Source: Candidatus Gastranaerophilales bacterium (lineage in GTDB: Bacteria > Cyanobacteriota > Vampirovibrionia > Gastranaerophilales > Gastranaerophilaceae). Taken from it: 64,000 nucleotides of DNA. The notes under the pieces were generated by a model. That model searched no databases and had not been told where the DNA came from. It was given only the letters and a program-made list of their open reading frames with translations. A program made the position numbers and the translations under genes. The stretch lies in NCBI GenBank assembly GCA_944324865.1, contig CALUXW010000002.1, positions 1 to 64,000 of the forward strand. The letters run 5' to 3'. Numbering within the stretch: position 1 is the stretch's first letter; each line of letters opens with the position of its first letter. This document shows, one piece after another, positions 1 to 64,000 of this stretch.

Positions 1-75
1 GAAGGGAATCGAACCCCCACGCATTGCTGCACAAGATCCTAAATCTAGCGCGTCTACCAATTTCGCCACTCGCCC
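1..75 (-). tRNA. tRNA-Leu(UAG), 3' end cut by the window edge
   Basis: On the minus strand the D-arm, anticodon arm, long variable arm and T-arm of a class II leucine tRNA can be read. The acceptor 5' strand is GGGCGAG (69-75). The anticodon loop TTTAGGA gives anticodon UAG (39-41). The T-loop is TTCGATT. The last acceptor bases and any CCA lie beyond position 1. The anticodon stem has one T-T mismatch, which may be a real variant. Confidence 0.93.
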
Positions 76-218
76 AGTGTGGTTTTATTTAATATATCGT
101 TAAATAAAATTGCTTTATTAAAATATCACTTATTCGCATTTAGCTAAAATAGCACTCATCAATACGACTATATCAGTAATTTACCTTGAAAATAAATAAA
201 GGTCAAGTATAAAAACAT

Positions 219-241
219 AAAAAAAACTCCCTTTCGGGAGT
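219..241 (-). terminator. Intrinsic terminator of the rsmE-cca operon
   Basis: Read on the minus strand, the stem ACTCCC-GAAA-GGGAGT is followed by a run of T. It lies about 120 nt past the cca stop codon. The rest of 76-361 is AT-rich and shows no gene; it probably holds the promoter of the tRNA-Leu. Confidence 0.85.
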
Positions 242-361
242 AATACTTTTTATAGGAAGGGAAGGTTAGGAAGTTAGTGAATTTATAAATTAAGGTTGCT
301 AATTTTTCTTAATTAATGCTTACATATATATAAAGTATATATACTTTATATAATTTCAATT

Positions 362-1735
362 TTAATCAATTTTGTTACATTTCTTTACAGTTTCAATAAA
401 CCACCTTTTTACAAATATCCTTGCTTGTTCAGAATCATATACTTCACCTTCAATTTGTGCTATTTTAAGCGCCTCTATTGCTTTGCCTAAAATTGGCGAT
501 GGTTTTATATTTAAAATCTGCATTATTTCCTTACCATCAAGCAATTTTGGCAATTTCTCCAACTTAGGTTTAATTTTCTTGTAAAAATTTAATAGTTCGC
601 AAAGATTTTTCAAATTTTCCTCCACCATTTCTTTGCTCACCATAGGACCCCTTGCACAAAGCCTATCTGCGCGTGCAAGCTCTATTATATCTTCAACATA
701 TGGATCAAGTTTTTTTATAAATCTAATTTTTGCTTTATCCTGCACTTCTTTTGAGCTCATAAGGGAAGAGGGGTAAATATGATTTTCTATCATTGCGCTA
801 ATATAGTCGATTTGTTTTTTTGAAAACTTAAGGTTTGACAGTATTGGTCTTATAAGTTCTCCACCCACTTTATCATGCCCTATAAATCTATGTCTGCCAT
901 CAGGCTCAATAGTATGAGTCTTTGGCTTTCCTATATCATGGCAAAAGGCAGCAAGTTTTAATAAGGGGTTGTTTGTTCTTACAGTTCGCATTGTTTCAAT
1001 ACAATGATGAAACAAGTTTAAATGATGGTGACTATTTGGGGGAATTTTTTTAATTTCATCCACAAATGGAAAAATTTTATTTAAAAAATTATATTTGTCC
1101 GCCAGAAGCAACGCATCTGCACAATGATTACCTGAAAACAATTTTAAAAGTTCTTGATTAATTCGCTCTTGTGCACATTTTTTAATTAATTCTGCATTAT
1201 TTTTGATAAATATAAGTACATCTTGCTCTACATAAAAGTTATAAAGTGCAACGAACCTAAAAACCCTAAGCATTCTTAACGGATCATCAGATAAATTATT
1301 TAAATCAGCGCAAATAAGTTTTTTTTGTTCTAGAGCTAAAATACCACCGCATGGGTCAAATAAACTATTTTTATTTATATCAAACATAATGGAATTTAAT
1401 GTGAAATCGCGTCTTTTGGCATCTTTTAATATATCAGAATCAAGGGCACAAGATATATCAAAATAATTTTTTTTATCCTGCAAAACTACCCTATAAATTT
1501 CATTTTCCGCATCGAGCTCTATGAAAGTTGCATTTAGGTAATTTGAGACATCTTGAGCAATTTTCTTTGCATTTGCCTCTACGACGATATCTCTATCAAA
1601 ATTTTGAATTCCTAAAAATAAGTCCCTGACAAAACCACCAACAAGCCAAGCTTTTTGATTACTTAAAACATTTTTTATACTCTTTAAAATCTCATCATTT
1701 TTGATTTTTTGTTTCACAAAATCATGACTGTTCAT
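362..1735 (-). CDS. cca: CCA tRNA nucleotidyltransferase with HD domain
   Basis: The enzyme adds or repairs the 3' CCA of tRNAs using CTP and ATP. The N-terminal class II nucleotidyltransferase signature GGFVRDLFLG (about residues 33-42), a DRDIVV metal motif, KRRDFTLNSI and DDPLRMLRVFRF are all visible. An HD phosphohydrolase-like domain follows (HHC near 245, then CHDIGKPKT). The 457-aa length suits HD-containing bacterial enzymes. A related poly(A) polymerase role cannot be excluded from motifs alone. The start overlaps the rsmE stop as ATGA, so the two are probably translationally coupled. The enzyme fits the nearby tRNA-Arg, which encodes no CCA. Confidence 0.9.
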   Translation of the reverse strand: MNSHDFVKQKIKNDEILKSIKNVLSNQKAWLVGGFVRDLFLGIQNFDRDIVVEANAKKIAQDVSNYLNATFIELDAENEIYRVVLQDKKNYFDISCALDSDILKDAKRRDFTLNSIMFDINKNSLFDPCGGILALEQKKLICADLNNLSDDPLRMLRVFRFVALYNFYVEQDVLIFIKNNAELIKKCAQERINQELLKLFSGNHCADALLLADKYNFLNKIFPFVDEIKKIPPNSHHHLNLFHHCIETMRTVRTNNPLLKLAAFCHDIGKPKTHTIEPDGRHRFIGHDKVGGELIRPILSNLKFSKKQIDYISAMIENHIYPSSLMSSKEVQDKAKIRFIKKLDPYVEDIIELARADRLCARGPMVSKEMVEENLKNLCELLNFYKKIKPKLEKLPKLLDGKEIMQILNIKPSPILGKAIEALKIAQIEGEVYDSEQARIFVKRWFIETVKKCNKID

Positions 1736-2457
1736 TTAAGCCTCGTCACTATATTTGAAATACCTGCCACTGCAGCATTTGGAGCTTTAAAAATTAAACT
1801 TCCCAAACTTATTAAATTAAAATTATTTTCAATAAAATAGCTAAACTCTACTTCGCTAAATCCACCCTCAGGACCTATAACAACGGCAATTGCGCTATCT
1901 TTATCAACATTTTTTATTACATCGTCAAGTTCAATATTTTCGTATTTTTCTGCAAATATTAAAATATTCTCTTTTTTAAAATTTTCAAAAACAGTTTTGA
2001 TGTCCCTGATATCCTCTATACAAGCAAAATTTGCTCTTTCACACTGTTTTGCAGCCTCATTGGATATTTTTTCCCATTTTTTTATTTTATCTTTAAGATT
2101 TTTTTCAGACACTGCGCAATTCTCACTAATAACAGGGTAGATTTTACTAACACCACATTGCGTAGCGTTTGATATTAAGAGTGCTTGTGCTTCAGGTTTT
2201 AGAACACTTTGCACAAGACACAACTCATAACCTAACTTTCTCTTTGATTTATACAAATTTTCAATTTTTGCCTCGACAAAAGTCTTTGAAACATTAACCA
2301 CAATACATTCGTAGCTAGTCTCGTTTTCATCAATAAATTTTATTTTTTCACCAATTTTAAGTCTTAGTGACAAAACAAGATGTTTTAGTAAATCTTTTTC
2401 ATAAATACTTACAACATTATTTTTAATATTATCTGATTTTATAAAAAAATGAGGCAT
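1732..2457 (-). CDS. rsmE: 16S rRNA (uracil(1498)-N3)-methyltransferase RsmE
   Basis: RsmE methylates U1498 of 16S rRNA in the 30S decoding centre using S-adenosylmethionine. The SPOUT-fold signature VIGPEGGFSEVE (near residue 193) and the knot segment LGSLIFKAPNAA, which corresponds to the usual LGxRILRxETA, are present. The length of 241 aa is typical. The knot motif is somewhat diverged (KAPNAA instead of RxETA). It is first in a two-gene minus-strand operon with cca, overlapping it by 4 nt. Confidence 0.9.
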   Translation of the reverse strand: MPHFFIKSDNIKNNVVSIYEKDLLKHLVLSLRLKIGEKIKFIDENETSYECIVVNVSKTFVEAKIENLYKSKRKLGYELCLVQSVLKPEAQALLISNATQCGVSKIYPVISENCAVSEKNLKDKIKKWEKISNEAAKQCERANFACIEDIRDIKTVFENFKKENILIFAEKYENIELDDVIKNVDKDSAIAVVIGPEGGFSEVEFSYFIENNFNLISLGSLIFKAPNAAVAGISNIVTRLK

Positions 2458-2594
2458 AACAAGGATATTTTAACATAAAATATTTTTTTCTACATCAAAC
2501 AGAGGATATTTAAATAAATATTTTAAAGGGAGGAAAAATAGTCCATACAAGGGTTTTTGACTATTTATGCAACTTTAGTATAGTAAACACAAAC

Positions 2595-2621
2595 TAAAGT
2601 ATAAGAAAATTTGTTCGAATA
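2595..2621 (+). promoter_or_regulatory. Sigma28 (FliA)-like promoter of flagellin
   Basis: TAAAGTAT (2595-2602), an 11-nt spacer and TTCGAATA (2614-2621) match the sigma28 layout TAAAGTTT-N11-GCCGATAA with 7 of 8 and 4 of 8 bases and the exact spacing. This would give a leader of about 23 nt with the ribosome site AGGAG at 2641-2645. An inverted repeat CTTTAGT (2573-2579) / ACTAAAG (2593-2599) overlaps the -35 box. Confidence 0.55.
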
Positions 2622-2651
2622 CATTTGTGTGGAAAAACTTAGGAGAGAAAA

Positions 2652-3578
2652 ATGGCAATTTCAGTAAACACAAATGTACCATCACTAATTGCCCAAAACA
2701 GCCTCAATAAATCACTCAGTGCTTTAGAAAAGGCAATGCAACAACTCACAACCGGAAAGAAAATTAACAATGCCGGAGATGATGCAGCAGGGCTCGTGAT
2801 TTCAGAAAACATGAGGGTACAAATCAACGGCTCAAACAGAGCTATGGACAACGTGCAAGATGCACAAAATTTTGCAGCAGTAGCAGAAGGCGGAATGATT
2901 ACAATAGGTGATCACCTGCAAAGGATTAATGAACTTTTAATCCAAGGTGCCAACGACACAAACAGTGTAGAGTCAAGACAAGCAATACTTGTTGAAGTCA
3001 AACAAAGACTAGAGGACATTAATGTTATTGCACAATCTACACAATTCAACGGCAGAACAATGCTGGATGGGACTTTTGATCCTAATGACCCCGATAAAAG
3101 ATTTATTGTACAAATAGGGGCATACTCAGACACGCAAAATGCGGATAATCCTCTCAATACTCTTGATATTTCCGGAGCATTTACGGATTGTCACTTGTCA
3201 ACACTTGGCATAGGAACAACAACTGACTCAGGAACAGTTAACGGGATAATTCTTCCTGCAGAACTAGACCCTGACAGTGCAGACTTTGACCCTACAGGCG
3301 ATAATTTCAGACTGTATATGGATACAGTACAGGCAGCAATTACAAATGTAACTGAAGCAAGGGGTCTTTTAGGGGGTTATTTAAACAGAATGACTTCAAC
3401 TTACGATAATTTAAGCATTACTGTTGAAAATATAACAACCGCTAAATCAAGAATTACAGACACAGATGTTGCAGAGGCAAGTTCTGAGATGATAAAACAA
3501 CAAATACTTGAACAAGTTTCAGGTTCTATGTTAACTCAGGCTAACCAACTGCCATCATTGGCGTTAAGCTTAATTTAA
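2652..3578 (+). CDS. fliC: Flagellin
   Basis: This is the structural subunit of the flagellar filament, exported by the flagellar type III system. The conserved N-terminal D0/D1 region runs over residues 1-150 (NTNVPSLIAQN, then TTGKKINNAGDDAAGL). The C-terminal D1/D0 helix ends QANQLPSLALSLI. The variable middle is short, so at 308 aa this is a compact flagellin. The start is set by AGGAGAG eight bases upstream. No other flagellar gene lies in the window, so it is a lone filament gene with its own promoter and terminator. A sugar aminotransferase gene follows, which may hint at filament glycosylation (inference). Confidence 0.95.
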   Translation: MAISVNTNVPSLIAQNSLNKSLSALEKAMQQLTTGKKINNAGDDAAGLVISENMRVQINGSNRAMDNVQDAQNFAAVAEGGMITIGDHLQRINELLIQGANDTNSVESRQAILVEVKQRLEDINVIAQSTQFNGRTMLDGTFDPNDPDKRFIVQIGAYSDTQNADNPLNTLDISGAFTDCHLSTLGIGTTTDSGTVNGIILPAELDPDSADFDPTGDNFRLYMDTVQAAITNVTEARGLLGGYLNRMTSTYDNLSITVENITTAKSRITDTDVAEASSEMIKQQILEQVSGSMLTQANQLPSLALSLI

Positions 3579-3622
3579 ATATAAAAGAAATTAACCCAAA
3601 TTTCTCTCCATGAACACACATC

Positions 3623-3665
3623 AAAGCGCATTTGATATCCTTTGCGATGCTCAAGTGCGCTTTTT
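3623..3665 (+). terminator. Terminator after flagellin
   Basis: AAAGCGCA (3623-3630) pairs with TGCGCTTT (3656-3663) around a long loop, and the T-run follows. The inner TTTGA/TCAAG bases can extend the stem. Confidence 0.7.
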
Positions 3666-3681
3666 GTTAATAAAGATTATG

Positions 3682-3709
3682 TTAAGGGCACATAATTTTG
3701 TGATAATAT
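3682..3709 (+). promoter_or_regulatory. Possible promoter of the DegT-family gene
   Basis: TTAAGG, a 16-nt spacer and an extended -10 TGATAATAT (TAATAT at 3704-3709) lie 31 nt before the start codon. The -35 box is weak, so this is tentative. Confidence 0.35.
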
Positions 3710-3739
3710 TGTATTAAGTTAGTATCGGGAGAAAAAAAT

Positions 3740-4864
3740 ATGATACCTATTATTGATTCAAAAAGGCAATATGCAACGGTCGGGACTGAAGTTGAAAAAG
3801 AAGTTTTAGAAGTTTTAAGAAGCGGCTCTTACATATTAGGAAAAAATTGTAAAGCATTTGAGGAAGAAGTTGCCGAATTCTTAGGAGTAAAAAATGCAGT
3901 AACCCTAAACAGTGGTACAGATGCACTACATCTTGCACTAAGAGCATTAGACATCGGTGCAGGCGATGAAGTTATAACAGTTGCATTTACATTTGTTGCA
4001 ACAACAGAAGCTATTGGAATTGTTGGGGCAAAACCTGTGTTTGTTGATATTGACCCTGATACATTTAATATTGACGTTAACGAAATTGAATCAAAAATCA
4101 CACCAAAAACAAAAGCTATATTACCGGTTCATCTTTACGGGCAACCTTGCAATATGGATGTAATTATGGATATTGCAAAAAGACATAATTTATTTGTTAT
4201 TGAAGATGCATGCCAGGCAATAGGTGCGGAATATAAAGGCAAAAAAGTCGGAACTTTTGGTGATATTGGTTGTTTCAGCTTTTATCCTACAAAAAACCTT
4301 GGAACTATGGGAGATGGGGGTCTTGCTGTTACAAACAGCGAATTTCTTAAAAATCGCATGATTGCCCTTAGAAATCATGGAGGTGCAATCCGTTATTATC
4401 ATGATGAAATTGGTATAAATTCAAGATTGGATGAAATTCAAGCAGCAATCTTAAGAGTTAAATTAAAATATATTAATGATTGGAATAAAAAAAGACGTGA
4501 ACATGCCGCTTTTTATAACGAATTGTTTAAAGATGTAAAAGATATTGAAACACCAAAAGAATTAGACAATACATACTGTATTTATCACCAATATACAGTA
4601 AAAATTCCCAATCGTGACGAAGTACATAAACTTCTGCAAGAAAACGGTATTGGTGCTATGATATACTACCCTGTGCCATTACACTTACAAAAAGTCCATG
4701 CCTACCTCGGTTTGAAAGAAGGACTTTTACCAAATACTGAAAAAAATACGAAACTTGTTTTATCACTTCCAATGTTTGCAGAAATTACACAAGAAGAACA
4801 ACGAACAGTTGCGCAAACACTCATTAAATGTGTTGAATTAGCAAAAAACAAAATTAGTGTATAA
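3740..4864 (+). CDS. DegT/DnrJ/EryC1/StrS-family sugar aminotransferase
   Basis: This is a PLP-dependent enzyme that transaminates a keto-sugar nucleotide, used in cell-surface or flagellar glycan synthesis. N-terminal NSGTDALHLALRAL (about 55-68), EDACQAIGAEYKG (about 155) and the PLP-lysine segment FYPTKNLGTMGDGG (about 178-191) are diagnostic. The C-terminal half carries NSRLDEIQAAILRVKL. At 374 aa it is full length. The start is set by GGGAG ten bases upstream. The exact substrate cannot be told. The position after flagellin is compatible with flagellin glycosylation, but there are no other pathway genes alongside it. Confidence 0.9.
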   Translation: MIPIIDSKRQYATVGTEVEKEVLEVLRSGSYILGKNCKAFEEEVAEFLGVKNAVTLNSGTDALHLALRALDIGAGDEVITVAFTFVATTEAIGIVGAKPVFVDIDPDTFNIDVNEIESKITPKTKAILPVHLYGQPCNMDVIMDIAKRHNLFVIEDACQAIGAEYKGKKVGTFGDIGCFSFYPTKNLGTMGDGGLAVTNSEFLKNRMIALRNHGGAIRYYHDEIGINSRLDEIQAAILRVKLKYINDWNKKRREHAAFYNELFKDVKDIETPKELDNTYCIYHQYTVKIPNRDEVHKLLQENGIGAMIYYPVPLHLQKVHAYLGLKEGLLPNTEKNTKLVLSLPMFAEITQEEQRTVAQTLIKCVELAKNKISV

Positions 4865-4878
4865 ATACATATTTAATT

Positions 4879-4909
4879 AAAAAACCGCCCCATAAAGGGC
4901 GGTTTTTTA
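4879..4909. terminator. Bidirectional terminator between convergent genes
   Basis: AAAACCGCCC-CATAAA-GGGCGGTTTT is a perfect 10-bp stem with A and T runs on both sides. It serves the plus-strand DegT gene and the minus-strand activase gene. Confidence 0.92.
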
Positions 4910-4924
4910 ATTAAAATAAAATCA

Positions 4925-5932
4925 TTATCCTATGTCCCATCTGCCGCAGGTTCCACCCCAACGAGCAATTAAATTTCCCTTAACATCAGTAATCTTATGT
5001 GCCTCTCCTGGTTTTAATGGTTCAATATCACCTTCTACTATTGAAATTACTTCGCAATTATTTGAGCATCCATCACATGTACATGTAACGGAATTAAAAT
5101 GCATATCCTTTGTTTGCCAACCTTTGAATTTTGTTTGTTCATTAGTATACTGATGTTGCTCCATTGCAAGTAATGCTGCTCCAATTGCACCCATAGTTTG
5201 ATGGTTTTGCGGTACTACTATTTCACAGTTCAGGGCATCTTCAAAAGCTTTTACCATACCTTTATTTGTTGCAACACCACCCTGGAAAGTAACAATCGGT
5301 AAAATCTCTTTTCCTAGAGCTAAATTAGACAAATAATTTCTAACAAGTGCTTGGCAAAGCCCATATAATAAATCTTCAACAGGATAACCCAACTGCTGTT
5401 TGTGAATTAAATCAGATTCAGCAAAAACACCACAACGACCGGCAATACGAGCAGGTGAGGTAGATTGCAACGCAATAGTTCCAAAATCTTCAATCTTTAC
5501 ATTTAACCTGCCGGCTTGTTGGTCTAAGAAGCTCCCTGTTCCTGCAGCACAAACAGTGTTCATTGCAAAATCCGTAACAATACCATCACGCAGTATTATT
5601 ATTTTGCTATCCTGACCCCCTATTTCAAGTATTGTTTGTACACCCGGAACAATAACCGATGCTGCAACAGCATGTGCAGTTATTTCATTTTTAATAACAT
5701 CCGCACCAACTAGGGCACCTGCAAGGTTTCTACCGCTCCCTGTAGTACCGACTGAGCAAACTTCATAATCACATAGCGACTTTTTCAATAGCTCACTAAG
5801 ACCATTTTGAACAGCCTTTACAGGCTGACCTGCAGTCCTTAGCATATAAGAGTCAATATACTTTCCGTTTTCATCTATCAGCGCCAGTTTTGTTGTAACA
5901 GAACCTACGTCAATTCCTAAATATACTTTCAT
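4925..5932 (-). CDS. Acyl-CoA dehydratase activase (BadF/BadG/BcrA/HgdC family ATPase)
   Basis: This family of ASKHA ATPases carries a [4Fe-4S] cluster and drives ATP-dependent electron injection into 2-hydroxyacyl-CoA dehydratases or benzoyl-CoA reductases. Visible motifs are LGIDVGSVTTKLALI (N-terminal phosphate loop), GTTGSGRNLAG, EIGGQDSKII, the cluster region CAAGTGSFLDQQAGRL and FQGGVATNKG. The protein is 335 aa. It has an added C-terminal cysteine-rich segment (CTCDGCSNNC, about 287-296) and a final CGRW not found in the shortest activases. No dehydratase subunit is next to it, so the client is unknown; it may activate a distant enzyme or a YjiL-like partner. Confidence 0.88.
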   Translation of the reverse strand: MKVYLGIDVGSVTTKLALIDENGKYIDSYMLRTAGQPVKAVQNGLSELLKKSLCDYEVCSVGTTGSGRNLAGALVGADVIKNEITAHAVAASVIVPGVQTILEIGGQDSKIIILRDGIVTDFAMNTVCAAGTGSFLDQQAGRLNVKIEDFGTIALQSTSPARIAGRCGVFAESDLIHKQQLGYPVEDLLYGLCQALVRNYLSNLALGKEILPIVTFQGGVATNKGMVKAFEDALNCEIVVPQNHQTMGAIGAALLAMEQHQYTNEQTKFKGWQTKDMHFNSVTCTCDGCSNNCEVISIVEGDIEPLKPGEAHKITDVKGNLIARWGGTCGRWDIG

Positions 5933-5961
5933 ACCTCAAATATTATTACAAACATAAAACA

Positions 5962-5997
5962 AAATAAAGCACTTTAGGTCTTATTCCTAAAGTGCTT
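5962..5997 (-). terminator. Terminator after rubrerythrin
   Basis: AAGCACTTTAGG (5967-5978) and CCTAAAGTGCTT (5986-5997) make a 12-bp stem with a 7-nt loop. On the minus strand it is followed by TTTATTTTG, just past the rubrerythrin stop codon. Confidence 0.85.
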
Positions 5998-6003
5998 ATA
6001 ATT

Positions 6004-6588
6004 TTAGAAATTTTCACCATACACTTCAAAATATGCTCTTGGATGCAAACAAGCAGGGCAAGCATAAGGTGCTTCACTTCCTAAAAACGGATAACCACAT
6101 TTTCTGCATTTCCATATTATTTCAGTGTTTTTTCTAAATACTGTATTATTTTTTAGATTATCTCTTAAGATTTTATATCTTTTTTCATGTGCTTCTTCAA
6201 CATGGGCAATTGCTTCAAAACATGCACCTATTGAATTAAAACCTTCTTCTCGTGCAATTATTGCAAAATCAGGATATAACACAGTATGCTCTTCATGTTC
6301 TCCTTCTATAGCATATTCAAGATTTGTAATTGTATCACTTAAGCCAGTAGGATAGAGCATATCTGAAATTTCAAGTGGTATGTTATCCCTACCTAAAAAT
6401 TGGAAAAATCTTTTAGCATGAGTCTTTTCATTATTTGCAGTTTCTAAGAATATAGCAGCAATTTGTTCATATCCTTCATCCTTTGCAACTTTTGAATAAT
6501 AAGAATATCTATTCCTTGCCATAGATTCGCCAGCAAAAGCTTTCATAAGATTTTCTTCTGTTCTTGTACCTTCTATTTCTCTGGACAT
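6004..6588 (-). CDS. Rubrerythrin
   Basis: Rubrerythrin is a cytoplasmic non-haem diiron peroxidase of anaerobes that reduces H2O2. The ferritin-like four-helix domain has two iron-binding helices (AGESMARNRY and the NNEKTHAKRF stretch; later EGEHEEH and HVEEAHEKRY). A C-terminal rubredoxin domain has CRKCGYPF and CPAC. The start at 6588 is preferred because AGGGGGAAAT sits directly upstream and family members begin there, giving 194 aa. The frame stays open for 38 more codons upstream to a TTG and would encode a hydrophobic stretch, discussed as a finding. Confidence 0.93.
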   Translation of the reverse strand: MSREIEGTRTEENLMKAFAGESMARNRYSYYSKVAKDEGYEQIAAIFLETANNEKTHAKRFFQFLGRDNIPLEISDMLYPTGLSDTITNLEYAIEGEHEEHTVLYPDFAIIAREEGFNSIGACFEAIAHVEEAHEKRYKILRDNLKNNTVFRKNTEIIWKCRKCGYPFLGSEAPYACPACLHPRAYFEVYGENF

Positions 6589-6680
6589 ATTTCCCCCTAA
6601 TTTAAATGCATTAAAAAAATAATGCACAAAAACAAACAAAACAATAGCCCAAGAAATAACCAAAAGACTAAATATTGCTA

Positions 6681-7244
6681 CTACATAAATCCGTCTTCGC
6701 AAAGCAACATATCACAAGGTATATCTTGCATATCTATTGGCAGTTTTTCACACACAAATTCTTTACTTATAGGTATAATTTTTTTTGCACTTAAATTATT
6801 TTTTGAAAAAAATCTATCATAATATCCACCACCATACCCAATTCTGTATTTATTTTTATCTGCACAAAGTGCGGGTGTGAAAATTATGTCTAAAATTTTT
6901 AAATCACATAATGCATCGCTTACAGGTTCGGGTATCGAATATTTGTTATTTTCAAACTCATTACTGTTGGGACATACCAATAAATCATTGCCATTACATT
7001 TGGGAAAGTAAAAAGTTTTATCCCTACACTCCAACAAAGCTAAAAGATTTATTTCAAATTTAATCGGATAAAAAAGCATTATATGCTTTGCATTTTCAAA
7101 TATTTGTGAGTTTAAAATATTATTTACGATTTTTTTTGAAATACTATCCATAATTCCATATTGGAACATATCTTGTCTTTTTTTAAGACAATATTGTCTA
7201 ATAAGTTTTTTATTTTGACCTGTTTTGGAGGGGAACAGTAACAT
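6681..7244 (-). CDS. 5-formyltetrahydrofolate cyclo-ligase
   Basis: The enzyme converts 5-formyl-THF to 5,10-methenyl-THF with ATP, recycling folate. The N-terminal KKLIRQYCLKKRQ matches the conserved nucleotide-binding start of the family. The C-terminal signature GYGGGYYDRFF (about 143-153) is diagnostic. The length of 187 aa is normal. The start at 7244 has AGGTG upstream. It overlaps the end of a 50-codon reading frame (7210-7362) in another frame, so its translation may depend on that small gene. Confidence 0.9.
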   Translation of the reverse strand: MLLFPSKTGQNKKLIRQYCLKKRQDMFQYGIMDSISKKIVNNILNSQIFENAKHIMLFYPIKFEINLLALLECRDKTFYFPKCNGNDLLVCPNSNEFENNKYSIPEPVSDALCDLKILDIIFTPALCADKNKYRIGYGGGYYDRFFSKNNLSAKKIIPISKEFVCEKLPIDMQDIPCDMLLCEDGFM

Positions 7245-7362
7245 ACTTTACACCTGTCAAATCTATCATAAGCGGTTTTTTTCTTGTTTTTAAATTTTCA
7301 TCAGGTTTTAGTTCATCACTTTTGTAACCGATTAAATAACGCATCAAACTTTCACTATACAT
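7210..7362 (-). CDS. Small protein of unknown function (50 aa), coupled to the folate gene
   Basis: A textbook ribosome site GGAGG (7369-7373) sits 6 nt before an ATG and opens a frame of 50 codons beginning MYSESLMRYLIGYKSDELK and ending LQNRSK. I do not recognise the family. It is hydrophilic with no membrane segment. Its 3' end overlaps the first 35 nt of the formyltetrahydrofolate cyclo-ligase gene in another frame. That suggests a two-gene transcript with translational coupling, or a leader peptide. The strong start site is the main support. Confidence 0.55.
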   Translation of the reverse strand: MYSESLMRYLIGYKSDELKPDENLKTRKKPLMIDLTGVKYVTVPLQNRSK

Positions 7363-7442
7363 AAACTTCCTCCTTATATTTTAAATAAGGTATTATTTCA
7401 GCAAAGATTGCGCAAATTCAAAATCATGTTACAAAATTTAAC

Positions 7443-7778
7443 CTAACCTGCAGGCCATAAAAAATCTCTACCGGCCATAACATGGATATGCAAATGAAAA
7501 ACTTCTTGTCCTGCACTTCTGCCTGTATTGATTACACAACGGTATTCACTTATTCCAAGTTTTTTTGTTGCTGCCTTTATTGCATCAAAAAGCTCAAAAC
7601 TCAACTCTTTATCATTTAAAACATTTAAATTTTCAATATGCGCTTTTGGTACAACAAGCAAATGAACAGGAGCTTGAGGATTAATATCTTTAAATACGAC
7701 AACATTGGATGATTGATATACAAAATCCGTCGGTATCTGTCCGTTTGCTATTTTACAAAAAATACAATTATTATTCAT
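7443..7778 (-). CDS. HIT-family nucleotide hydrolase (HinT-like)
   Basis: This is a histidine-triad purine nucleoside phosphoramidase. The N-terminal CIFCKIANGQIPTDFVY and the catalytic histidine triad FHLHIHVMAGRDF (near the C-terminus) are clear. The length of 111 aa fits HinT. The start at 7778 is chosen because GGGAG lies 5 nt upstream; an in-frame TTG at 7790 would fall inside that site. It is divergent from the envelope protein gene at 7899. Confidence 0.93.
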   Translation of the reverse strand: MNNNCIFCKIANGQIPTDFVYQSSNVVVFKDINPQAPVHLLVVPKAHIENLNVLNDKELSFELFDAIKAATKKLGISEYRCVINTGRSAGQEVFHLHIHVMAGRDFLWPAG

Positions 7779-7898
7779 ACGATCTCCCAAGTTTTAAAGG
7801 TATTCTAGCATAATTTGATATTTTTAAACTATTTTTTAAGTTTTATGTAGTTTTCATTAATTAATTGTATTATAATTATTACTACAAGGATTTAGGGA

Positions 7899-9014
7899 GT
7901 GTTTTTGAAAAGATTTATTTCTTTAATATTAATAATGTTTATGTTCACACCCTTATGTTATGCTGCAATCGAAGGGTATGTTGAGCATACAGACACAAAA
8001 AAAGAAGAATTGGACAAAAAACTTTTTACAGGAGAAGTTGAAACACTTGAGCATAAAGATATTATCAAAATGACCGTTTCGCAAGTTTTAAGCTCCGGTT
8101 ATACGCAAGAGGGAGATGAATTTTTTGCCGAGGTTTCAGAAGATGTTTCAAGTGACAAGGGCATTATAATCCCAAAGGGCTCAATTGCGCATGGTAAAGT
8201 TCAGTATATGCAAGAAGCAAAAAACATGGGTCGTGACGGCTATATAATGATGGATTTTGATTACCTTGTAACTCCCGATGGCAGACAAATTCCCATACAA
8301 GCATCTCTCTCAACAAAAGAAAACCTTGCAAAAGGCACTGCAAAAGCAATAGGTGAACATGTAGGCTATACTCTTGCAGGTGGAGTTGTTGGTGGTTTTG
8401 TAGCTCTTAATTTACTTGGGATCGAAGCGGCTATCGCATCTCATGGTTACACTATTGCAGGTGGTGCGGCTATCGGTGGAGTTGTAGGATTAACTGCAGC
8501 CATTTTACATAAAGGCGACGGTGTACTCATTCAACCTGGGGATGAACTTAAAATAAAAGTTATGTCAGATATAGCTTTGCCTGTTTTTTCAAAAGATGCT
8601 TTTAGACAAGAAGAATTGAGATTTGAAGGATTGAATGTCAGAATCAACAATGTTGTTTTTGAAAAAGACCCCTTTGGCGAAGATAATACAATTACATTAT
8701 CACTTGGAATTGATAACTTCACGCAAAACACATTTTCTGCATTTGACATTGCTCTTGTTAATGATACAAAGTCAACCTTTTTCCCATCGCCCTTTGGCGA
8801 TACCACACTTTGGTTTAAAAATATTGCTCCCGGCGACAGGGTTGTTGGCAAACTATCTTTTTGTGTTAATGACAGAAAAAAACATCACTGGCTCGTATTT
8901 TATGACAAAAGAACAAAAAAACCGCTTGCCAAATATTCAATAGATAACGCAAAATCAGACATAGAAGAAAAGCTTGCTGACAAAAAAAAGAAAAAAAGAC
9001 AACGCAAAAAATAA
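7899..9014 (+). CDS. Secreted or envelope protein of unknown function, TrbI/VirB10-like core (tentative)
   Basis: A signal peptide covers the first ~24 residues (hydrophobic core ISLILIMFMFTPLCYA). Residues about 50-150 read like a beta domain with GIIIPKGSIAHGKV, which recalls the 'iPkGs..G' segment of VirB10/TrbI proteins. Two glycine-rich hydrophobic stretches follow (about 160-205). The C-terminal half is beta-rich and ends in a basic lysine tail. No conjugation gene is nearby, so the VirB10 resemblance is weak and family assignment is open. The start is GTG at 7899, or TTG at 7905 with GGGAG 5 nt upstream; both keep the signal peptide. Confidence 0.7.
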   Translation: MFLKRFISLILIMFMFTPLCYAAIEGYVEHTDTKKEELDKKLFTGEVETLEHKDIIKMTVSQVLSSGYTQEGDEFFAEVSEDVSSDKGIIIPKGSIAHGKVQYMQEAKNMGRDGYIMMDFDYLVTPDGRQIPIQASLSTKENLAKGTAKAIGEHVGYTLAGGVVGGFVALNLLGIEAAIASHGYTIAGGAAIGGVVGLTAAILHKGDGVLIQPGDELKIKVMSDIALPVFSKDAFRQEELRFEGLNVRINNVVFEKDPFGEDNTITLSLGIDNFTQNTFSAFDIALVNDTKSTFFPSPFGDTTLWFKNIAPGDRVVGKLSFCVNDRKKHHWLVFYDKRTKKPLAKYSIDNAKSDIEEKLADKKKKKRQRKK

Positions 9015-9023
9015 GATAGATAC

Positions 9024-9051
9024 AGGCAATTTTTACAATTGCCTTGTTTTT
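9024..9051 (+). terminator. Terminator after the envelope protein gene
   Basis: AGGCAATT-TTTAC-AATTGCCT followed by TGTTTTT, 10 nt past the stop codon. Confidence 0.85.
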
Positions 9052-9083
9052 ATATATATGTAAATTTGTATCTTTTTAAGGTT

Positions 9084-10451
9084 ATGTTGGAAAATCTGTC
9101 TTCACAAAATATTTCGAATTACCAAAATTTAAACCCAAAATATATAACTTTCACAAATCCGATTATTCAAGAAAAAAATGATAATGAGGTAAATTCGAAC
9201 AATAATAAAAATTACCAAAACGAAAAAGCAGCTAAAGCATCAAAAGCTAAACGTACAAAAATAGCTGCACTATCTCTTATTGCAGCAAGTTTAATAACAC
9301 TTGTTGGAGTTTTAACAAAAGCCAGAGGATTTAATAAAAAAGTCAAAAAAATTCTCAGCGAAAAAATTACAGCCTATAATGCAGAAAACATATTAAACCT
9401 TACGAAGTTAAAAGAAAATATTGAATTAAGTGCAAAAGAAGGAAGAATTCTTAAAATAAGTAATTTTTTGAACAATTTAGCAAATATAAAAGATTGTTAT
9501 TTATTGCCATTTTTAAATAAAATTCCCCTTTTAAGAAGTTTTGCAAAAAAAACATCACAAATATACACAGATACAGGCATTAGCATGACCCAGGCAGCAT
9601 ATAAGCATGCCAAAAATAGCTATGCCAATTTTGACAAATTATTAAAAAATACCAATACAGATGATATTGCACGCATCATCGAAGAAAGAAATTCTCTCAT
9701 CTCAAAATATTTTTCACCAGAAAATATACCTGCAAGAGCAAAAGAAATAGAGTCTAAAATAGACAGTGTAAACAAAAAAGGAATTTGTATAGCAGTTAGG
9801 GATAAATTTAACAAACTTATTAAAAAAGCCTTTAAAGAACATGACTTCAAGGGTTTTGGAGAATTTATCGCCGAAGATATGGTAAAAGAAGAAAAAGCAA
9901 AACATATCGAAGGTCTAAGAGAAATTCGAGATTTGGTTCTGGAAAAAGATAATCAAATTATTGATTTATTATTGAAAAGCAAAATTGATGAAAAACAGTA
10001 CAATAATCTGATAAGCGCCAAAACAAATGCCGAAAAATCATTAAATAATTCAATAAGAACAGAATGTAACGACCTTTTTGACAAGATTCGTGACATAAAA
10101 ATAGGTAGTGCTCCAAACGATGTCTTGGGCATGATAAGCACGACGGGAATGTTAGGATTGTATCTTGCTCAAGCAGAAGATAAAAACCAAAGAGTCGAGG
10201 CAGCGCTCACAACAGGAGTACCCTTGGGTCTTGGTATGTTATCTACCACATTTGCAACAATGAAAATGTATACAGGGATAAAAGCTCTAGCATTTGGTAC
10301 AATTACAACATTTATAGCAAACACAATAGGCAAAATAATTAATAAAGAATACCAAAAAAGGCATAACATTAAACATCAAGAAATTGAAATCCCAACAATA
10401 GACAACGCTGTAGAAAATCTAAAACAAAAAATTGCACCTCAAACTTTGTAG
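9084..10451 (+). CDS. Membrane protein of unknown function with long helical middle
   Basis: I do not recognise this 455-aa protein. An N-terminal segment with ITFTNP is followed by a basic stretch and one hydrophobic helix (IAALSLIAASLITLVGVL, about 55-72). A long charged, helix-rich region (about 80-340) comes next. Then there are two C-terminal hydrophobic segments (MISTTGMLGLYLA and the FGTITTFIANTIG stretch). The start is taken at ATG 9084, with AAGG upstream, because an earlier TTG at 9039 lies inside the preceding terminator. The gene ends within the next terminator. It is probably a lineage-specific envelope protein. Confidence 0.7.
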   Translation: MLENLSSQNISNYQNLNPKYITFTNPIIQEKNDNEVNSNNNKNYQNEKAAKASKAKRTKIAALSLIAASLITLVGVLTKARGFNKKVKKILSEKITAYNAENILNLTKLKENIELSAKEGRILKISNFLNNLANIKDCYLLPFLNKIPLLRSFAKKTSQIYTDTGISMTQAAYKHAKNSYANFDKLLKNTNTDDIARIIEERNSLISKYFSPENIPARAKEIESKIDSVNKKGICIAVRDKFNKLIKKAFKEHDFKGFGEFIAEDMVKEEKAKHIEGLREIRDLVLEKDNQIIDLLLKSKIDEKQYNNLISAKTNAEKSLNNSIRTECNDLFDKIRDIKIGSAPNDVLGMISTTGMLGLYLAQAEDKNQRVEAALTTGVPLGLGMLSTTFATMKMYTGIKALAFGTITTFIANTIGKIINKEYQKRHNIKHQEIEIPTIDNAVENLKQKIAPQTL

Positions 10452-10467
10452 TCAAGGTGCAATTTTT
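10429..10467. terminator. Bidirectional terminator overlapping the gene end
   Basis: AAATTGCACCT (10429-10439) pairs with AGGTGCAATTT (10455-10465), with A and T runs on both sides. It ends the plus-strand membrane protein gene, whose last codons form the left arm, and the minus-strand ferredoxin gene. Confidence 0.85.
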
Positions 10468-10478
10468 AAAAAAATTGT

Positions 10479-10658
10479 TTATTCTTCAACAGAAATAACA
10501 CTTACCGGACAAGCATCAGCTGCTTCTTTTACACAGTCTTCATTACCTGCAACATTAGCAGCATTAACAGTTGCTACATCTTCTACTTTGAATACATCCG
10601 GACAGAATGACTCACAAGCACCACAAGCAATGCAGCCTTCTTCAATTTTAACTTTCAT
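10479..10658 (-). CDS. [4Fe-4S] ferredoxin, Thermotoga-like
   Basis: A 59-aa low-potential electron carrier. Cysteines 9, 12, 15 and 50 (CIACGAC and ACPVSVI) are in the positions of the four cluster ligands of Thermotoga maritima ferredoxin. C19 and C42 match its disulfide pair (known for that protein, inferred here). The start is fixed by AAGGAG (10665-10670) seven bases upstream. The coding strand is minus; a plus-strand frame over the same bases is its shadow. A ferredoxin of this type suits an anaerobe with rubrerythrin and an activase nearby. Confidence 0.95.
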   Translation of the reverse strand: MKVKIEEGCIACGACESFCPDVFKVEDVATVNAANVAGNEDCVKEAADACPVSVISVEE

Positions 10659-10744
10659 TTTGTTCTCCTTAAAATTTTAATATCAATGTCAAATATGACA
10701 TTTTGATTATACTAAAAAAAGTTGATAAAATGCAACAGAAAAAA

Positions 10745-11275
10745 TTACAATTCTTTCAATTCTTTATTTGCATCTAACATCTTAGCAAGAGTTTTTGCAT
10801 CACCTTTTAGTTTAAAATATTCCGCAAACTTTGGTGTTGTTTTTAAGTTATAAGATCTGCCATTTCTATCTTTTGTTCTTGATACAAGACCTTTTTCAAC
10901 AAGTTCGGCAACATGCTCATAGGCATTTGAGCGTAGTTCCTTTAGTGCAGATTGTCTTATAGGCTCTTTAAGGGCGATAACCGTCAAAGTTTTCAACACT
11001 GCAGGTTTTAAATCTACAGGACAGAGTTTTTCAACAATATCAAGATGTTCTGCTCTGACTTGAATTATATATCCATCTTCATCATCAATCTCAAGTGCAC
11101 CTTCACGAGAAGAATAATCAAACATTAAATCCAAAAGAGCACTTTCTATTTCATCTTCTCGCACATTAAGTAATTGAGCAATTTCCGCAGGATACATAGC
11201 ACGAGCAGTTACAAACAAAACAGCTTCGACTTTTGCTTTCAAATTATTTATTTGATTAGTTTCTTCAGTTTGCAA
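10745..11275 (-). CDS. scpB: Segregation and condensation protein B
   Basis: ScpB is the kite subunit that, with ScpA, regulates the SMC ATPase in chromosome compaction. Two winged-helix domains are visible: N-terminal VEAVLFVTARAMYPAEIAQL, and a C-terminal part with LKTLTVIALKEPIRQSALK and ELVEKGLVSR. The length of 176 aa is usual. It overlaps scpA by 11 nt and is last in the smc-scpA-scpB operon. Confidence 0.93.
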   Translation of the reverse strand: MQTEETNQINNLKAKVEAVLFVTARAMYPAEIAQLLNVREDEIESALLDLMFDYSSREGALEIDDEDGYIIQVRAEHLDIVEKLCPVDLKPAVLKTLTVIALKEPIRQSALKELRSNAYEHVAELVEKGLVSRTKDRNGRSYNLKTTPKFAEYFKLKGDAKTLAKMLDANKELKEL

Positions 11276-12143
11276 CTTTTTCCTCCGCAGACTTTTGAAC
11301 TTTTGTTACATATAATTTGCCATAAAAATCTTCTTGAACAATATCAATGTCTTCTTTAACCATTAAAAATAAAACTGCGACATAAGCAGAACTTCTGTCA
11401 AAACCTAAAAGTGATAATTCTCTTAGCTCAATTTTCTTCTCTTTTTTAAAGATTTGTTCAAGGTTTTGACGCATTCTCTCCACTACATTTTGAATATATT
11501 CCTCATGTGCAAGATTTAAAATATCTTTAGCTTTTAATTTTGAATAATCACGAACTCGTCTTTTTTGACGTTCAATTGCATATTTTAAACTTTGTTTTTT
11601 TTCTAATTGCTCATAAAATTCTAAATGACGAATCAAATCTTTTAATGTTACATTTCTGTTTCTATTCAACCTTACACTTGTACGTCTTTGCAAAACCTCA
11701 TCAAAGGAAATTATATTTGAAGAAGGTAGTTTTAGTTGCTCCTCTTCGTATTCAGCTTCAAATCCGTCATCAAAAAAATCTTGTTCATCTGTTTCAAGTC
11801 CATCCAGAGTAACTCCTTCTATAATATTTGATTTCAACCTCAATAAGACCGAAGTAAAGAGTAAAGCTCTGCCTATAGACTTTAGGTTTTTTATCCTTAG
11901 CTCGCTAAGACGTTGCATATATTTATCATACAAATCAACAATATCTATATTCCAGGGATCTATTTTACCACTGCGCGCTAAATCTACAAGTATTTCTATA
12001 GCATCAATATTAGTATCTTTTTGTATTCCGTTTTTAGATGTAAATCCTGTAGCATCTTTAAAGTCTACTACTGAATCAAGACTTTTGATATTTTTTAGTA
12101 TTTCACTATCCGAATTATAAAAACTCTCTACACTATTTTTCAT
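11265..12143 (-). CDS. scpA: Segregation and condensation protein A
   Basis: ScpA is the kleisin that bridges the SMC head domains. The N-terminal kleisin motif is clear (ILVDLARSGKIDPWNIDIVD, about 49-68), as is RALLFTSVLLRLKSNIIE. A charged linker and the C-terminal winged helix (LRELSLLGFDRSSAYVAVLF) follow. The protein is 292 aa with an extra N-terminal tail of about 40 residues. It starts 1 nt after the smc stop codon, so translation is coupled. Confidence 0.93.
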   Translation of the reverse strand: MKNSVESFYNSDSEILKNIKSLDSVVDFKDATGFTSKNGIQKDTNIDAIEILVDLARSGKIDPWNIDIVDLYDKYMQRLSELRIKNLKSIGRALLFTSVLLRLKSNIIEGVTLDGLETDEQDFFDDGFEAEYEEEQLKLPSSNIISFDEVLQRRTSVRLNRNRNVTLKDLIRHLEFYEQLEKKQSLKYAIERQKRRVRDYSKLKAKDILNLAHEEYIQNVVERMRQNLEQIFKKEKKIELRELSLLGFDRSSAYVAVLFLMVKEDIDIVQEDFYGKLYVTKVQKSAEEKVAN

Positions 12144-12144
12144 A

Positions 12145-15100
12145 CTATGCTATTCCTAATTCTTGCTCAGCTTCTTTAATCGTTACTCCTGATATTTTTG
12201 TTACACCCTTACCTTTTTGCGTAACTCCAATCATTTTATCAGCACTCTCAATCATAGGTTTTCTTAAACTTACAACTATAAATTGAGTCTGCTTAGCTTG
12301 AATATTAATCATTTTTGCCAGTTTTTCAACATTTGGACCATCGAGGTGCATATCAACCTCGTCAAATGCATAAAACGGTGCAGGAAGATATCTCTGTATT
12401 GCAAAAACAAAAGCCAATGCAGTCAAGGTTTTTTCGCCACCCGACATAGAAGCAAGCTTTTGATCTTTCTTATCTCTGATATTTGCCTTAAAAGCCAATC
12501 CGCCGGCAAAAGGATCATCATGATTTTCCAAAACGAGTTCTCCATACCCTTCGGAAAGCAACGGAAAAACATCGTGAAAATTTTTGTTTACGGCATCAAA
12601 TGTTTTTAAAAATTCTTCTTTTTTGTTAGCCTCATAACCTTTTGTACGCTCTAATATCTCAGTTCTTTCTTTTTCCAGGGTTTCAATTCTTTCACTAAGT
12701 TCATTAAGTGCATTTGCAACATTTTCATAATCATTTATTGCACGCATATTAACAAGACCTAAAGCCTCTATTTTCTTTTGTAATTTTTGAATTTTAGAAT
12801 TTATTTCATCAAGTGAAATCTCTGTTGGCTCGACATCTTTTAAGTTAACTCCGGCTTCTTGAAGTTCTTGAGCAGTTTGTTCTAGTAAAGGCTCTAATTC
12901 ACGTCTACGGGCCTTTGAACTTTCAATTTGCTCATTTATACGTTCTAATTCAAGTTCAATATTGTTTCTTGTCTTTTCAAGTTCCAACAGTTCATTTTGT
13001 GCCTCATCACGTTGTTTTTGATATTGGACAAGATTTTTACCCAACTCTTCTATTTTATTTTCATACTCTTTTAAAACAATTTTTAAATCTTCTATTTCCT
13101 TTGCATATTTTTTCTTATCTTCTTCTAATTTTTGATTTTCTTCGTTTAAACGAACAATATCATCTTGTCTTTGTTTAATACTCATATTATGAAAATTTAT
13201 ATTATTTTTTTCTTTTTCAATATCGTTTTGAATATTTAAAATTTCACGCTCTAAAACTTTAATCTCGTTCTCAACACCTTGAGTTTTTTCTTTTAATTCT
13301 TTCAATTCTCCTTCATCAATTAATTTTTCAACCTCCTCTATGTCATTTTGCAGTTGTGTTATTTTTTCAAGCAAATCCACATGCGCAGCTTCCATTGAGT
13401 CAAGTTTCTTTTCATTGGCTTTAATTTTCGGAGTTATTTCATTTATTTTTACAAAAAGTTTTTCTATTGACTCTTTTGCACCGGAATTAACATCAATCAA
13501 ATTTTTAAGTTCGTATTTTGCGCTATTGTAAGCATTTTGCGCATTCAGATGATCAAGTCTTATTTGTTCTAAATTTTTATCAAGCTTATTTCTCTTTTGG
13601 CAAAGCTCTGCATGTTCGTTTTCAAAAGCTTTTGAACGTTCTTTATAATTTTCCAATTCTTTATCCTCTGCTTTTGAAAACATATTTGCACTTCTTTTTT
13701 TTGCACCGCCTGTTATTGCACCTGACTTTTCAAAAATATCGCCTTCTAAAGTCACAACCCGATATCTACTCATCAATTTTTTTGCACACTGCAAATTATC
13801 AACTACAACAGTTTCTCCAAGTGCAAAATAAAAAGCATCAATATACTCATCATCAAAATCTATTAAATTAATTGCAAAATCAATAACTCCTTCCTCTTTA
13901 GGTAAAGAAAGTCGGCTTGGTGCTTTTTTGATTTTATTCAATGGTAAAAAAGTTGCCCTGTCGCGCCCTTGTGATTTTAAAATTTGTATTGCCCGAGTAG
14001 CAACATGTTCATCATCAACAACAACAAATCTTGAACGCCCCCCCATTGCTACTTCAATTGCATCAGCATATTCACCATCAACATCTGCCAATTGCATCAA
14101 TGGTGCATGTACACCTTCAAGATGAGCATTCATGATGGTTTCAACACCAGCACTAAGTGAAAAGGTTTTATATGCTTTTTTATTGGCTTCAAGGATTGCA
14201 ATTTTATTATGTGCAAGTTGTATACTATGTTCTAAGTCACCAATTTTATTTCGCGTTTTGTCCAATTCTTCAAAAGTAAGTTTCTGTGAAATTTTACATT
14301 CATCAAGTTCTTTTTGCAAAGTTTGAATTTGCAGCTCCAGCTTGTCTTTTTTATCTGAAAATGTTTTTTGTCCTTCTTCAAGCTCCTCTATTTTCTTATT
14401 CGAGTCATTTAATTCTTTTTTAAAGTTAGCAAGTTCAATTTCAAGAGGAACTTTTGATTTTATAAGCTCTGTTTCACTATCCTTCAAAGTATCCAATTCT
14501 TTTCTTAGGAAATTTCTTCTCTCAATGTGTTCATCTGCAGTCTTATTAAGCCCTGACATTTCAAGATTTATTTGCATCAATTTCGTATTTTTTTCTTCTA
14601 ATTCTTTTTCACGAAGTTTTACAAGGTTTTCCTTATCTTCAATAGATTTCAGGTTTTCTTCTCTTTTTTTTGTAAGGTTTTCTATACCGTTTTTAGAACT
14701 TTCTACAGTCTTTTTATTATCTAAAATAAGTTTATCGCTGTGCGCAATTGATGTTTCCTTGCGACTTATTTCTCCTTTTTTTTCTTCTAGAAGTTTTTTT
14801 ACTTCCAACTGCTTGTCTTCGCCTTGAGCGCGTACCTTTTCACAAATTTCTTTGTAACTTACTTTTTTATCTTCGATTTTAGATTTTATTTCATCAAGCT
14901 TAATACTTTGTGTCTTTATTTCTTTAGTAGAGGTAAGAATATTTTGATGTACAAAATCAAGCGAGCGCTTTGTATCAAAATATTTTATAATATTAATTTG
15001 ACTTTCAAGTTTAGTTTTCTCATCATGCATTTCCTTGTATTTCAAGGCAATTTCACGTTCTTCCTTTAATTCGTCAAGTCTTATTGCTTTTTCATTTTTT

Positions 15101-15663
15101 ACAATTAAAGAATTTTGAACCCTTGCTTCAACTGTTTCCAATTCTTTCATAGCAGCAGTAATTTTTCTGTCAAATTCAGCAGTACCGGCTATTTCATCCA
15201 AATATATACGACGCTCTTTTGAACTGCAATTTGCAATAGTTGTTACATCACCCTGCATAATGACATTAAGACTATTAGACGTAATATTGTACTTTTCAAG
15301 CTCAGAACGTATTTGAGTTAAAGCGCATTGCTTATCATTCATATAATAAGTGCTTTGTACACCCTGTTTAGTTTTTTTTATCTTTCTTGCAATAATAAGT
15401 TCGCCTTCTTCATCAACATCAAAAGTAACTCTTACTAATGCCTCATTTCTTTTATTGTGCGTTGAAATTAAATCAGCTGCACCTTGTTCTGAACGCAATT
15501 CCCTTGCAGTAGATAATCCCAATGCAAACAAAATGCAATCAATAATGTTGCTTTTACCTGAGCCATTAGGTCCAGAAACTACCGTAAAACCTTCCATAAG
15601 TGGAATTGTGTATTGATTTGCAAAAGATTTAAAATTATCTATTTCTAACTGTTTAATACGCAT
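12145..15663 (-). CDS. smc: Chromosome segregation ATPase SMC
   Basis: This is the core subunit of bacterial condensin, 1172 aa. The N-terminal ATPase half has Walker A GPNGSGKSN (about 33-41). Two long coiled coils flank a hinge (about 510-650, with GVETIMNAHLEGVHAPL and EGDIFEKSGAITGGAKK). The C-terminal head carries the signature LASMSGGEKTLTALAF and Walker B FYAFDEVDMHLDGPN. First gene of smc-scpA-scpB. Confidence 0.97.
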   Translation of the reverse strand: MRIKQLEIDNFKSFANQYTIPLMEGFTVVSGPNGSGKSNIIDCILFALGLSTARELRSEQGAADLISTHNKRNEALVRVTFDVDEEGELIIARKIKKTKQGVQSTYYMNDKQCALTQIRSELEKYNITSNSLNVIMQGDVTTIANCSSKERRIYLDEIAGTAEFDRKITAAMKELETVEARVQNSLIVKNEKAIRLDELKEEREIALKYKEMHDEKTKLESQINIIKYFDTKRSLDFVHQNILTSTKEIKTQSIKLDEIKSKIEDKKVSYKEICEKVRAQGEDKQLEVKKLLEEKKGEISRKETSIAHSDKLILDNKKTVESSKNGIENLTKKREENLKSIEDKENLVKLREKELEEKNTKLMQINLEMSGLNKTADEHIERRNFLRKELDTLKDSETELIKSKVPLEIELANFKKELNDSNKKIEELEEGQKTFSDKKDKLELQIQTLQKELDECKISQKLTFEELDKTRNKIGDLEHSIQLAHNKIAILEANKKAYKTFSLSAGVETIMNAHLEGVHAPLMQLADVDGEYADAIEVAMGGRSRFVVVDDEHVATRAIQILKSQGRDRATFLPLNKIKKAPSRLSLPKEEGVIDFAINLIDFDDEYIDAFYFALGETVVVDNLQCAKKLMSRYRVVTLEGDIFEKSGAITGGAKKRSANMFSKAEDKELENYKERSKAFENEHAELCQKRNKLDKNLEQIRLDHLNAQNAYNSAKYELKNLIDVNSGAKESIEKLFVKINEITPKIKANEKKLDSMEAAHVDLLEKITQLQNDIEEVEKLIDEGELKELKEKTQGVENEIKVLEREILNIQNDIEKEKNNINFHNMSIKQRQDDIVRLNEENQKLEEDKKKYAKEIEDLKIVLKEYENKIEELGKNLVQYQKQRDEAQNELLELEKTRNNIELELERINEQIESSKARRRELEPLLEQTAQELQEAGVNLKDVEPTEISLDEINSKIQKLQKKIEALGLVNMRAINDYENVANALNELSERIETLEKERTEILERTKGYEANKKEEFLKTFDAVNKNFHDVFPLLSEGYGELVLENHDDPFAGGLAFKANIRDKKDQKLASMSGGEKTLTALAFVFAIQRYLPAPFYAFDEVDMHLDGPNVEKLAKMINIQAKQTQFIVVSLRKPMIESADKMIGVTQKGKGVTKISGVTIKEAEQELGIA

Positions 15664-15762
15664 TCAAAACTTCCAAAGACAAGTCTGTTATTATAATTAG
15701 ACAACAAAATGCACTACTATGTCAAATTATGTATAAATATTACTCCAAATGTTTTAGAGAGA

Positions 15763-16398
15763 CTATCTTGAATATTTATTAAGCATTTCAATACGATTAA
15801 GCGGCCAAAATACAAAGTAAGCGCGACCTATAACTCTTTCCTTAGGTAAAAACCCCCAAAAACGGCTATCTTGAGAGTTTGCCCGATTATCACCCATCAT
15901 AAAATACTGCCCCTCTGGTATAATAAAAGGACCACAGTACATATCATCCCTGCATGGAGTCCAATCTGTTTTTGACAAAATATATGGCTCATCAAGAGGA
16001 ATATCGTTTATATATACATACCAGTTACCATCCTTATCCTGTTTAATTTCAAATTTATCACCTTCCATGCCAACTATTCTTTTGATATAAGCAATATCAT
16101 GACAAAAAATACCCGTTAGCCTTGAAAATACAGAAAATACATCCTTTTTAAGTCTTTCGTCTGGCGGATAAAACACAACAACATCGCCTCTTTTTAAAGG
16201 CCGAAAAACTTTAGAAACCTTTTCCACAAAAAGTCTATCTTTTTCAACTAGTGTCGGATGCATTGAACCAGAAGGGATCCACCTAAGCTCACCAATAAAA
16301 AATCTTATTATAATTACCGCAACAATGACAAAAACAAGCGTTTCAAATGTTTCTTTTACAAAATCTTTTGCGGTTTTTAAAAATTTTTCTCTGTCCAT
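15763..16398 (-). CDS. lepB: Signal peptidase I
   Basis: Cleaves signal peptides from exported proteins at the outer face of the cytoplasmic membrane. One N-terminal membrane helix (about 17-33) precedes the catalytic-serine box RWIPSGSMHPTL (about 40), the lysine box YIKRIVGMEGDKFE and the conserved GDNRANSQDSRFWGFLP. The 211-aa length is typical. The start ATG shares one base with the stop codon of the upstream polyprenyl synthase gene (TAATG), implying coupled translation. Confidence 0.96.
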   Translation of the reverse strand: MDREKFLKTAKDFVKETFETLVFVIVAVIIIRFFIGELRWIPSGSMHPTLVEKDRLFVEKVSKVFRPLKRGDVVVFYPPDERLKKDVFSVFSRLTGIFCHDIAYIKRIVGMEGDKFEIKQDKDGNWYVYINDIPLDEPYILSKTDWTPCRDDMYCGPFIIPEGQYFMMGDNRANSQDSRFWGFLPKERVIGRAYFVFWPLNRIEMLNKYSR

Positions 16399-17279
16399 TA
16401 CATCCTCAAAAGGTTATTACACAAGCTTTTTAAATAATTTTTTACCTCAATATTTTCAGAAAATTCAAGTTCTAAAAATGCTCTATTCATTATTTCTATT
16501 GATTTATTCAAAGCTTTTTTAGTATATTTAAGAGCTTGGTTTTTACTAAAGTTAATTATATCACAAGTAGGATTTTCCTGCTTAAAATAAATATAAGGCA
16601 ATGTAAAAATACCATTTTTAAAATCATCTTGAGAGGATAAAATATTTTTTATATCATTATTTATTTGGAAAACAGTACCAAAATCGTATGCAAAATTTTC
16701 TAAAGATTTTTTTATTTTAGAATTTGCATTTTTCAAACAACAAACTGACTGCGCTACGCAAACAAAAAGGCTGGCAGTTTTCGCAGCTGTTTTTTTAAAA
16801 TAATCTTGCTCACTTTGTAGTGTAAACCTTGAATCAAACTGGCTTATTTCACCATTTATTGTTTTAATAATATTATCTGAAAAAATCTTAAGAATTTGAG
16901 TATTTTGTATTTCAGATAAAGCAAAAAGGCAAAGTGAAAGAACATAATCACCAATTATTATTGATTTTTTTGAGCCGAATTTTGAATAAAAACTCTCTTC
17001 TTCTCGCCTTTTTAAACTCTCATCAATTACATCATCATGTATAAGTGTTGCACTGTGTAAAAGCTCAACAGACAATGCAATATTATGAATATTTTTATCA
17101 ATTTTCTTATCTAGTAAAAGTGCACAAAGATAAGTAAAAATTGGTCTAATTCGTTTTGCTTTAGAAAAAAGAAACCCAATAACTTCATTTTTTAACTCAT
17201 TGGAATTTTCATTGACGATAGCTTTTAAATTATCATCCAAATTATCTATATAAGGCTTTAATATGTCATTGGGTTTCAT
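16398..17279 (-). CDS. Polyprenyl diphosphate synthase family protein with altered second Asp motif
   Basis: Trans-prenyltransferases elongate isoprenoid diphosphates for quinone or other lipid tails. The first aspartate motif is intact (LIHDDVIDESLKRR, about residues 78-91), as are GDYVLSL and KTASLF. The second motif, normally DDxxD after a conserved Q, reads QINNDIKNI. Two of its three metal-binding aspartates are therefore asparagine. The 293-aa protein may be a weakened enzyme, a regulatory subunit of a heteromeric synthase, or active in a changed way. It sits between an M29 peptidase gene and lepB. Confidence 0.82.
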   Translation of the reverse strand: MKPNDILKPYIDNLDDNLKAIVNENSNELKNEVIGFLFSKAKRIRPIFTYLCALLLDKKIDKNIHNIALSVELLHSATLIHDDVIDESLKRREEESFYSKFGSKKSIIIGDYVLSLCLFALSEIQNTQILKIFSDNIIKTINGEISQFDSRFTLQSEQDYFKKTAAKTASLFVCVAQSVCCLKNANSKIKKSLENFAYDFGTVFQINNDIKNILSSQDDFKNGIFTLPYIYFKQENPTCDIINFSKNQALKYTKKALNKSIEIMNRAFLELEFSENIEVKNYLKSLCNNLLRM

Positions 17280-17284
17280 TATAT

Positions 17285-18394
17285 TTAAATTACAAATTTT
17301 CCATTTTCGTAAATAAGCTTATCATCAAGGAATATTTTTGAATTTTCTTTCATGTTTTTAATAATATCCCAATGCAAACCGGACTCATTTTTGCCACCTG
17401 TTTCAGGGTAACTTGCGCCAAGCGCCATATGAATTGAACCACCAATTTTTTCATCGAATAAAATATTACCTGTCACATCTTTTACTCTGTCATTTGTGCC
17501 AATTGCAATTTCTCCAACAAATCGGCTTCCCGCATCCATATCAAGCATTGATATGAGAAAGTCTTCACCTTTTTCGGCTTTCGCATCAACAACTTTGCCA
17601 TTCTCGAGCTTTAACCATATTTTATGTGATTCATTACCACGATAGATTGCAGGAAAATCAAAATAAATTTCACCATTTGCACTATCTTCAACAGGAGAGG
17701 TAAAAATTTCACCATCCGGAAAGTTATTCAGACCAGAGCAACTAACCCATTTTCTACCCTCGACACTAAATGTTATATCAGTATTTTCACCTGTAATATG
17801 AAGCTTCTTACCTCCATTCATAAGGTTTACAAGCCTGTCTTGTTCACGGCCGATTTCTTGCCATTTTTCAATAGGGTTGTCCAAGTCTAGATAACATGAA
17901 TTTATAATAAAATCAGTATAATCATCGAGGGACATCTTAGCTTCTTGTGCAAGGGCTTGAGTCGGATAATCCGCAATAACCCAGTTTAACTTGCCTTCAG
18001 CTGAACGGTTTAACATAAGAGTTGAAAGCTCTCGAGTTGCAGCAGAACGTTTTGCCATTTTTTTTGAATCAGCCTTTGCCATGCTTTTAACGTTAAACGG
18101 TGCGCCAATTGATATATATTTATCAACTTTTTCATATTCGAGCTTTGTTATCGGATCAATATATTCAAGTTGTTCGTCATTTGCATACTTAATAAAGTCT
18201 ACAGCAAGTCCTTCTATGGAACATCTTACTATAGGGTGAGCACCACACTCAAGTACACGTTTATAAATTTCTTTTACAAGAGGTTGACATTGATAGCTTT
18301 CAGCCCTAATAAGAACCAGGTCACCTTTTTGGACTTTGGTTGAATAATCTACCAAAATTTGAGCATATTTTTCTAAAATTGTTTTATTATTCAT
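17285..18394 (-). CDS. Aminopeptidase, peptidase M29 (AmpS/PepS) family
   Basis: A cytoplasmic metallo-aminopeptidase. The family core is visible in the C-terminal half: NNFPDGEIFTSPVEDSANGE, EIAIGTND, GGSIHMALGASYPETGG and SGLHWDIIK. These carry the Glu, His and Asp metal ligands. The start at 18394 (369 aa) is set by GGAGGAG upstream of MNNKTILEK; longer frames upstream run into lpxA. It overlaps the lpxA stop by 8 nt and so belongs to the lipid A gene run. Confidence 0.9.
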   Translation of the reverse strand: MNNKTILEKYAQILVDYSTKVQKGDLVLIRAESYQCQPLVKEIYKRVLECGAHPIVRCSIEGLAVDFIKYANDEQLEYIDPITKLEYEKVDKYISIGAPFNVKSMAKADSKKMAKRSAATRELSTLMLNRSAEGKLNWVIADYPTQALAQEAKMSLDDYTDFIINSCYLDLDNPIEKWQEIGREQDRLVNLMNGGKKLHITGENTDITFSVEGRKWVSCSGLNNFPDGEIFTSPVEDSANGEIYFDFPAIYRGNESHKIWLKLENGKVVDAKAEKGEDFLISMLDMDAGSRFVGEIAIGTNDRVKDVTGNILFDEKIGGSIHMALGASYPETGGKNESGLHWDIIKNMKENSKIFLDDKLIYENGKFVI

Positions 18395-19199
18395 CGCACT
18401 CCTCCATATTTTTGTAATAAGCATCTTTAAAGCGCAACGTAACACCACGTTTAGAAGTTTTTACAAAATCAACGAGTTTATTTACATATTCATTTTTATC
18501 GACGGTTTCTTCTATAATTTCAAGGGCCTGTGTGGTATTATACTCTGAACTTCTTAAAATTCTTATCGCTTTATGAATTGCATCTCGAGATGCTTTATCT
18601 ACGCCCCTCCTTCTTAAACCAATTGCATTTAAACCTATTGGTATAGCAGGGATACCTTCCGCCTTGCAATAAGGAATTATATCAAGCCTTGCCGCAGAAG
18701 CACCTGAAATTATAGCCATTTCTCCTATTCTTATATTTTGATGAAACACCGATTGACCGCCCAAAAAAGCACCAAATCCAACTTTTACATGTCCTCCTAT
18801 TGTTGCTGCGTTGGCAAATATTACCTCGTCGCCAAGTTCACAATTATGTGCAACATGTGAATATGCCATAAGCAAACATTTATTACCAATTTTTGTAACA
18901 TTTCCTTCACCTGATGCACGATTTATAGTTGCAAATTCCCTAATCCAGCAATTTTTACCAATTATTACTCCAGTTTTTTCGCCTTTATAGCCCAAGTCTT
19001 GAGGCTCACCACCTATTGATGCCATGGGTGAAACTTTTGTACCTTCTCCGATTGTTGCAAACTCAATATTTGCACCTGCACCTATTTTAACTCCGGCTTC
19101 AATAATAACACCTTCGCCAATTACGGCATTTGGTCCTATTTCAACGTCAGAAGCAATTTGTGCGCTATCACAAATAACTGCACTTTTATGTATTGTCAT
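18387..19199 (-). CDS. lpxA: UDP-N-acetylglucosamine acyltransferase
   Basis: First step of lipid A synthesis: O-acylation of UDP-GlcNAc from acyl-ACP. The left-handed beta-helix hexapeptide repeats start at residue 3 (IHKSAVICDSAQIASDVEIG). The catalytic-histidine region SHVAHNCELGDEV (about 121-133) and GGHVKVGFGAFLGG follow, then the helical C-terminus with AIRILRSSEYN. The start at 19199 is chosen by alignment with the family (270 aa); the frame extends to a TTG at 19248 without a ribosome site. It follows fabZ by 14 nt. Confidence 0.95.
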   Translation of the reverse strand: MTIHKSAVICDSAQIASDVEIGPNAVIGEGVIIEAGVKIGAGANIEFATIGEGTKVSPMASIGGEPQDLGYKGEKTGVIIGKNCWIREFATINRASGEGNVTKIGNKCLLMAYSHVAHNCELGDEVIFANAATIGGHVKVGFGAFLGGQSVFHQNIRIGEMAIISGASAARLDIIPYCKAEGIPAIPIGLNAIGLRRRGVDKASRDAIHKAIRILRSSEYNTTQALEIIEETVDKNEYVNKLVDFVKTSKRGVTLRFKDAYYKNMEECDE

Positions 19200-19213
19200 T
19201 TTTTTCACACTTT

Positions 19214-19663
19214 CTATTTCAATGCTATTGTAATTTCGGCCTCTATGCAAAGTTTTCCATCAACATATGCACGCCCCTCACATTTTGCAACAGGTCCTTT
19301 AATTTTAGTCATATACGTTTCCATCTCTAACCTGTCACCCGGACGCACAATATTTTTAAATCTTACTTTATCAACTGCGGCAAAAAGTGCAAGTTTTCCC
19401 TTATATTGCTCAAGAGATAAAAGAATCGGTGCAGCAGTTTGTGCCAATGCTTCAATTTGCAAAACACCCGGCATAACCGGATTTCCCGGAAAATGACCGT
19501 TAAAAAACATTTCATTTGCCGTTAAATTTTTATAGCCTTTTGAGTACTCTCCAGGTACATATTCCGTTATTCTGTCCACAAGTAAAAATGGGTACCTGTG
19601 TGGTATCATTTCCATAATTTGTATTATATCCATGGAAAGAGGCTTGTTCGTAGTTGTTTCCAT
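19214..19663 (-). CDS. fabZ: 3-hydroxyacyl-[acyl-carrier-protein] dehydratase FabZ
   Basis: Dehydrates 3-hydroxyacyl-ACP in fatty acid elongation, competing with LpxC and LpxA for hydroxyacyl chains. The hot-dog fold signatures PHRYPFLLVDRI and the catalytic histidine and glutamate region FNGHFPGNPVMPGVLQIEAL are present. 149 aa. It lies in the conserved lpxC-fabZ-lpxA order. Confidence 0.96.
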   Translation of the reverse strand: METTTNKPLSMDIIQIMEMIPHRYPFLLVDRITEYVPGEYSKGYKNLTANEMFFNGHFPGNPVMPGVLQIEALAQTAAPILLSLEQYKGKLALFAAVDKVRFKNIVRPGDRLEMETYMTKIKGPVAKCEGRAYVDGKLCIEAEITIALK

Positions 19664-19681
19664 CTTATCTCCTTTTCAAAA

Positions 19682-20512
19682 TTATAAACATTTTTCTATA
19701 TTTTTTGCAAATTGAACATGCAAAGCATGTCCGGCTTCCTTTACAAAAATATTGGCATTTAATAATAACGGATTTATACCTGTCAAATACATATCACCTA
19801 TTATGTCAAGAATTTTATGCTTTGCAGGTTCAAATTCACTTCTTAATTGTGTAGTATAACCACCATCTTCTGTCATACCAACAGTATTTTCAATTGTTAC
19901 ACCCTTTGAAAAACCCAGCTTTTGAAACGTTTCAAGGTCTTTTAAATAACCAAAGGTTCTGGCTTCAATTATTTCATTCATATTAACATCTTGATTCAAA
20001 CTAACCCAACGATTTTTTAGATCCGGATGATTATAATTAACCGCATAAGTTATTGTTGTTTTAGCCTGAGATGGCATCAGAACAATCATTGAATTATTTT
20101 GAGAAAATACAAAATGATTTTCAACATGTTTAACCGCAGCTTGTTCTCCAATGTAGCCAGTTTCGTTAAATAAATCAACCCAAACTTTTGCGCTGCCATC
20201 CATAATAGGAACTTCATAACCTTGAGATTTAAAATAAACATCAAGATTATCAATTCCACAAATTGCACATGCAGCCATAAAATGCTCTACAAGAGCTATT
20301 TTAGCATCTGCACCTTCTTGAACATTAGCCAAAACTACAAAATGCTCTGTCGAAACAACATTTGATGTTTTAGCCTCAATCATTTTATCATTTATAAAAA
20401 AACGTATGCCTTGTTTTTCATTTGATGTGTTTGGACAAATCTCAAGTAGAGCTTCGAGATTTGTCATTAAACCGTTACCTTTTGCAATAATTTTAGATTT
20501 TACCGTCTTCAT
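19682..20512 (-). CDS. lpxC: UDP-3-O-acyl-N-acetylglucosamine deacetylase
   Basis: Committed, zinc-dependent step of lipid A synthesis. The zinc-histidine motif [16 protein letters not shown] (about 90) and [12 protein letters not shown] are visible, as are [26 protein letters not shown] (zinc His and Asp) and the C-terminal catalytic GHALHVQF. At 276 aa it is slightly shorter than E. coli LpxC. The N-terminal 20 nt overlap the end of lpxD. Confidence 0.95.
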
Positions 20513-21602
20513 TTAAAAATTTCTCATAATCTTCTAACAAGTGTTGATATTTTTTATATTTTTGAACCATAACTTCTGCTTCATTTAAATATTTCATGCG
20601 TTTCAAAAAGTCTTTTCTTGGGACCGCAGGAGCACCCATAAGAACTGTCTTAGCAGGATGTGATTTCGTTACACCGGATTGGGCTAGAATAATGCAGTCA
20701 TCTCCTATCGATATATGATCCGCAAGACCGGCTTGTCCTGCAATTACAACCCTATCACCAATTTCACAAGAGCCTGCTATACCCACTTGGGATACTATCA
20801 TGCAAGCACGTCCTATCTTGCAGTTATGACCTATCATAACGAGATTATCAATTTTAGTTTGGTCACCTATCATGGTATTTTCGATAGTACCTCTATCTAT
20901 TGTAGCATTTGCACCTATTTCTACATCATTTCCAATAACAACAGAACCCAAAGAAGGTATTTTGAAAACTTTTTGATTTTCTTTTCCCCCCTTTATTTCG
21001 CCCTCTTTTCTTGCACTTTCTATATTATCGGGAGTCTCTGTCACAAAGCTAAAACCATCCGCACCAAGACTTGCGCCATGGTGAATTATACATCTATTGC
21101 CTACTTGAACCTTATCACCGATATTTACACCCGGATGAAAAAGACAATCAGTTCCTATTTTAGCAAATTTTCCGATATAAACATTTGGCATTAAAGCAGT
21201 ATTGTCGCCAATTTCAGCACCACGTGAAACAACAACATTCGGACCTATTGAAACATTTTTACCAAGTTTAGCTTCAGGATGAATTACAGCACTTGGATGA
21301 ATTCCTACAGGTGTGTCCGGTCCTTCATAAAATAAATTTAAAAGTTTCATCATAGCGAGTCTGGGACGTTCAACCTCAATTGTTGTAATATTGTCAAGAC
21401 TTACTCCCAAAGGAACAAGTGCGGTTTTTGCTTTAGTTTTGGCAAGGTTTGCAATTTCATCTTCACCTAATGCCAAAGCTAAAGTCGACTCATCTGCAAG
21501 CAAAGGAGGTGCAACCTTTTCAATCACACCATCTTGCACAACAGTTAAAATACCACCCAAAATTTCAGAAATTTCTTTTTGCGAAAAACTTTTTTTACTC
21601 AC
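20493..21602 (-). CDS. lpxD: UDP-3-O-(3-hydroxyacyl)glucosamine N-acyltransferase
   Basis: Third step of lipid A synthesis. It has an N-terminal uridine-binding region and a long left-handed beta-helix of hexapeptide repeats (about 105-330; [20 protein letters not shown] is typical). Catalytic-histidine segments GADGFSFV and MIGHNCKIG are present, then a C-terminal helix. The start is GTG 21602, with AGGAG 7 nt upstream; a TTG 15 nt earlier would fall over that site. lpxB is not in this window. Confidence 0.94.
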
Positions 21603-21647
21603 CTTCTTGCTCCTCAAATGCTATAGAATATGTCTATTTTATTACAA

Positions 21648-22112
21648 TTATTTAATTTTGTCGATTATTTTTGTCGTTGATTTACCTTCAACAAGTTCAA
21701 TAAATTCTACCCAGCCATTATTTTTAAGTATAACATCGGCTTCAGGTAAAGTTTTTAAAGTATAATCAGCCCCCTTTGTATAAATATTGGGTTTAATTAT
21801 TTCAAGCAAATCTTTAGGAGAATCTTCATCAAACAGTATGACATAATCAACACTTTCTAAGCCACAAAGGACTTCTGCTCTATCATTTTCATTATTAATT
21901 GGTCGCCCCTCACCTTTTATTGAGCGAACAGATTTATCAGAGTTAAGCCCGACAATTAAAACATCGCCAAAAGTCTTACTTTTTTTAAGATACCTAACAT
22001 GCCCGGCATGAAGTATATCAAAACAACCGTTGGTTGCAACAATAACCTTTTTTTGAGCTCTAAGGTTTTTTAAAAGCTCTTGCAGTTTATCTTTTTCAAT
22101 AATTTTACCCAT
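21648..22112 (-). CDS. D-glycero-beta-D-manno-heptose 1-phosphate adenylyltransferase (RfaE2/HldE C-domain type)
   Basis: Cytidylyltransferase-fold enzyme making an ADP-activated heptose for LPS core or surface glycans. The nucleotide-binding TNGCFDILHAGHVRYLKKSK (about 23-42) contains the HxGH motif. GRPINNENDRAEVL and the C-terminal GKSTTKIIDKI, which corresponds to the ISTT segment, follow. The start at 22112 is set by AAGGAG seven bases upstream, giving 154 aa. The kinase partner domain of HldE is absent from the window. It lies directly upstream of lpxD, consistent with LPS synthesis. Confidence 0.9.
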   Translation of the reverse strand: MGKIIEKDKLQELLKNLRAQKKVIVATNGCFDILHAGHVRYLKKSKTFGDVLIVGLNSDKSVRSIKGEGRPINNENDRAEVLCGLESVDYVILFDEDSPKDLLEIIKPNIYTKGADYTLKTLPEADVILKNNGWVEFIELVEGKSTTKIIDKIK

Positions 22113-22128
22113 TTTTCTCCTTATTATA

Positions 22129-22168
22129 AGCATAGCCGTCAATAACTCCTGTTGTCGACGGCTATGCT
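22129..22168 (-). other. 12-bp hairpin between the parvulin gene and the heptose adenylyltransferase gene
   Basis: AGCATAGCCGTC (22129-22140) and GACGGCTATGCT (22157-22168) form a perfect 12-bp stem with a 16-nt loop. On the minus strand it is not followed by a T-run and ends about 7 nt before the ribosome site of the downstream gene. It could be a processing site, attenuator or mRNA stabiliser. Confidence 0.6.
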
Positions 22169-22185
22169 AATTTATCAAATTTACT

Positions 22186-23310
22186 CTACTTTGCAGGTGT
22201 CATATTTTGAGCATTGGGGGATGTTTGAACAGTTTCACCCCTTAACTGTTTTTGTATATTTTCAGGATTAAAAGACGGATCATTGAACTCAATTTTTGCA
22301 TTTGATTTAAGTCCATCAAATAATTTTTGCAATGCAATAATTTTTTTATTTTGTTCCAAATATGCTTTAATTTCACCCTGAACTTGTTCAAAAGGCGCAA
22401 GTCCTGCCGCAGCCCTATCAGTAACAATAATTATATGATTACCATACCTTGTAACAACAATTTCTGAAACAGTATCAGGTTTTATAGAAAAAGCTACATC
22501 AGAAAATTCCTTGACCATTGCTTCACGAGGGAAAAATCCTAAATCCCCTCCCTTTTGAGCACTACCTTTATCATCAGAATATTTTTGGGCTAATGCAGCA
22601 AAATTTTTCGGATTAGCAACTGCCTGTGCCCTGACATCTTTAGCTAAAGCCATTTTCTTATCCATAGCCTCTTTAACCTTCTTGTCAATTTCAGCTGCAC
22701 TTAATTTTCCATCTTTATCTGCATCAATAATTGATTTTTTAATCAATTCGGGATTTGCCTCAATTAAAATATGTGATGCTTTAACTCTTTCAGGATAATT
22801 AAAGCGCTCTTTATTGCTGTTGTAAAAATCTTTTACTTCTTTATCTGACACCTTAATATCACTTGTTGCCTCTAAAAGTTTATTAACCTTTACTTCATTT
22901 GATAAATCTTCTTTTATTCTTTTTTGTGAAACATTGTTTTCTTTTAAAATTTGATCAAATTTTTCTTGTGAACCTAATTGTTTAATTATTTCTTGTTTTT
23001 TAGCTTCTATTTCACTGTCATTTGCGGTTATGTTACGTTTTTTGTACTCTTGATCCAAAAGCTTTTTAACAATTAAGTCTTGCACAACCCTTTCTTTTGT
23101 CATTAGCATTACAGGGCTTGTTTCAGCTTTTTCAGCCTCAGATGCATTTTTAAATTGAGGGTTGTTTTTTATAATATTCATAATTTCATCATATTCACCC
23201 CTTTTAATGGGTTCGTTATTCACTGTAATAATTGCCTTGTTGTTTGGGGTACACCCTGCAAACAAAACAAGTGAAAACATAGCGCTTAAAAATACTTTTG
23301 TAAACTTCAT
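22186..23310 (-). CDS. Parvulin-type peptidyl-prolyl isomerase lipoprotein with an EF-hand loop
   Basis: An extracytoplasmic foldase of the SurA/PpiC/PrsA type. The lipobox LFAGC (lipidated Cys20) marks a lipoprotein. A SurA-like helical N-region (about 30-165) precedes the parvulin domain, which begins VKASHILIEANPEL (about 177) and continues KYSDDKGSAQKGGDLGFFPR (about 243-262). Between these two parts a 12-residue loop, DADKDGKLSAAE (196-207), matches the canonical calcium-binding EF-hand pattern. The C-tail is glutamine- and asparagine-rich. It lies 18 nt downstream of mfd in the same direction. Confidence 0.9.
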   Translation of the reverse strand: MKFTKVFLSAMFSLVLFAGCTPNNKAIITVNNEPIKRGEYDEIMNIIKNNPQFKNASEAEKAETSPVMLMTKERVVQDLIVKKLLDQEYKKRNITANDSEIEAKKQEIIKQLGSQEKFDQILKENNVSQKRIKEDLSNEVKVNKLLEATSDIKVSDKEVKDFYNSNKERFNYPERVKASHILIEANPELIKKSIIDADKDGKLSAAEIDKKVKEAMDKKMALAKDVRAQAVANPKNFAALAQKYSDDKGSAQKGGDLGFFPREAMVKEFSDVAFSIKPDTVSEIVVTRYGNHIIIVTDRAAAGLAPFEQVQGEIKAYLEQNKKIIALQKLFDGLKSNAKIEFNDPSFNPENIQKQLRGETVQTSPNAQNMTPAK

Positions 23311-23328
23311 AAATTCTACTCCTTATAT

Positions 23329-26300
23329 TTAATTTTGAATTTTGAACTCAGATACCACTTTAGATATATAATAAAACAAATCTGTTAATATGTTAAATAC
23401 TTCATCAAAGTTAAGATTATTCTTATTCATCAACAATATACCTTTTGTTTGTGTTGCTGTTTTTGGAGGATTTGTAAACTTGAAATATTTTGTTATCGAA
23501 AAATCAATTTTCCTTCTTAAATACATCCACTCTTTTTCGTTAAATTGAGTGTAGATTCTAATATTATCAGGTGTTTCACGTATCATTGAAACATTATTTT
23601 GTTGAGCAATAAGTCTTAATCTTATTAGCTTTATGAGATTTTCAACACTCTGTGGCAGTTTTGAAAATCTGTCTTTAAAACCTAATACTACATTATCAAG
23701 CTCTGTCGTATTTTTAACATCGCTCAAACGTTTATATTCAAGCATTTTTTGTTCATATCCACCAACCCATTCATCTGGTATATAAGCTGTTACATTTATA
23801 TCAACAATAGTATTTTGAACTTTTTTATTTTTTTCTTTAGTATAAGGATCCTTAGATTGGTTTGCCTTTAGTTCGTTTACACACTCCTCCAAAAGGTTGC
23901 AGTATGTGTCAAACCCAACATTTACCATATGCCCATGCTGTTTTGAACCTAGAATATTACCAACTCCACGAATTTCAATATCTCTAAGTGCTATATGGTA
24001 ACCACTGCCAAGACTTTCAAAGTCTTTTATGGCATTTAAACGCTTATATGCATCAGCAGTAAGTTCTTTTGATTTTTTATAAAAACAGTAACAATAAGCT
24101 TGTCTGTCAGAACGACCAACACGCCCTCTCAATTGATAAAGTTGCGCAAGACCAAAACGATCGGAATCATGGATGATAATTGTATTTGCATTTGAAATAT
24201 CAAGTCCTGATTCAATAATTGTTGTACATAACAAAAGATCGTATTCTTTATTTGCAAATTCATACATTATTTTTTCAAGCTCACCGTCTTTCATCTGGCC
24301 ATGAGCCACCGCTATTCTCGCATTTGGAACAATAGAAGACAGATAATCTTTAAAATGATATATTGATTCAACACGATTATAAAGATAAAAAACTTGTCCA
24401 TCACGTTGTATTTCATGGTTTATTGCATTTTTTAAATAAGCCTCATTAAACTCTCCGACATAAGTTTTAACACTTAAACGATTTTTAGGAGGAGTATTTA
24501 TAACCGACAAATCTTTAATACCTGAAAGTGCCATATTTAATGTTCTTGGTATCGGGGTTGCAGACATGGCAAGAATATCAATATTTTCGCGAAATTTTTT
24601 AAGTTTTTCTTTATGTCTTACACCAAATTTATGTTCTTCATCGATTACCAAAAGCCCAAGATTTTTAAATTGAATATCATCACCTAAAAGCCTGTGTGTG
24701 CCAATTACAACATCAACAGTGCCTTCATTTATTTCTTTTACAATTTGTTTTTGTTCTTTTGCACTTTTAAACCTTGATATCAGTTCAACATGAACACTAA
24801 AAGGTTTAAATCTCTCGTAAATTGTCTGATAATGCTGGAGAGCCAATATAGTAGTAGGCGCTATAAGTGCAGCTTGCTTACCTGACATTACAGCTTTAAA
24901 AATTGCTCTTATTGCTATTTCTGTTTTTCCAAAACCTACATCAGCGCATATTAACCTATCCATAGGACGAGCAGTTTCCATATCTGCTTTTGTATCTATT
25001 ATTGCCTTCATCTGATCGGGAGTTTCAGTGTATTCAAAAGCATCTTCCATTTCGAATTGCCAAGTAGTATCCGGATCAAATGCAATTCCTTGCGACATCT
25101 GTCTTTTTGCATAAAGTTCAAGTAAATCTTGCGCTATAAGTTCAACTTCACCTTTTGCTTTTGATTTTGCAGCTTCCCAAGCACTACCTCCCATTTTTGA
25201 GAGCTTGGGCTTAATTTGACCCGAACCACGATATCGATAAAGCAAATTAATTTGTTCTGCAGGCATGAAAAGTTTATCCGTATTTGCAAATTCTATTTCA
25301 AGATAATCTTTTTTTGCACCATCAATTTCCTGCTTTGTAAGTCCTTTATAAATACCAACCCCATGGATAGAATGCACAACATATTCGCCTTCCCTAATAT
25401 CATTTATAGAATCAATATAATCTTGAGATTGTTTATTTTTAAAATATTTTCTTACCGTAACATCTCTCGAGCGTTTATTGAATAGTTCTTTATCCGATAA
25501 AAAAATGTATCTGCCTTGCGGAATTTCAAAATTACCGTCAAAATCAATAATGCCACCACCATAACTTAAAGACGGTTTAATTATAATATTATCCGAAAAT
25601 ATTTCCTGCTCTTTTAAAATTTCTTTTATTCTTTTTGGATAATCAGTACAAATAAAAATTTTGCAATTATTTTTAATATTATTTTTTATATAAGTACTTA
25701 TCTCATAAATATCAGATGAAAAAATCGGTGGCAGAGAGGTTTCAAATTCAATTAATTTATCATGGTTATCGTCTAAAAAATTATCAAAACCTATTGTTTT
25801 GAATTTTTTAACATCATGGATAAATTCGTCATATTTTGTATGATTAAGCCTTAAAAGTGGTAATTTAAGGTTTGATGCAACTTCTTTTTGATACTGATCA
25901 CAGAAATCTTTGTCAAGATTTTCAAATTTTGCAAATATTTGAGAAGACTCATCAAATATTAATACATAGTCTTTAAAATATTCCAATGGACTGCAAAGAG
26001 AGTCGGTTAAATAACTTTGATAATATTCAATACCATCAAAATAACCGCTTTCATTTATTTTTTCGCAAATTTGATTATAAATGTCGTAAGCAATCTCATT
26101 ATTTGTACTTTTAGCTTGCTTTAAAAGTTTTTGTTTAAAATCTTCAATTGTATTTTCATCAGGCAAAAATTTATACAAAGGATGAATTGTTACCTCCTGT
26201 ACTTTTTCAAAACTTCGTTGTGTTTTTGGATTAAAATATCTGATATCTTCAACAGTATCACCAAAAAACTCTATTCTGACAGGATTTTTATCAAGGGTGT

Positions 26301-26823
26301 AAATATCTAATATATCTCCTCTCACACTAAATTCTGAAACATCAACAACACTTGTTGTACGTCTGTAACCGAGTTTTGAAAGCGATCTTAAAAGTTTTTG
26401 ATAATCAACATCACTATTTACTTTTATCTTAAAAGAATTTTTTTCATAAAAATTTCTAGTCGCAAATTTTTCAAAAAGTGAGCGGATTGGCGCCAAAACG
26501 ACGTCATAAGAACCCAAAAGAACATTTATTTGTTCTTGATATATGTAATAATTTTTCTCAACATCATCATAAAAATTTATTTCTTGAGAAGGAAAAATTT
26601 TTGCTTCTATTTCACAAAAATTTTCTAAATCTTTTTGAAATTTAAGTGCACTTTGTTCGTTAGGGGTTATATATAATATCTTTTTATTTTGTTTTAAAAT
26701 TGCCTGAAAAATAAGTAGTCTTAAAGGATTATTAAGCGCAGTTAAAGATAGTTTTGAAACACCGCTTAAAGCTAAAAAACGATTTAGTGCAGGAATTTGA
26801 ATATTTTTTAAATCATTAAACAT
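23329..26823 (-). CDS. mfd: Transcription-repair coupling factor
   Basis: Removes RNA polymerase stalled at DNA damage and recruits UvrA. It is 1164 aa: UvrB-homology N-region, RNA polymerase interaction domain (EGEYVVHSIHGVGIYKGL, near 490), then helicase motor. The motor has Walker A CADVGFGKTEIAIRA, the DEEH box VIDEEHKFGVRHK, TATPIPRTLNMAL and the RNA-translocation motif LYQLRGRVGRSDR. A C-terminal TRCF domain completes it. All parts are present. No strong ribosome site precedes the ATG. Confidence 0.97.
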   Translation of the reverse strand: MFNDLKNIQIPALNRFLALSGVSKLSLTALNNPLRLLIFQAILKQNKKILYITPNEQSALKFQKDLENFCEIEAKIFPSQEINFYDDVEKNYYIYQEQINVLLGSYDVVLAPIRSLFEKFATRNFYEKNSFKIKVNSDVDYQKLLRSLSKLGYRRTTSVVDVSEFSVRGDILDIYTLDKNPVRIEFFGDTVEDIRYFNPKTQRSFEKVQEVTIHPLYKFLPDENTIEDFKQKLLKQAKSTNNEIAYDIYNQICEKINESGYFDGIEYYQSYLTDSLCSPLEYFKDYVLIFDESSQIFAKFENLDKDFCDQYQKEVASNLKLPLLRLNHTKYDEFIHDVKKFKTIGFDNFLDDNHDKLIEFETSLPPIFSSDIYEISTYIKNNIKNNCKIFICTDYPKRIKEILKEQEIFSDNIIIKPSLSYGGGIIDFDGNFEIPQGRYIFLSDKELFNKRSRDVTVRKYFKNKQSQDYIDSINDIREGEYVVHSIHGVGIYKGLTKQEIDGAKKDYLEIEFANTDKLFMPAEQINLLYRYRGSGQIKPKLSKMGGSAWEAAKSKAKGEVELIAQDLLELYAKRQMSQGIAFDPDTTWQFEMEDAFEYTETPDQMKAIIDTKADMETARPMDRLICADVGFGKTEIAIRAIFKAVMSGKQAALIAPTTILALQHYQTIYERFKPFSVHVELISRFKSAKEQKQIVKEINEGTVDVVIGTHRLLGDDIQFKNLGLLVIDEEHKFGVRHKEKLKKFRENIDILAMSATPIPRTLNMALSGIKDLSVINTPPKNRLSVKTYVGEFNEAYLKNAINHEIQRDGQVFYLYNRVESIYHFKDYLSSIVPNARIAVAHGQMKDGELEKIMYEFANKEYDLLLCTTIIESGLDISNANTIIIHDSDRFGLAQLYQLRGRVGRSDRQAYCYCFYKKSKELTADAYKRLNAIKDFESLGSGYHIALRDIEIRGVGNILGSKQHGHMVNVGFDTYCNLLEECVNELKANQSKDPYTKEKNKKVQNTIVDINVTAYIPDEWVGGYEQKMLEYKRLSDVKNTTELDNVVLGFKDRFSKLPQSVENLIKLIRLRLIAQQNNVSMIRETPDNIRIYTQFNEKEWMYLRRKIDFSITKYFKFTNPPKTATQTKGILLMNKNNLNFDEVFNILTDLFYYISKVVSEFKIQN

Positions 26824-26850
26824 AAATCAAGTATTGCACAAAAATTTTTA

Positions 26851-27810
26851 TCAAATAACCCTTTGTTCCAAAAGTGCTGCACCTATTACACCTGAATAAT
26901 CGCCAAGTGATGCTTTTTTAAACTCTATTTTAGCAGCAGGTGTGGGTAGTGCTTTTGCACGTGCTTTTTTAATTGTTTGTAAATAAAAATCATCAACACT
27001 TTGAATAAGCCCACCGCCAAGAATTATAAGCTCCGGATTATAAAAATTTATAATACTTGCAATACCACCCGAAAGGTAATCTATTGCTTCATTTACATAT
27101 TGTGTCACAACTTCATCATGCGCTTCGAGAGATTTTTTTATATGTTTTGAACTTATAATATTTTTGCCTTCTGTAAGTTCTGTAATAATAGATTTTCTAC
27201 CTTTTTTAACAGCACCTAAAATTCTTGATTCAATCGCACTTCTTGAGGCATAAGCTTCAAGACAACCATTAGCACCACAAGCACAAGCTCTACCGTTTAA
27301 ATCAACAATAATATGTCCTATTTCACCTGCACTTTGACTTGCACCAAGGTGTATCTTTCCATTTTTAACAATGCTCGAACCTATACCTGTCCCTACAAAA
27401 ATACAAACAATATCCTTATAGCCAATACCTGAACCAAATTTTAACTCACCAAATGTTGCCACTTCAACATCATTTCCTATGTTTACCGGTATTGAAAATT
27501 TTTCTTCCAGAATTTCCTTTACGTTCAAATCCTTGCACTCAAGGTTGACAGCATTAATTAAAACGCCCTTGTTTCTATCCACTTGACCAGCAAGCCCTAT
27601 TCCTATTGAAGAAATTTCATCCTTTTGTACATTTGAAGTTTCAAGAAGCTCTTCAAGTGTTTCAATAATCTTTGTGGCAATTTTTTTATTACCTTTTTCT
27701 TTTTTTGTTTTGTTTTTAACTTCGAAAAGTACTTTGCCGTTTTCTTTTTCGACTATTGCAGCCAGTATTTTCGTTCCACCTAAATCTATTCCTACAGAGT
27801 ATTTTTTCAT
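26851..27810 (-). CDS. ROK-family sugar kinase (glucokinase-like)
   Basis: Phosphorylates glucose or a related sugar. The N-terminal phosphate motif GIDLGGTKILAAIV, the GTGIGSSIV loop and the catalytic and zinc segment SAGEIGHIIVD then CACGANGCLEAYASRSAI are all typical of ROK kinases. The C-terminal LGGGLIQ closes the ATP site. At 319 aa it has no DNA-binding domain, so it is a kinase rather than a repressor. AGGAAATTT precedes the ATG. Confidence 0.92.
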   Translation of the reverse strand: MKKYSVGIDLGGTKILAAIVEKENGKVLFEVKNKTKKEKGNKKIATKIIETLEELLETSNVQKDEISSIGIGLAGQVDRNKGVLINAVNLECKDLNVKEILEEKFSIPVNIGNDVEVATFGELKFGSGIGYKDIVCIFVGTGIGSSIVKNGKIHLGASQSAGEIGHIIVDLNGRACACGANGCLEAYASRSAIESRILGAVKKGRKSIITELTEGKNIISSKHIKKSLEAHDEVVTQYVNEAIDYLSGGIASIINFYNPELIILGGGLIQSVDDFYLQTIKKARAKALPTPAAKIEFKKASLGDYSGVIGAALLEQRVI

Positions 27811-27817
27811 AAATTTC

Positions 27818-28669
27818 CTATTTTAAATCTATAATTTCTTTATTTTTAAGACCTTTTGTTTTTAGTTTTTGTTCAATATAACGCCACCATTTTAATTTTT
27901 GTTTGAAAAGGTAATGATATCCCTCAAAATTTGCACTTGAAATGTCAGCTTGTTGTTTATCCAAAAACTGTTCAAATTCACGCTCGAGAGCATGAGTAAA
28001 CTCTTTTCTGTTGAAATCTGAATTATTAACAATCTTAGGTTCACCAAAATCAACGAGTATTTCAGGTCTGTCCTGTCTTAAAAAGGTATAATTTATTGCA
28101 ATAGGCACCAAATTAACGCCACCAAATTTTTTAGCAGCCTCTTTCACAATATAAGCAAGCCCGGACTGAAAAATTTCAGGTCGATACATTGGTGGGCGAA
28201 TTATTCCCTGAGGAAAAATCCAAAAAGCAATATCCGGCGCATCTAAAGTAGTAACAGCATATTGAAGAAATTTCATCGATGCCTGTGGTGATTTTTTGTT
28301 TATAGGGAAACATCCGACATATTGAAAAAGCGGGAACCTGTTCATCTCTTCAATCATAAAACGAAAACGAGGCTTTTTTATAACTTTATTAACAATTCTA
28401 TATATAATATTATAGGCTAAAACACCATCCCACCAATTATTATGCGGGGCGTAAAAAATCGTTGCTTTTGTTTTATCGCGATTTTCAAGACGATTTAAAT
28501 TTTTATACATTAAAGAATAAAAGCGAGTTTCAAGCATTTTTGGAAAAACTATATCCCCTATAAAATGCCAAAAAGGAACATTTTTAGCCTCTCTAAGTTT
28601 TTCTTCGCGATTTCTAAGTTTTGTCGGGGGAACCGCACTGTACATATGTTGTGGTGTATCTAAGCTCAT
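27818..28669 (-). CDS. Lysophospholipid acyltransferase (PlsC-like) family protein
   Basis: Transfers acyl chains to a lysophospholipid or related acceptor at the membrane. The acyltransferase box HNNWWD (HX4D, about residues 76-81) and the FPQGIIRPP box (about 153) are visible. The 283-aa protein is mainly soluble with no clear multi-pass region. Substrate unknown; the HNNWWD variant differs from the usual NHxxxxD. It lies 7 nt upstream of the ROK kinase gene in the same direction. Confidence 0.82.
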   Translation of the reverse strand: MSLDTPQHMYSAVPPTKLRNREEKLREAKNVPFWHFIGDIVFPKMLETRFYSLMYKNLNRLENRDKTKATIFYAPHNNWWDGVLAYNIIYRIVNKVIKKPRFRFMIEEMNRFPLFQYVGCFPINKKSPQASMKFLQYAVTTLDAPDIAFWIFPQGIIRPPMYRPEIFQSGLAYIVKEAAKKFGGVNLVPIAINYTFLRQDRPEILVDFGEPKIVNNSDFNRKEFTHALEREFEQFLDKQQADISSANFEGYHYLFKQKLKWWRYIEQKLKTKGLKNKEIIDLK

Positions 28670-28705
28670 AGCAATAATTTTAGTTAATTTTTTGTTTCAT
28701 GTCAA

Positions 28706-31700
28706 TTAGCTAATACGCTTTAATTGACAATATGCTCTAAAGGCAGTCAACTCTTTTTGTATTACATAATGATGTCTTTCAAGTCCCAAGCGTGATGCTA
28801 ATAATAATGCCTTTTCATACACTCTAATTGTATTTTGAGCGGTCTGAAGTTTCTTCTCGTCATCAAGTTTAGCAATTAGATCTTGCATTATATTTGCTCT
28901 TAATTTATAAAGATGCATTTGCAAAAGCAATAATTCATTAGCACTTGCATCTTGAAGTGCAAGTTCACAGTACATTTTTGCATTATCAAAATCATTTTTT
29001 TGAAGATAAGCACGTGACAAAAGTTCTTGAAAAAGTATTTTAAAATTAATACTGCTAATTTTAGCACTTTCACAAATTGCAACAGCTTTTTCACATATTT
29101 CAATACACCTGTCTGCTCCTGAAGAAGGCAGTGTTGCTTTTGCACTTATATACCATGCCAAAAGTGCTCCAAAAGCAATTTTTTTGTCTGAAAAATATGT
29201 CATTTGTTCAGCACAGATTTCAAGTGCTTTCAGTGCATTATTTTCTTTCAATAAAACATATGCAAGCATGGTTTTTAAAACATTTTTGGTATATTCATCC
29301 GAACAATTATTTGCAAAAGTAACTGCCTCAAACAAATCTTCTTTAATATTATCAAAATCTCCACTGAGGACTTTATTAAATACATCAATCAAATTCCATT
29401 TTGATACAAGTTTTAAATCATTAACCGCATAGGAAAATTCTTTTAAAATAGACTGTAAAATTTCATCAGAATCTTTTATAAAACCTCTTGATGTTTGAGC
29501 GCAAGCATGAGAGAGAGCAAGGTGCAACTTTAATCTTGTCATCTGATGAGTTTTATCCTTGTTTAATTCTTTTTGTACTTCTTCAATAAGCTCAAAAGCA
29601 AGAGGACTACCCTGTTGAGCATATGATTCCGCAAGTATTATATTTGACATAATCCAAGCCTCATATACTTCTTTTATACTTGCAAACTCATTTTTTTTGG
29701 GATGCCTTAAATAATCTTGTAATACAGGATTTACTTCATTGTTAACAATACTTGAAATCTCAGACCAATTACCGAGAAATAAAAGTGCTTCCAGTTTTCT
29801 TGTTTTAATTAAAGCTCTCTGCAATTCTTGTTTTGCTTTAGAATAAATTGCAAGAACCGCATCAACTGTTTCAATTATTGCAGGATAATTTTGGGCCATT
29901 TTGCAACTTTGTATTAAATAACCGCTCAATTCAACGACTTTATTTTCATTTTCACTTTTTTGAGCACTAACAATAGCGTTAGACAAATACTCAATAGCCT
30001 CTTTAGGATTTTTATTGTATGTTAATTTACCTAAACGCTCACAAATATTATTTTTTATATATTCAAAATTAGAAAGTTTAACATCTTCAAGTAATATTAA
30101 GCTCTGCTTTTGGCACAAAGTATAAAAGCTTACATCACCAATATACGATGCCAATTTCAAACTCATTGTCCATAAACTGAAAGCTAAATCTTTTTCCCCT
30201 GTAATTTGCGCCAATAGTGAAGGTATTGCAGGGGATGAAACAGTTCTTTTGCAAATTTCTGCAAGCAATTTTTTATGCAACTCCAGTAAATCTTTGTCAT
30301 CCTTTGCACATGCATACACATACGACCAAACAAGAGAATTCCTAAATTCAAAAATATTTTCCGTAATTCGCTTAATATATCCATTTTTCTCCAAAAATGC
30401 CGCCACACGTTCAAAATTTTCCAACTCAAGGGCAAAAACTTTTTCCATAAGAGACTTGGTAAATTTTCCACCCAACATTGAAGCAACCATTAAGAAACCG
30501 TATTCAAACTCGTAATTTTCCTTTAAGTATGCAAAACGCTTATCTAAAAGCTCTTTTAAATTATTTGTAACATACATTTCTTTTTGCGCATCATCAAAAA
30601 CAAATTCTTTGTTTTTCAAATGAAGAATCTTTGTTTCTTGTAAATCATATAGAACCTGTTCAACATAAGCGAAATTACCTTGGGCATTTAACACAATTTG
30701 ACTCAATACACCTTGTGGCAAAATATCGCAATCACCAATTTGGAGTTTAATAAATTCTCTGACATCCCCAGCCTCTTTGCGTGCAAGATTTATATTCAAG
30801 CAGGCATTTTTAGGTAATTTTTCACTATTTATATACATTGCTATGGCATGCTGGTTACGATAAGTTAAAACCATTTTTGCGCCTGATTTAAAATAATCCG
30901 TTTCTATTAAATATTTTATAAAATCAAAAGAAGTTTCATCAATTAAATCAAAATCATCTATTACAAGAGTTAGTTTGCTTTTCGATTTTAAATAAACAAG
31001 TATATCTTTCAAGTCTTCAAAAGTTCGTTTTTTATTTTCTAAAATATGCTCGTAATAGGCTTCTTTCAATGGGTAGGCAATATTTATTAAAGTATCTATT
31101 TTTTCTTGCGAAACATGACCTGATAAATTTTGCCCCAACACATCTTTTAACTCTTGCACCCTTTTTTCATACCTGCTTGGTGCAAATGATAAATCAAACA
31201 AAGACAAACAAATATCCTGTATAAGGCCCATTGGCGTAACTTGTGTAAGCGCACAGCAATGACCTTTTAATACAATTTGTGAATACCCTTCAAGTCTTTT
31301 ATATAAAGCATCCAGTAAATGAGTTTTGCCACATCCGCGCGGAGCATTTAAAGATATCGCCTTAATTTCGCTTGAGCTATCATTTATAGCATCAACTATC
31401 ATTTCAAGAGCTACATCATCTCTTTGGCACTCGCTTTGGGAAAACACCGGTTTTTGATCCAAAAAAACCATTTTATAAGATTCAGGTGAGATTTTTATAA
31501 GCGGAATTTCGGAAGACAATAAAGAATAAGCGCCTTGTGAAGTTATAATATCTTTTTCATTTCCAAATTCTAACTGCTTAACAGAACTTGCCTGCACATA
31601 TTCATCTTCTCTAAGAACAGCATATTTATACGCTATGCCAGCACCCAATGTTTCATAAAGTATATTATTAAACTTTTCAAATTCATCTGAAAAAAGTTTA

Positions 31701-32236
31701 ACTTTATCAAGAAATTTAAAATTTTTAGTATGAGGTATTTTAAATACAACTCTGTGAGGATTTATAAACTCGCAAGAAACATTAAAGCCAAGCTTGATTG
31801 ATGTTTTAATATTAAGTACAATTTTTTGACGGAATTCTTCATCTTTATATTTATCAAAAAGAGTTTCAAGATTAATAAAATCAATAAATACCAATAATTT
31901 ATTTTGTTTTTGTTGTTCGTTTATACGAACCTTGTTTTGTTTTTTTTCTTTTTTAATTTGTGTACTGTCAACTTTTATCTGTACCGACTTTATTTTTTTA
32001 TTTTCAGTTTGATTAAAAATATAAGAACATTTTCTGCACTCAGGACTAGAAGCATAATTTGCACTGCCACACTTTGGACAAAATTTCACAAAAGCAAAAC
32101 CACAAACAGAACAAGAAGAAGAACCTATCCTTGTATAGTTTCCACATCTTGGGCATTTAAATTTAAGCCTCAGACCGCATCCGGGGCATACAATATCTTG
32201 AGAGCTTACTTCAGTTTTGCACTTTGGACAAATCAC
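28706..32236 (-). CDS. Giant zinc-ribbon / cyclase-like / ATPase / TPR protein
   Basis: An 1176-aa signalling-type protein. Three zinc ribbons lie at 3-70 (CxxC pairs C3/C6 with C17/C20, C28/C31 with C42/C45, C53/C56 with C67/C70). A basic linker leads to a region (about 113-250) that resembles a degenerate class III nucleotide cyclase: LVFIDFINLETLF, then GAYSLLSSEIPLIKI. An AAA/STAND-type ATPase follows with Walker A APRGCGKT (298-305) and Walker B KLTLVIDDFDLID. The last ~600 residues are helical TPR-like repeats. It probably senses or scaffolds; output and partners are unknown. The start is GTG with weak GAGAA upstream. Confidence 0.75.
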   Translation of the reverse strand: MICPKCKTEVSSQDIVCPGCGLRLKFKCPRCGNYTRIGSSSCSVCGFAFVKFCPKCGSANYASSPECRKCSYIFNQTENKKIKSVQIKVDSTQIKKEKKQNKVRINEQQKQNKLLVFIDFINLETLFDKYKDEEFRQKIVLNIKTSIKLGFNVSCEFINPHRVVFKIPHTKNFKFLDKVKLFSDEFEKFNNILYETLGAGIAYKYAVLREDEYVQASSVKQLEFGNEKDIITSQGAYSLLSSEIPLIKISPESYKMVFLDQKPVFSQSECQRDDVALEMIVDAINDSSSEIKAISLNAPRGCGKTHLLDALYKRLEGYSQIVLKGHCCALTQVTPMGLIQDICLSLFDLSFAPSRYEKRVQELKDVLGQNLSGHVSQEKIDTLINIAYPLKEAYYEHILENKKRTFEDLKDILVYLKSKSKLTLVIDDFDLIDETSFDFIKYLIETDYFKSGAKMVLTYRNQHAIAMYINSEKLPKNACLNINLARKEAGDVREFIKLQIGDCDILPQGVLSQIVLNAQGNFAYVEQVLYDLQETKILHLKNKEFVFDDAQKEMYVTNNLKELLDKRFAYLKENYEFEYGFLMVASMLGGKFTKSLMEKVFALELENFERVAAFLEKNGYIKRITENIFEFRNSLVWSYVYACAKDDKDLLELHKKLLAEICKRTVSSPAIPSLLAQITGEKDLAFSLWTMSLKLASYIGDVSFYTLCQKQSLILLEDVKLSNFEYIKNNICERLGKLTYNKNPKEAIEYLSNAIVSAQKSENENKVVELSGYLIQSCKMAQNYPAIIETVDAVLAIYSKAKQELQRALIKTRKLEALLFLGNWSEISSIVNNEVNPVLQDYLRHPKKNEFASIKEVYEAWIMSNIILAESYAQQGSPLAFELIEEVQKELNKDKTHQMTRLKLHLALSHACAQTSRGFIKDSDEILQSILKEFSYAVNDLKLVSKWNLIDVFNKVLSGDFDNIKEDLFEAVTFANNCSDEYTKNVLKTMLAYVLLKENNALKALEICAEQMTYFSDKKIAFGALLAWYISAKATLPSSGADRCIEICEKAVAICESAKISSINFKILFQELLSRAYLQKNDFDNAKMYCELALQDASANELLLLQMHLYKLRANIMQDLIAKLDDEKKLQTAQNTIRVYEKALLLASRLGLERHHYVIQKELTAFRAYCQLKRIS

Positions 32237-32371
32237 GCTATGTTCTCATTAAATTTTTACAATATTTTACAATTATTATATATGAAATTTTAATTTAGTC
32301 CACAAAACACATGTGAAATAGTCAATTTGTACCAGTTTAAAAATTTACAAAAATATGATATTATTCAAACT

Positions 32372-33082
32372 ATGGAATTAGGAGTAAATATAGATCATGT
32401 TGCAACTTTAAGAAATGCACGCGGTGGCAATGAACCAAGCGTACTTGATGCTGCCATAATAGCACAAAGAGCTGGTGCTCATGCAATTACCGTTCATTTA
32501 AGAGAAGACAGAAGACATATTAAAGATGGCGATTTGAAAGAAATCAAAAAAAACATTAAAACAAATATAAATCTTGAAATGGCAGCAACTTATGAAATGC
32601 AACAAATTGCAGTCCAAAATAAACCTTACTCCTGTTGTATTGTCCCCGAAAAAAGACAAGAGGTAACCACAGAGGGAGGACTTAATGTATACTCTCAAGA
32701 AAACTACATAAGGGAGTTTATAAAGCCCTTACACAAAGCAGGAATAATAGTTAGTTTATTTATAGACCCTGATGAAAAGCAGGTATTTAGTGCGCACAAT
32801 TGTAATGCAGATTTTATAGAACTGCACACTGGTGCATTTTCAAATGCTTTTGGAACAAAAAATGAAAAAGAAGAATTCGAAAAACTTAGGACCGCAGCTG
32901 CACTTGCGCAAAACCTTGGCTTGAGGGTAAATGCGGGTCATGGGTTAAATTATGAAAATGTCCACTTAATGCATGAAATTGAAGGTTTAATAGAGCTTAA
33001 CATCGGTCACAGTATTATTTCTCGCGCAGTTTTTGTTGGTTTGGAACGTGCCATAGAAGAAATGCGTGATTTAATTTTATAA
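32372..33082 (+). CDS. pdxJ: Pyridoxine 5'-phosphate synthase
   Basis: Condenses 1-deoxy-xylulose 5-phosphate with 3-amino-2-oxopropyl phosphate to make pyridoxine 5'-phosphate. The TIM-barrel landmarks GVNIDHVATLRNARGG (residues 4-19), ITVHLREDRRHI, CCIVPEKRQEVTTEGG, FIELHTGAFS and VNAGHGLNYENV are conserved. The start at ATG 32372 (236 aa) follows the family; a frame opening at TTG 32327 adds residues with no counterpart. No ribosome site is seen; TATGAT lies at 32354-32359, so the transcript may have a very short leader. Confidence 0.95.
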   Translation: MELGVNIDHVATLRNARGGNEPSVLDAAIIAQRAGAHAITVHLREDRRHIKDGDLKEIKKNIKTNINLEMAATYEMQQIAVQNKPYSCCIVPEKRQEVTTEGGLNVYSQENYIREFIKPLHKAGIIVSLFIDPDEKQVFSAHNCNADFIELHTGAFSNAFGTKNEKEEFEKLRTAAALAQNLGLRVNAGHGLNYENVHLMHEIEGLIELNIGHSIISRAVFVGLERAIEEMRDLIL

Positions 33083-33146
33083 ATTAAACTTGTAAAGCAT
33101 TGTTAAGTATAAAAAGTAATATTAAGAAATATTACTAAAAGTAAAA

Positions 33147-33278
33147 TATACTCAAATCATGTGCCAATGCATGTTTTGAGTATAAGTGTATAAACAACAA
33201 TATGTTCACTAAACAAATTGTTGTCATATTTTAGTACATACAATATAATGAAATAGGTTTTGCATTTGACTGCAAAAC
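33147..33278 (+). other. Three hairpins in the pdxJ-yggS spacer
   Basis: The 212-nt spacer holds a 15-bp stem with one mismatch (33147-33161 with 33170-33184). It also holds an 8-bp stem ACAACAAT/ATTGTTGT (33194-33201, 33217-33224). A perfect 8-bp stem GTTTTGCA/TGCAAAAC (33257-33264, 33271-33278) ends 2 nt before the GGGGG ribosome site of yggS. None has a T-run, so a regulatory leader is more likely than a simple terminator. Confidence 0.5.
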
Positions 33279-33294
33279 ACGGGGGAAATGATAA

Positions 33295-33951
33295 GTGTGT
33301 ACTTTAGACACGATTAAAAAAAATCTCGACCGTATATTGAAAATAGTTGATGGAAAAAAAATAAGGATTGTTGCAGTTACAAAATATTATAATGAAAATG
33401 CAATACAAAATGCTTATTTGGCAGGCTTGAGAGATTTTGGCGAAAGCAGGGCTCTTGAAGCTATAGAAAAAATCAACAAATTAGACGATGAAATAAGGAA
33501 AAAATCGACTTATCATTTTATTGGACATTTACAAACGAACAAAGTAAAGCACGTAGTTGGTTTTTTTGATTACATTCACAGTGTAGATTCACTAAAGGTA
33601 GCAAAAGAAATAGCAAAGTGCGCGGCAGAAAAAGGAATTGTCCAAAAAGTTTTGATTCAAGTTAATGTAGCTGATGAAAAAACTAAATTCGGGATTGCAC
33701 CTTTACAAACTCAAAATCTAATTGAAGAAATATCAACCCTAAATTCGATAAAGGTTGAAGGGCTTATGAACATAGCACCATTAACAGATAACGAAAATGA
33801 ACTCAGAGCTCATTTTTCACAAATGAGAAAACTTAGGGAAAAATATAATCTTAAAGAACTTTCAATGGGAATGAGTAATGATTTCAAAATAGCATTGGAA
33901 GAAGGCGCTACCATCATTAGGTTAGGAAGAATATTATTCAAAAATTCATAA
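33295..33951 (+). CDS. YggS/PLPBP-family pyridoxal phosphate homeostasis protein
   Basis: Binds PLP and buffers vitamin B6 pools; no catalysis is known for the family. The PLP lysine lies in IVAVTKYY (about 25-32). FIGHLQTNKVK and the phosphate-binding SMGMSNDFKIALEEGATIIRLG... C-terminus are conserved. 218 aa. The start is GTG with GGGGG 9 nt upstream. It precedes sepF by 14 nt, an arrangement common in cyanobacteria and Firmicutes. pdxJ lies upstream, so two B6-related genes are close. Confidence 0.93.
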   Translation: MCTLDTIKKNLDRILKIVDGKKIRIVAVTKYYNENAIQNAYLAGLRDFGESRALEAIEKINKLDDEIRKKSTYHFIGHLQTNKVKHVVGFFDYIHSVDSLKVAKEIAKCAAEKGIVQKVLIQVNVADEKTKFGIAPLQTQNLIEEISTLNSIKVEGLMNIAPLTDNENELRAHFSQMRKLREKYNLKELSMGMSNDFKIALEEGATIIRLGRILFKNS

Positions 33952-33965
33952 AGGAGGAAAAGAAA

Positions 33966-34460
33966 TTGGCAGGCATAGGTGAAAAATTCAAGTTTTTATA
34001 CAACTTATTCGGTTTTGATAATCCGGATGAAAATGAATTCGGTGAATTAAGCGATGAATACGATAACGAGTATGAAACAGACGGAAGCAATGTTTTAAAA
34101 AGAAGTTTTGAAACACAAAATCCTATGGAAACAAGAGAACGCAATAATTTAAGAGTACTACATGGCCAAAACAGAGGTCATGAGGTAATGGTTTTTGAAC
34201 CAAGGTCTTTTAACGAATCAATTACAATAGTTGAAGCACTTAAATCTAAAAAAACAGTTATCCTAAACCTGCAATTATTGGATAGAGAACAGTCACAAAG
34301 AATAGTTGATTTCCTATGCGGTTGCACTCATGCTCTTGATGGGTCTCAAAGAAAAATAGGTGAGTCAGTATTTATATTTACTCCTTCTAACGTCAATATT
34401 TCACAAGAAGTAGTTAACTCAAAATTAACAAGAGATGCAATTTGGACAGCAAGTAACTAA
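33966..34460 (+). CDS. sepF: Cell division protein SepF
   Basis: SepF binds FtsZ at the septum and tethers it to the membrane. An N-terminal amphipathic stretch and acidic linker (about 1-55) precede the SepF core: VMVFEPRSFNESITIVEAL, then KKTVILNLQLLDREQSQRI and SVFIFTPSNVNI. 164 aa. The start is TTG, clearly set by AGGAGG (33952-33957) 8 nt upstream. SepF in place of FtsA fits a cyanobacterial-type division machinery. Confidence 0.93.
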   Translation: MAGIGEKFKFLYNLFGFDNPDENEFGELSDEYDNEYETDGSNVLKRSFETQNPMETRERNNLRVLHGQNRGHEVMVFEPRSFNESITIVEALKSKKTVILNLQLLDREQSQRIVDFLCGCTHALDGSQRKIGESVFIFTPSNVNISQEVVNSKLTRDAIWTASN

Positions 34461-34499
34461 TTGTATCTTTTATATACGGAGAAAAACAGAGAGATTTAT

Positions 34500-34522
34500 A
34501 GCGCACAAAAGTGCGCTTTTTT
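34500..34522 (+). terminator. Terminator after yggS-sepF
   Basis: A perfect GCGCAC-AAAA-GTGCGC stem (extended by an A-T pair) and six T's, 40 nt past the sepF stop codon. Confidence 0.93.
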
Positions 34523-34648
34523 ATTTGTCATGGAAAGTAAAATTGTAAAAAAAATTAACATTACTTAAAGATAAAAAAGTTTAACAATAAGGCTAGAACT
34601 AGCCTGTAGAATAATTATAGAAAGTATGTCTTATTTATATTTTATAAT

Positions 34649-34677
34649 TTGCAAAATAACTTTGTGCCTTGTATAAT
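34649..34677 (+). promoter_or_regulatory. Sigma70-type promoter of acpP
   Basis: TTGCAA (34649-34654), a 17-nt spacer and TATAAT (34672-34677) give a near-consensus promoter about 40 nt before the acpP start. The rest of 34523-34648 is AT-rich with one small palindrome (34590-34605). Confidence 0.8.
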
Positions 34678-34717
34678 CTATTTTGTAAGTTAGTTAGTAT
34701 TATAAATTGAGGTAAAA

Positions 34718-34948
34718 ATGAGCACATTAGACAGAGTTAAAAAAGTTGTAGTAGATCAATTAAGTGTAGATGAAAACTTGGTTACACCACAAGCAAGTTT
34801 TACAGGTGATCTTGGTGCAGATTCTCTTGATACTGTTGAATTAGTTATGGCTTTTGAAGAAGAATTCGGATGCGAAATTCCTGACGAAGAAGCTGAAAAA
34901 ATCGCAACAGTGCAAGATGCTGTCGACTATATCGACTCTCATTCATAG
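34718..34948 (+). CDS. acpP: Acyl carrier protein
   Basis: Carries growing acyl chains on a phosphopantetheine arm attached to the serine of [12 protein letters not shown] (about residue 37). Acidic, 76 aa, of standard length. The ribosome site is GAGG, 6 nt before ATG. Followed by fabF, as in many bacteria. It supplies acyl groups to FabZ, FabF, LpxA and LpxD, all encoded in this window. Confidence 0.97.
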
Positions 34949-34980
34949 TTAAAATATTTGAGACACAGAATTCATTTGCA

Positions 34981-35019
34981 AAAAAGTTGCAATGAGATAA
35001 TATCAATTTGTAACTTTTT
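34981..35019 (+). terminator. Possible attenuator between acpP and fabF
   Basis: AAAAAGTTGCAA (34981-34992) pairs with TTGTAACTTTTT (35008-35019) over 12 positions with one G-T pair, and GTTTTG follows. A leaky terminator here would give more acpP than fabF message. Confidence 0.5.
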
Positions 35020-35041
35020 GTTTTGAAAGTTTAAGGAAAAG

Positions 35042-36304
35042 ATGATGGAGAACAAGAAAAGAAGAGTAGTAGTGACAGGTATCGGTATGGCTACGCCATA
35101 TGGGTATGGTACAAAAAAATTCTGGGATGGCATGCTCGAAGGAAAAAGCGCCATTGATACAATCGAAAGAATACCACTTGAAGGACATAGTGTTCATATA
35201 GCAGGTGAAATTAAGGATTTTGAAACTTGGAATAAACTTGATCCTAAAGAAGCAAAAAGGATGGACAGGTACACACAATTTGCTGTTGTGGCAGCAGATG
35301 AAGCTGTAGAAGATTCAAAAATAATACCAGAGAACGTAGACCAATACAGATACGGTGTGATAGTTGGTTCTGCAGCCGGCGGTTTTGATACTTTTGAAAA
35401 ACAACACCATAATATACTTGATAAAGGACCTACTAAATGTTCTCCCTTTACAGTGCCTATGCTAATCGCTGATATGGGCGCAGGCAGAATTTCAATGCGC
35501 CATCACGCAAAAGGAGTTAACAAGGCTATTGTTACAGCTTGTGCAACTTCTGCACACTGTGTTGGTGATGCCTTTAGAACTATTCAATACAACGATGCAG
35601 ACATTATTATAGCCGGAGGGTCCGAAGCTGTCATAACTACACTTGGTATTGGTGCTTTCACGTCGGCAAGAACATTGTCAAAAAGAAATGATGCACCAAA
35701 AAAAGCATCTAGACCTTATGATATAGATCGCGATGGTTTCGTTATGTCAGAAGGTGCTGCAATTATCATACTTGAAGAGTTAGAGCATGCAAAAGCTCGT
35801 GGTGCAAAAATTTATGCTGAAATTGTCGGCTATGGTCAGACTGCTGATGCTTATGATATTGTTGCACCCGATCCAACAGGTGCTGGTGCGGCAAAAGCAA
35901 TGGAATTAGCTGTAAAAGATGCAGGTATTGAACCAAAAGATGTTGATTATGTAAATGCACATGGCACAAGCACCGGTCTTGGAGATATTGCTGAATCTAA
36001 AGCTATAGCAAGAGTCTTTGGCGATCTTGACACAAATAAAAAATTAAAAGTTTCATCAACAAAAAGTATGCATGGACATATGCTAGGTGCAACAGGTGCA
36101 GCTGAATCAATTGTATGTATAAAAGCATTACAAGATGGTATCATACCTCCAACTATCAATCTTGATAATCAAGATCCAGAGGTTGCAAACTTAAACTACG
36201 TACCAAATAAACCAGTTAAGGCTGATATTAAATATGCTCTTACAAATTCTTTTGGATTTGGCGGGCATAATGCGTCCTTGCTGTTTAAAAAGTATGAAGA
36301 TTAG
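35042..36304 (+). CDS. fabF: 3-oxoacyl-[acyl-carrier-protein] synthase II
   Basis: Elongating ketosynthase of fatty acid synthesis. The catalytic cysteine lies in VTACATSAHCVGDA (about residue 165). The histidines lie in VNAHGTSTGLGD and STKSMHGHMLGATGAAE, and FGFGGHNASL closes the C-terminus. At 420 aa it is full length. AAGGA precedes the ATG pair. Confidence 0.96.
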   Translation: MMENKKRRVVVTGIGMATPYGYGTKKFWDGMLEGKSAIDTIERIPLEGHSVHIAGEIKDFETWNKLDPKEAKRMDRYTQFAVVAADEAVEDSKIIPENVDQYRYGVIVGSAAGGFDTFEKQHHNILDKGPTKCSPFTVPMLIADMGAGRISMRHHAKGVNKAIVTACATSAHCVGDAFRTIQYNDADIIIAGGSEAVITTLGIGAFTSARTLSKRNDAPKKASRPYDIDRDGFVMSEGAAIIILEELEHAKARGAKIYAEIVGYGQTADAYDIVAPDPTGAGAAKAMELAVKDAGIEPKDVDYVNAHGTSTGLGDIAESKAIARVFGDLDTNKKLKVSSTKSMHGHMLGATGAAESIVCIKALQDGIIPPTINLDNQDPEVANLNYVPNKPVKADIKYALTNSFGFGGHNASLLFKKYED

Positions 36305-36318
36305 TTAATGCCCTAGTG

Positions 36319-36400
36319 GCAGTGCGTAGTTCAAATACTACCATTCCGCCACTAAGATAAGATGAAAATTAAATACTATTGTTAAATGTCGACGTGGCGG
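36319..36400 (+). repeat. First copy of an 82-bp direct repeat upstream of tRNA-Leu
   Basis: This block recurs at 36416-36497, with one mismatch (A/G near 36368). The last 13 bases, GTCGACGTGGCGG, equal the first 13 bases of the tRNA-Leu at 36485, but here the sequence then departs from the tRNA. It also carries CTACCATTCCGCCAC (36338-36352), the reverse complement of tRNA-Leu positions 36491-36505. TAGTGGC (36314-36320) and GCCACTA (36348-36354) enclose an inner GTAGT/ACTAC stem. Confidence 0.85.
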
Positions 36401-36415
36401 CAAGCGCGAAGACGT

Positions 36416-36497
36416 GCAGTGCGTAGTTCAAATACTACCATTCCGCCACTAAGATAAGATGAAAGTTAAATACTATTGTTAAATGTCGACGTGGCGG
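36416..36497 (+). repeat. Second copy of the 82-bp repeat, running into tRNA-Leu
   Basis: This copy is offset by 97 bp from the first and separated from it by a 15-bp unique spacer. It contains the presumed promoter region of tRNA-Leu(GAG) and its first 13 bases. Its CTACCATTCCGCCAC (36435-36449) is a perfect inverted repeat of 36491-36505 in the tRNA. Confidence 0.85.
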
Positions 36498-36568
36498 AAT
36501 GGTAGACGCGCATGCTTGAGGTGCATGTGGTGAAAGCTGTGGGGGTTCAAGTCCCCCCGTCGACACCA
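36485..36568 (+). tRNA. tRNA-Leu(GAG), CCA encoded
   Basis: Acceptor GTCGACG pairs with CGTCGAC, and A-CCA is encoded at 36565-36568. The D-arm is GCG...CGC. The anticodon stem CATGC/GCATG encloses TTGAGGT with anticodon GAG at 36518-36520. There is a long variable arm, and the T-arm GGGGG-TTCAAGT-CCCCC. All helices are intact. Confidence 0.96.
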
Positions 36569-36570
36569 TA

Positions 36571-36596
36571 AAAAGACTCCTTACGGAGTCTTTTTT
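36571..36596 (+). terminator. Terminator of tRNA-Leu
   Basis: GACTCC-TTAC-GGAGTC with A's before and six T's after, directly behind the tRNA. Confidence 0.93.
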
Positions 36597-36625
36597 AATG
36601 CAAGTAGATTGTATTGGGGGACGCA

Positions 36626-36656
36626 GAACCCCACAAGGCGAAGCCTTGTGGGGTTC
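36626..36656. repeat. Perfect 14-bp palindrome with GAA loop
   Basis: GAACCCCACAAGGC (36626-36639), loop GAA, GCCTTGTGGGGTTC (36643-36656). It sits in an unusually GC-rich stretch (36615-36760) whose end, ACGACACCATAAAA (36752-36765), echoes the CGACACCATAAAA end of the nearby tRNA-Leu. The region has no convincing gene. It may be a decayed tRNA copy or a palindromic repeat element. Confidence 0.6.
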
Positions 36657-36762
36657 AAGCGGGAGCGGAGTGCTTTTGTTTGATGTGATGAAATTACAGA
36701 AAACAAAACACGGAATTGCCGTTAAATGCGAGCGACCAAGACAGTCCCGCCTACGACACCAT

Positions 36763-36796
36763 AAAAAAGAGAGTAACAAAAGTTACTCTCTTTTTT
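36763..36796. terminator. Bidirectional terminator
   Basis: GAGAGTAAC-AAAA-GTTACTCTC with A-run and T-run on either side. It can end transcription from the tRNA side and from the minus-strand secreted protein gene. Confidence 0.9.
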
Positions 36797-36831
36797 ATTT
36801 ATTAAATACAAAAATTGCATATTGTAAGTTT

Positions 36832-37254
36832 CTATCCTTTTTCTATTACAAATCCTTGATATTCTATTTCTTGATATATTTTTTTGTAGTGATTAAAAAC
36901 AGCTTGCGGACCAAACCAACCTGAATAAATAACTTTTCTTGAAACTATTTCTACATCCTTGCCTTTTTGTTTTAATTGGCAAGAAAACATAGCTTTAGGA
37001 TATTTTTTATCTTTAGACCAGCCTATCATACCCAAAAAAGTTGTTCCATTATAATCAACCACATATTTGTGTTCATTTTTATTTATCTCTTTTTTGGTAA
37101 TTACTCCTTCATAAAGACTAATTGTATCCAGAATTATTGCTTGTATTTGTTCTACTGTTGCATCTTTAATAATTTTTCTGTCAACATCACGGGCAAATGC
37201 TCCATTCACAGTGAATAGAATTGCAGTAATAAATAAAATAAATAACTTTTTCAT
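36832..37254 (-). CDS. Small secreted protein of unknown function
   Basis: 140 aa with a clear signal peptide (MKKLFILFITAILFTVNGAFA, cut near residue 21). The mature part is basic and mixed alpha/beta, with no cysteine pair or catalytic motif that I can recognise. AAGGAG 7 nt upstream fixes the start. It lies alone between a terminator and a DinD-like gene. It is likely periplasmic. Confidence 0.75.
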   Translation of the reverse strand: MKKLFILFITAILFTVNGAFARDVDRKIIKDATVEQIQAIILDTISLYEGVITKKEINKNEHKYVVDYNGTTFLGMIGWSKDKKYPKAMFSCQLKQKGKDVEIVSRKVIYSGWFGPQAVFNHYKKIYQEIEYQGFVIEKG

Positions 37255-37320
37255 AAAATCTCCTTTATCATAATTTTAGTATTCAAATATTATTTGCGGG
37301 TTCAAACGAATCAATGTTTT

Positions 37321-38169
37321 TTAATCATTTTTCTTTATTCGCCTGGCTTTTCGCTGATTAGGCAAAAAGTTTTCATCAGTTATAACAGGTTTCCCTGTTT
37401 CAAGTTCAAGTTTTTTACGTGCTTCTTTTGCAATACTGCCGCCTTGTTTTGCTACGGATTTATTTTCATTCAATGTTTTAGGATTTTTTTGTTTTGAAAT
37501 TTCTGTTGTTGATACTTCCGCCAGCATATTTAAAACAAGTTCCATATTCGACATGTTATCTCTAAGGCTTTCCTTCTTTAACCCTTTAAAATTTTTATAT
37601 TCACGGGTTTTCATGCCGGACCATTCCTGTGTGAGTATATCTGTAAGAATAGCATATTCAGAATTTTTGACACCGCTTCTCTGCCATTCATCTGTGAGTG
37701 CTTTTCTTATTTCAATGGATTTTAAGCGTTGGTTTATCCATTCAGGAGAATAACCTTTAGCTAAATAATATTGCAATGCCCTGTTAATAGCAATTTCAGG
37801 GTCTTGCATTTCATCAAGTCTTTCACTTCCGACTTTTGCTAACCATAGCTTAAAAGGCTCGGCTTTGGGGCTTGGAATAGATTGAACAAGCCGTAATACT
37901 CCTTCAGTATCAAGGACATCTGTCTTATAATACTTTCCATCAGAAGATTTCATTTTCAGTTGGTTACAAGTTGTAACCAACTGACTACCTTCCTTGCGTA
38001 GTCTGTTTTTAAGAACTTTCCAATAATTGTTAGGATTTGTACTTCCTGACAATATACATACAATATCAACGACCGAAAAATACCAGGTTTCTTTTTCGTT
38101 ATCCCAGCTCGTTCTGACCTTATAATCTTCAAACAGTTTTATTGAAGTTTTTTTATCTTCCTCGTCCAT
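37321..38169 (-). CDS. DinD-like protein with Bro-N domain
   Basis: Residues about 15-125 form a Bro-N (phage antirepressor N-terminal) domain (WYFSVVDIVCILSG, then YKTDVLDTEGVLRLVQSI). The C-terminal half matches the layout of E. coli DNA-damage-inducible protein D: NFKGLKKESLRDNMSNMEL, then GGSIAKEARKKLE. E. coli DinD takes apart RecA filaments; the same role here is inferred only. The start at 38169 has AAGGAG upstream (282 aa). Such genes often travel with phages or islands, which fits the repeat-rich surroundings. Confidence 0.8.
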   Translation of the reverse strand: MDEEDKKTSIKLFEDYKVRTSWDNEKETWYFSVVDIVCILSGSTNPNNYWKVLKNRLRKEGSQLVTTCNQLKMKSSDGKYYKTDVLDTEGVLRLVQSIPSPKAEPFKLWLAKVGSERLDEMQDPEIAINRALQYYLAKGYSPEWINQRLKSIEIRKALTDEWQRSGVKNSEYAILTDILTQEWSGMKTREYKNFKGLKKESLRDNMSNMELVLNMLAEVSTTEISKQKNPKTLNENKSVAKQGGSIAKEARKKLELETGKPVITDENFLPNQRKARRIKKND

Positions 38170-38470
38170 ATTAACTCCTTTTAATCCATTATACAATGAA
38201 AACTGAACTAGTGGCATTGCATCCCCAAAGCAATCCTCATGTTGTAATATTGCTGCGTAGAGTCTTTCATTATACTGATAAGTTTGTCGTAAATACTCAT
38301 GCCGGCTGTAGAACAGGTGTTTTTATAAGGTACAATTGGTTCCAATATAGTAACCTTAACGACAAATTTTTTATGCAAAATTAAACTAAATCAGGGGGAC
38401 TTGAACAATTGGCAAGTCTGCCGTTGCAAAGCACGTTTGCAAGTCTCTATCGACACTTTTTCTTACAAAA
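38170..38470. other. Spacer without a recognised gene
   Basis: Contains the promoter side of the DinD-like gene and a more GC-rich patch at about 38389-38460. The patch has a 7-bp hairpin TTGCAAA/TTTGCAA (38424-38442), a direct repeat GCAAGTCT and a stretch (38393-38404) that matches the T-arm end of tRNA-Leu(GAG) on the minus strand. No complete tRNA fold can be built. Confidence 0.4.
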
Positions 38471-38644
38471 TTACCAAATTTCTTTTATTAATTTCAACAA
38501 ACCTTTCACATTTCTTTCCATAAAAATTTGTTTTTTAAACAAATTAGTCTTCTTTAAATCCTGGCAGAAAAGCAAATCAAGACTATCATCAACCGTTCTG
38601 TTCAAAATAATAGAATTTTTAGACCAAACAAGTTCTTTAGCCAT
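38471..38644 (-). CDS. Small protein of unknown function (57 aa)
   Basis: GGAGG (38650-38654) five bases before the ATG gives a near-ideal start. The product is 57 aa, begins MAKELVWSKNSIILNR and ends in a basic LLKLIKEIW. No membrane segment or known motif is seen. It lies 83 nt upstream of the YgjP-like gene end but in its own unit. A small regulator is possible but unsupported. Confidence 0.55.
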   Translation of the reverse strand: MAKELVWSKNSIILNRTVDDSLDLLFCQDLKKTNLFKKQIFMERNVKGLLKLIKEIW

Positions 38645-38727
38645 TAAAACCTCCAAAAATAAATTAGCGAAACAAAAGTATGCAATCAATTACCCAATTG
38701 CACAATTTAATAAACAGTATAATGATA

Positions 38728-39342
38728 TTAAATAACTTTTCTACTTTTAAGAATACGTCGTCTTATTCTGGCATCAGGCATATGCAACAATAGCCTTGAC
38801 CAAAAAGTTTGTGCATGGTTTTTCTCAACTGTATGAACAAGCTCATGCAGCAAAACATAGTCAATAAGTTCATCTTCCAACAGTACAAGAGCAATATTTA
38901 AATTAATATTATTATTATAAGAGCAACTGCCCCAACGGCTTTTCATAAATTTAAGCGAAATTTTATTATATTTATAACCATACCTCAATGCCATTTCTTG
39001 AAGTTTTTTTGGTAATACCTCCAGAGCCTTTTTCCTTAAATTTAAAATAAATTCCTTCCTTGAATTAAATTCAATACCATCAAGAAAATACTCTTTTGGT
39101 TTTTGGTTTTTTATTGCAACCTTAATATCATTCAAATTTTTTAGCGCAAAATCCCTCGCGCATTGAAAGCTTGCTCTCTTAGGTAAAGTCACTAGTACTG
39201 TATTTGTATCTTTTAATAAAATTCTAAAACATTTTGAAAGTGGATTTTTTCTAAATTTAAATTCAATCCCCTCTATCTTCTCTACTTTTTGATACACTTG
39301 TTTACGTTGTAAAATACTAAGCGGATTCTTCATTTGATTCAT
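38728..39342 (-). CDS. YgjP-like (DUF45) zinc metallopeptidase
   Basis: The SprT-like metallopeptidase core is visible: SRWGSCSYNNNINLNIAL (about 137-154), then the zinc helix DYVLLHELVHTVEKNH with HELVH and a third ligand H about 8 residues on. N-terminal part resembles the YgjP beta region. 204 aa. The start overlaps the upstream AAA-R3H gene by 26 nt, so the two are co-transcribed. Natural substrates are unknown. Confidence 0.88.
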   Translation of the reverse strand: MNQMKNPLSILQRKQVYQKVEKIEGIEFKFRKNPLSKCFRILLKDTNTVLVTLPKRASFQCARDFALKNLNDIKVAIKNQKPKEYFLDGIEFNSRKEFILNLRKKALEVLPKKLQEMALRYGYKYNKISLKFMKSRWGSCSYNNNINLNIALVLLEDELIDYVLLHELVHTVEKNHAQTFWSRLLLHMPDARIRRRILKSRKVI

Positions 39343-40918
39343 CTTTAAATACTTTTAAATGCCTATGCTGACCTTCGCCCACGCTTACGGAAGAAAGATT
39401 ATGAGCTTCCACCAATTCATGTTGTAATTTTCTGATGCTTTGGTTTTGAGGTTGTAACTCAACAGATTCTGCCCCTTCAAAAATTTTTGCAATTGCTGCC
39501 TTAGTTTCATCCAGAGCCAACTCTGTTTCATCTTTAAAATTACTGTGATTTTCCACATATTGTGGTTCTTGAGTTAAATTCAAGGCATCTTTTAGTACTT
39601 TTTGGATTTGCGACATAGAATTTGTACGCACAAAGAAAACAGGCAAACGATATTCATTTGCAGTTGCCAAAATTCTTGTACCGCCTTTTGCAAAATTTTT
39701 GTGAGCTATGACAAAGTCAGCATCTTCAACATTTCTTACTATTTCAGCATCAATATCTAATCTTTCAATAATTTTATCAACTATTGAACGCGAAACTGCA
39801 TAAATATATATTTTCTTATGTTTTTTGACATCATCAATATATTTTTGTCTGTTAAAACTAAAATTAAGAGGACTTTGCGCTTTTTTATCAAGTTCCTGAA
39901 CCCTTTGAGCAATATTTTGGACAGCAGCTTGCACTTCATAAGACTGGTCAACTTTTCTAATTTCAGGAGTTATCGGCCAACCTCTCAAAATACAGTCAAC
40001 AGCTTGTGCAGTATCTTTATAAACAGCAAGTGTATTTCTATCTATAATTTCTATGACTATATCAAATGTAGGCTGCTTTTCGCGTTCTAAAACAGTTTTT
40101 TGTGAACCTCTATGTTTTGCTTCATCATCACCCAATGTAACAGAACTGACCCCGCCGACAAGATCTGACATTGTAGGATTTTTGATCAAATTTTCTAAAG
40201 TATTGCCATGAGCAGTTGCTATAAGCATGACACCACGTTCTGCAATTGTTCTTGCAGCTTGGGCTTCTAGTTCCGTACCAATTTCATCAACCACAATGAC
40301 TTCCGGGGTGTGGTTTTCAACAGCCTCAATCATAATATCTTTTTGGAATTCAGGCTGAGAAACTTGCATACGGCGGGCTTTACCTATTGCAGGATGTGCA
40401 ACATCGCCATCCCCTGCTATTTCATTAGATGTATCAACTACAACAACTCTCTTTCCTAAATCATCTGCCATAAGCCTGGCTATTTCTCTAAGTTTTGTAG
40501 TTTTACCAACCCCAGGGCGACCTAAAAATAAAATGCTTTTATTTTGAATAACAAAATCTTTTATACAACTTATTGTACCTGTTATAACACGTCCTATACG
40601 ACAAGTAAGACCTATTATTTTCCCCTGACGATTTCTTATTGCACTTATTCTATGTAAAGTTCCGGGCAGTCCTGAGCGATTATCATTTGTAAATTCGGGA
40701 ACTTTTGACACAATATAATCTATGTCGTCATTTGTAACATTATCATTACCCAGATAAAGAATTTTTCCATTGCCCAATCTTACTTCAGGAATTCTTCCTA
40801 TATCAAGAACAATTTCAATTGCATCTTCCAGCAAATCCTCTTGAATATTTCTTCTTATTTTAGAAGGTAGAATCTCAATTAACCTCATAAGGTCATTGTG
40901 AAATTGTACTTCGCTCAT
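39317..40918 (-). CDS. AAA ATPase with C-terminal R3H domain (Ycf45-like)
   Basis: This matches the cyanobacterial and plastid Ycf45 type, related to SpoIIIAA. Walker A is FLGRPGVGKTTKLREIA (about 140-156). VIVVDEIGTELEAQAARTIA is Walker B and GVMLIATAHGNTLENL sensor 1. The last ~45 residues are an R3H nucleic-acid-binding motif (KLQHELVEAHNLSSVSVGEG then QHRHLKVF). The start at 40918 (533 aa) follows AAAGGCG upstream. Function is unproven; single-stranded nucleic acid handling is suggested. It supports cyanobacterial kinship. Confidence 0.9.
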   Translation of the reverse strand: MSEVQFHNDLMRLIEILPSKIRRNIQEDLLEDAIEIVLDIGRIPEVRLGNGKILYLGNDNVTNDDIDYIVSKVPEFTNDNRSGLPGTLHRISAIRNRQGKIIGLTCRIGRVITGTISCIKDFVIQNKSILFLGRPGVGKTTKLREIARLMADDLGKRVVVVDTSNEIAGDGDVAHPAIGKARRMQVSQPEFQKDIMIEAVENHTPEVIVVDEIGTELEAQAARTIAERGVMLIATAHGNTLENLIKNPTMSDLVGGVSSVTLGDDEAKHRGSQKTVLEREKQPTFDIVIEIIDRNTLAVYKDTAQAVDCILRGWPITPEIRKVDQSYEVQAAVQNIAQRVQELDKKAQSPLNFSFNRQKYIDDVKKHKKIYIYAVSRSIVDKIIERLDIDAEIVRNVEDADFVIAHKNFAKGGTRILATANEYRLPVFFVRTNSMSQIQKVLKDALNLTQEPQYVENHSNFKDETELALDETKAAIAKIFEGAESVELQPQNQSIRKLQHELVEAHNLSSVSVGEGQHRHLKVFKDESNEESA

Positions 40919-41028
40919 TAAACGCCTTTCAAACACCGACTGTTAGGGATAAAACCCTTACAGTTTTATTATAACTCATTTTAAATCAAATATGAATAGT
41001 AAATTTACAAAATGCTACAAAAGTAGCA

Positions 41029-41829
41029 TTAACAAAATTTGATCACTTCTTTCAAAAGTGCAATAAGTTTACTTCCGGCAGATTTAGCCATTTCCACGAC
41101 TTCTTTATGATTAGGGGCAATATTTGACAGACCTGCAGCATAATTTGTAATCAAACTTATACCTAAAATTTCCATAGAACAATATTTTGCAACAATTGCC
41201 TCAGGAACTGTTGACATACCTGTTGCACTTGCGCCTAATATCTCAAGCATTTTAACCTCAGCCGGTGTTTCATAACTTGGCCCGCAAAGTGCACTGTATA
41301 CACCTTCTTTTAATTTAATATTTAGTTTCTTAGCACAGTTTTTTGCAACATTTCTCAGTCTTTTTGAATAAACTTCATTCATATCCGGGAAACGTGTACC
41401 TAATGTATCATCGTTTTCTCCGATTAGTGGATTTGAACCCATGAAATTAATGTGGTCACAAATTAACATGATACTCCCCGGAATTAAATCTTTTTTTAAT
41501 GAACCTGCAGCATTAGTTAAAATAAGTTTTTCTATACCAAGTTTTTTAAAAACTTTTATAGGTAATGTGGTTTGCGCCAGGCTATGTCCTTCGTAATAAT
41601 GAAAACGCCCTTGCATCATTACACAATTTTTACCTTCTACGTTACTAAATAAAAGTTCACCCTTGTGCCCTTTTACAGTAGATGGTGCAAAACCTTTAAT
41701 TTGTGAATAAGGTATTCTAATTCCTTCTAAACCTTCACAAAAAGCACCTAAACCCGAGCCAAGTACAATTGCTATCTCGGGTTTAAAATCATTTATCTTA
41801 TCTTTTATAAATTCAAAGGTTTCCCTCAT
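41029..41829 (-). CDS. punA: Purine nucleoside phosphorylase
   Basis: Phosphorolysis of inosine and guanosine in purine salvage. IVLGSGLGAF (phosphate loop, about 20), QGRFHYYEGHSL, LTNAAGSLKKDLIPGSIMLI and ATGMSTVPEAIVAKY are conserved. 266 aa, trimeric-type PNP. It lies 7 nt downstream of rpoZ. The window also holds a nucleoside transporter gene at 58772. Confidence 0.94.
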   Translation of the reverse strand: MRETFEFIKDKINDFKPEIAIVLGSGLGAFCEGLEGIRIPYSQIKGFAPSTVKGHKGELLFSNVEGKNCVMMQGRFHYYEGHSLAQTTLPIKVFKKLGIEKLILTNAAGSLKKDLIPGSIMLICDHINFMGSNPLIGENDDTLGTRFPDMNEVYSKRLRNVAKNCAKKLNIKLKEGVYSALCGPSYETPAEVKMLEILGASATGMSTVPEAIVAKYCSMEILGISLITNYAAGLSNIAPNHKEVVEMAKSAGSKLIALLKEVIKFC

Positions 41830-41836
41830 AAAAAAA

Positions 41837-42082
41837 TTAGCCTACAAGACCACTGTCGTCAGATTCTGATGCTTTTACCATAATTGCATGTTGAACAGGC
41901 TTTTCTTTTTTTATTGCAGGGTCAAAAGACATATCAAAATCATAACCAAAATCATCTTTTGATTTTTTCATTTGAGATTCATCAACAAGTTTTTTTGCAA
42001 GCTCAATTAACTCATATACGAGCTGATATCTGTTATTTGTTTTTTCGTTTAAATCCCAGGCTATTTTTGTAATTTGACTCAT
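41837..42082 (-). CDS. rpoZ: RNA polymerase omega subunit, cyanobacterial type
   Basis: 81 aa. NRYQLVYELIELAKKLV (about 16-32) and KPVQHAIMVKASE match the two conserved parts of omega (NRY...A..AK and KPV..AI), in the spacing of cyanobacterial RpoZ. Omega promotes assembly of the beta' subunit. AAGGAG precedes the ATG. The sequence is diverged, so the call rests on these two blocks. Confidence 0.75.
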   Translation of the reverse strand: MSQITKIAWDLNEKTNNRYQLVYELIELAKKLVDESQMKKSKDDFGYDFDMSFDPAIKKEKPVQHAIMVKASESDDSGLVG

Positions 42083-42139
42083 AAAATTCTCCTTATAAAA
42101 TAATAATACAATGAGAAAACACTCCTTGCAAGAAGAATT

Positions 42140-42706
42140 TTATTCCAACCCATAATATTCAAAATTTCTATTGTTTCTAAATCTGACTTTTTCATATAAA
42201 TCAGGGGCATAAACTCTTAAAAGTCCGTCTATTATACCAACACGCTCTTGTTCTCTTAATTCTATGGAATCATTTCTTATTCTTTTTTGAGTATATATCC
42301 TGCTTAGATTATTTGGTAAGGATGTACCTGCCAAAACTGTTCTTTGGGATGCGAGTTTTAATCTTCTCATTCTTGTTTCAAGCGGTGTGCACTCCCATAC
42401 TTTTCCCATAAGCTCATTTTCAAGCCGCGCAATTCTGTAACTGTCGGTTTCATTTTGCACCTTGTTTTTAAAATGACGCTTTTCCATTATCTCTATTTCT
42501 TTTTCAATTTTAGGTGTAAATACAACTTCTAGCGGTTTTGCGTACGCATTATTTATCATTTCCTGAGTTATTTCTACTTCTGCTTGGTATGGATTTTCTT
42601 CTTCATTTTGTGCAGCACATTTATATGTCAATGGAGCATTTAAAACAAAAAACAACCAAAGGCACATAACAGAAAATGTTACATAATAATATTTACGATT
42701 TTCCAC
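42140..42706 (-). CDS. Membrane-anchored or secreted protein of unknown function
   Basis: 188 aa with one N-terminal hydrophobic helix (VTFSVMCLWLFFVLNAPLTY). Downstream, YRIARLENELMGKVWECTPL and the following RMRRLKLAS recall repeats of the type 'R..RLE...G......R..RL' that occur in secreted proteins of cyanobacterial relatives (from memory, not searched). The rest is charged and helical. Starts with GTG, AGGA upstream. It is divergent from the HExxH protein gene at 42916. Confidence 0.65.
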   Translation of the reverse strand: MENRKYYYVTFSVMCLWLFFVLNAPLTYKCAAQNEEENPYQAEVEITQEMINNAYAKPLEVVFTPKIEKEIEIMEKRHFKNKVQNETDSYRIARLENELMGKVWECTPLETRMRRLKLASQRTVLAGTSLPNNLSRIYTQKRIRNDSIELREQERVGIIDGLLRVYAPDLYEKVRFRNNRNFEYYGLE

Positions 42707-42915
42707 TTATTTTTTCCTGTTTTACAAATAAACAGGGGTGACAATCACCCGTTAAAATTACTTTAAACCTTTTTTTTATCCAATACCCCACTCCACAAGA
42801 GCTCAAAACAGACAATATTAAATTATGTAACAATAGTAATTTAAAGTATAAAGTTTGAATATGCACAACCGAAAAAAATAAATATAAAATCTAATCTAAT
42901 TGTGAAGGCTAATCT

Positions 42916-43488
42916 ATGAAAAAAATGGGAGTGTTGTTTTATTTAATATTTGTTATTTGTTTTACATTTAACATCACAAATGCCGCAGGTTATGAAAAAA
43001 TTACCAGTAACCCTAGAATAACTGCAGCGCTTAATGCACTGGAAACAGTCAATAGACAAGATGTTATCGCAATTTTATGTGGCAGAAATTCTACAAATAA
43101 ACCTATCAGGGTAATGTTTAGAAATTTATCAATATATGGTTGCAGCAATTGTGAGGCATTCAGTGCTAAAACACGTGGAGGCGATCTTGTTATTTATATT
43201 AGTGAAGAATACAAAGATGCACCTGTTGAAACAATTGCTTGTCTCATTGCCCATGAAAGTCAACATCATACCTTTACAAATACTCATGCAGAAGAATTAA
43301 GGGCATGGATATCAGAAACAACAACATGGAATTCATTTGTAAGAAAAAATAAAGCTATAGCATACATTGATCACCCACTTGTAAAACGTGAAAACTACAT
43401 CTCAAGACTTTACCTAAAACAAGGCGGTTCAGATAATATAAGAAAACTTATTGCAAAAAATCCTGTTTATGCAAACTTAAAAAATTAA
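42916..43488 (+). CDS. Secreted protein with HExxH zinc-peptidase motif
   Basis: 190 aa with a signal peptide (hydrophobic core VLFYLIFVICFTFNI, cut near residue 24). CLIAHESQHHTF (about 113-124) contains HESQH, an HExxH zinc-binding motif. HAEELRAWISETT 6 residues on could supply the glutamate of a gluzincin. Two cysteines, in YGCSNC, may form a disulfide. The family is not recognised. GAAGG precedes the ATG. A small periplasmic metallopeptidase is the best guess. Confidence 0.7.
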   Translation: MKKMGVLFYLIFVICFTFNITNAAGYEKITSNPRITAALNALETVNRQDVIAILCGRNSTNKPIRVMFRNLSIYGCSNCEAFSAKTRGGDLVIYISEEYKDAPVETIACLIAHESQHHTFTNTHAEELRAWISETTTWNSFVRKNKAIAYIDHPLVKRENYISRLYLKQGGSDNIRKLIAKNPVYANLKN

Positions 43489-43492
43489 CCCG

Positions 43493-43561
43493 AATGCGAG
43501 CGGATTTTGTTACCCGCGAAAACTAACGCAGGTGGGTGAGCGCCTCGATAAATCCGTTTCC
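43493..43561 (+). ncRNA. Candidate structured RNA element
   Basis: A GC-rich patch in an AT-rich spacer with nested pairing. CGGATTT and AAATCCG enclose TTACCC/GGGTGA, which encloses GCG/CGC with an A-rich loop. An alternative CGAG/CTCG pairing exists. No T-run follows at once. It could be a structured 3' region of the preceding gene or an independent RNA. The remainder of 43489-43786 is AT-rich and holds the next terminator. Confidence 0.35.
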
Positions 43562-43699
43562 TTAAAATGTTTTCACACAAGGTATACTTCAATTATCTTT
43601 TAAAAAGAGCCTGCTCTCCCTATTTATAAAAATGTAGGAACAAAATTAACGCCCGCACAGGGTAATATTATTTTAACATAGCTTTTGAACAAAGTCGAT

Positions 43700-43725
43700 A
43701 AAAAGCCCCTTTTATATAAAAGGGG
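43700..43725 (-). terminator. Terminator of the tail-fibre-like cassette
   Basis: CCCCTTTT-ATAT-AAAAGGGG (43706-43725) is followed on the minus strand by CTTTTTATC. It lies about 60 nt past the end of the last cassette gene. Confidence 0.75.
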
Positions 43726-43786
43726 AGGAAAGAAATTACAGGGAGAATGGTGTGTTTGTTATATTTTAAGAGGTTGTCAGATATTA

Positions 43787-44038
43787 TTAATTTTCTTGTT
43801 CATTGGTTATTATTTCATCGTCAACCAGTGAATAATTTACAAAAATTGTGTCCTCATTTTCGCTAATAGTTTTAACTACATGTTGACCCAACTGAACTGT
43901 AGGTATAGGCATAATCTCAACCTGTTTATAACCTGCATCCAGATAGTTGGTGCTTTGCGGATTTAAAACAAGTTTATTATTAATTATTAAATAATTAGGA
44001 GCATATTTTAAATTATTATCAATTAATTTTGCATACAT
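43787..44038 (-). CDS. Small protein of unknown function, third gene of tail-fibre-like cassette
   Basis: 83 aa, acidic C-terminus, no membrane segment. I do not recognise it. Its place just after two tail-fibre-like genes in the same direction (15 nt gap) suggests a small tail or chaperone-like protein of the same module. AAGGA is 11 nt upstream of the ATG. Confidence 0.6.
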   Translation of the reverse strand: MYAKLIDNNLKYAPNYLIINNKLVLNPQSTNYLDAGYKQVEIMPIPTVQLGQHVVKTISENEDTIFVNYSLVDDEIITNEQEN

Positions 44039-44053
44039 TTTATATCTTCCTTT

Positions 44054-44665
44054 CTACCATTTAACATTCAAATCAGATACATTCAAGTAAGCAGTAGCAT
44101 TACAAGCACCACCACCTGCAGATATTTGACCCAAATAACAATAACCTATACACTCATTACTTTGCGCATTTTTAAGTAAAGTCCCCTCAGGGAATTGATG
44201 TTCAACGTTATCAACAATAATGCTATTTTGTTTCAGTGTTATATTATATGTTTCATAACGTACTAAATTTAAATGAAGAGCAGTACCGTTAACCTCAATA
44301 TAAGAATTAGGATTTATAAAACGCAACATAACGTAGCCGCCTAAAAGACTAAAATATACATCCCAGCCACCCGACCAATAAAAAACATTATTTGCAGATA
44401 ACGTACTTTGGTATACAAATGATATTTCTTTTGCATTTTTTAAATTATTAATAGTCCTTTTTGAAGAACAACTGCCATAATAACTAAGGCCATAGCCACT
44501 AACAACATAAGTAGAAGTCAAGCTATTTTTTGCCAAGGAATAATATCCGCTTGTCCCATTGCAAGTTTCTGTCCAATCCCCATATTCATCAGATGCAAAT
44601 ACAGAAAATACTTTTGAGTTTTTACCAAGATTATATTTTGAGGAATCATAAATTTTCTTATTCAT
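44054..44665 (-). CDS. Beta-rich domain protein, second gene of tail-fibre-like cassette
   Basis: 203 aa, rich in Tyr, Ser, Gly and Asn. It has alternating beta-strand patterns of a lectin or concanavalin-like sandwich, such as VYFSLLGGYVMLRFINPNSY and LVRYETYNITLKQNSIIV. There is no signal peptide. The start at 44665, 4 nt after the upstream stop, is chosen over a longer frame because AAGG lies just upstream and the extension overlaps the previous gene. It could be a receptor-binding domain; no family is certain. Confidence 0.65.
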   Translation of the reverse strand: MNKKIYDSSKYNLGKNSKVFSVFASDEYGDWTETCNGTSGYYSLAKNSLTSTYVVSGYGLSYYGSCSSKRTINNLKNAKEISFVYQSTLSANNVFYWSGGWDVYFSLLGGYVMLRFINPNSYIEVNGTALHLNLVRYETYNITLKQNSIIVDNVEHQFPEGTLLKNAQSNECIGYCYLGQISAGGGACNATAYLNVSDLNVKW

Positions 44666-44669
44666 AAAG

Positions 44670-45236
44670 TTAACCTTCAACAACGCTAAAACTACTATAA
44701 ATACCGCACCAATTAGTACCTCCCGTTGTAGTATCAAAAAATAAACGGTTAATGGTAACTCCATCTGCAGTAAGAGAAGGGATTTCTCCATTTTGCCATT
44801 TTATATTAAGGGGTAAAGTCAAAGTCTTATCCTCTGCAATAGTGAACTCAAAAAGTATATTAACAAATTTTGTATTATCACTTATAGTTGGTAATATTAT
44901 TTGTGAATTTGCAACAATTGCTGCACTATGAACTTTATCTGCAGTTAAGCTAATATCTGCAGTAGGAATTTGACCGTCTTGTGTAGGATCAGGAGTTACT
45001 ATTGTTCCCAGCTTTAAAATTTTATCTCTATCACTGATTAAATCAAGCAAATCTTGACTTTGAGATTCTATAGATTCTATTTGTTCACTTAATGACTCTT
45101 GACTGCTGTTAATCTGCGCACCTAGTGTAGAGCTGATTTGATCCATAGACTCTTTAATATAATTAAAATTATCATTAACCTGTTCGGCAATTGCCTTTTC
45201 TCCAGCCTTAAAAGTATGGGGGATTATATACGGCAT
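44670..45236 (-). CDS. Tail-fibre-like protein, first gene of cassette
   Basis: 188 aa. The N-terminus TFKAGEKAIAEQVNDNFNYI (about 8-27) matches a motif frequent at the start of phage tail-fibre and baseplate-associated proteins ('G..a.A..VN.NF'). A coiled coil (about 30-70, SSQESLSEQIESIESQSQDL) and a beta-rich C-terminal domain with GTNWCGIYSSFSVVEG follow, typical of trimeric fibres. GAGAGGAG five bases before the ATG at 45236 sets the start. No other phage structural genes are in the window. Confidence 0.7.
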   Translation of the reverse strand: MPYIIPHTFKAGEKAIAEQVNDNFNYIKESMDQISSTLGAQINSSQESLSEQIESIESQSQDLLDLISDRDKILKLGTIVTPDPTQDGQIPTADISLTADKVHSAAIVANSQIILPTISDNTKFVNILFEFTIAEDKTLTLPLNIKWQNGEIPSLTADGVTINRLFFDTTTGGTNWCGIYSSFSVVEG

Positions 45237-45440
45237 ATTCACTCCTCTCTTTTATCTTACAAATTAAGAATATTGCTTTTAATCAGTTAAAACAATTACC
45301 GAAATTACATGAGTAAAAAGAGTTAAGTATAAGCTCAAATCATTATGCTACAAGAATTATAGGATAGATTAAAAAAATTAATTTTTGTAAAATTTGAATA
45401 ATTATATTGTTAGAGTATAATTAAATAAATTAAATATTAT

Positions 45441-45514
45441 GTCCACGTAGTTCAGACGGATAGAACGTCACCCTCCTAAGGTGAATGTCGGAGGTTCGAA
45501 TCCTCTCGTGGACA
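45441..45514 (+). tRNA. tRNA-Arg(CCU)
   Basis: Acceptor GTCCACG/CGTGGAC, a D-arm with GTTC...GAAC, anticodon loop CTCCTAA with anticodon CCU (45475-45477), T-arm GGAGG-TTCGAAT-CCTCT. Discriminator A. CCA is not encoded, unlike tRNA-Leu(GAG). An AT-rich run with eight T's follows. Confidence 0.96.
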
Positions 45515-45577
45515 TATTTTTTTTATTAAAACACAATATAAACAGGGAATAAAAATTAAATTACATTTGTAAGTTAC

Positions 45578-45606
45578 TTGACAATATAATTGTTAAGTTA
45601 TATATT
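45578..45606 (+). promoter_or_regulatory. Near-consensus sigma70 promoter
   Basis: TTGACA (45578-45583), exactly 17 nt, TATATT (45601-45606). The expected start near 45613 leads into about 73 nt ending in a strong terminator, with no protein gene on this strand. Confidence 0.7.
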
Positions 45607-45612
45607 ATATTT

Positions 45613-45685
45613 ATATAATTACTTTTAAACTTTTGATAAACCAAAAACACATTACGGGAGTATGCACTTATACTCTCTTTTTTTT
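45613..45685 (+). ncRNA. Predicted small RNA
   Basis: A short unit is bounded by the promoter at 45578-45606 and an intrinsic terminator: GAGTAT-GCACTT-ATACTC (45658-45675) followed by TC and eight T's (45678-45685). The expected transcript is about 73 nt with an unstructured A-rich 5' part. A reading frame starting at 45662 (17 codons) has GGGAG only 1 nt away and runs through both terminators, so coding is unlikely. Confidence 0.55.
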
Positions 45686-45690
45686 CAAAC

Positions 45691-45716
45691 AAAAAACCCG
45701 CTTATCGCGGGTTTTT
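45691..45716. terminator. Bidirectional terminator
   Basis: AAACCCGC-TTATC-GCGGGTTT with A's and T's on both sides. It ends the minus-strand pair at 45737-46536 and backs up the small RNA terminator. Confidence 0.88.
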
Positions 45717-45736
45717 AGGTTAAAGAAAGAATTATA

Positions 45737-46099
45737 TTAAGAACTGAACGACATAAGAGCCTTGACAGAGCGAGCTGTATCTTGGACATCTTTTTCTGAG
45801 TGTAAATTGATTGTGTCATCTAGAATTTTAATAGCTTCACTTTTATCTTTTAAAGCCAACAGTTCGTTAATTGCAGTCATTGCAACACGTGCCGAGAGGT
45901 CATTAATCCCCTTTCCTTTATTTACAATAACTGTTTCAAGAGATTTGTGGGTATTTTTTTTAATTAAAGCTTTACTTGTCATTTCACGAATTTCATCAAT
46001 CGGGCAATTTGTTCCTAATTCATCCAATACCCTTATTGAATCTTCGTCATTGTGACGTGCAAGCGCTTCAATAATGTTTTTAATTCTGCGATTGTTCAT
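45737..46099 (-). CDS. Small helical-repeat protein (HEAT-like), unknown function
   Basis: 120 aa made of repeating amphipathic helices (IIEALARHNDEDSIRVLDEL, later AVMTAINELLALKDKSEAIK-type segments), reminiscent of a short HEAT/ARM solenoid. No signal peptide and no cysteine-based motif. It starts 2 nt after the stop of the preceding FKG-motif gene, so the two are co-translated. It may bind a partner protein. Confidence 0.65.
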   Translation of the reverse strand: MNNRRIKNIIEALARHNDEDSIRVLDELGTNCPIDEIREMTSKALIKKNTHKSLETVIVNKGKGINDLSARVAMTAINELLALKDKSEAIKILDDTINLHSEKDVQDTARSVKALMSFSS

Positions 46100-46101
46100 A
46101 A

Positions 46102-46536
46102 CTATGCCCCCAATTCTTTTCTAAGCATCTGCTCTAGTTCACTAACCGGTTGATTTTGTAATCTTGATACATTGTATTTAAAAATATCAAATTCAACATT
46201 TGTATTGTTTAACATATCAATCGTATTTTTTGTAGTTTCTTTTATTTTTCTACCAAAAGATATTGCAGCACCCTTCATAGAATTAATTTTATTTATTGTG
46301 CCTACCCAAGCACTTGCAAGCATTTTTGTGCCTGAGGCAAGTCTATCTTTTAATGCGGGTTTTTGCGCAGACGTACTTGATTCAAATACATCACTTTGTA
46401 ACAACACACCCTTGAATGTAATTCCGAAAGGATTTGTGTGTAAATTTTGATTATTTTCTGCTTTTTTTGCCCTGCTTGCTTTAAAGTCGTTAAAAGCTTT
46501 GGCAACGCTTGCTCGTAAGGGGGAAATTTTTTGCAT
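46102..46536 (-). CDS. Small protein with internal ITFKG motif, unknown function
   Basis: 144 aa, very basic N-terminus (RASVAKAFNDFKASRAKKAE), then NPFGITFKGVLLQ (about 35-47), then helices (LASGTKMLASAWVGTINKI). I do not recognise the family. The ITFKG peptide resembles segments in two other unrecognised proteins here (62859-63059 and 9084-10451). The start at 46536 is set by GAGAGG 5 nt upstream; an earlier in-frame start exists at 46581. Paired with the HEAT-like gene. Confidence 0.62.
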   Translation of the reverse strand: MQKISPLRASVAKAFNDFKASRAKKAENNQNLHTNPFGITFKGVLLQSDVFESSTSAQKPALKDRLASGTKMLASAWVGTINKINSMKGAAISFGRKIKETTKNTIDMLNNTNVEFDIFKYNVSRLQNQPVSELEQMLRKELGA

Positions 46537-46616
46537 AACAGCCTCTCTATTCACTAACTCCTGTAAAATCGAGGTTATCACACTTTATTAAACAAAAAAT
46601 CATCTTTTTAGTTGAA

Positions 46617-47144
46617 TTAAATTCTAAAACACCCAATTGCTCTTGACTCATCAGCTTCCCAAATTACCACCCAACAGGCGTTTTTTTTGTCATAATTTAT
46701 TTTTACATCATTAAAGATAACTTCTTTTGGTAATTCGCCTTTTCTATACTTATATGCCTCTCTTTGTGCTTTTTTTGCTTCTTTTTTTATTTTTTTTAAT
46801 GTTTTTTTATCTGTAAGATTCTGCGTCATCTGTTTTTCTTTTTTTAAGCTTTTGTAAAAAATCACAGGTATTTTTGCTTTCAATTTACCTGACTGTACAA
46901 ATAGCAAAAATTGCTTATTTTCATCAATTCTAATTTCATAGAATCCTTTTTTAAGCCCCATACCATTTTTATCTACAATATCATTCTCAAGAGCTAATAT
47001 AGGATATTTTGTAGATGGAGGTCCATAATTATAAGAAGGTTTTTGATGTTCTTTTTCGCCACTAAGAGTACCTTTGTAAGGATGCAGTTGATCAATTGCC
47101 GGTCCATAGGGGTTCATAGGTGCATCGTAAGCAGCTATAAGCAT
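46617..47144 (-). CDS. Protein of unknown function downstream of thiC
   Basis: 175 aa. N-terminal proline- and glycine-rich (MNPYGPAIDQLHPYKG), then a beta-rich part and a lysine-rich helical stretch (KKTLKKIKKEAKKAQREAYK), ending in a beta segment (CWVVIWEADESRAIGCFRI). No signal peptide or known domain is seen. It starts 2 nt before the thiC stop region and follows thiC in the same direction, but the product has no visible link to thiamine. Confidence 0.6.
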   Translation of the reverse strand: MLIAAYDAPMNPYGPAIDQLHPYKGTLSGEKEHQKPSYNYGPPSTKYPILALENDIVDKNGMGLKKGFYEIRIDENKQFLLFVQSGKLKAKIPVIFYKSLKKEKQMTQNLTDKKTLKKIKKEAKKAQREAYKYRKGELPKEVIFNDVKINYDKKNACWVVIWEADESRAIGCFRI

Positions 47145-47146
47145 TT

Positions 47147-48418
47147 TTAAAAATATTCCTTAAATATTTTCATAGAACAGTAATCGCCACACATGGTGCA
47201 GGGTGCACCATCTTTTTCGCAATTCAAACCATCAAAGACTGATTTATCAATCGAGTATTCTTTTTGCTTTGTCCAATCAAGATTTTTTCTTGCAATAGAC
47301 ATTTGCTTATCTATCTCGATTGCCTTTTGATAACCGCGAGCAACATCGGCAGCATGTGCTGCAATTTTTGATGCCAAAATTCCTTCTCTTACCTGTTTAG
47401 AATTAGGTAAGCCAAGATGCTCTGCAGGTGTAACATAGCAAAGAAAATCCGCACCATGCATGCCTGCCAAAGTTCCACCTATTGCAGCTGTTATATGGTC
47501 ATAGCCTGGGGCAATATCTGTCACAAGAGGCCCTAAAACATATAATGGTGCATAATCAGTTAATTCCTTAATTGTTTTAATCATAGAAGGTATTTTATCC
47601 ATAGGCACATGTCCGGGGCCCTCCACCATTGCTTGTACTCCTGCTTTTTTAGCACGTTTTACCAATTCGCCTAAAACAATTGTTTCTGCAACCTGTGCCC
47701 TGTCTCCGGCATCTGCTCCACAACCCGGGCGAAGCCCATCTCCCAGAGACAATGTAACATCGTAAGTGCGAGCAATATCTAAAAGTTCATCATAATTAGA
47801 GTAAAGAGGGTTTTCCATGCCTGTTGCTTTTATCCAACATGCAAGCATTGCACCTCCTCGAGATACAATACCCGTAACTCGTCCTTGACGTTCCAACTGG
47901 TCTATTACAAATTTTGTAACACCGCAATGAACAGTTATAAAATCTACCCCATCACGACATTGTTTTTCTATATCAGCAAAAAGTTTGTCTTTAGATAATT
48001 TTGCAATATTATGATACTCGTCAAGAGCTTCCTTGCCTGCCTGATACATTGGAACTGTGCCTATAGGTAAATTTGTTGCTGCTATAATTTTTCTTCTTAC
48101 TTCATCAATATCTTTGCCTGTTGATAAATCCATTAAAACATCTGCACCTGTTTGCTCAATTACTCGAACTTTGTCAAGTTCTTGTTCCATTGTTGAACGT
48201 TCATTTGATGTACCTATATTGGCATTAATTTTAACACTTACTCCTTCACCAACAGCAACAGGAATAGAATTCTTTCTTTGATTATTTTTTAATATAACAA
48301 TTCGGCCTTGCGCTACTTTTTGCCTTATATATTCTTCACTAACTCCTTCTTTTTGTGCCACATAGCTCATCTGTTCGGTAATGTTTCCGGCTTGCGCTTC
48401 TATTATCTGAGTTGACAT
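47147..48418 (-). CDS. thiC: Phosphomethylpyrimidine synthase
   Basis: Radical SAM enzyme converting aminoimidazole ribotide to the thiamine pyrimidine HMP-P. The TIM-barrel core is clear (DFITVHCGVTKFVIDQ, SRGGAMLACWIKATG, VEGPGHVPMDKI). The C-terminal cluster motif CTMCGDYC (CX2CX4C) is intact. At 423 aa it is the shorter bacterial form. It lies 21 nt downstream of a class II aldolase gene. No TPP riboswitch is visible upstream of either gene. Confidence 0.96.
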   Translation of the reverse strand: MSTQIIEAQAGNITEQMSYVAQKEGVSEEYIRQKVAQGRIVILKNNQRKNSIPVAVGEGVSVKINANIGTSNERSTMEQELDKVRVIEQTGADVLMDLSTGKDIDEVRRKIIAATNLPIGTVPMYQAGKEALDEYHNIAKLSKDKLFADIEKQCRDGVDFITVHCGVTKFVIDQLERQGRVTGIVSRGGAMLACWIKATGMENPLYSNYDELLDIARTYDVTLSLGDGLRPGCGADAGDRAQVAETIVLGELVKRAKKAGVQAMVEGPGHVPMDKIPSMIKTIKELTDYAPLYVLGPLVTDIAPGYDHITAAIGGTLAGMHGADFLCYVTPAEHLGLPNSKQVREGILASKIAAHAADVARGYQKAIEIDKQMSIARKNLDWTKQKEYSIDKSVFDGLNCEKDGAPCTMCGDYCSMKIFKEYF

Positions 48419-48439
48419 TATATTTTATCCTTTCAATTA

Positions 48440-49069
48440 TTATTTTTTTAAACTCATTATTTCTTTTATATGTTTTCTGCTTAATTTTTTTGCACCGCCC
48501 AATACCTGTGTGCCAAAATAAGTTTCACTGTAAGCTCTTAATGACTCAAGCGTGTAAAATACTTCTTGCAAAGTATCTGCACCGCTAACTACTCCATGAT
48601 TTTGCATTAAAACAGTATCAGAAATTTTAAAATATTCGACTGTTTCTATTGCAAGCTGCATAGATGAAGGCAGATGATATTTTGCAATAGGAATTTTATT
48701 AAAATATAATACAAATTCAGCCATAATTGGTTCTTGCATTATTCTATTAGAACATGCAAAAGCAGTAATGTATGGACAATGCGAATGTATTATAGCATTT
48801 ATATCGTCCCTCAGGTCATAAATTTGAGTATGTAAAAATTTTTCACTTGATGGTTTTTTCTTTCCATCCAAAACATTTCCATCAAAATCTATTAGCACAA
48901 TATCATCTTCGTCCATATCATTAAGACATACACCTGAGGCTGAAATCAAAATTCCGTCCTTTGTTCTAACGCTAATATTTCCACTTGTAGAAGGGGTCAT
49001 CCCCTTCTGATACAACCTTTTTGACCAATATAAAATATCTTTTTTTGTGCCAACTTCAAAATATTCCAC
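48440..49069 (-). CDS. Class II aldolase/adducin family protein
   Basis: Zinc-dependent sugar-phosphate aldolase or dehydratase of the fuculose-1-phosphate aldolase group. TPSTSGNISVRTKDG (about 26-40), the catalytic-glutamate region KPSSEKFLH, the zinc pair IHSHCPYITAFA and LMQNHGVVSGAD (third zinc histidine) are all present. 209 aa. Substrate not determined; fuculose-, ribulose- and methylthioribulose-phosphates are all possible. GTG start with GGAG upstream. It lies in the same run as thiC. Confidence 0.87.
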   Translation of the reverse strand: MEYFEVGTKKDILYWSKRLYQKGMTPSTSGNISVRTKDGILISASGVCLNDMDEDDIVLIDFDGNVLDGKKKPSSEKFLHTQIYDLRDDINAIIHSHCPYITAFACSNRIMQEPIMAEFVLYFNKIPIAKYHLPSSMQLAIETVEYFKISDTVLMQNHGVVSGADTLQEVFYTLESLRAYSETYFGTQVLGGAKKLSRKHIKEIMSLKK

Positions 49070-49180
49070 TACTTACTCCAAAAATTATTTTTTTATATTG
49101 TACTAAAAACATGTCTATGTTTAAATAATATCAGCGTACTAATTTTTTTGTACGACTCTTTTAAAAAGGACGTGTTTTAA

Positions 49181-50059
49181 ATAACTAAAAATATTAGATT
49201 AGCCAAGCATGCCGGTTTCTGTTACGGTGTCAAAAGGGCGGTTGAGACCACAAAAAAACTTAAATCACAAAACTCAAATAAAAATATTTATGTTTTAGGC
49301 GAGTTAATTCATAATTCTCAAGTTATAAAAGAACTTGAGAATTTAGGAATAAAGACAGTTGAAACATTGCCTGAACATGGTAACGGAATTTGCGTTATAA
49401 GAAGCCATGGAGCATCACTTGAACTTTTAAAAGAAATTGAGGATAAGGGTTACGAGATAGTTGACCTTACTTGTCCTGATGTGAAAAAAGTTCAAAACAA
49501 AGCAATTGAACTTGCAGACGAAGGTTATTTTGTAATTATTTTAGGCAGAGCAGAGCACCCTGAAGTAATGGCAATTTCATCTAATGCAAGAAGTCACGCT
49601 AAAAACTCTGAAGATGTTTTTGTTGCAAAAAATTTAAATTCCATAAAAGAAATTGAAGAAAAAATTAAAAAACAAAATAAAATCGGTATTGTTGTCCAAA
49701 CAACCCAAAGGGTTGAATATTTAAATGAAGTAGTAGATTATCTAAGGACTTTTTGTAAGGATATTAGAATTATGAACACAATTTGCGCTTCAACTTCTCT
49801 TAGACAAAATGAAGCAAAAACATTAGCTCAAGAAAGTGATTTAATGGTAGTTGTCGGTTCTAAAAAAAGTGCTAACACAACTCACTTGGCAGAAATTTTA
49901 CGTCAGATTACAACAACTATTCACATAGAAACAGATTTAGAGCTTAATAATCACAAAGATTTAATTAAAAAAGCTCAAAATATAGGTGTAACAGCAGGCG
50001 CTTCTACACCTGATTACATAATTAATAAAGTAATAGATAAATTATCGAAAGGAGAATAA
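49181..50059 (+). CDS. ispH: 4-hydroxy-3-methylbut-2-enyl diphosphate reductase with apparent AUA start
   Basis: Last step of the MEP pathway, an iron-sulfur enzyme. The three cluster cysteines are C14 (KHAGFCYGVKRAVE), C98 (VDLTCPDVKK) and C202 (NTICASTSLRQ), with HPE and SHGA motifs. Between the in-frame stop at 49178-49180 and C14 there is no ATG, GTG or TTG. ATA at 49181 gives MTKNIRLAKHAGFC, the family's usual N-terminus, with AAAAGGA 10 nt upstream. The first ordinary start, TTG 49367, would remove C14. ATT at 49193 is an alternative. It overlaps the ribosome site of rpsA, so the two are coupled. Confidence 0.88.
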   Translation: MTKNIRLAKHAGFCYGVKRAVETTKKLKSQNSNKNIYVLGELIHNSQVIKELENLGIKTVETLPEHGNGICVIRSHGASLELLKEIEDKGYEIVDLTCPDVKKVQNKAIELADEGYFVIILGRAEHPEVMAISSNARSHAKNSEDVFVAKNLNSIKEIEEKIKKQNKIGIVVQTTQRVEYLNEVVDYLRTFCKDIRIMNTICASTSLRQNEAKTLAQESDLMVVVGSKKSANTTHLAEILRQITTTIHIETDLELNNHKDLIKKAQNIGVTAGASTPDYIINKVIDKLSKGE

Positions 50060-50060
50060 A

Positions 50061-51131
50061 ATGAGTACTTTAGAAACAATCTCGGCCGATGAGTTCGAGA
50101 AAATGCTTGAAGACAGCTACACTTACAAACTAAATGTTGCTGACGTTGTTAAAGGTGTTGTTGTTAAAAAAGAAAAAGATGGCTACTTAGTTGACATCGG
50201 TGCAAAAACAGAAGCATTTTTGCCCAATCGTGAAGTATCCAATTTTACCGACAAAGACCCTGATGAAGTTATTAAACTTTGGGACGAAAAAGAATTTTAT
50301 GTTATGAAAGACGAAGAAGATGATGAAGTTGCGGTTTTATCACTTAAAAAATTATCTTGCGCTCAAGCTTGGCAAAAACTTTCCGACATTAAAGCTAACA
50401 ACGAAAACGTTATCGCAAAAATCGTATCTACAGTTAAAGGTGGCTTAATAGCTGAAATTGAAGGCTTGAGAGGTTTTATCCCATCTTCTCAACTAAGAAC
50501 AGGTTCGCCTTCGGATACTCAAATTAATCAAGAAATTGAAGTTAAAATTCTTGAAGCTGATCCCAAAAGAAATAAACTTATCTTATCTCAAAGACAAGTT
50601 TACACTCAACAAAGAGAAATGGTTGCAGACGAAGTTATCTCTCGTTTAGCAGTTGATCAAATTGTTGAAGGTGAAATTGTAAGAATAGCTGACTTTGGTG
50701 CTTTTGTTGATATTGATGGCATTGACGGACTTCTTCCAATTTCAGAAATTTCTTGGGAAAGAATTAAACATCCGTCTGACGTTGTTTCTTTAGGTCAAAA
50801 AATTGAAGTTAAAGTTATTAAAATTGATGAAGATTTAAAAAGAATTTCATTATCCCTAAAAAGAATGGGCGCTAATCCTTGGGACGAAATTGCAGATAAA
50901 TTTAAAGAAGGCGATGTAATCAAAGGTACAATTAATAAAATTACATCTTTCGGCGCATTTATTAATATCTACCCTGGAGTTGAAGCACTTTTGCCATCAT
51001 CTGAAATATCAGATGAACATGTAAATGTTAATCAACTTTACAACTTGGGTGATGAAATTGAAGTATTAATCAAAAAGTTCACACCACAAGAACACAGAAT
51101 TGGTTTATCTGTTAAAGATATTAAGAACTAG
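50061..51131 (+). CDS. rpsA: 30S ribosomal protein S1
   Basis: 356 aa with four S1 (OB-fold) repeats at about 25-95, 110-175, 195-262 and 280-350. The last three are closest to S1 (e.g. GEIVRIADFGAFVDIDGIDG, and GTINKITSFGAFINIYPGVE). Four repeats is the short form seen in cyanobacteria and Firmicutes. It binds mRNA on the ribosome. Its GGAG lies in the end of ispH. In Clostridia the two are often fused, which makes the adjacency meaningful. Confidence 0.94.
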   Translation: MSTLETISADEFEKMLEDSYTYKLNVADVVKGVVVKKEKDGYLVDIGAKTEAFLPNREVSNFTDKDPDEVIKLWDEKEFYVMKDEEDDEVAVLSLKKLSCAQAWQKLSDIKANNENVIAKIVSTVKGGLIAEIEGLRGFIPSSQLRTGSPSDTQINQEIEVKILEADPKRNKLILSQRQVYTQQREMVADEVISRLAVDQIVEGEIVRIADFGAFVDIDGIDGLLPISEISWERIKHPSDVVSLGQKIEVKVIKIDEDLKRISLSLKRMGANPWDEIADKFKEGDVIKGTINKITSFGAFINIYPGVEALLPSSEISDEHVNVNQLYNLGDEIEVLIKKFTPQEHRIGLSVKDIKN

Positions 51132-51148
51132 TTTCTAAAATATAAATT

Positions 51149-51190
51149 AAAAACCCTAAAGTCAAATGAAAACAGATTTTAGGGTTTTGT
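51149..51190 (+). terminator. Terminator after ispH-rpsA
   Basis: AAAACCCTAAA (51150-51160) pairs with TTTTAGGGTTTT (51177-51188) over 11-12 bp, ending in TGTTTT. Confidence 0.85.
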
Positions 51191-51289
51191 TTTAAGAAAT
51201 ATAATAAATAAAAAAATTGTTTGTATGTTATTTTAACATTTTTTTATTTTTGTGTTTTGCATATTTATTACTCAAGGGGTTAGCAAAAG

Positions 51290-51466
51290 CAATAAAAAAG
51301 GTAGATGAGGTAATAGAATACGCTTAACAATAAGCTAACAAAGTATAACCGAATTATCGAAATAACTCCAATTAGCACTGTCTTAAGAAGAATTACAGAT
51401 GATAAAACCAAAAAATTATGGAAGAATTTTCTCAAGACTGAACACTTGTCAAAAATAGTCACTTAG
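51290..51466 (+). pseudogene. Possible gene remnant
   Basis: Between two core genes lies about 475 nt of spacer. In it, a frame with no start codon but with protein-like composition runs from about 51320 to the TAG at 51464-51466 (e.g. RIIEITPISTVLRRITDD, then TKKLWKNFLKTEHLSKIV). Stops and a frame change lie upstream. This looks like the end of a decayed gene, but could be chance. Nothing else is clear in 51191-51599 except a 14-codon frame at 51513 behind GGGGG. Confidence 0.25.
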
Positions 51467-51599
51467 AGGTAATGAATTAAGAAATATTCAGGAAGGAATA
51501 GGGGGATTTTCTGATGGCTAAGAAAAAGCTGCAAAGCATTATAAGCATACCAAGATAGATTGACAAAAAATAAGTGTGTAAAAAATTATTAATAACATA

Positions 51600-51652
51600 T
51601 ACTAAAACCTTAAAACTTGACAAATAAAAAAGTCGGTTTTAGGGTTTTAGTA
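51600..51652 (+). other. 17-bp hairpin upstream of dtd
   Basis: TACTAAAACCTTAAAAC (51600-51616) and GTTTTAGGGTTTTAGTA (51636-51652) pair over 17 positions with one G-T, around a 19-nt loop. The stem ends 3 nt before AAGGAG of dtd. No T-run follows, so it may govern ribosome access or mRNA stability. Confidence 0.55.
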
Positions 51653-51667
51653 TGTAAGGAGAAAAAA

Positions 51668-52099
51668 ATGAAACTTGTCATACAAAGGGTCTTAAATGCA
51701 AACGTTACGATTGAAAATAATTTACATTCATCAATTAAAAAAGGGCTTTTGGTGCTTTTTGGAGTTGAAAAAGACGACAGTGAAGAAATGCTTGAATATT
51801 TTGCTCAAAAACTATTAAAATTAAGGATTTTTGAAGATGAACAGGGCAAAATGAACAAATCAGTTTTAGATATAAGTGGTGAAATACTTGTTGTATCACA
51901 GTTTACCCTTTGTGCAGATTGTAAAAAAGGCACACGACCCTCTTTTGACAATGCAAAAGAACCAAAAATTGCAAAAGAATATTATGAAAAATTCGTTGAA
52001 ATCTTAAAAAAATCAGCTCTAAATGTTAAAACAGGCATTTTTGGGGCACATATGAAAATAGAACTAATTAACAACGGACCTGTAACCATTATTTTATAA
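51668..52099 (+). CDS. dtd: D-aminoacyl-tRNA deacylase
   Basis: Removes D-amino acids (and glycine from tRNA-Ala) in translation proofreading. SQFTLCADCKKGTRPSF (about 80-96) and C-terminal NNGPVTIIL contain the SQxT and GPVT motifs of the active site. 143 aa. The start at 51668 has AAGGAG seven bases upstream. Confidence 0.95.
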   Translation: MKLVIQRVLNANVTIENNLHSSIKKGLLVLFGVEKDDSEEMLEYFAQKLLKLRIFEDEQGKMNKSVLDISGEILVVSQFTLCADCKKGTRPSFDNAKEPKIAKEYYEKFVEILKKSALNVKTGIFGAHMKIELINNGPVTIIL

Positions 52100-52140
52100 T
52101 ATACCTATACAAGTATTAAAATTTAGGTTAAAATTAAAGA

Positions 52141-53508
52141 ATGTTTGAAAAGTTTACTCAAAAAGCGATAGAGATAGTAACACAAGCGCAAGAAGAAGCT
52201 CGTCGGCTAGGGCATTACCAAATATGCTCTGAGCACTTACTATTAGCACTCTACATACAGACAAAAGGGGTGCAGGCAAAAATTTTAGAGTTCGAAAAAA
52301 TTAACCGCTCCAGATTAATTGAAGAAATAAATTTTTCAATAGGAGCAAAAATCAATCCTTCAGGTCATCATGAGGTTACATTCAGCAAAAGTGCAAAAAG
52401 TATTTTAGACGAAACTTTGTCCCTTGCAAAAAAATATAAAAGTCGCTTTATTATGCCCCAGCATATTGCTCTGGCACTTTTTTCCTCAACTAACGCAGGA
52501 GCTTATAAAATAATTAAAAAATTTAATTTAAATGAAGAAAAAATTATTTCAAACCTAACAAGGCTTTTAGATAAAAATTCAAATCAAAGCTTCGAACATC
52601 CAGAAAATATTACAGAAAATTCAGTGCCAACACTTACTAACATAAATAATTTTTTTAAAGAAAAAAATGTTGAAGAAATTTTAAATAACGCAGCTTCAAA
52701 ATTGTCCACCTGCGGGTATGAAATTTTGGGTACAGAACAAATTTTACAGTCAATTTTGGAAAATAATAATTACGAAGTTACAAAATTTTTGGAGAAAAAC
52801 GGCCTTAACAAAGACATTTTTACAGAAAAACTGGAAGGCTTTTCATCTCGCAGTGCAGAATTTGAACACTCGGAAAAACAAATAATATTTACTCCAAATG
52901 CTTTCAAGGCAATGCTTTTGGCTATTGATACTGCACGCGAACTTGGGAGTGTAGAAATAAGGCCGGAACACATAATTTTAGGAATGATAAAAACAAAAAC
53001 GGGCATAGCGTATCACATTTTAAAAGATTTAACAAATGACACCGAAGCATTTGAAGAAAAACTTACAAAAGAAATAACGGGTAAAACTCCTGAAATGCTC
53101 TCAATTTTAAGACTTGCAAGAGAAGAAGCACAAAATCTCAACTGTTCAAATATAGGCACGGAAATGCTTTTATTGGGTATTTTAGCACTTGGAACAGGCA
53201 ATGGTGCAACGGCATTACAAAAATTGGGCATAACACTAAAAGATGCAAGATATGAAGTTGAAAAGCTTGTAGGATGCGGATCTGAACCATACGAAGGTCC
53301 TTTTGAATATACTCCACGTGCAAAAAAAGCTCTTGAGTGTGCTTATGAAATTGCAAAATCTCACAATAAAACAAAAATTTCATCAGAAAACCTTTTATAC
53401 GCAATAACAAGACAAAAAGAATGCCTTGCCATGAAGGTCTTGGAAGCCCTTGGAACAGATGTCTTAGAAATTAAATACGGAATAAGAAAAGAAATAGGTG
53501 AAGACTAA
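52141..53508 (+). CDS. Protein made only of Clp N-domain (Clp-R) repeats
   Basis: 455 aa. Six copies of the Clp amino-terminal repeat are recognisable, at about 3-68, 80-145, 177-232, 248-310, 317-378 and 389-450. The first (FEKFTQKAIEIVTQAQEEAR then SEHLLLALY) and last (YTPRAKKALECAYEIAK then SENLLYAI) are closest to ClpC. This equals three tandem Clp-N domains with no Walker A or AAA module and no membrane segment. It may act as an adaptor or decoy for Clp substrates, as plant ClpT is thought to do, but that is inference. It overlaps the convergent pcrA gene by 4 nt. Confidence 0.85.
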   Translation: MFEKFTQKAIEIVTQAQEEARRLGHYQICSEHLLLALYIQTKGVQAKILEFEKINRSRLIEEINFSIGAKINPSGHHEVTFSKSAKSILDETLSLAKKYKSRFIMPQHIALALFSSTNAGAYKIIKKFNLNEEKIISNLTRLLDKNSNQSFEHPENITENSVPTLTNINNFFKEKNVEEILNNAASKLSTCGYEILGTEQILQSILENNNYEVTKFLEKNGLNKDIFTEKLEGFSSRSAEFEHSEKQIIFTPNAFKAMLLAIDTARELGSVEIRPEHIILGMIKTKTGIAYHILKDLTNDTEAFEEKLTKEITGKTPEMLSILRLAREEAQNLNCSNIGTEMLLLGILALGTGNGATALQKLGITLKDARYEVEKLVGCGSEPYEGPFEYTPRAKKALECAYEIAKSHNKTKISSENLLYAITRQKECLAMKVLEALGTDVLEIKYGIRKEIGED

Positions 53509-56000
53509 AATGTCTTTAGATTTCCTATTGAAGCATCAACTGATTTTATACCGTTTTTTGCAAAGTCTACTTTATAAGTAGCATTTAAGCCTTCACCCTC
53601 AACATCTATAATATTACCTATTCCAAAATGCGGATGAAAAACTCTGGTGCCTACCTTAAATGTATTAAAAGTTTGTTTAAGTGCGGTGTTTTTAGGACTT
53701 TTTGCCAGAGCTTTACAACGAGCAATAATATCTGACATATTTTGATTATTTTCCTTGTTTAACGCAGAAGGCTTTTTTTTAACTAAAAATGCCTTATTAG
53801 GTGTGCGCTCTGCATTTTGCGAAACTGTCTTTTTAATATTTTTTAGACTGGATGCTAAATTATTAGACAACCCACCTGAACTTGATGTATTAAAAGAGTT
53901 TGAATATGTATCTTTAAACTCTTTTTTCTCCTTGATTTTATTTGCTGCACTTTTAAAGGTTGAACGCCCGTGTTCAACGCTGTCAGAGTTATAAGAATGC
54001 CTTGAAATAGTATTATCATCTTCAAGTAAATCTACTGGTATTTCATTTACAAATCTACTTTTTGGAAAATATTTAACATCCCCCCAAATACGTCGTCTTT
54101 GTGCCCAAGTTAAATATAAATCATCTTTTGCACGTGTTATGCCAACATACATAAGTCTGCGTTCTTCTTCGAGTTCGCCTGTTGGTGCACCAAAAGCTAT
54201 GCTTCTAGAGTGCGGAAACATACCTTCTTCAAGCCCTGCAAGGAAAACAATCGGAAACTCGAGACCTTTTGCTGCATGCAGAGTCATTAGCGTAACTGAT
54301 TTGTCATCTTCATTTAACTGGTCAATATCTGAAACAAGCGCCACTTGAGACAAAAAATTACCCAAAAGTCCCAAATCATCTTCTTCGTCACCTATAAATT
54401 CGTCTGTTTCAAATTCTCTTACAACATTTACAAACTCTTGCAAGTTTTCAATTCTTGATTGAGCTTCTATTGAATTCTCTTCTTTTAATTCTGCCATATA
54501 ACCCGAACGTTCCAATACAATAGGCACAAATTCGGATAATTCTACAGAATTTTGATTTCGTGAAAACTCCTGTATTAAATCCCTAAAATTGGCCAGTCTG
54601 GTTTTAGTTGCCGTATTAAATTCTTCAATATTTTCAATATCTTCTAATACATCAAATATTGAACAATCAAGCTCATCAGCAAGTAATGCAAGCTTATTTA
54701 CTGTTGTATCACCTATTGAGCGCTTTGGAACATTTATAATTCTTCTTAAACTTGCAGAATCACTATGGTTATATATTAACTTTAAATATGCAATTATATC
54801 TTTAATTTCCTTACGATCATAGAATTTTAACCCTCCTACAATTTTATAAGGAATTGAATTTGATATTAAAGCTTCTTCGATTCCACGTGACTGTGCGTTT
54901 GTTCGATATAAAACAGCAATTTCATCAAGATTTACACCTAGATTTTTGATTTTTCCCACAATATAACCGGATTCCTCAAAGTCATCAGATGCTTCAAAAG
55001 TTTTTATTTTTGCGCCTGAACCTTTTTGGGAATATAAATTTTTCTCCATTCTTTCATTGTTATTAATAATAACAGCGTTTGCAGCATTAAGAATATTTGC
55101 AGTTGAGCGGTAATTTTGCTCGAGTTTTATCAACTTTGTATTTTTGTAATCCTTTTGAAAATTTAATATAATTTTAAAATCAGCCCCACGCCAAGAATAA
55201 ATTGATTGGTCAACATCACCGACAGCACACAAGCTACCTACAGCATCTTTCGAACCGTCGCAAGGATATAGTAAGTTTATTAAATCATACTGAGCCTTAT
55301 TGGTATCTTGAAACTCATCAACAAGTATATGTAAAAAACGATTTGCATATTTTTCTCTGACTTGTGGATTTGTTTTAAGTAAATTAACACTCAACATCAA
55401 CATATCATCAAAATCAAGTGCGTTATTTAAAGCAAGCTGTTTTTCATATTCATAATAGACCTGTGCAATTTTATCAGATTGATAATCTCGAGCTAAAGAT
55501 GAAAAAGCATAAGCATCCTGCATTTTGTTTTTTGCATTTGAAATTACAGATTTTATCATTTTCGGTTCAAAGCTTTTTTCATCCATATTAAGCTTTCTGA
55601 GTACATTTTTAATTACGGTTTTAGTATCAGAATCATCATAGATAACATAATTATTATTCCAACTCCTGCCGTCTTTAGTTTTATAGTTTTCCAAATCACG
55701 TCTTAGAATTCTTCCGCAAATATTATGAAAAGTACCAACCCACATGCGTTTTACAACATTTTCCCCCAAATAATTTGAAAGCCTTTCTTGCATTTCTTTT
55801 GCTGCTTTATTTGTAAAAGTAACAGCCAAGATATCAAAAGGATTAACTCCGGAATCAACCAGATTCGCAATTCGAGAAGTCAAAACTTTTGTTTTCCCGC
55901 TTCCGGCACCGGCAAGCACCAAAATTGGCCCCAACTTTTCGCTTACTGCTTGATGTTGCTCTTTGTTAAGCCCCTCTAAATATGATTTTTCTGCAATCAT
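53505..56000 (-). CDS. pcrA: UvrD/PcrA-family DNA helicase
   Basis: Superfamily 1 3'-5' helicase for repair and replication-fork clearance. 831 aa. Walker A is LAGAGSGKTKVLTSRIA (about 29-45), then FTNKAAKEM, VDEFQDTNKAQYDL, GDVDQSIYSWRGAD, EQNYRS, and VTLMTLHAAKGLEFPIVF with GITRAKDDLYL. The C-terminal Tudor-like tail (VGTRVFHPHFGIGNIIDVEG) that binds RNA polymerase in PcrA is present. Confidence 0.95.
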   Translation of the reverse strand: MIAEKSYLEGLNKEQHQAVSEKLGPILVLAGAGSGKTKVLTSRIANLVDSGVNPFDILAVTFTNKAAKEMQERLSNYLGENVVKRMWVGTFHNICGRILRRDLENYKTKDGRSWNNNYVIYDDSDTKTVIKNVLRKLNMDEKSFEPKMIKSVISNAKNKMQDAYAFSSLARDYQSDKIAQVYYEYEKQLALNNALDFDDMLMLSVNLLKTNPQVREKYANRFLHILVDEFQDTNKAQYDLINLLYPCDGSKDAVGSLCAVGDVDQSIYSWRGADFKIILNFQKDYKNTKLIKLEQNYRSTANILNAANAVIINNNERMEKNLYSQKGSGAKIKTFEASDDFEESGYIVGKIKNLGVNLDEIAVLYRTNAQSRGIEEALISNSIPYKIVGGLKFYDRKEIKDIIAYLKLIYNHSDSASLRRIINVPKRSIGDTTVNKLALLADELDCSIFDVLEDIENIEEFNTATKTRLANFRDLIQEFSRNQNSVELSEFVPIVLERSGYMAELKEENSIEAQSRIENLQEFVNVVREFETDEFIGDEEDDLGLLGNFLSQVALVSDIDQLNEDDKSVTLMTLHAAKGLEFPIVFLAGLEEGMFPHSRSIAFGAPTGELEEERRLMYVGITRAKDDLYLTWAQRRRIWGDVKYFPKSRFVNEIPVDLLEDDNTISRHSYNSDSVEHGRSTFKSAANKIKEKKEFKDTYSNSFNTSSSGGLSNNLASSLKNIKKTVSQNAERTPNKAFLVKKKPSALNKENNQNMSDIIARCKALAKSPKNTALKQTFNTFKVGTRVFHPHFGIGNIIDVEGEGLNATYKVDFAKNGIKSVDASIGNLKTF

Positions 56001-56101
56001 TTGTAAAAACTTCCTCTAAAAAATGTTAAGGACCTTCCAAAATAGGGAAAGTCATGGTATTATTAGCATTATAATATAAAAATAGATAACAGGAAAATTA
56101 A

Positions 56102-56668
56102 ATGAGTGAAAATGAAAAAGAAAATCAACAATCGTCAATAATGGTTCCTTTAGATGATATGGACACAGTTTCAGAAGACGACATTCATAAAGTTGATACT
56201 TTGGCACAAGAGCTTGCAACAATCAGGCAAAGTGCAAAAAGAATTGCAATAATCGGCAGTCGTAACCTTACGATTACTCATCAACAGATTATTGAAACAC
56301 TCACAACAAGTCTTGTTATGCAAGGAAATACAATCATAACATCAGGTGGTTCTTCAGGTACAAATGCAGCAGCAATTAGAGGTGCTATGAAAGCTAACCC
56401 TGATAAATTAAAAGTTATTCTTCCCCAGACTATAGGTCAACAGCCTTCAGATGTTCAAGACCAACTTATTGGCGTTCCAAATATAATTGAACATCCGGAT
56501 AGAGCTATGATGACACTTGCTGATGCTTCCAGAATTTGCAACAGAGAAATTATAAGTGAGTGTCAACAACTTATTTGTTTCCTTTCCCATACATCAAATA
56601 CACTGCATAAAGCAGTTGATTTTGCAGAAGATTCCCACAAAGTTGTTACTGTTTTTTACCTTGACTAA
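56102..56668 (+). CDS. DprA-like/SLOG-fold Rossmann protein
   Basis: 188 aa. IAIIGSRNLTITHQQ (about 48-62) and NTIITSGGSSGTNAAAIRGA (about 78-97) match the DprA/LOG nucleotide-binding core ('IVGsR' and 'SGga.GiD..A'). It lacks the extra domains of full DprA, so a DNA-uptake role is not certain; short SLOG proteins of this kind are known from cyanobacteria. An acidic N-terminal tail precedes the core. It lies 90 nt upstream of atpD, which has its own promoter candidate. Confidence 0.8.
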   Translation: MSENEKENQQSSIMVPLDDMDTVSEDDIHKVDTLAQELATIRQSAKRIAIIGSRNLTITHQQIIETLTTSLVMQGNTIITSGGSSGTNAAAIRGAMKANPDKLKVILPQTIGQQPSDVQDQLIGVPNIIEHPDRAMMTLADASRICNREIISECQQLICFLSHTSNTLHKAVDFAEDSHKVVTVFYLD

Positions 56669-56695
56669 TTCAAACGGTTGAAATTAAATCAATTT

Positions 56696-56726
56696 TTAAC
56701 AAAAATTTAAAAATTTTTCTTATAAT
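56696..56726 (+). promoter_or_regulatory. Possible promoter of atpD-atpC
   Basis: TTAACA (56696-56701) and TATAAT (56721-56726) are spaced by 19 nt. The -10 is consensus, the spacing long. A GAGG ribosome site follows 7 nt before the ATG. Confidence 0.4.
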
Positions 56727-56749
56727 TATCTTAGCAAAATTTAATTTGA

Positions 56750-58183
<1,434 letters not shown>

Positions 58184-58194
58184 GGTAAAAATTT

Positions 58195-58611
58195 ATGAAT
58201 GAAAATTCAAATAAAATAAAAATAAAAATTATAACTCATGAAAAAGTCGTTTTTGAAGAAAATGTTGACGAATTATATGTACAAACAATAGACGGTGCTC
58301 TAGGTATTTTACCTAATCACGTCCCTGTTGTTTGTGCTCTTAATATCGGAGTTACAAGAGTAATAAAAAACAAAGAACAAACCTGTATTACAACTATGGG
58401 TGGTGTGCTGCAATTCAGCGAAAATGAAGCGACTATCTTAACCGACATTGCAGAATGCGGTGATGACATAGATTTAGCACGTGCAAATGCCGCAAGAGAG
58501 CGTGCTCAGGCAAGGCTTGATGCAAAAAATGAAAAAGATGATTTATTAAGAGCTCAATTTGCACTCTCAAAAGCTATTGCAAGAATTAATGCCAAAAATA
58601 AAAACTTCTAA
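58195..58611 (+). CDS. atpC: ATP synthase subunit epsilon
   Basis: Rotary stalk subunit that inhibits ATP hydrolysis. N-terminal beta barrel (KIITHEKVVFEENVDELYVQ) and C-terminal helical hairpin (DIDLARANAARERAQARLDA) give the standard two-domain layout, 138 aa. It follows atpD by 11 nt and overlaps a convergent small gene by 4 nt. Confidence 0.94.
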   Translation: MNENSNKIKIKIITHEKVVFEENVDELYVQTIDGALGILPNHVPVVCALNIGVTRVIKNKEQTCITTMGGVLQFSENEATILTDIAECGDDIDLARANAARERAQARLDAKNEKDDLLRAQFALSKAIARINAKNKNF

Positions 58612-58775
58612 ATTTTTATTCCTGCAACACTAAGTGTCATCTCATTATTTTGAATTTCAACTATTGCCCATCTTATTGGTTCAATACCACTTTCACGTAT
58701 TTTCATTTCAATATAGCTATTCTTTGGCGGCATTGTATCACTTTTAATTTTAATTAAGGTGTCAATTATCTTCAT
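58608..58775 (-). CDS. Small protein of unknown function coupled to the nucleoside transporter
   Basis: 55 aa, beginning MKIIDTLIKIKSDTMPPK, with a beta-rich C-terminal part (WAIVEIQNNEMTLSVAGIKI). The ATG overlaps the transporter stop as ATGA, and no other start is needed. No transmembrane segment. Its end overlaps atpC by 4 nt. Unrecognised; the strict coupling supports expression. Confidence 0.6.
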   Translation of the reverse strand: MKIIDTLIKIKSDTMPPKNSYIEMKIRESGIEPIRWAIVEIQNNEMTLSVAGIKI

Positions 58776-60049
58776 CCCAGCAAGATTCCCGCCATACAAG
58801 CTGAAATATACGATGCAAAAGTACCACAAATAAGAGCTTTTATACCTAACTGCGCCAAGTCTTTTCTCCTGGAAGGAGCAAGTTCTCCAATTCCACCAAT
58901 TTGTATAGCAACGGAACCAAAATTTGCAAACCCACACAGTGCAAAACTTGCTATAACAACAGATTTATGAGTAAGCGCATTTTGAAGTGCAACTAAATCT
59001 GTATATGCTATAAATTCATTCAAAACAAGTTTTTCGCCCATAAGTGCACCAACAGCTGAAGCATCAGTAAAAGGAACACCCATAATAAAAGCAAAGAAAG
59101 AAAAAATAAGACCTAAAATTGATTTCAAATTTAAATTACATAAATCAATAAAAGGTAGGGTAATATGCAAGACATTGTGCATAAATAAACCTATAAATCC
59201 CAACACCCAATCAATCATTGCAATAAGTGCCAGTAATGCAATCAACATAGCAATAACATTAAGGGACACTCTCATGCCATCGGAAGCGCCATGTGCAATT
59301 GCATCAATCAAATTTACATAAGGCGTTTTTATATCAACCTTAACTTCATCTTTTGTTTTTGATTCTTCTGTTTCAGGAAATACGATTTTTGAAATCACAA
59401 GTGCACCAGGAGCTGCCATTATACTTGCTGCAAGTAAAAACTTAGCATCAACACCCATTGCAATATAAATTGCCATAACTCCACCTGCAATACATGCCAT
59501 AGAACCAGTCATAGATGCCAAAAGTTCGGATTTTGTTGCTGTTGCAAGATAAGGACGTATTAAAATCTGTGCTTCAACTTGTCCAACAAAAGCACTTGCA
59601 ATATTTGATAATGCCTCTGCACCTGATACATTCATAATTTTGTACATAATTTTTGCGAAAAACTGCACCACTCTTTGCATTATGCCAAAATGATAAAGAA
59701 TATTTACAATTGCAAGTACAAAAATAATTGTTATTACAAGCTTTGTGGCGAAAATAAAATTTGCACCCTCGTAAAACATAGCATCTATTTTTTCTGGAGA
59801 ATTATTTAAAAACCCAAATACAAAGTCACCACCCGAATTTGCAAAGTGCAAAATTTTCTCAATACATTTTGCAACAGCATTTATTATATACTGCCCTAAA
59901 GGTACAGTTAAAATAAAAACTGCAAGGAAAAACTGTAAAGCAAGTCCAGATAGTACTGTTTTCAGACTAATTGCTTTTCTGTTATTAGACATTAAGTAAC
60001 AAATACCTAAAATGGCTATAATCCCAATAATTCCGACGAATCTATGCAC
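58772..60049 (-). CDS. NupC-family concentrative nucleoside transporter
   Basis: Na+ or H+ coupled nucleoside importer. 425 aa with about 8-10 membrane helices. GGDFVFGFLNN (about 88), SGAEALSNIASAFVGQVEAQ and NEFIAYTDLVALQNALTHKS, then FALCGFANFGSVAIQIGGIG, are hallmarks of the family. The start is taken as GTG 60049, with AAGGAG 5 nt upstream. Together with punA it supports nucleoside salvage. Confidence 0.94.
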   Translation of the reverse strand: MHRFVGIIGIIAILGICYLMSNNRKAISLKTVLSGLALQFFLAVFILTVPLGQYIINAVAKCIEKILHFANSGGDFVFGFLNNSPEKIDAMFYEGANFIFATKLVITIIFVLAIVNILYHFGIMQRVVQFFAKIMYKIMNVSGAEALSNIASAFVGQVEAQILIRPYLATATKSELLASMTGSMACIAGGVMAIYIAMGVDAKFLLAASIMAAPGALVISKIVFPETEESKTKDEVKVDIKTPYVNLIDAIAHGASDGMRVSLNVIAMLIALLALIAMIDWVLGFIGLFMHNVLHITLPFIDLCNLNLKSILGLIFSFFAFIMGVPFTDASAVGALMGEKLVLNEFIAYTDLVALQNALTHKSVVIASFALCGFANFGSVAIQIGGIGELAPSRRKDLAQLGIKALICGTFASYISACMAGILLG

Positions 60050-60092
60050 AAACACTCCTTTTTGTTTAATTATAACTCAAAAGGAGAAAAAC

Positions 60093-60161
60093 ATGCAAAA
60101 AAGCGAGCCGACAAACATTTTGAACCCGTCCAAAAATCTTTTATCGCAACCCCGAATATAG
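60093..60161 (+). CDS. Possible 22-aa peptide gene
   Basis: AAAAGGAG at 60080-60087 sits 5 nt before an ATG and opens 22 codons (MQKSEPTNILNPSKNLLSQP and two more), ending TAG. The peptide is hydrophilic with no family. It could be a leader peptide or chance; the ribosome site is the main evidence. The rest of 60056-60248 is AT-rich and shows no other gene. Confidence 0.3.
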   Translation: MQKSEPTNILNPSKNLLSQPRI

Positions 60162-60248
60162 ATGACAGGTAGTTTTATCGACTCACATGTATAATAATAC
60201 ACTATTTTTTTTACCGTTTTATCGCCCGCAGGTATTAATACAAAAGAA

Positions 60249-61004
60249 TTAATTTTTGAAATTATTATAAAAATAATTTATAATGAAATTTGCACACAAA
60301 AGTCCGCTAACTGCGGGCACTACAGGGGTAGATGCAGGTGTAAATTTTGTAAGTTCAATTTCTACTCCATCGTTTTTTATTATTTTTTCAATATTTTTAA
60401 CTTTTTTTAATATTTTTGGTTTTTCATCGCTCCATACAACAGGTAGATTTGCCTCGATACCTTCCTTCTTAAGTCGCAAAATAACATTACGCATAAAAGG
60501 GCACTTTGAATTTATTTGTGAAATGTCGCTAACCTTGAGTCTTGATGCATCTAATCTGTTACCTGCTCCAAATGAAGTTATGAGTTTTATTTTTCTATCA
60601 CAACAATATTTTAAAAGAGTGATTTTTGCCCTGATTGTATCTATTGCATCAACAACAAAATCAAAATTTTGTGAAAAAATTTCCTCATTTTGAGTACCAT
60701 CGTAAAAATCATCAAAAATCTTAAAATTAACTGCGGGATTAATATCTCTTAGTCTTTTTTCAAAAACAGATGTCTTTTTTTGACCGACAGTGGAATTTAA
60801 AGCAATTATCTGTCTGTTAATATTGGTTTTCGATACGGTGTCAAAATCAACAATGTAAAAATTTCCAATACCAACTCTGCACAACGTTTCAAGGGCATAA
60901 CCTCCAACACCGCCAAGACCAAAAACTGCAATATTAAGGCTTTTAAGAAAATCCTGGAAATCTTTTCCCCAATACATTTCATTTCTGGAAAAAATCTCGT
61001 TCAT
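60249..61004 (-). CDS. tcdA: tRNA threonylcarbamoyladenosine dehydratase
   Basis: E1-like enzyme that cyclises t6A37 to ct6A in ANN-decoding tRNAs. RNEMYWGKDFQDFLKSLNI (about 6-24), the nucleotide loop FGLGGVGGYALETLCRVGIG, DFDTVSKTNINRQ and FVVDAIDTIRAKITL match TcdA (YgdL/CsdL) rather than ThiF or MoeB. It also has the usual RLDASRLKVSDIS. 251 aa. Its start touches the ABC permease stop (1 nt), so it is co-transcribed with an unrelated transport pair. Confidence 0.92.
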   Translation of the reverse strand: MNEIFSRNEMYWGKDFQDFLKSLNIAVFGLGGVGGYALETLCRVGIGNFYIVDFDTVSKTNINRQIIALNSTVGQKKTSVFEKRLRDINPAVNFKIFDDFYDGTQNEEIFSQNFDFVVDAIDTIRAKITLLKYCCDRKIKLITSFGAGNRLDASRLKVSDISQINSKCPFMRNVILRLKKEGIEANLPVVWSDEKPKILKKVKNIEKIIKNDGVEIELTKFTPASTPVVPAVSGLLCANFIINYFYNNFKN

Positions 61005-61849
61005 TAACCTTTTACAGCTCCTTCATTTTGTCCTGAAATAAAATATTTTTGCAGTGATATAAAAAATATCATAATTGGGACAATTGATACCATGGATCCT
61101 GCAGCAATAAGTCTATAATCAGCACTAAAAGCACCTTGTAGATTATTTATACCAACAGGAAGAGTAAAAAGCGTTTCCTTTGTTAAAACAATACTTGGCC
61201 ATAAAAATTCGCCCCAACTTCCTATAAAAGTAAATATTGCAAGAACAGCAAGCGAAGGTTTTATCATTGGCAAAAGTATATTAAAAAATATCTGCCAGGA
61301 ATTACATCCATCGACTACAGCACTTTCTTCAAGTTCTTTTGGAATAGTTAAAAAAGCTTGTCTTAGAAGAAATATGCCAAAAGCATTAACCGCAAAAGGC
61401 GCAATCATTCCTGCATATCCAGGTATTATGCCAAAAGAATCAACCAAATTTAATTTTAAAGTTATTATATAAACAGGCAACATTATCGCTTGAAAAGGTA
61501 CCATAATAGTTGCAAGCACTGCAAAAAACACTAATTTTTTACCAAAAAACTCCATCCTGGCTAAAGGGTATGCTGCCATTGCAGATAAAATAAGATTTAA
61601 AGCAACTGTAAAAAATGCAACAATAAAGCTGTTTAAAACATATTTTAAAATCGGCACAAGCCTTAAAACTTCGATAAAATTATCAAAAGTAGGCTGCTGT
61701 GGCAAAAAAACTGGTGGATATTGAAAAATATTTTCACTTTCACCTTTTAGCGCAGTTGATAACAACCACAAAAAAGGTAACAGTGACAAAATACAAACTG
61801 TTATTAGAGTTAAATGTGCAAAAAAACCTTTAAAAAAATTCTTAATCAC
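61004..61849 (-). CDS. Sugar ABC transporter permease, MalG/UgpE type
   Basis: Inner-membrane channel half of a carbohydrate importer. About six membrane helices in 281 aa. The EAA loop for the ATPase reads ELEESAVVDGCNSWQIFFNI (about 185-204) followed by LLPMIKP. An N-terminal helix and SLLPFLWLLSTALKG open it. It overlaps the MalF-type permease gene by 4 nt. The binding protein and ATPase genes are not in the window, so the sugar is unknown. Confidence 0.92.
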   Translation of the reverse strand: MIKNFFKGFFAHLTLITVCILSLLPFLWLLSTALKGESENIFQYPPVFLPQQPTFDNFIEVLRLVPILKYVLNSFIVAFFTVALNLILSAMAAYPLARMEFFGKKLVFFAVLATIMVPFQAIMLPVYIITLKLNLVDSFGIIPGYAGMIAPFAVNAFGIFLLRQAFLTIPKELEESAVVDGCNSWQIFFNILLPMIKPSLAVLAIFTFIGSWGEFLWPSIVLTKETLFTLPVGINNLQGAFSADYRLIAAGSMVSIVPIMIFFISLQKYFISGQNEGAVKG

Positions 61850-62715
61850 AGTCCGTATTTTTTCCTTTCAAATACAAAAATATTAATCAATGAAAATGCC
61901 ATAACAACAACAAGCAAGATAACAGATGCCGCGCTCGCAAGTCCTAAATCCAAATTTTCAAAAGCTTTTTCGTAAATATAATAAACGATAGTTTTTGTTG
62001 AATCCAATGGACCACCACGTGTCATTACGTATATTTCAACAAAAACTTTAAGGGCAGATATCGAACTAATTGTAGTTACAAGAGCAATAATCGGCATTAT
62101 ATGTGGAACTGTAACACATATATGTTTTTGCCATTCGCCAGCACCATCAACCTCGGCCGCCTCATATAATTCTTTTGGCACACTCATTAGCGCTGACAAA
62201 TAAATCATCATGTAATAACCGACACCTTTAAAAATAGTCACAAGTGCAACAGAAAACATTGAAAACTTAGGGTCAGATAACCAGCCTACAGAAGGCAAAT
62301 TCAGAATATTTAAAAAATAATTCAGCAAACCTTCCGGTGCATAAAGCCACTTAAATGCAATTGCTACAACAACTATTGAAACAACAACAGGAAGATAAAT
62401 AATAAATTTATACAATGTTTTAAAACGTATTTTAGAATTTAAAACAACAGCCAAAAACAATGGAAAAACAACAAGAAATGGAACACATAAAATTAAAAAA
62501 TAAAAAGTATTTAAAATTGTTTTTATAAATTGCGGATTTTTAATAAGGTAAATATAATTAGCCCAACTGACTAATTGCGGATTATATATATTTTTTGAAT
62601 AATCAAAGAAACTTAATTGTATAGTTTGAAAAAAAGGCACAAAAAAGAATACCGCAAGAATAATAAACGCAGGAATTAAAAAGAAATAAGGTGTTAAACG
62701 AAAAATAAAACTCAT
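61846..62715 (-). CDS. Sugar ABC transporter permease, MalF/UgpA type
   Basis: Partner channel half. 289 aa, about six membrane helices, beginning IFRLTPYFFLIPAFIILAVF. The EAA motif is ELYEAAEVDGAGEWQKHICV then TVPHIMP. The start at 62715 is chosen because family members begin about 10 residues before the first helix; the frame stays open to 62871 without a match. No ribosome site is clear, so the start is less sure than the identity. Confidence 0.9.
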   Translation of the reverse strand: MSFIFRLTPYFFLIPAFIILAVFFFVPFFQTIQLSFFDYSKNIYNPQLVSWANYIYLIKNPQFIKTILNTFYFLILCVPFLVVFPLFLAVVLNSKIRFKTLYKFIIYLPVVVSIVVVAIAFKWLYAPEGLLNYFLNILNLPSVGWLSDPKFSMFSVALVTIFKGVGYYMMIYLSALMSVPKELYEAAEVDGAGEWQKHICVTVPHIMPIIALVTTISSISALKVFVEIYVMTRGGPLDSTKTIVYYIYEKAFENLDLGLASAASVILLVVVMAFSLINIFVFERKKYGL

Positions 62716-62858
62716 CAAGTAAATAATAATTGAACGAGAAAAAAAATTCAATTTATATTCAAAAATTGTAAAAATTATGTTAAAATAATTAATGAAGGTG
62801 TTATTAACGTGGCAAGATTTTTTGTGTTTAGGTTTTGTATATATGAAGGAGGCATGAC

Positions 62859-63059
62859 GTGATTCAACCAATTAAACTTAGCCCACAAAATTTAACAAGC
62901 TTTTCTGGTTTAAAAAAAACAATCAACGATCCTCTTAATGCGAGAAATGCATATTCAAAAGTGCTTGAAGACAACAGAGAAACTCTTAAACAGGAAGCCT
63001 TAAAATTTAACAAAGGTACGCCATCAGAAAATAGTGCCAGAATTGATTTTAAAGGTTAA
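62859..63059 (+). CDS. Small protein with terminal FKG-type motifs, unknown function
   Basis: 66 aa, starting GTG with AGGAGG (62847-62852) 6 nt upstream. Contains LTSFSGLKK (about 12-20) and ends RIDFKG at the very C-terminus. The middle is charged and helical (KVLEDNRETLKQEALKFNKG). No known family. The same FKG-type peptide is in the 46102-46536 protein. A terminator follows directly. It is divergent from the ABC permease operon, and the shared spacer (62716-62858) holds AT-rich promoter sequence. Confidence 0.65.
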   Translation: MIQPIKLSPQNLTSFSGLKKTINDPLNARNAYSKVLEDNRETLKQEALKFNKGTPSENSARIDFKG

Positions 63060-63063
63060 AAAA

Positions 63064-64000
63064 TTAACATATTTTATAAAGGAGCGCTTTAAGCGCTTTT
63101 TTTATTGTAGTAAAATTACATGAAAAAATTATTTTTAGTATTAATTTCTTTGTATTCAACGGGTTAAGCCTTGCGCAAAAGTAAGAATAATTTTTAAAGA
63201 TAAAATCAAGAGTGTCTAGGTGTAAATTTTTGTTCCATTTTACAAGTCTTTTGACAGACTCTGGTTTCAAATAACGAAAATCCCCAATAACAGGATTTGT
63301 ACCTGAAGAATTATTCCCATGGCGCCTATACGCAAATAGTGGTCTTGAAACAACCGCACTTGAACCCAAAAGGTGCAAAAAAGAAAAAATAAATTTGTCA
63401 GCACCTGTTTTGTAATTCTCAATATTTTTATATAAAAGTAAAAACTCAAGTGCACTTCTTCTCATCATTGCAGAAGTTGAAGGATTCCAACACCATTGGC
63501 CAAAAGGACACATTCTGTCAGATATTTTTTTAACCTCAAAATCGATAAAATCCAAATTAAAAATTTTATCTGCAGAAAGTTTTTTATACATACCGCCAAT
63601 ATTTTTAAAAGTTGGTGAGGCAAGAGAATTTAAACAATGTATTGTTGAATTTTCATCTATTTCACATTGAGCAGCACTTACAAAAGCGACACTGACACTC
63701 ATATGTGCTTGTAAAAGTACCGATAAATAATCATCAAGCAATACATCATCAGCATCAATCATACATATGAACTCACCACGGGATACTTTTAGACCTTGTA
63801 AAAATGCACCAAGTTGTCCTTCGTTCTTTTGTGTTTCAATAACCCTAATTTCATTTGAATTAAAAAAATTAAGTACTGTGTTTTTGTTTTTATAATTATT
63901 TTTTATTATCTCTTTTGTTTTTTCATCTGAAAAATCATCAACAATTATTATTTCAAAGTTTTTGTATGTCTGATTCTCGATGCTTTTAATGCACTCAGGC
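63064..64000 (-). CDS. Family 2 glycosyltransferase, N-terminus beyond the window
   Basis: At least 312 aa, open to the window end. Reading on from the edge, NQTYKNFEIIIVDDFSD and then a CMIDADDVLL stretch give the GT2 nucleotide-sugar fold, with DAD as the DXD-like metal motif. The downstream half has conserved-looking FGQWCWNPSTSAMMRRSALE and ends near LLYKIC. It transfers a sugar from a nucleotide donor onto a surface glycan; donor and acceptor are unknown. The N-terminal ~15-20 residues and the start codon are missing. Confidence 0.92.
   Translation of the reverse strand, partial: PECIKSIENQTYKNFEIIIVDDFSDEKTKEIIKNNYKNKNTVLNFFNSNEIRVIETQKNEGQLGAFLQGLKVSRGEFICMIDADDVLLDDYLSVLLQAHMSVSVAFVSAAQCEIDENSTIHCLNSLASPTFKNIGGMYKKLSADKIFNLDFIDFEVKKISDRMCPFGQWCWNPSTSAMMRRSALEFLLLYKNIENYKTGADKFIFSFLHLLGSSAVVSRPLFAYRRHGNNSSGTNPVIGDFRYLKPESVKRLVKWNKNLHLDTLDFIFKNYSYFCARLNPLNTKKLILKIIFSCNFTTIKKALKALLYKIC
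63083..63103 (+). terminator. Terminator of the FKG-motif gene, inside the convergent glycosyltransferase gene
   Basis: AGCGC-TTTAA-GCGCT followed by seven T's. On the opposite strand the same bases encode part of the glycosyltransferase C-terminus. Confidence 0.8.

Follow-up and report, generated by a model that had tools for sequence, protein, structure and literature searches.

A non-AUG start codon and a putative translational-control leader of the ispH-rpsA message in Gastranaerophilales

On the evidence of its own sequence and of its relatives, the ispH gene of a Candidatus Gastranaerophilales bacterium starts at an AUA codon, position 49181 of the window (the whole analysed stretch of 64,000 nucleotides, contig CALUXW010000002.1). 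This AUA is very probably a real and selected weak start, belonging to a leader that controls translation of the ispH-rpsA message. Almost throughout the order, ispH is kept off AUG, which is best read as an old, selected property with AUA as one of its states.

Results

An AUA start codon for ispH

The ispH product is identified by the TIGR00216 profile, with 260 bits where the cut-off is 188, plus a Pfam LYTB match, and the gene is present in one copy in the genome. Its frame reads ...GTG TTT TAA, then ATA ACT AAA AAT ATT AGA TTA GCC AAG CAT GCC GGT TTC TGT, and stays open from ATA 49181 to the stop TAA at 50057-50059 (Table 1). It contains no ATG, GTG or TTG 5′ of the first cluster cysteine, which leaves ispH without a canonical in-frame start at its N-terminus; the earliest such codon, TTG 49367, lies well beyond the cysteine. 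The original prediction had noted both the in-frame TAA and the missing starts, and our reading of the frame agrees.

Table 1 Features of the ispH-rpsA region, in window coordinates
Feature	Position	Strand	Remarks
Predicted promoter	49098..49126	+	-35 TTGTAC 49098-49103, 17-nt spacer, extended -10 TG.TTAAAT 49118-49126; assigned by eye
5′-terminal leader hairpin AG[CGUAC]..[GUACG]-A-CU	49133..49157	+	Bulged A 49155; supported by fold and covariation
SD of ispH, AAAAAGGA	49163..49170	+	10 nt 5′ of ATA; duplex about -6.5 kcal/mol
In-frame TAA	49178..49180	+	Abuts the ispH start on its 5′ side and closes the frame; 15/15 same-genus loci
ispH start codon AUA	49181..49183	+	15/15 genus loci; aligned with UUG/AUU/CUG starts of relatives
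ispH (lytB)	49181..50059	+	292 codons plus TAA; open frame, IspH profile matches
SD of rpsA, AAAGGAG	50048..50054	+	Within the 3′ end of ispH; strong, duplex -9.0 kcal/mol
rpsA, ribosomal protein S1	50061..51131	+	Four S1 domains; AUG, 1 nt after the ispH stop

As background for start usage we took the open reading frames of the window (54 non-overlapping, of at least 140 codons) together with paired rpsA and infC controls. Among the 35 frames listed by the script, ispH is the sole case with more than 39 nt between the preceding stop and the first ATG, GTG or TTG, its gap being 186 nt; the remaining 19 of the 54 were assigned a canonical start behind a Shine-Dalgarno sequence (SD). For 35 of the 54, a codon-agnostic SD scan of background start usage gave no information. 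The first candidate start of rpsA is ATG at 74 of its 84 loci; several of the others show an ATG further downstream.

Within the genus, TAA is directly followed by ATA in all 14 genomes that carry ispH (15 loci, since one of them has two), and AAAGGACGTGTTTTAA followed by ATA is present at every one of these loci. The genomes are Gastranaerophilales MAGs that were assembled separately in several projects; Candidatus Galligastranaerophilus is among them. Codons 3 and 4 of ispH show synonymous changes only, and codon 5, AUU here, varies synonymously between ATT, ATA and ATC, whereas the ATA start is invariant. Such constancy goes beyond drift: across the genus, only 3 of the 22 all-Ile positions of ispH keep one invariant codon, and 19% of its third positions are invariant. 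Because codons 3 to 5 drift synonymously, coding begins at or before codon 3, and the TAA bars anything 5′ of ATA.

Three other accounts of this N-terminus bear on the call. A sequencing or assembly error, with ATG misread as ATA, had been named beforehand as the plain alternative; it is rejected, since 14 genomes of the genus, each assembled separately, share the identical ATA. We found no support for it, and its probability is negligible. A start elsewhere through recoding, either at GUG 49172 with readthrough of the UAA or at AUU 49193, is very improbable. GTG TTT TAA is indeed invariant in the genus, and an open in-frame GTG lies at the same place in two relatives (L018 and L020). Yet GUG 49172 stands only 1 nt past the SD, too close for initiation, the frame is closed by stops in the genus and in a further relative (L019), and relatives carry a UUG start at the place homologous to ATA; readthrough or frameshift from this GUG is ruled out by spacing, by the stops and by non-conservation outside the genus. 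AUU 49193, which the original prediction had allowed as a possible start, is rejected since this is the very codon 5 that drifts.

The comparison with other strains that had been called for thus upheld the AUA start, together with the avoidance of ATG in the family described below. The idea of a weak start throttling ispH gains from the same two observations. The 5′ hairpin, the UUG, CUG and AUN starts of relatives and the SD compensation had not been part of that prediction.

One genome of the genus carries its two near-identical ispH loci on separate contigs of about 19 kb (L011 and L015, on G008:C26 and C27), probably an assembly duplicate or a strain mixture.

Start codons across the family and the order

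We scored 134 ispH loci of the family, from about 40 genera of Candidatus Gastranaerophilales. The start was taken as the in-frame candidate whose distance from the leader hairpin came closest to a fixed value, with ATG and GTG equally eligible. The starts are TTG (87), ATA (22), ATT (16), CTG (6) and ATC (3), with no ATG and no GTG. TTG is used in most genera, ATA, ATT and ATC in the clade of the window, and CTG in a few; AUN starts of the infC kind are thus found in that clade, with UUG or CUG elsewhere. The start usually lies 10 codons 5′ of AGFCYG. Mapped on a tree of ispH, the start classes can be explained by 7 changes, compared with 26 when the labels are shuffled; UUG is widespread, and AUA, AUU and AUC fall in one region.

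Individual calls are ambiguous at L058 and L023 (competing codon), L084 and L119. At L119 (about 1498, genus g32) ACG occupies the homologous position, and the candidates are ACG, AUU and GUG. At L084 (genus g35) an insertion between the leader hairpin with its SD and the ispH start breaks the fixed spacing.

In other families of the order, CTG stands at most ispH loci (about 14 of 19 by eye, one left without a call). The sole exceptions seen in the order are L150, L155 and L157, all from the same sister family, which carry ATG at the start position, so AUG has been tolerated at least once. Outside the order, ATG occurs in frame at the N-terminus or close to it in several sampled ispH genes, many loci there being unmatched by the search motif. 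A literature search on start codons of ispH or Gastranaerophilales returned nothing relevant, although a 2020 arXiv list of genes that favour non-AUG starts may partly cover the pattern.

Shine-Dalgarno strength and start codon

At the window locus, the 10-nt spacing between SD and ATA is slightly above ideal, and AAAGGACGTGTTTTAAATA of the SD is invariant across the same-genus loci. Computed against an assumed standard anti-SD, duplex energies are about -6.5 kcal/mol at AUN starts, about -4 at CUG and -2.1 at UUG, compared with -9.0 for rpsA. The SD of ispH is thus poor in the UUG clade and moderate in that of the window, a contrast that amounts to about one independent event because the AUN starts form roughly one clade. 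A stronger SD where the start is weakest points to ispH initiation held at a set low level, and not to decay. The trade-off between start and SD, combined with the fixed distance from hairpin to start, argues for the same conclusion.

Promoter and 5′ leader hairpin

The predicted ispH promoter is conserved in 14 same-genus species, and the sequence just 5′ of it varies. Since a simple scan for the consensus missed it, we count it as inferred. The transcript would begin at about 49133, placing the hairpin at its very 5′ end. ATG 49111 and ATG 49117 are unlikely starts of a conserved leader peptide: they fall within the predicted promoter, and they vary. On the opposite strand, a divergent small aldolase-like gene (48440-49069, recognised by eye) has a GTG start at 49069, about 110 bp from the ispH start.

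The leader hairpin of the window folds on its own. Its shape across leaders is A[C/G]-stem-A-[G/C]U, with fixed flanks and a highly variable stem. Among 32 family leaders, 188 of 188 cells are paired, and in five of the six pairs both partners have changed. The closing pairs were a requirement of the search by which these leaders were chosen, and the paired percentage is therefore biased upward. The covariation score is 0.67, against 0.18 for shuffled and at most 0.12 for slid controls, and pairing drops to 20-36% when the hairpin is slid. Selection for closing pairs does not account for how varied the stem pairs are. The ispH start lies 21-26 nt 3′ of the motif in 132 of the 134 family loci.

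A covariance model of the leader, R1, finds the window copy with E=4e-5 in a search of the window, the one strong match in this genome, and gives ispH as the top match in five of six genomes tested. It is weak in the sixth, G046, as the ispH leader there scores E=0.92 and another site 0.46. That ispH is the clear best match in five of the six speaks against an element common to many genes. Weak second matches (E 0.15-0.75), possibly due to chance, are seen at G020:C9:36967-37018, G046:C4:219907-219958 and G000:C8:14029-14069 (L192, L191 and L193, respectively). The leader matches nothing in Rfam near the gathering cut-off of any family.

The 1-nt gap between ispH and rpsA suggests that the two genes are co-transcribed, which would put this conserved structured leader on the message for S1. 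Translational coupling to rpsA, as put forward in the original prediction, would be compatible with the same gap, but rpsA has its own strong SD and AUG.

AUN starts at infC

In the window's own genome, infC (L209, G000:C44:2996-3205) has an AUU start behind AAGGAG. Elsewhere in the order, infC of most genomes examined (L195-L211) starts with AUU, AUA or AUC behind a good SD, and the classic IF3-type starts of this gene appear conserved in the order. The ribosomes of these genomes therefore very probably initiate on AUN.

Discussion

We propose that the hairpin, the AU-rich linker, the weak SD and the weak start would together make up a translational operator of the ispH-rpsA message, at which a regulator would compete with the 30S subunit. 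The weak ispH start would be essential to its working. As regulator we would first consider free S1, which the second gene encodes; such autogenous control, suggested by analogy, is the version we favour, if with more doubt than confidence. In its fullest form, the leader would be a new autoregulatory RNA, a 5′-terminal hairpin operator found across Gastranaerophilales whose repressor, S1 or IspH, works only with the ispH start off AUG, and in which the identity of the codon (UUG, CUG, AUA, AUU or AUC) belongs to the switch as a conserved component. This fuller version comes near to an even prospect, though it falls short of one. Weak initiation in the cell, and its regulation, we infer from comparative sequence data.

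The main rival is a plain throttle, in which the weak start sets a low and constant ratio of IspH to S1 on the shared message and the hairpin merely protects the mRNA end. Its chance of being right is appreciable, if well below even, and a stoichiometric throttle with a protective 5′ hairpin would account for much of what is seen. The cell needs ribosome-like amounts of S1 but not of the Fe-S enzyme IspH; rpsA lies directly 3′ with a strong SD and AUG; the hairpin is predicted at the very 5′ end; and the strengths of SD and start codon compensate each other. However, a throttle has no need for a fixed distance of 22-25 nt from hairpin to start, for conserved hairpin flanks or for a leader peculiar to the ispH-rpsA operon.

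Sensing of IF3 is a rather improbable alternative. AUA, AUU and AUC are strongly discriminated by IF3, so that ispH, and rpsA if coupled, would track the IF3 level as infC does. The same genomes start infC with these codons behind good SDs, and ispH in the clade of the window has converged on that codon class. Yet IF3 discriminates less against UUG, the start in most of the family, and CUG, that of other families; moreover, infC is absent among the matches of the R1 leader model.

Control of this kind is itself known, as in infC, rpsT and rpsA; the structured leader of ispH-rpsA is new. Like ispH here, infC (AUU in E. coli, AUA in S. aureus) has a conserved AUN start behind an SD, a case of weak-codon control of a translation-related gene. 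In contrast, ispH is a gene for a metabolic enzyme, UUG and CUG prevail over AUN in the order, and the leader has a conserved 5′ hairpin. A conserved AUA or AUU start with a strengthened SD is also shared with ccpN, cvfC1 and citZ of S. aureus, where such starts, combined with extended SDs, reach about 10% of the output of AUG (PMC13009471). Those are other genes in another phylum, and they are not known to have a conserved leader hairpin.

Closer to ribosomal proteins, rpsT (S20) of some gamma-proteobacterial families has a weak UUG start in its message, proposed to let a repressor compete with ribosomes (PMC10931766). There the weak start is on the ribosomal protein gene itself and comes with no known conserved mRNA structure, whereas here the gene that bears it lies 5′ of rpsA, and conservation extends to the mRNA structure. 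Repression of the gamma-proteobacterial S1 message by its own product works only in the absence of a canonical SD at the rpsA start (PMC10931766). That operator combines a structured leader, an AU-rich linker and a degenerate SD, and the ispH SD of the UUG clade is similarly poor. Unlike it, the leader described here has one short hairpin of another fold, placed 5′ of ispH and joined to a weak start codon, with S1 binding as a proposal; the SD in the genus of the window is fairly good. S1 has four domains here, and repression of E. coli rpsA needs D6. Finally, ispH and rpsA turn up time and again as fused or neighbouring genes, a pattern that lacks an explanation, and IspH-RPS1 fusion proteins link the same two genes in anaerobic gut bacteria (PMC4746011). 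Here they are two separate genes with opposite predicted initiation strengths.

A whole order of common uncultured gut bacteria thus appears to hold the essential ispH on weak starts, with a compensating SD and a matching leader, which provides a testable tie between isoprenoid synthesis and ribosomal protein S1. Starts other than AUG, GUG and UUG are usually dismissed as annotation errors. The present case suggests that gene callers limited to ATG, GTG and TTG are likely to mis-start or truncate ispH in these genomes.
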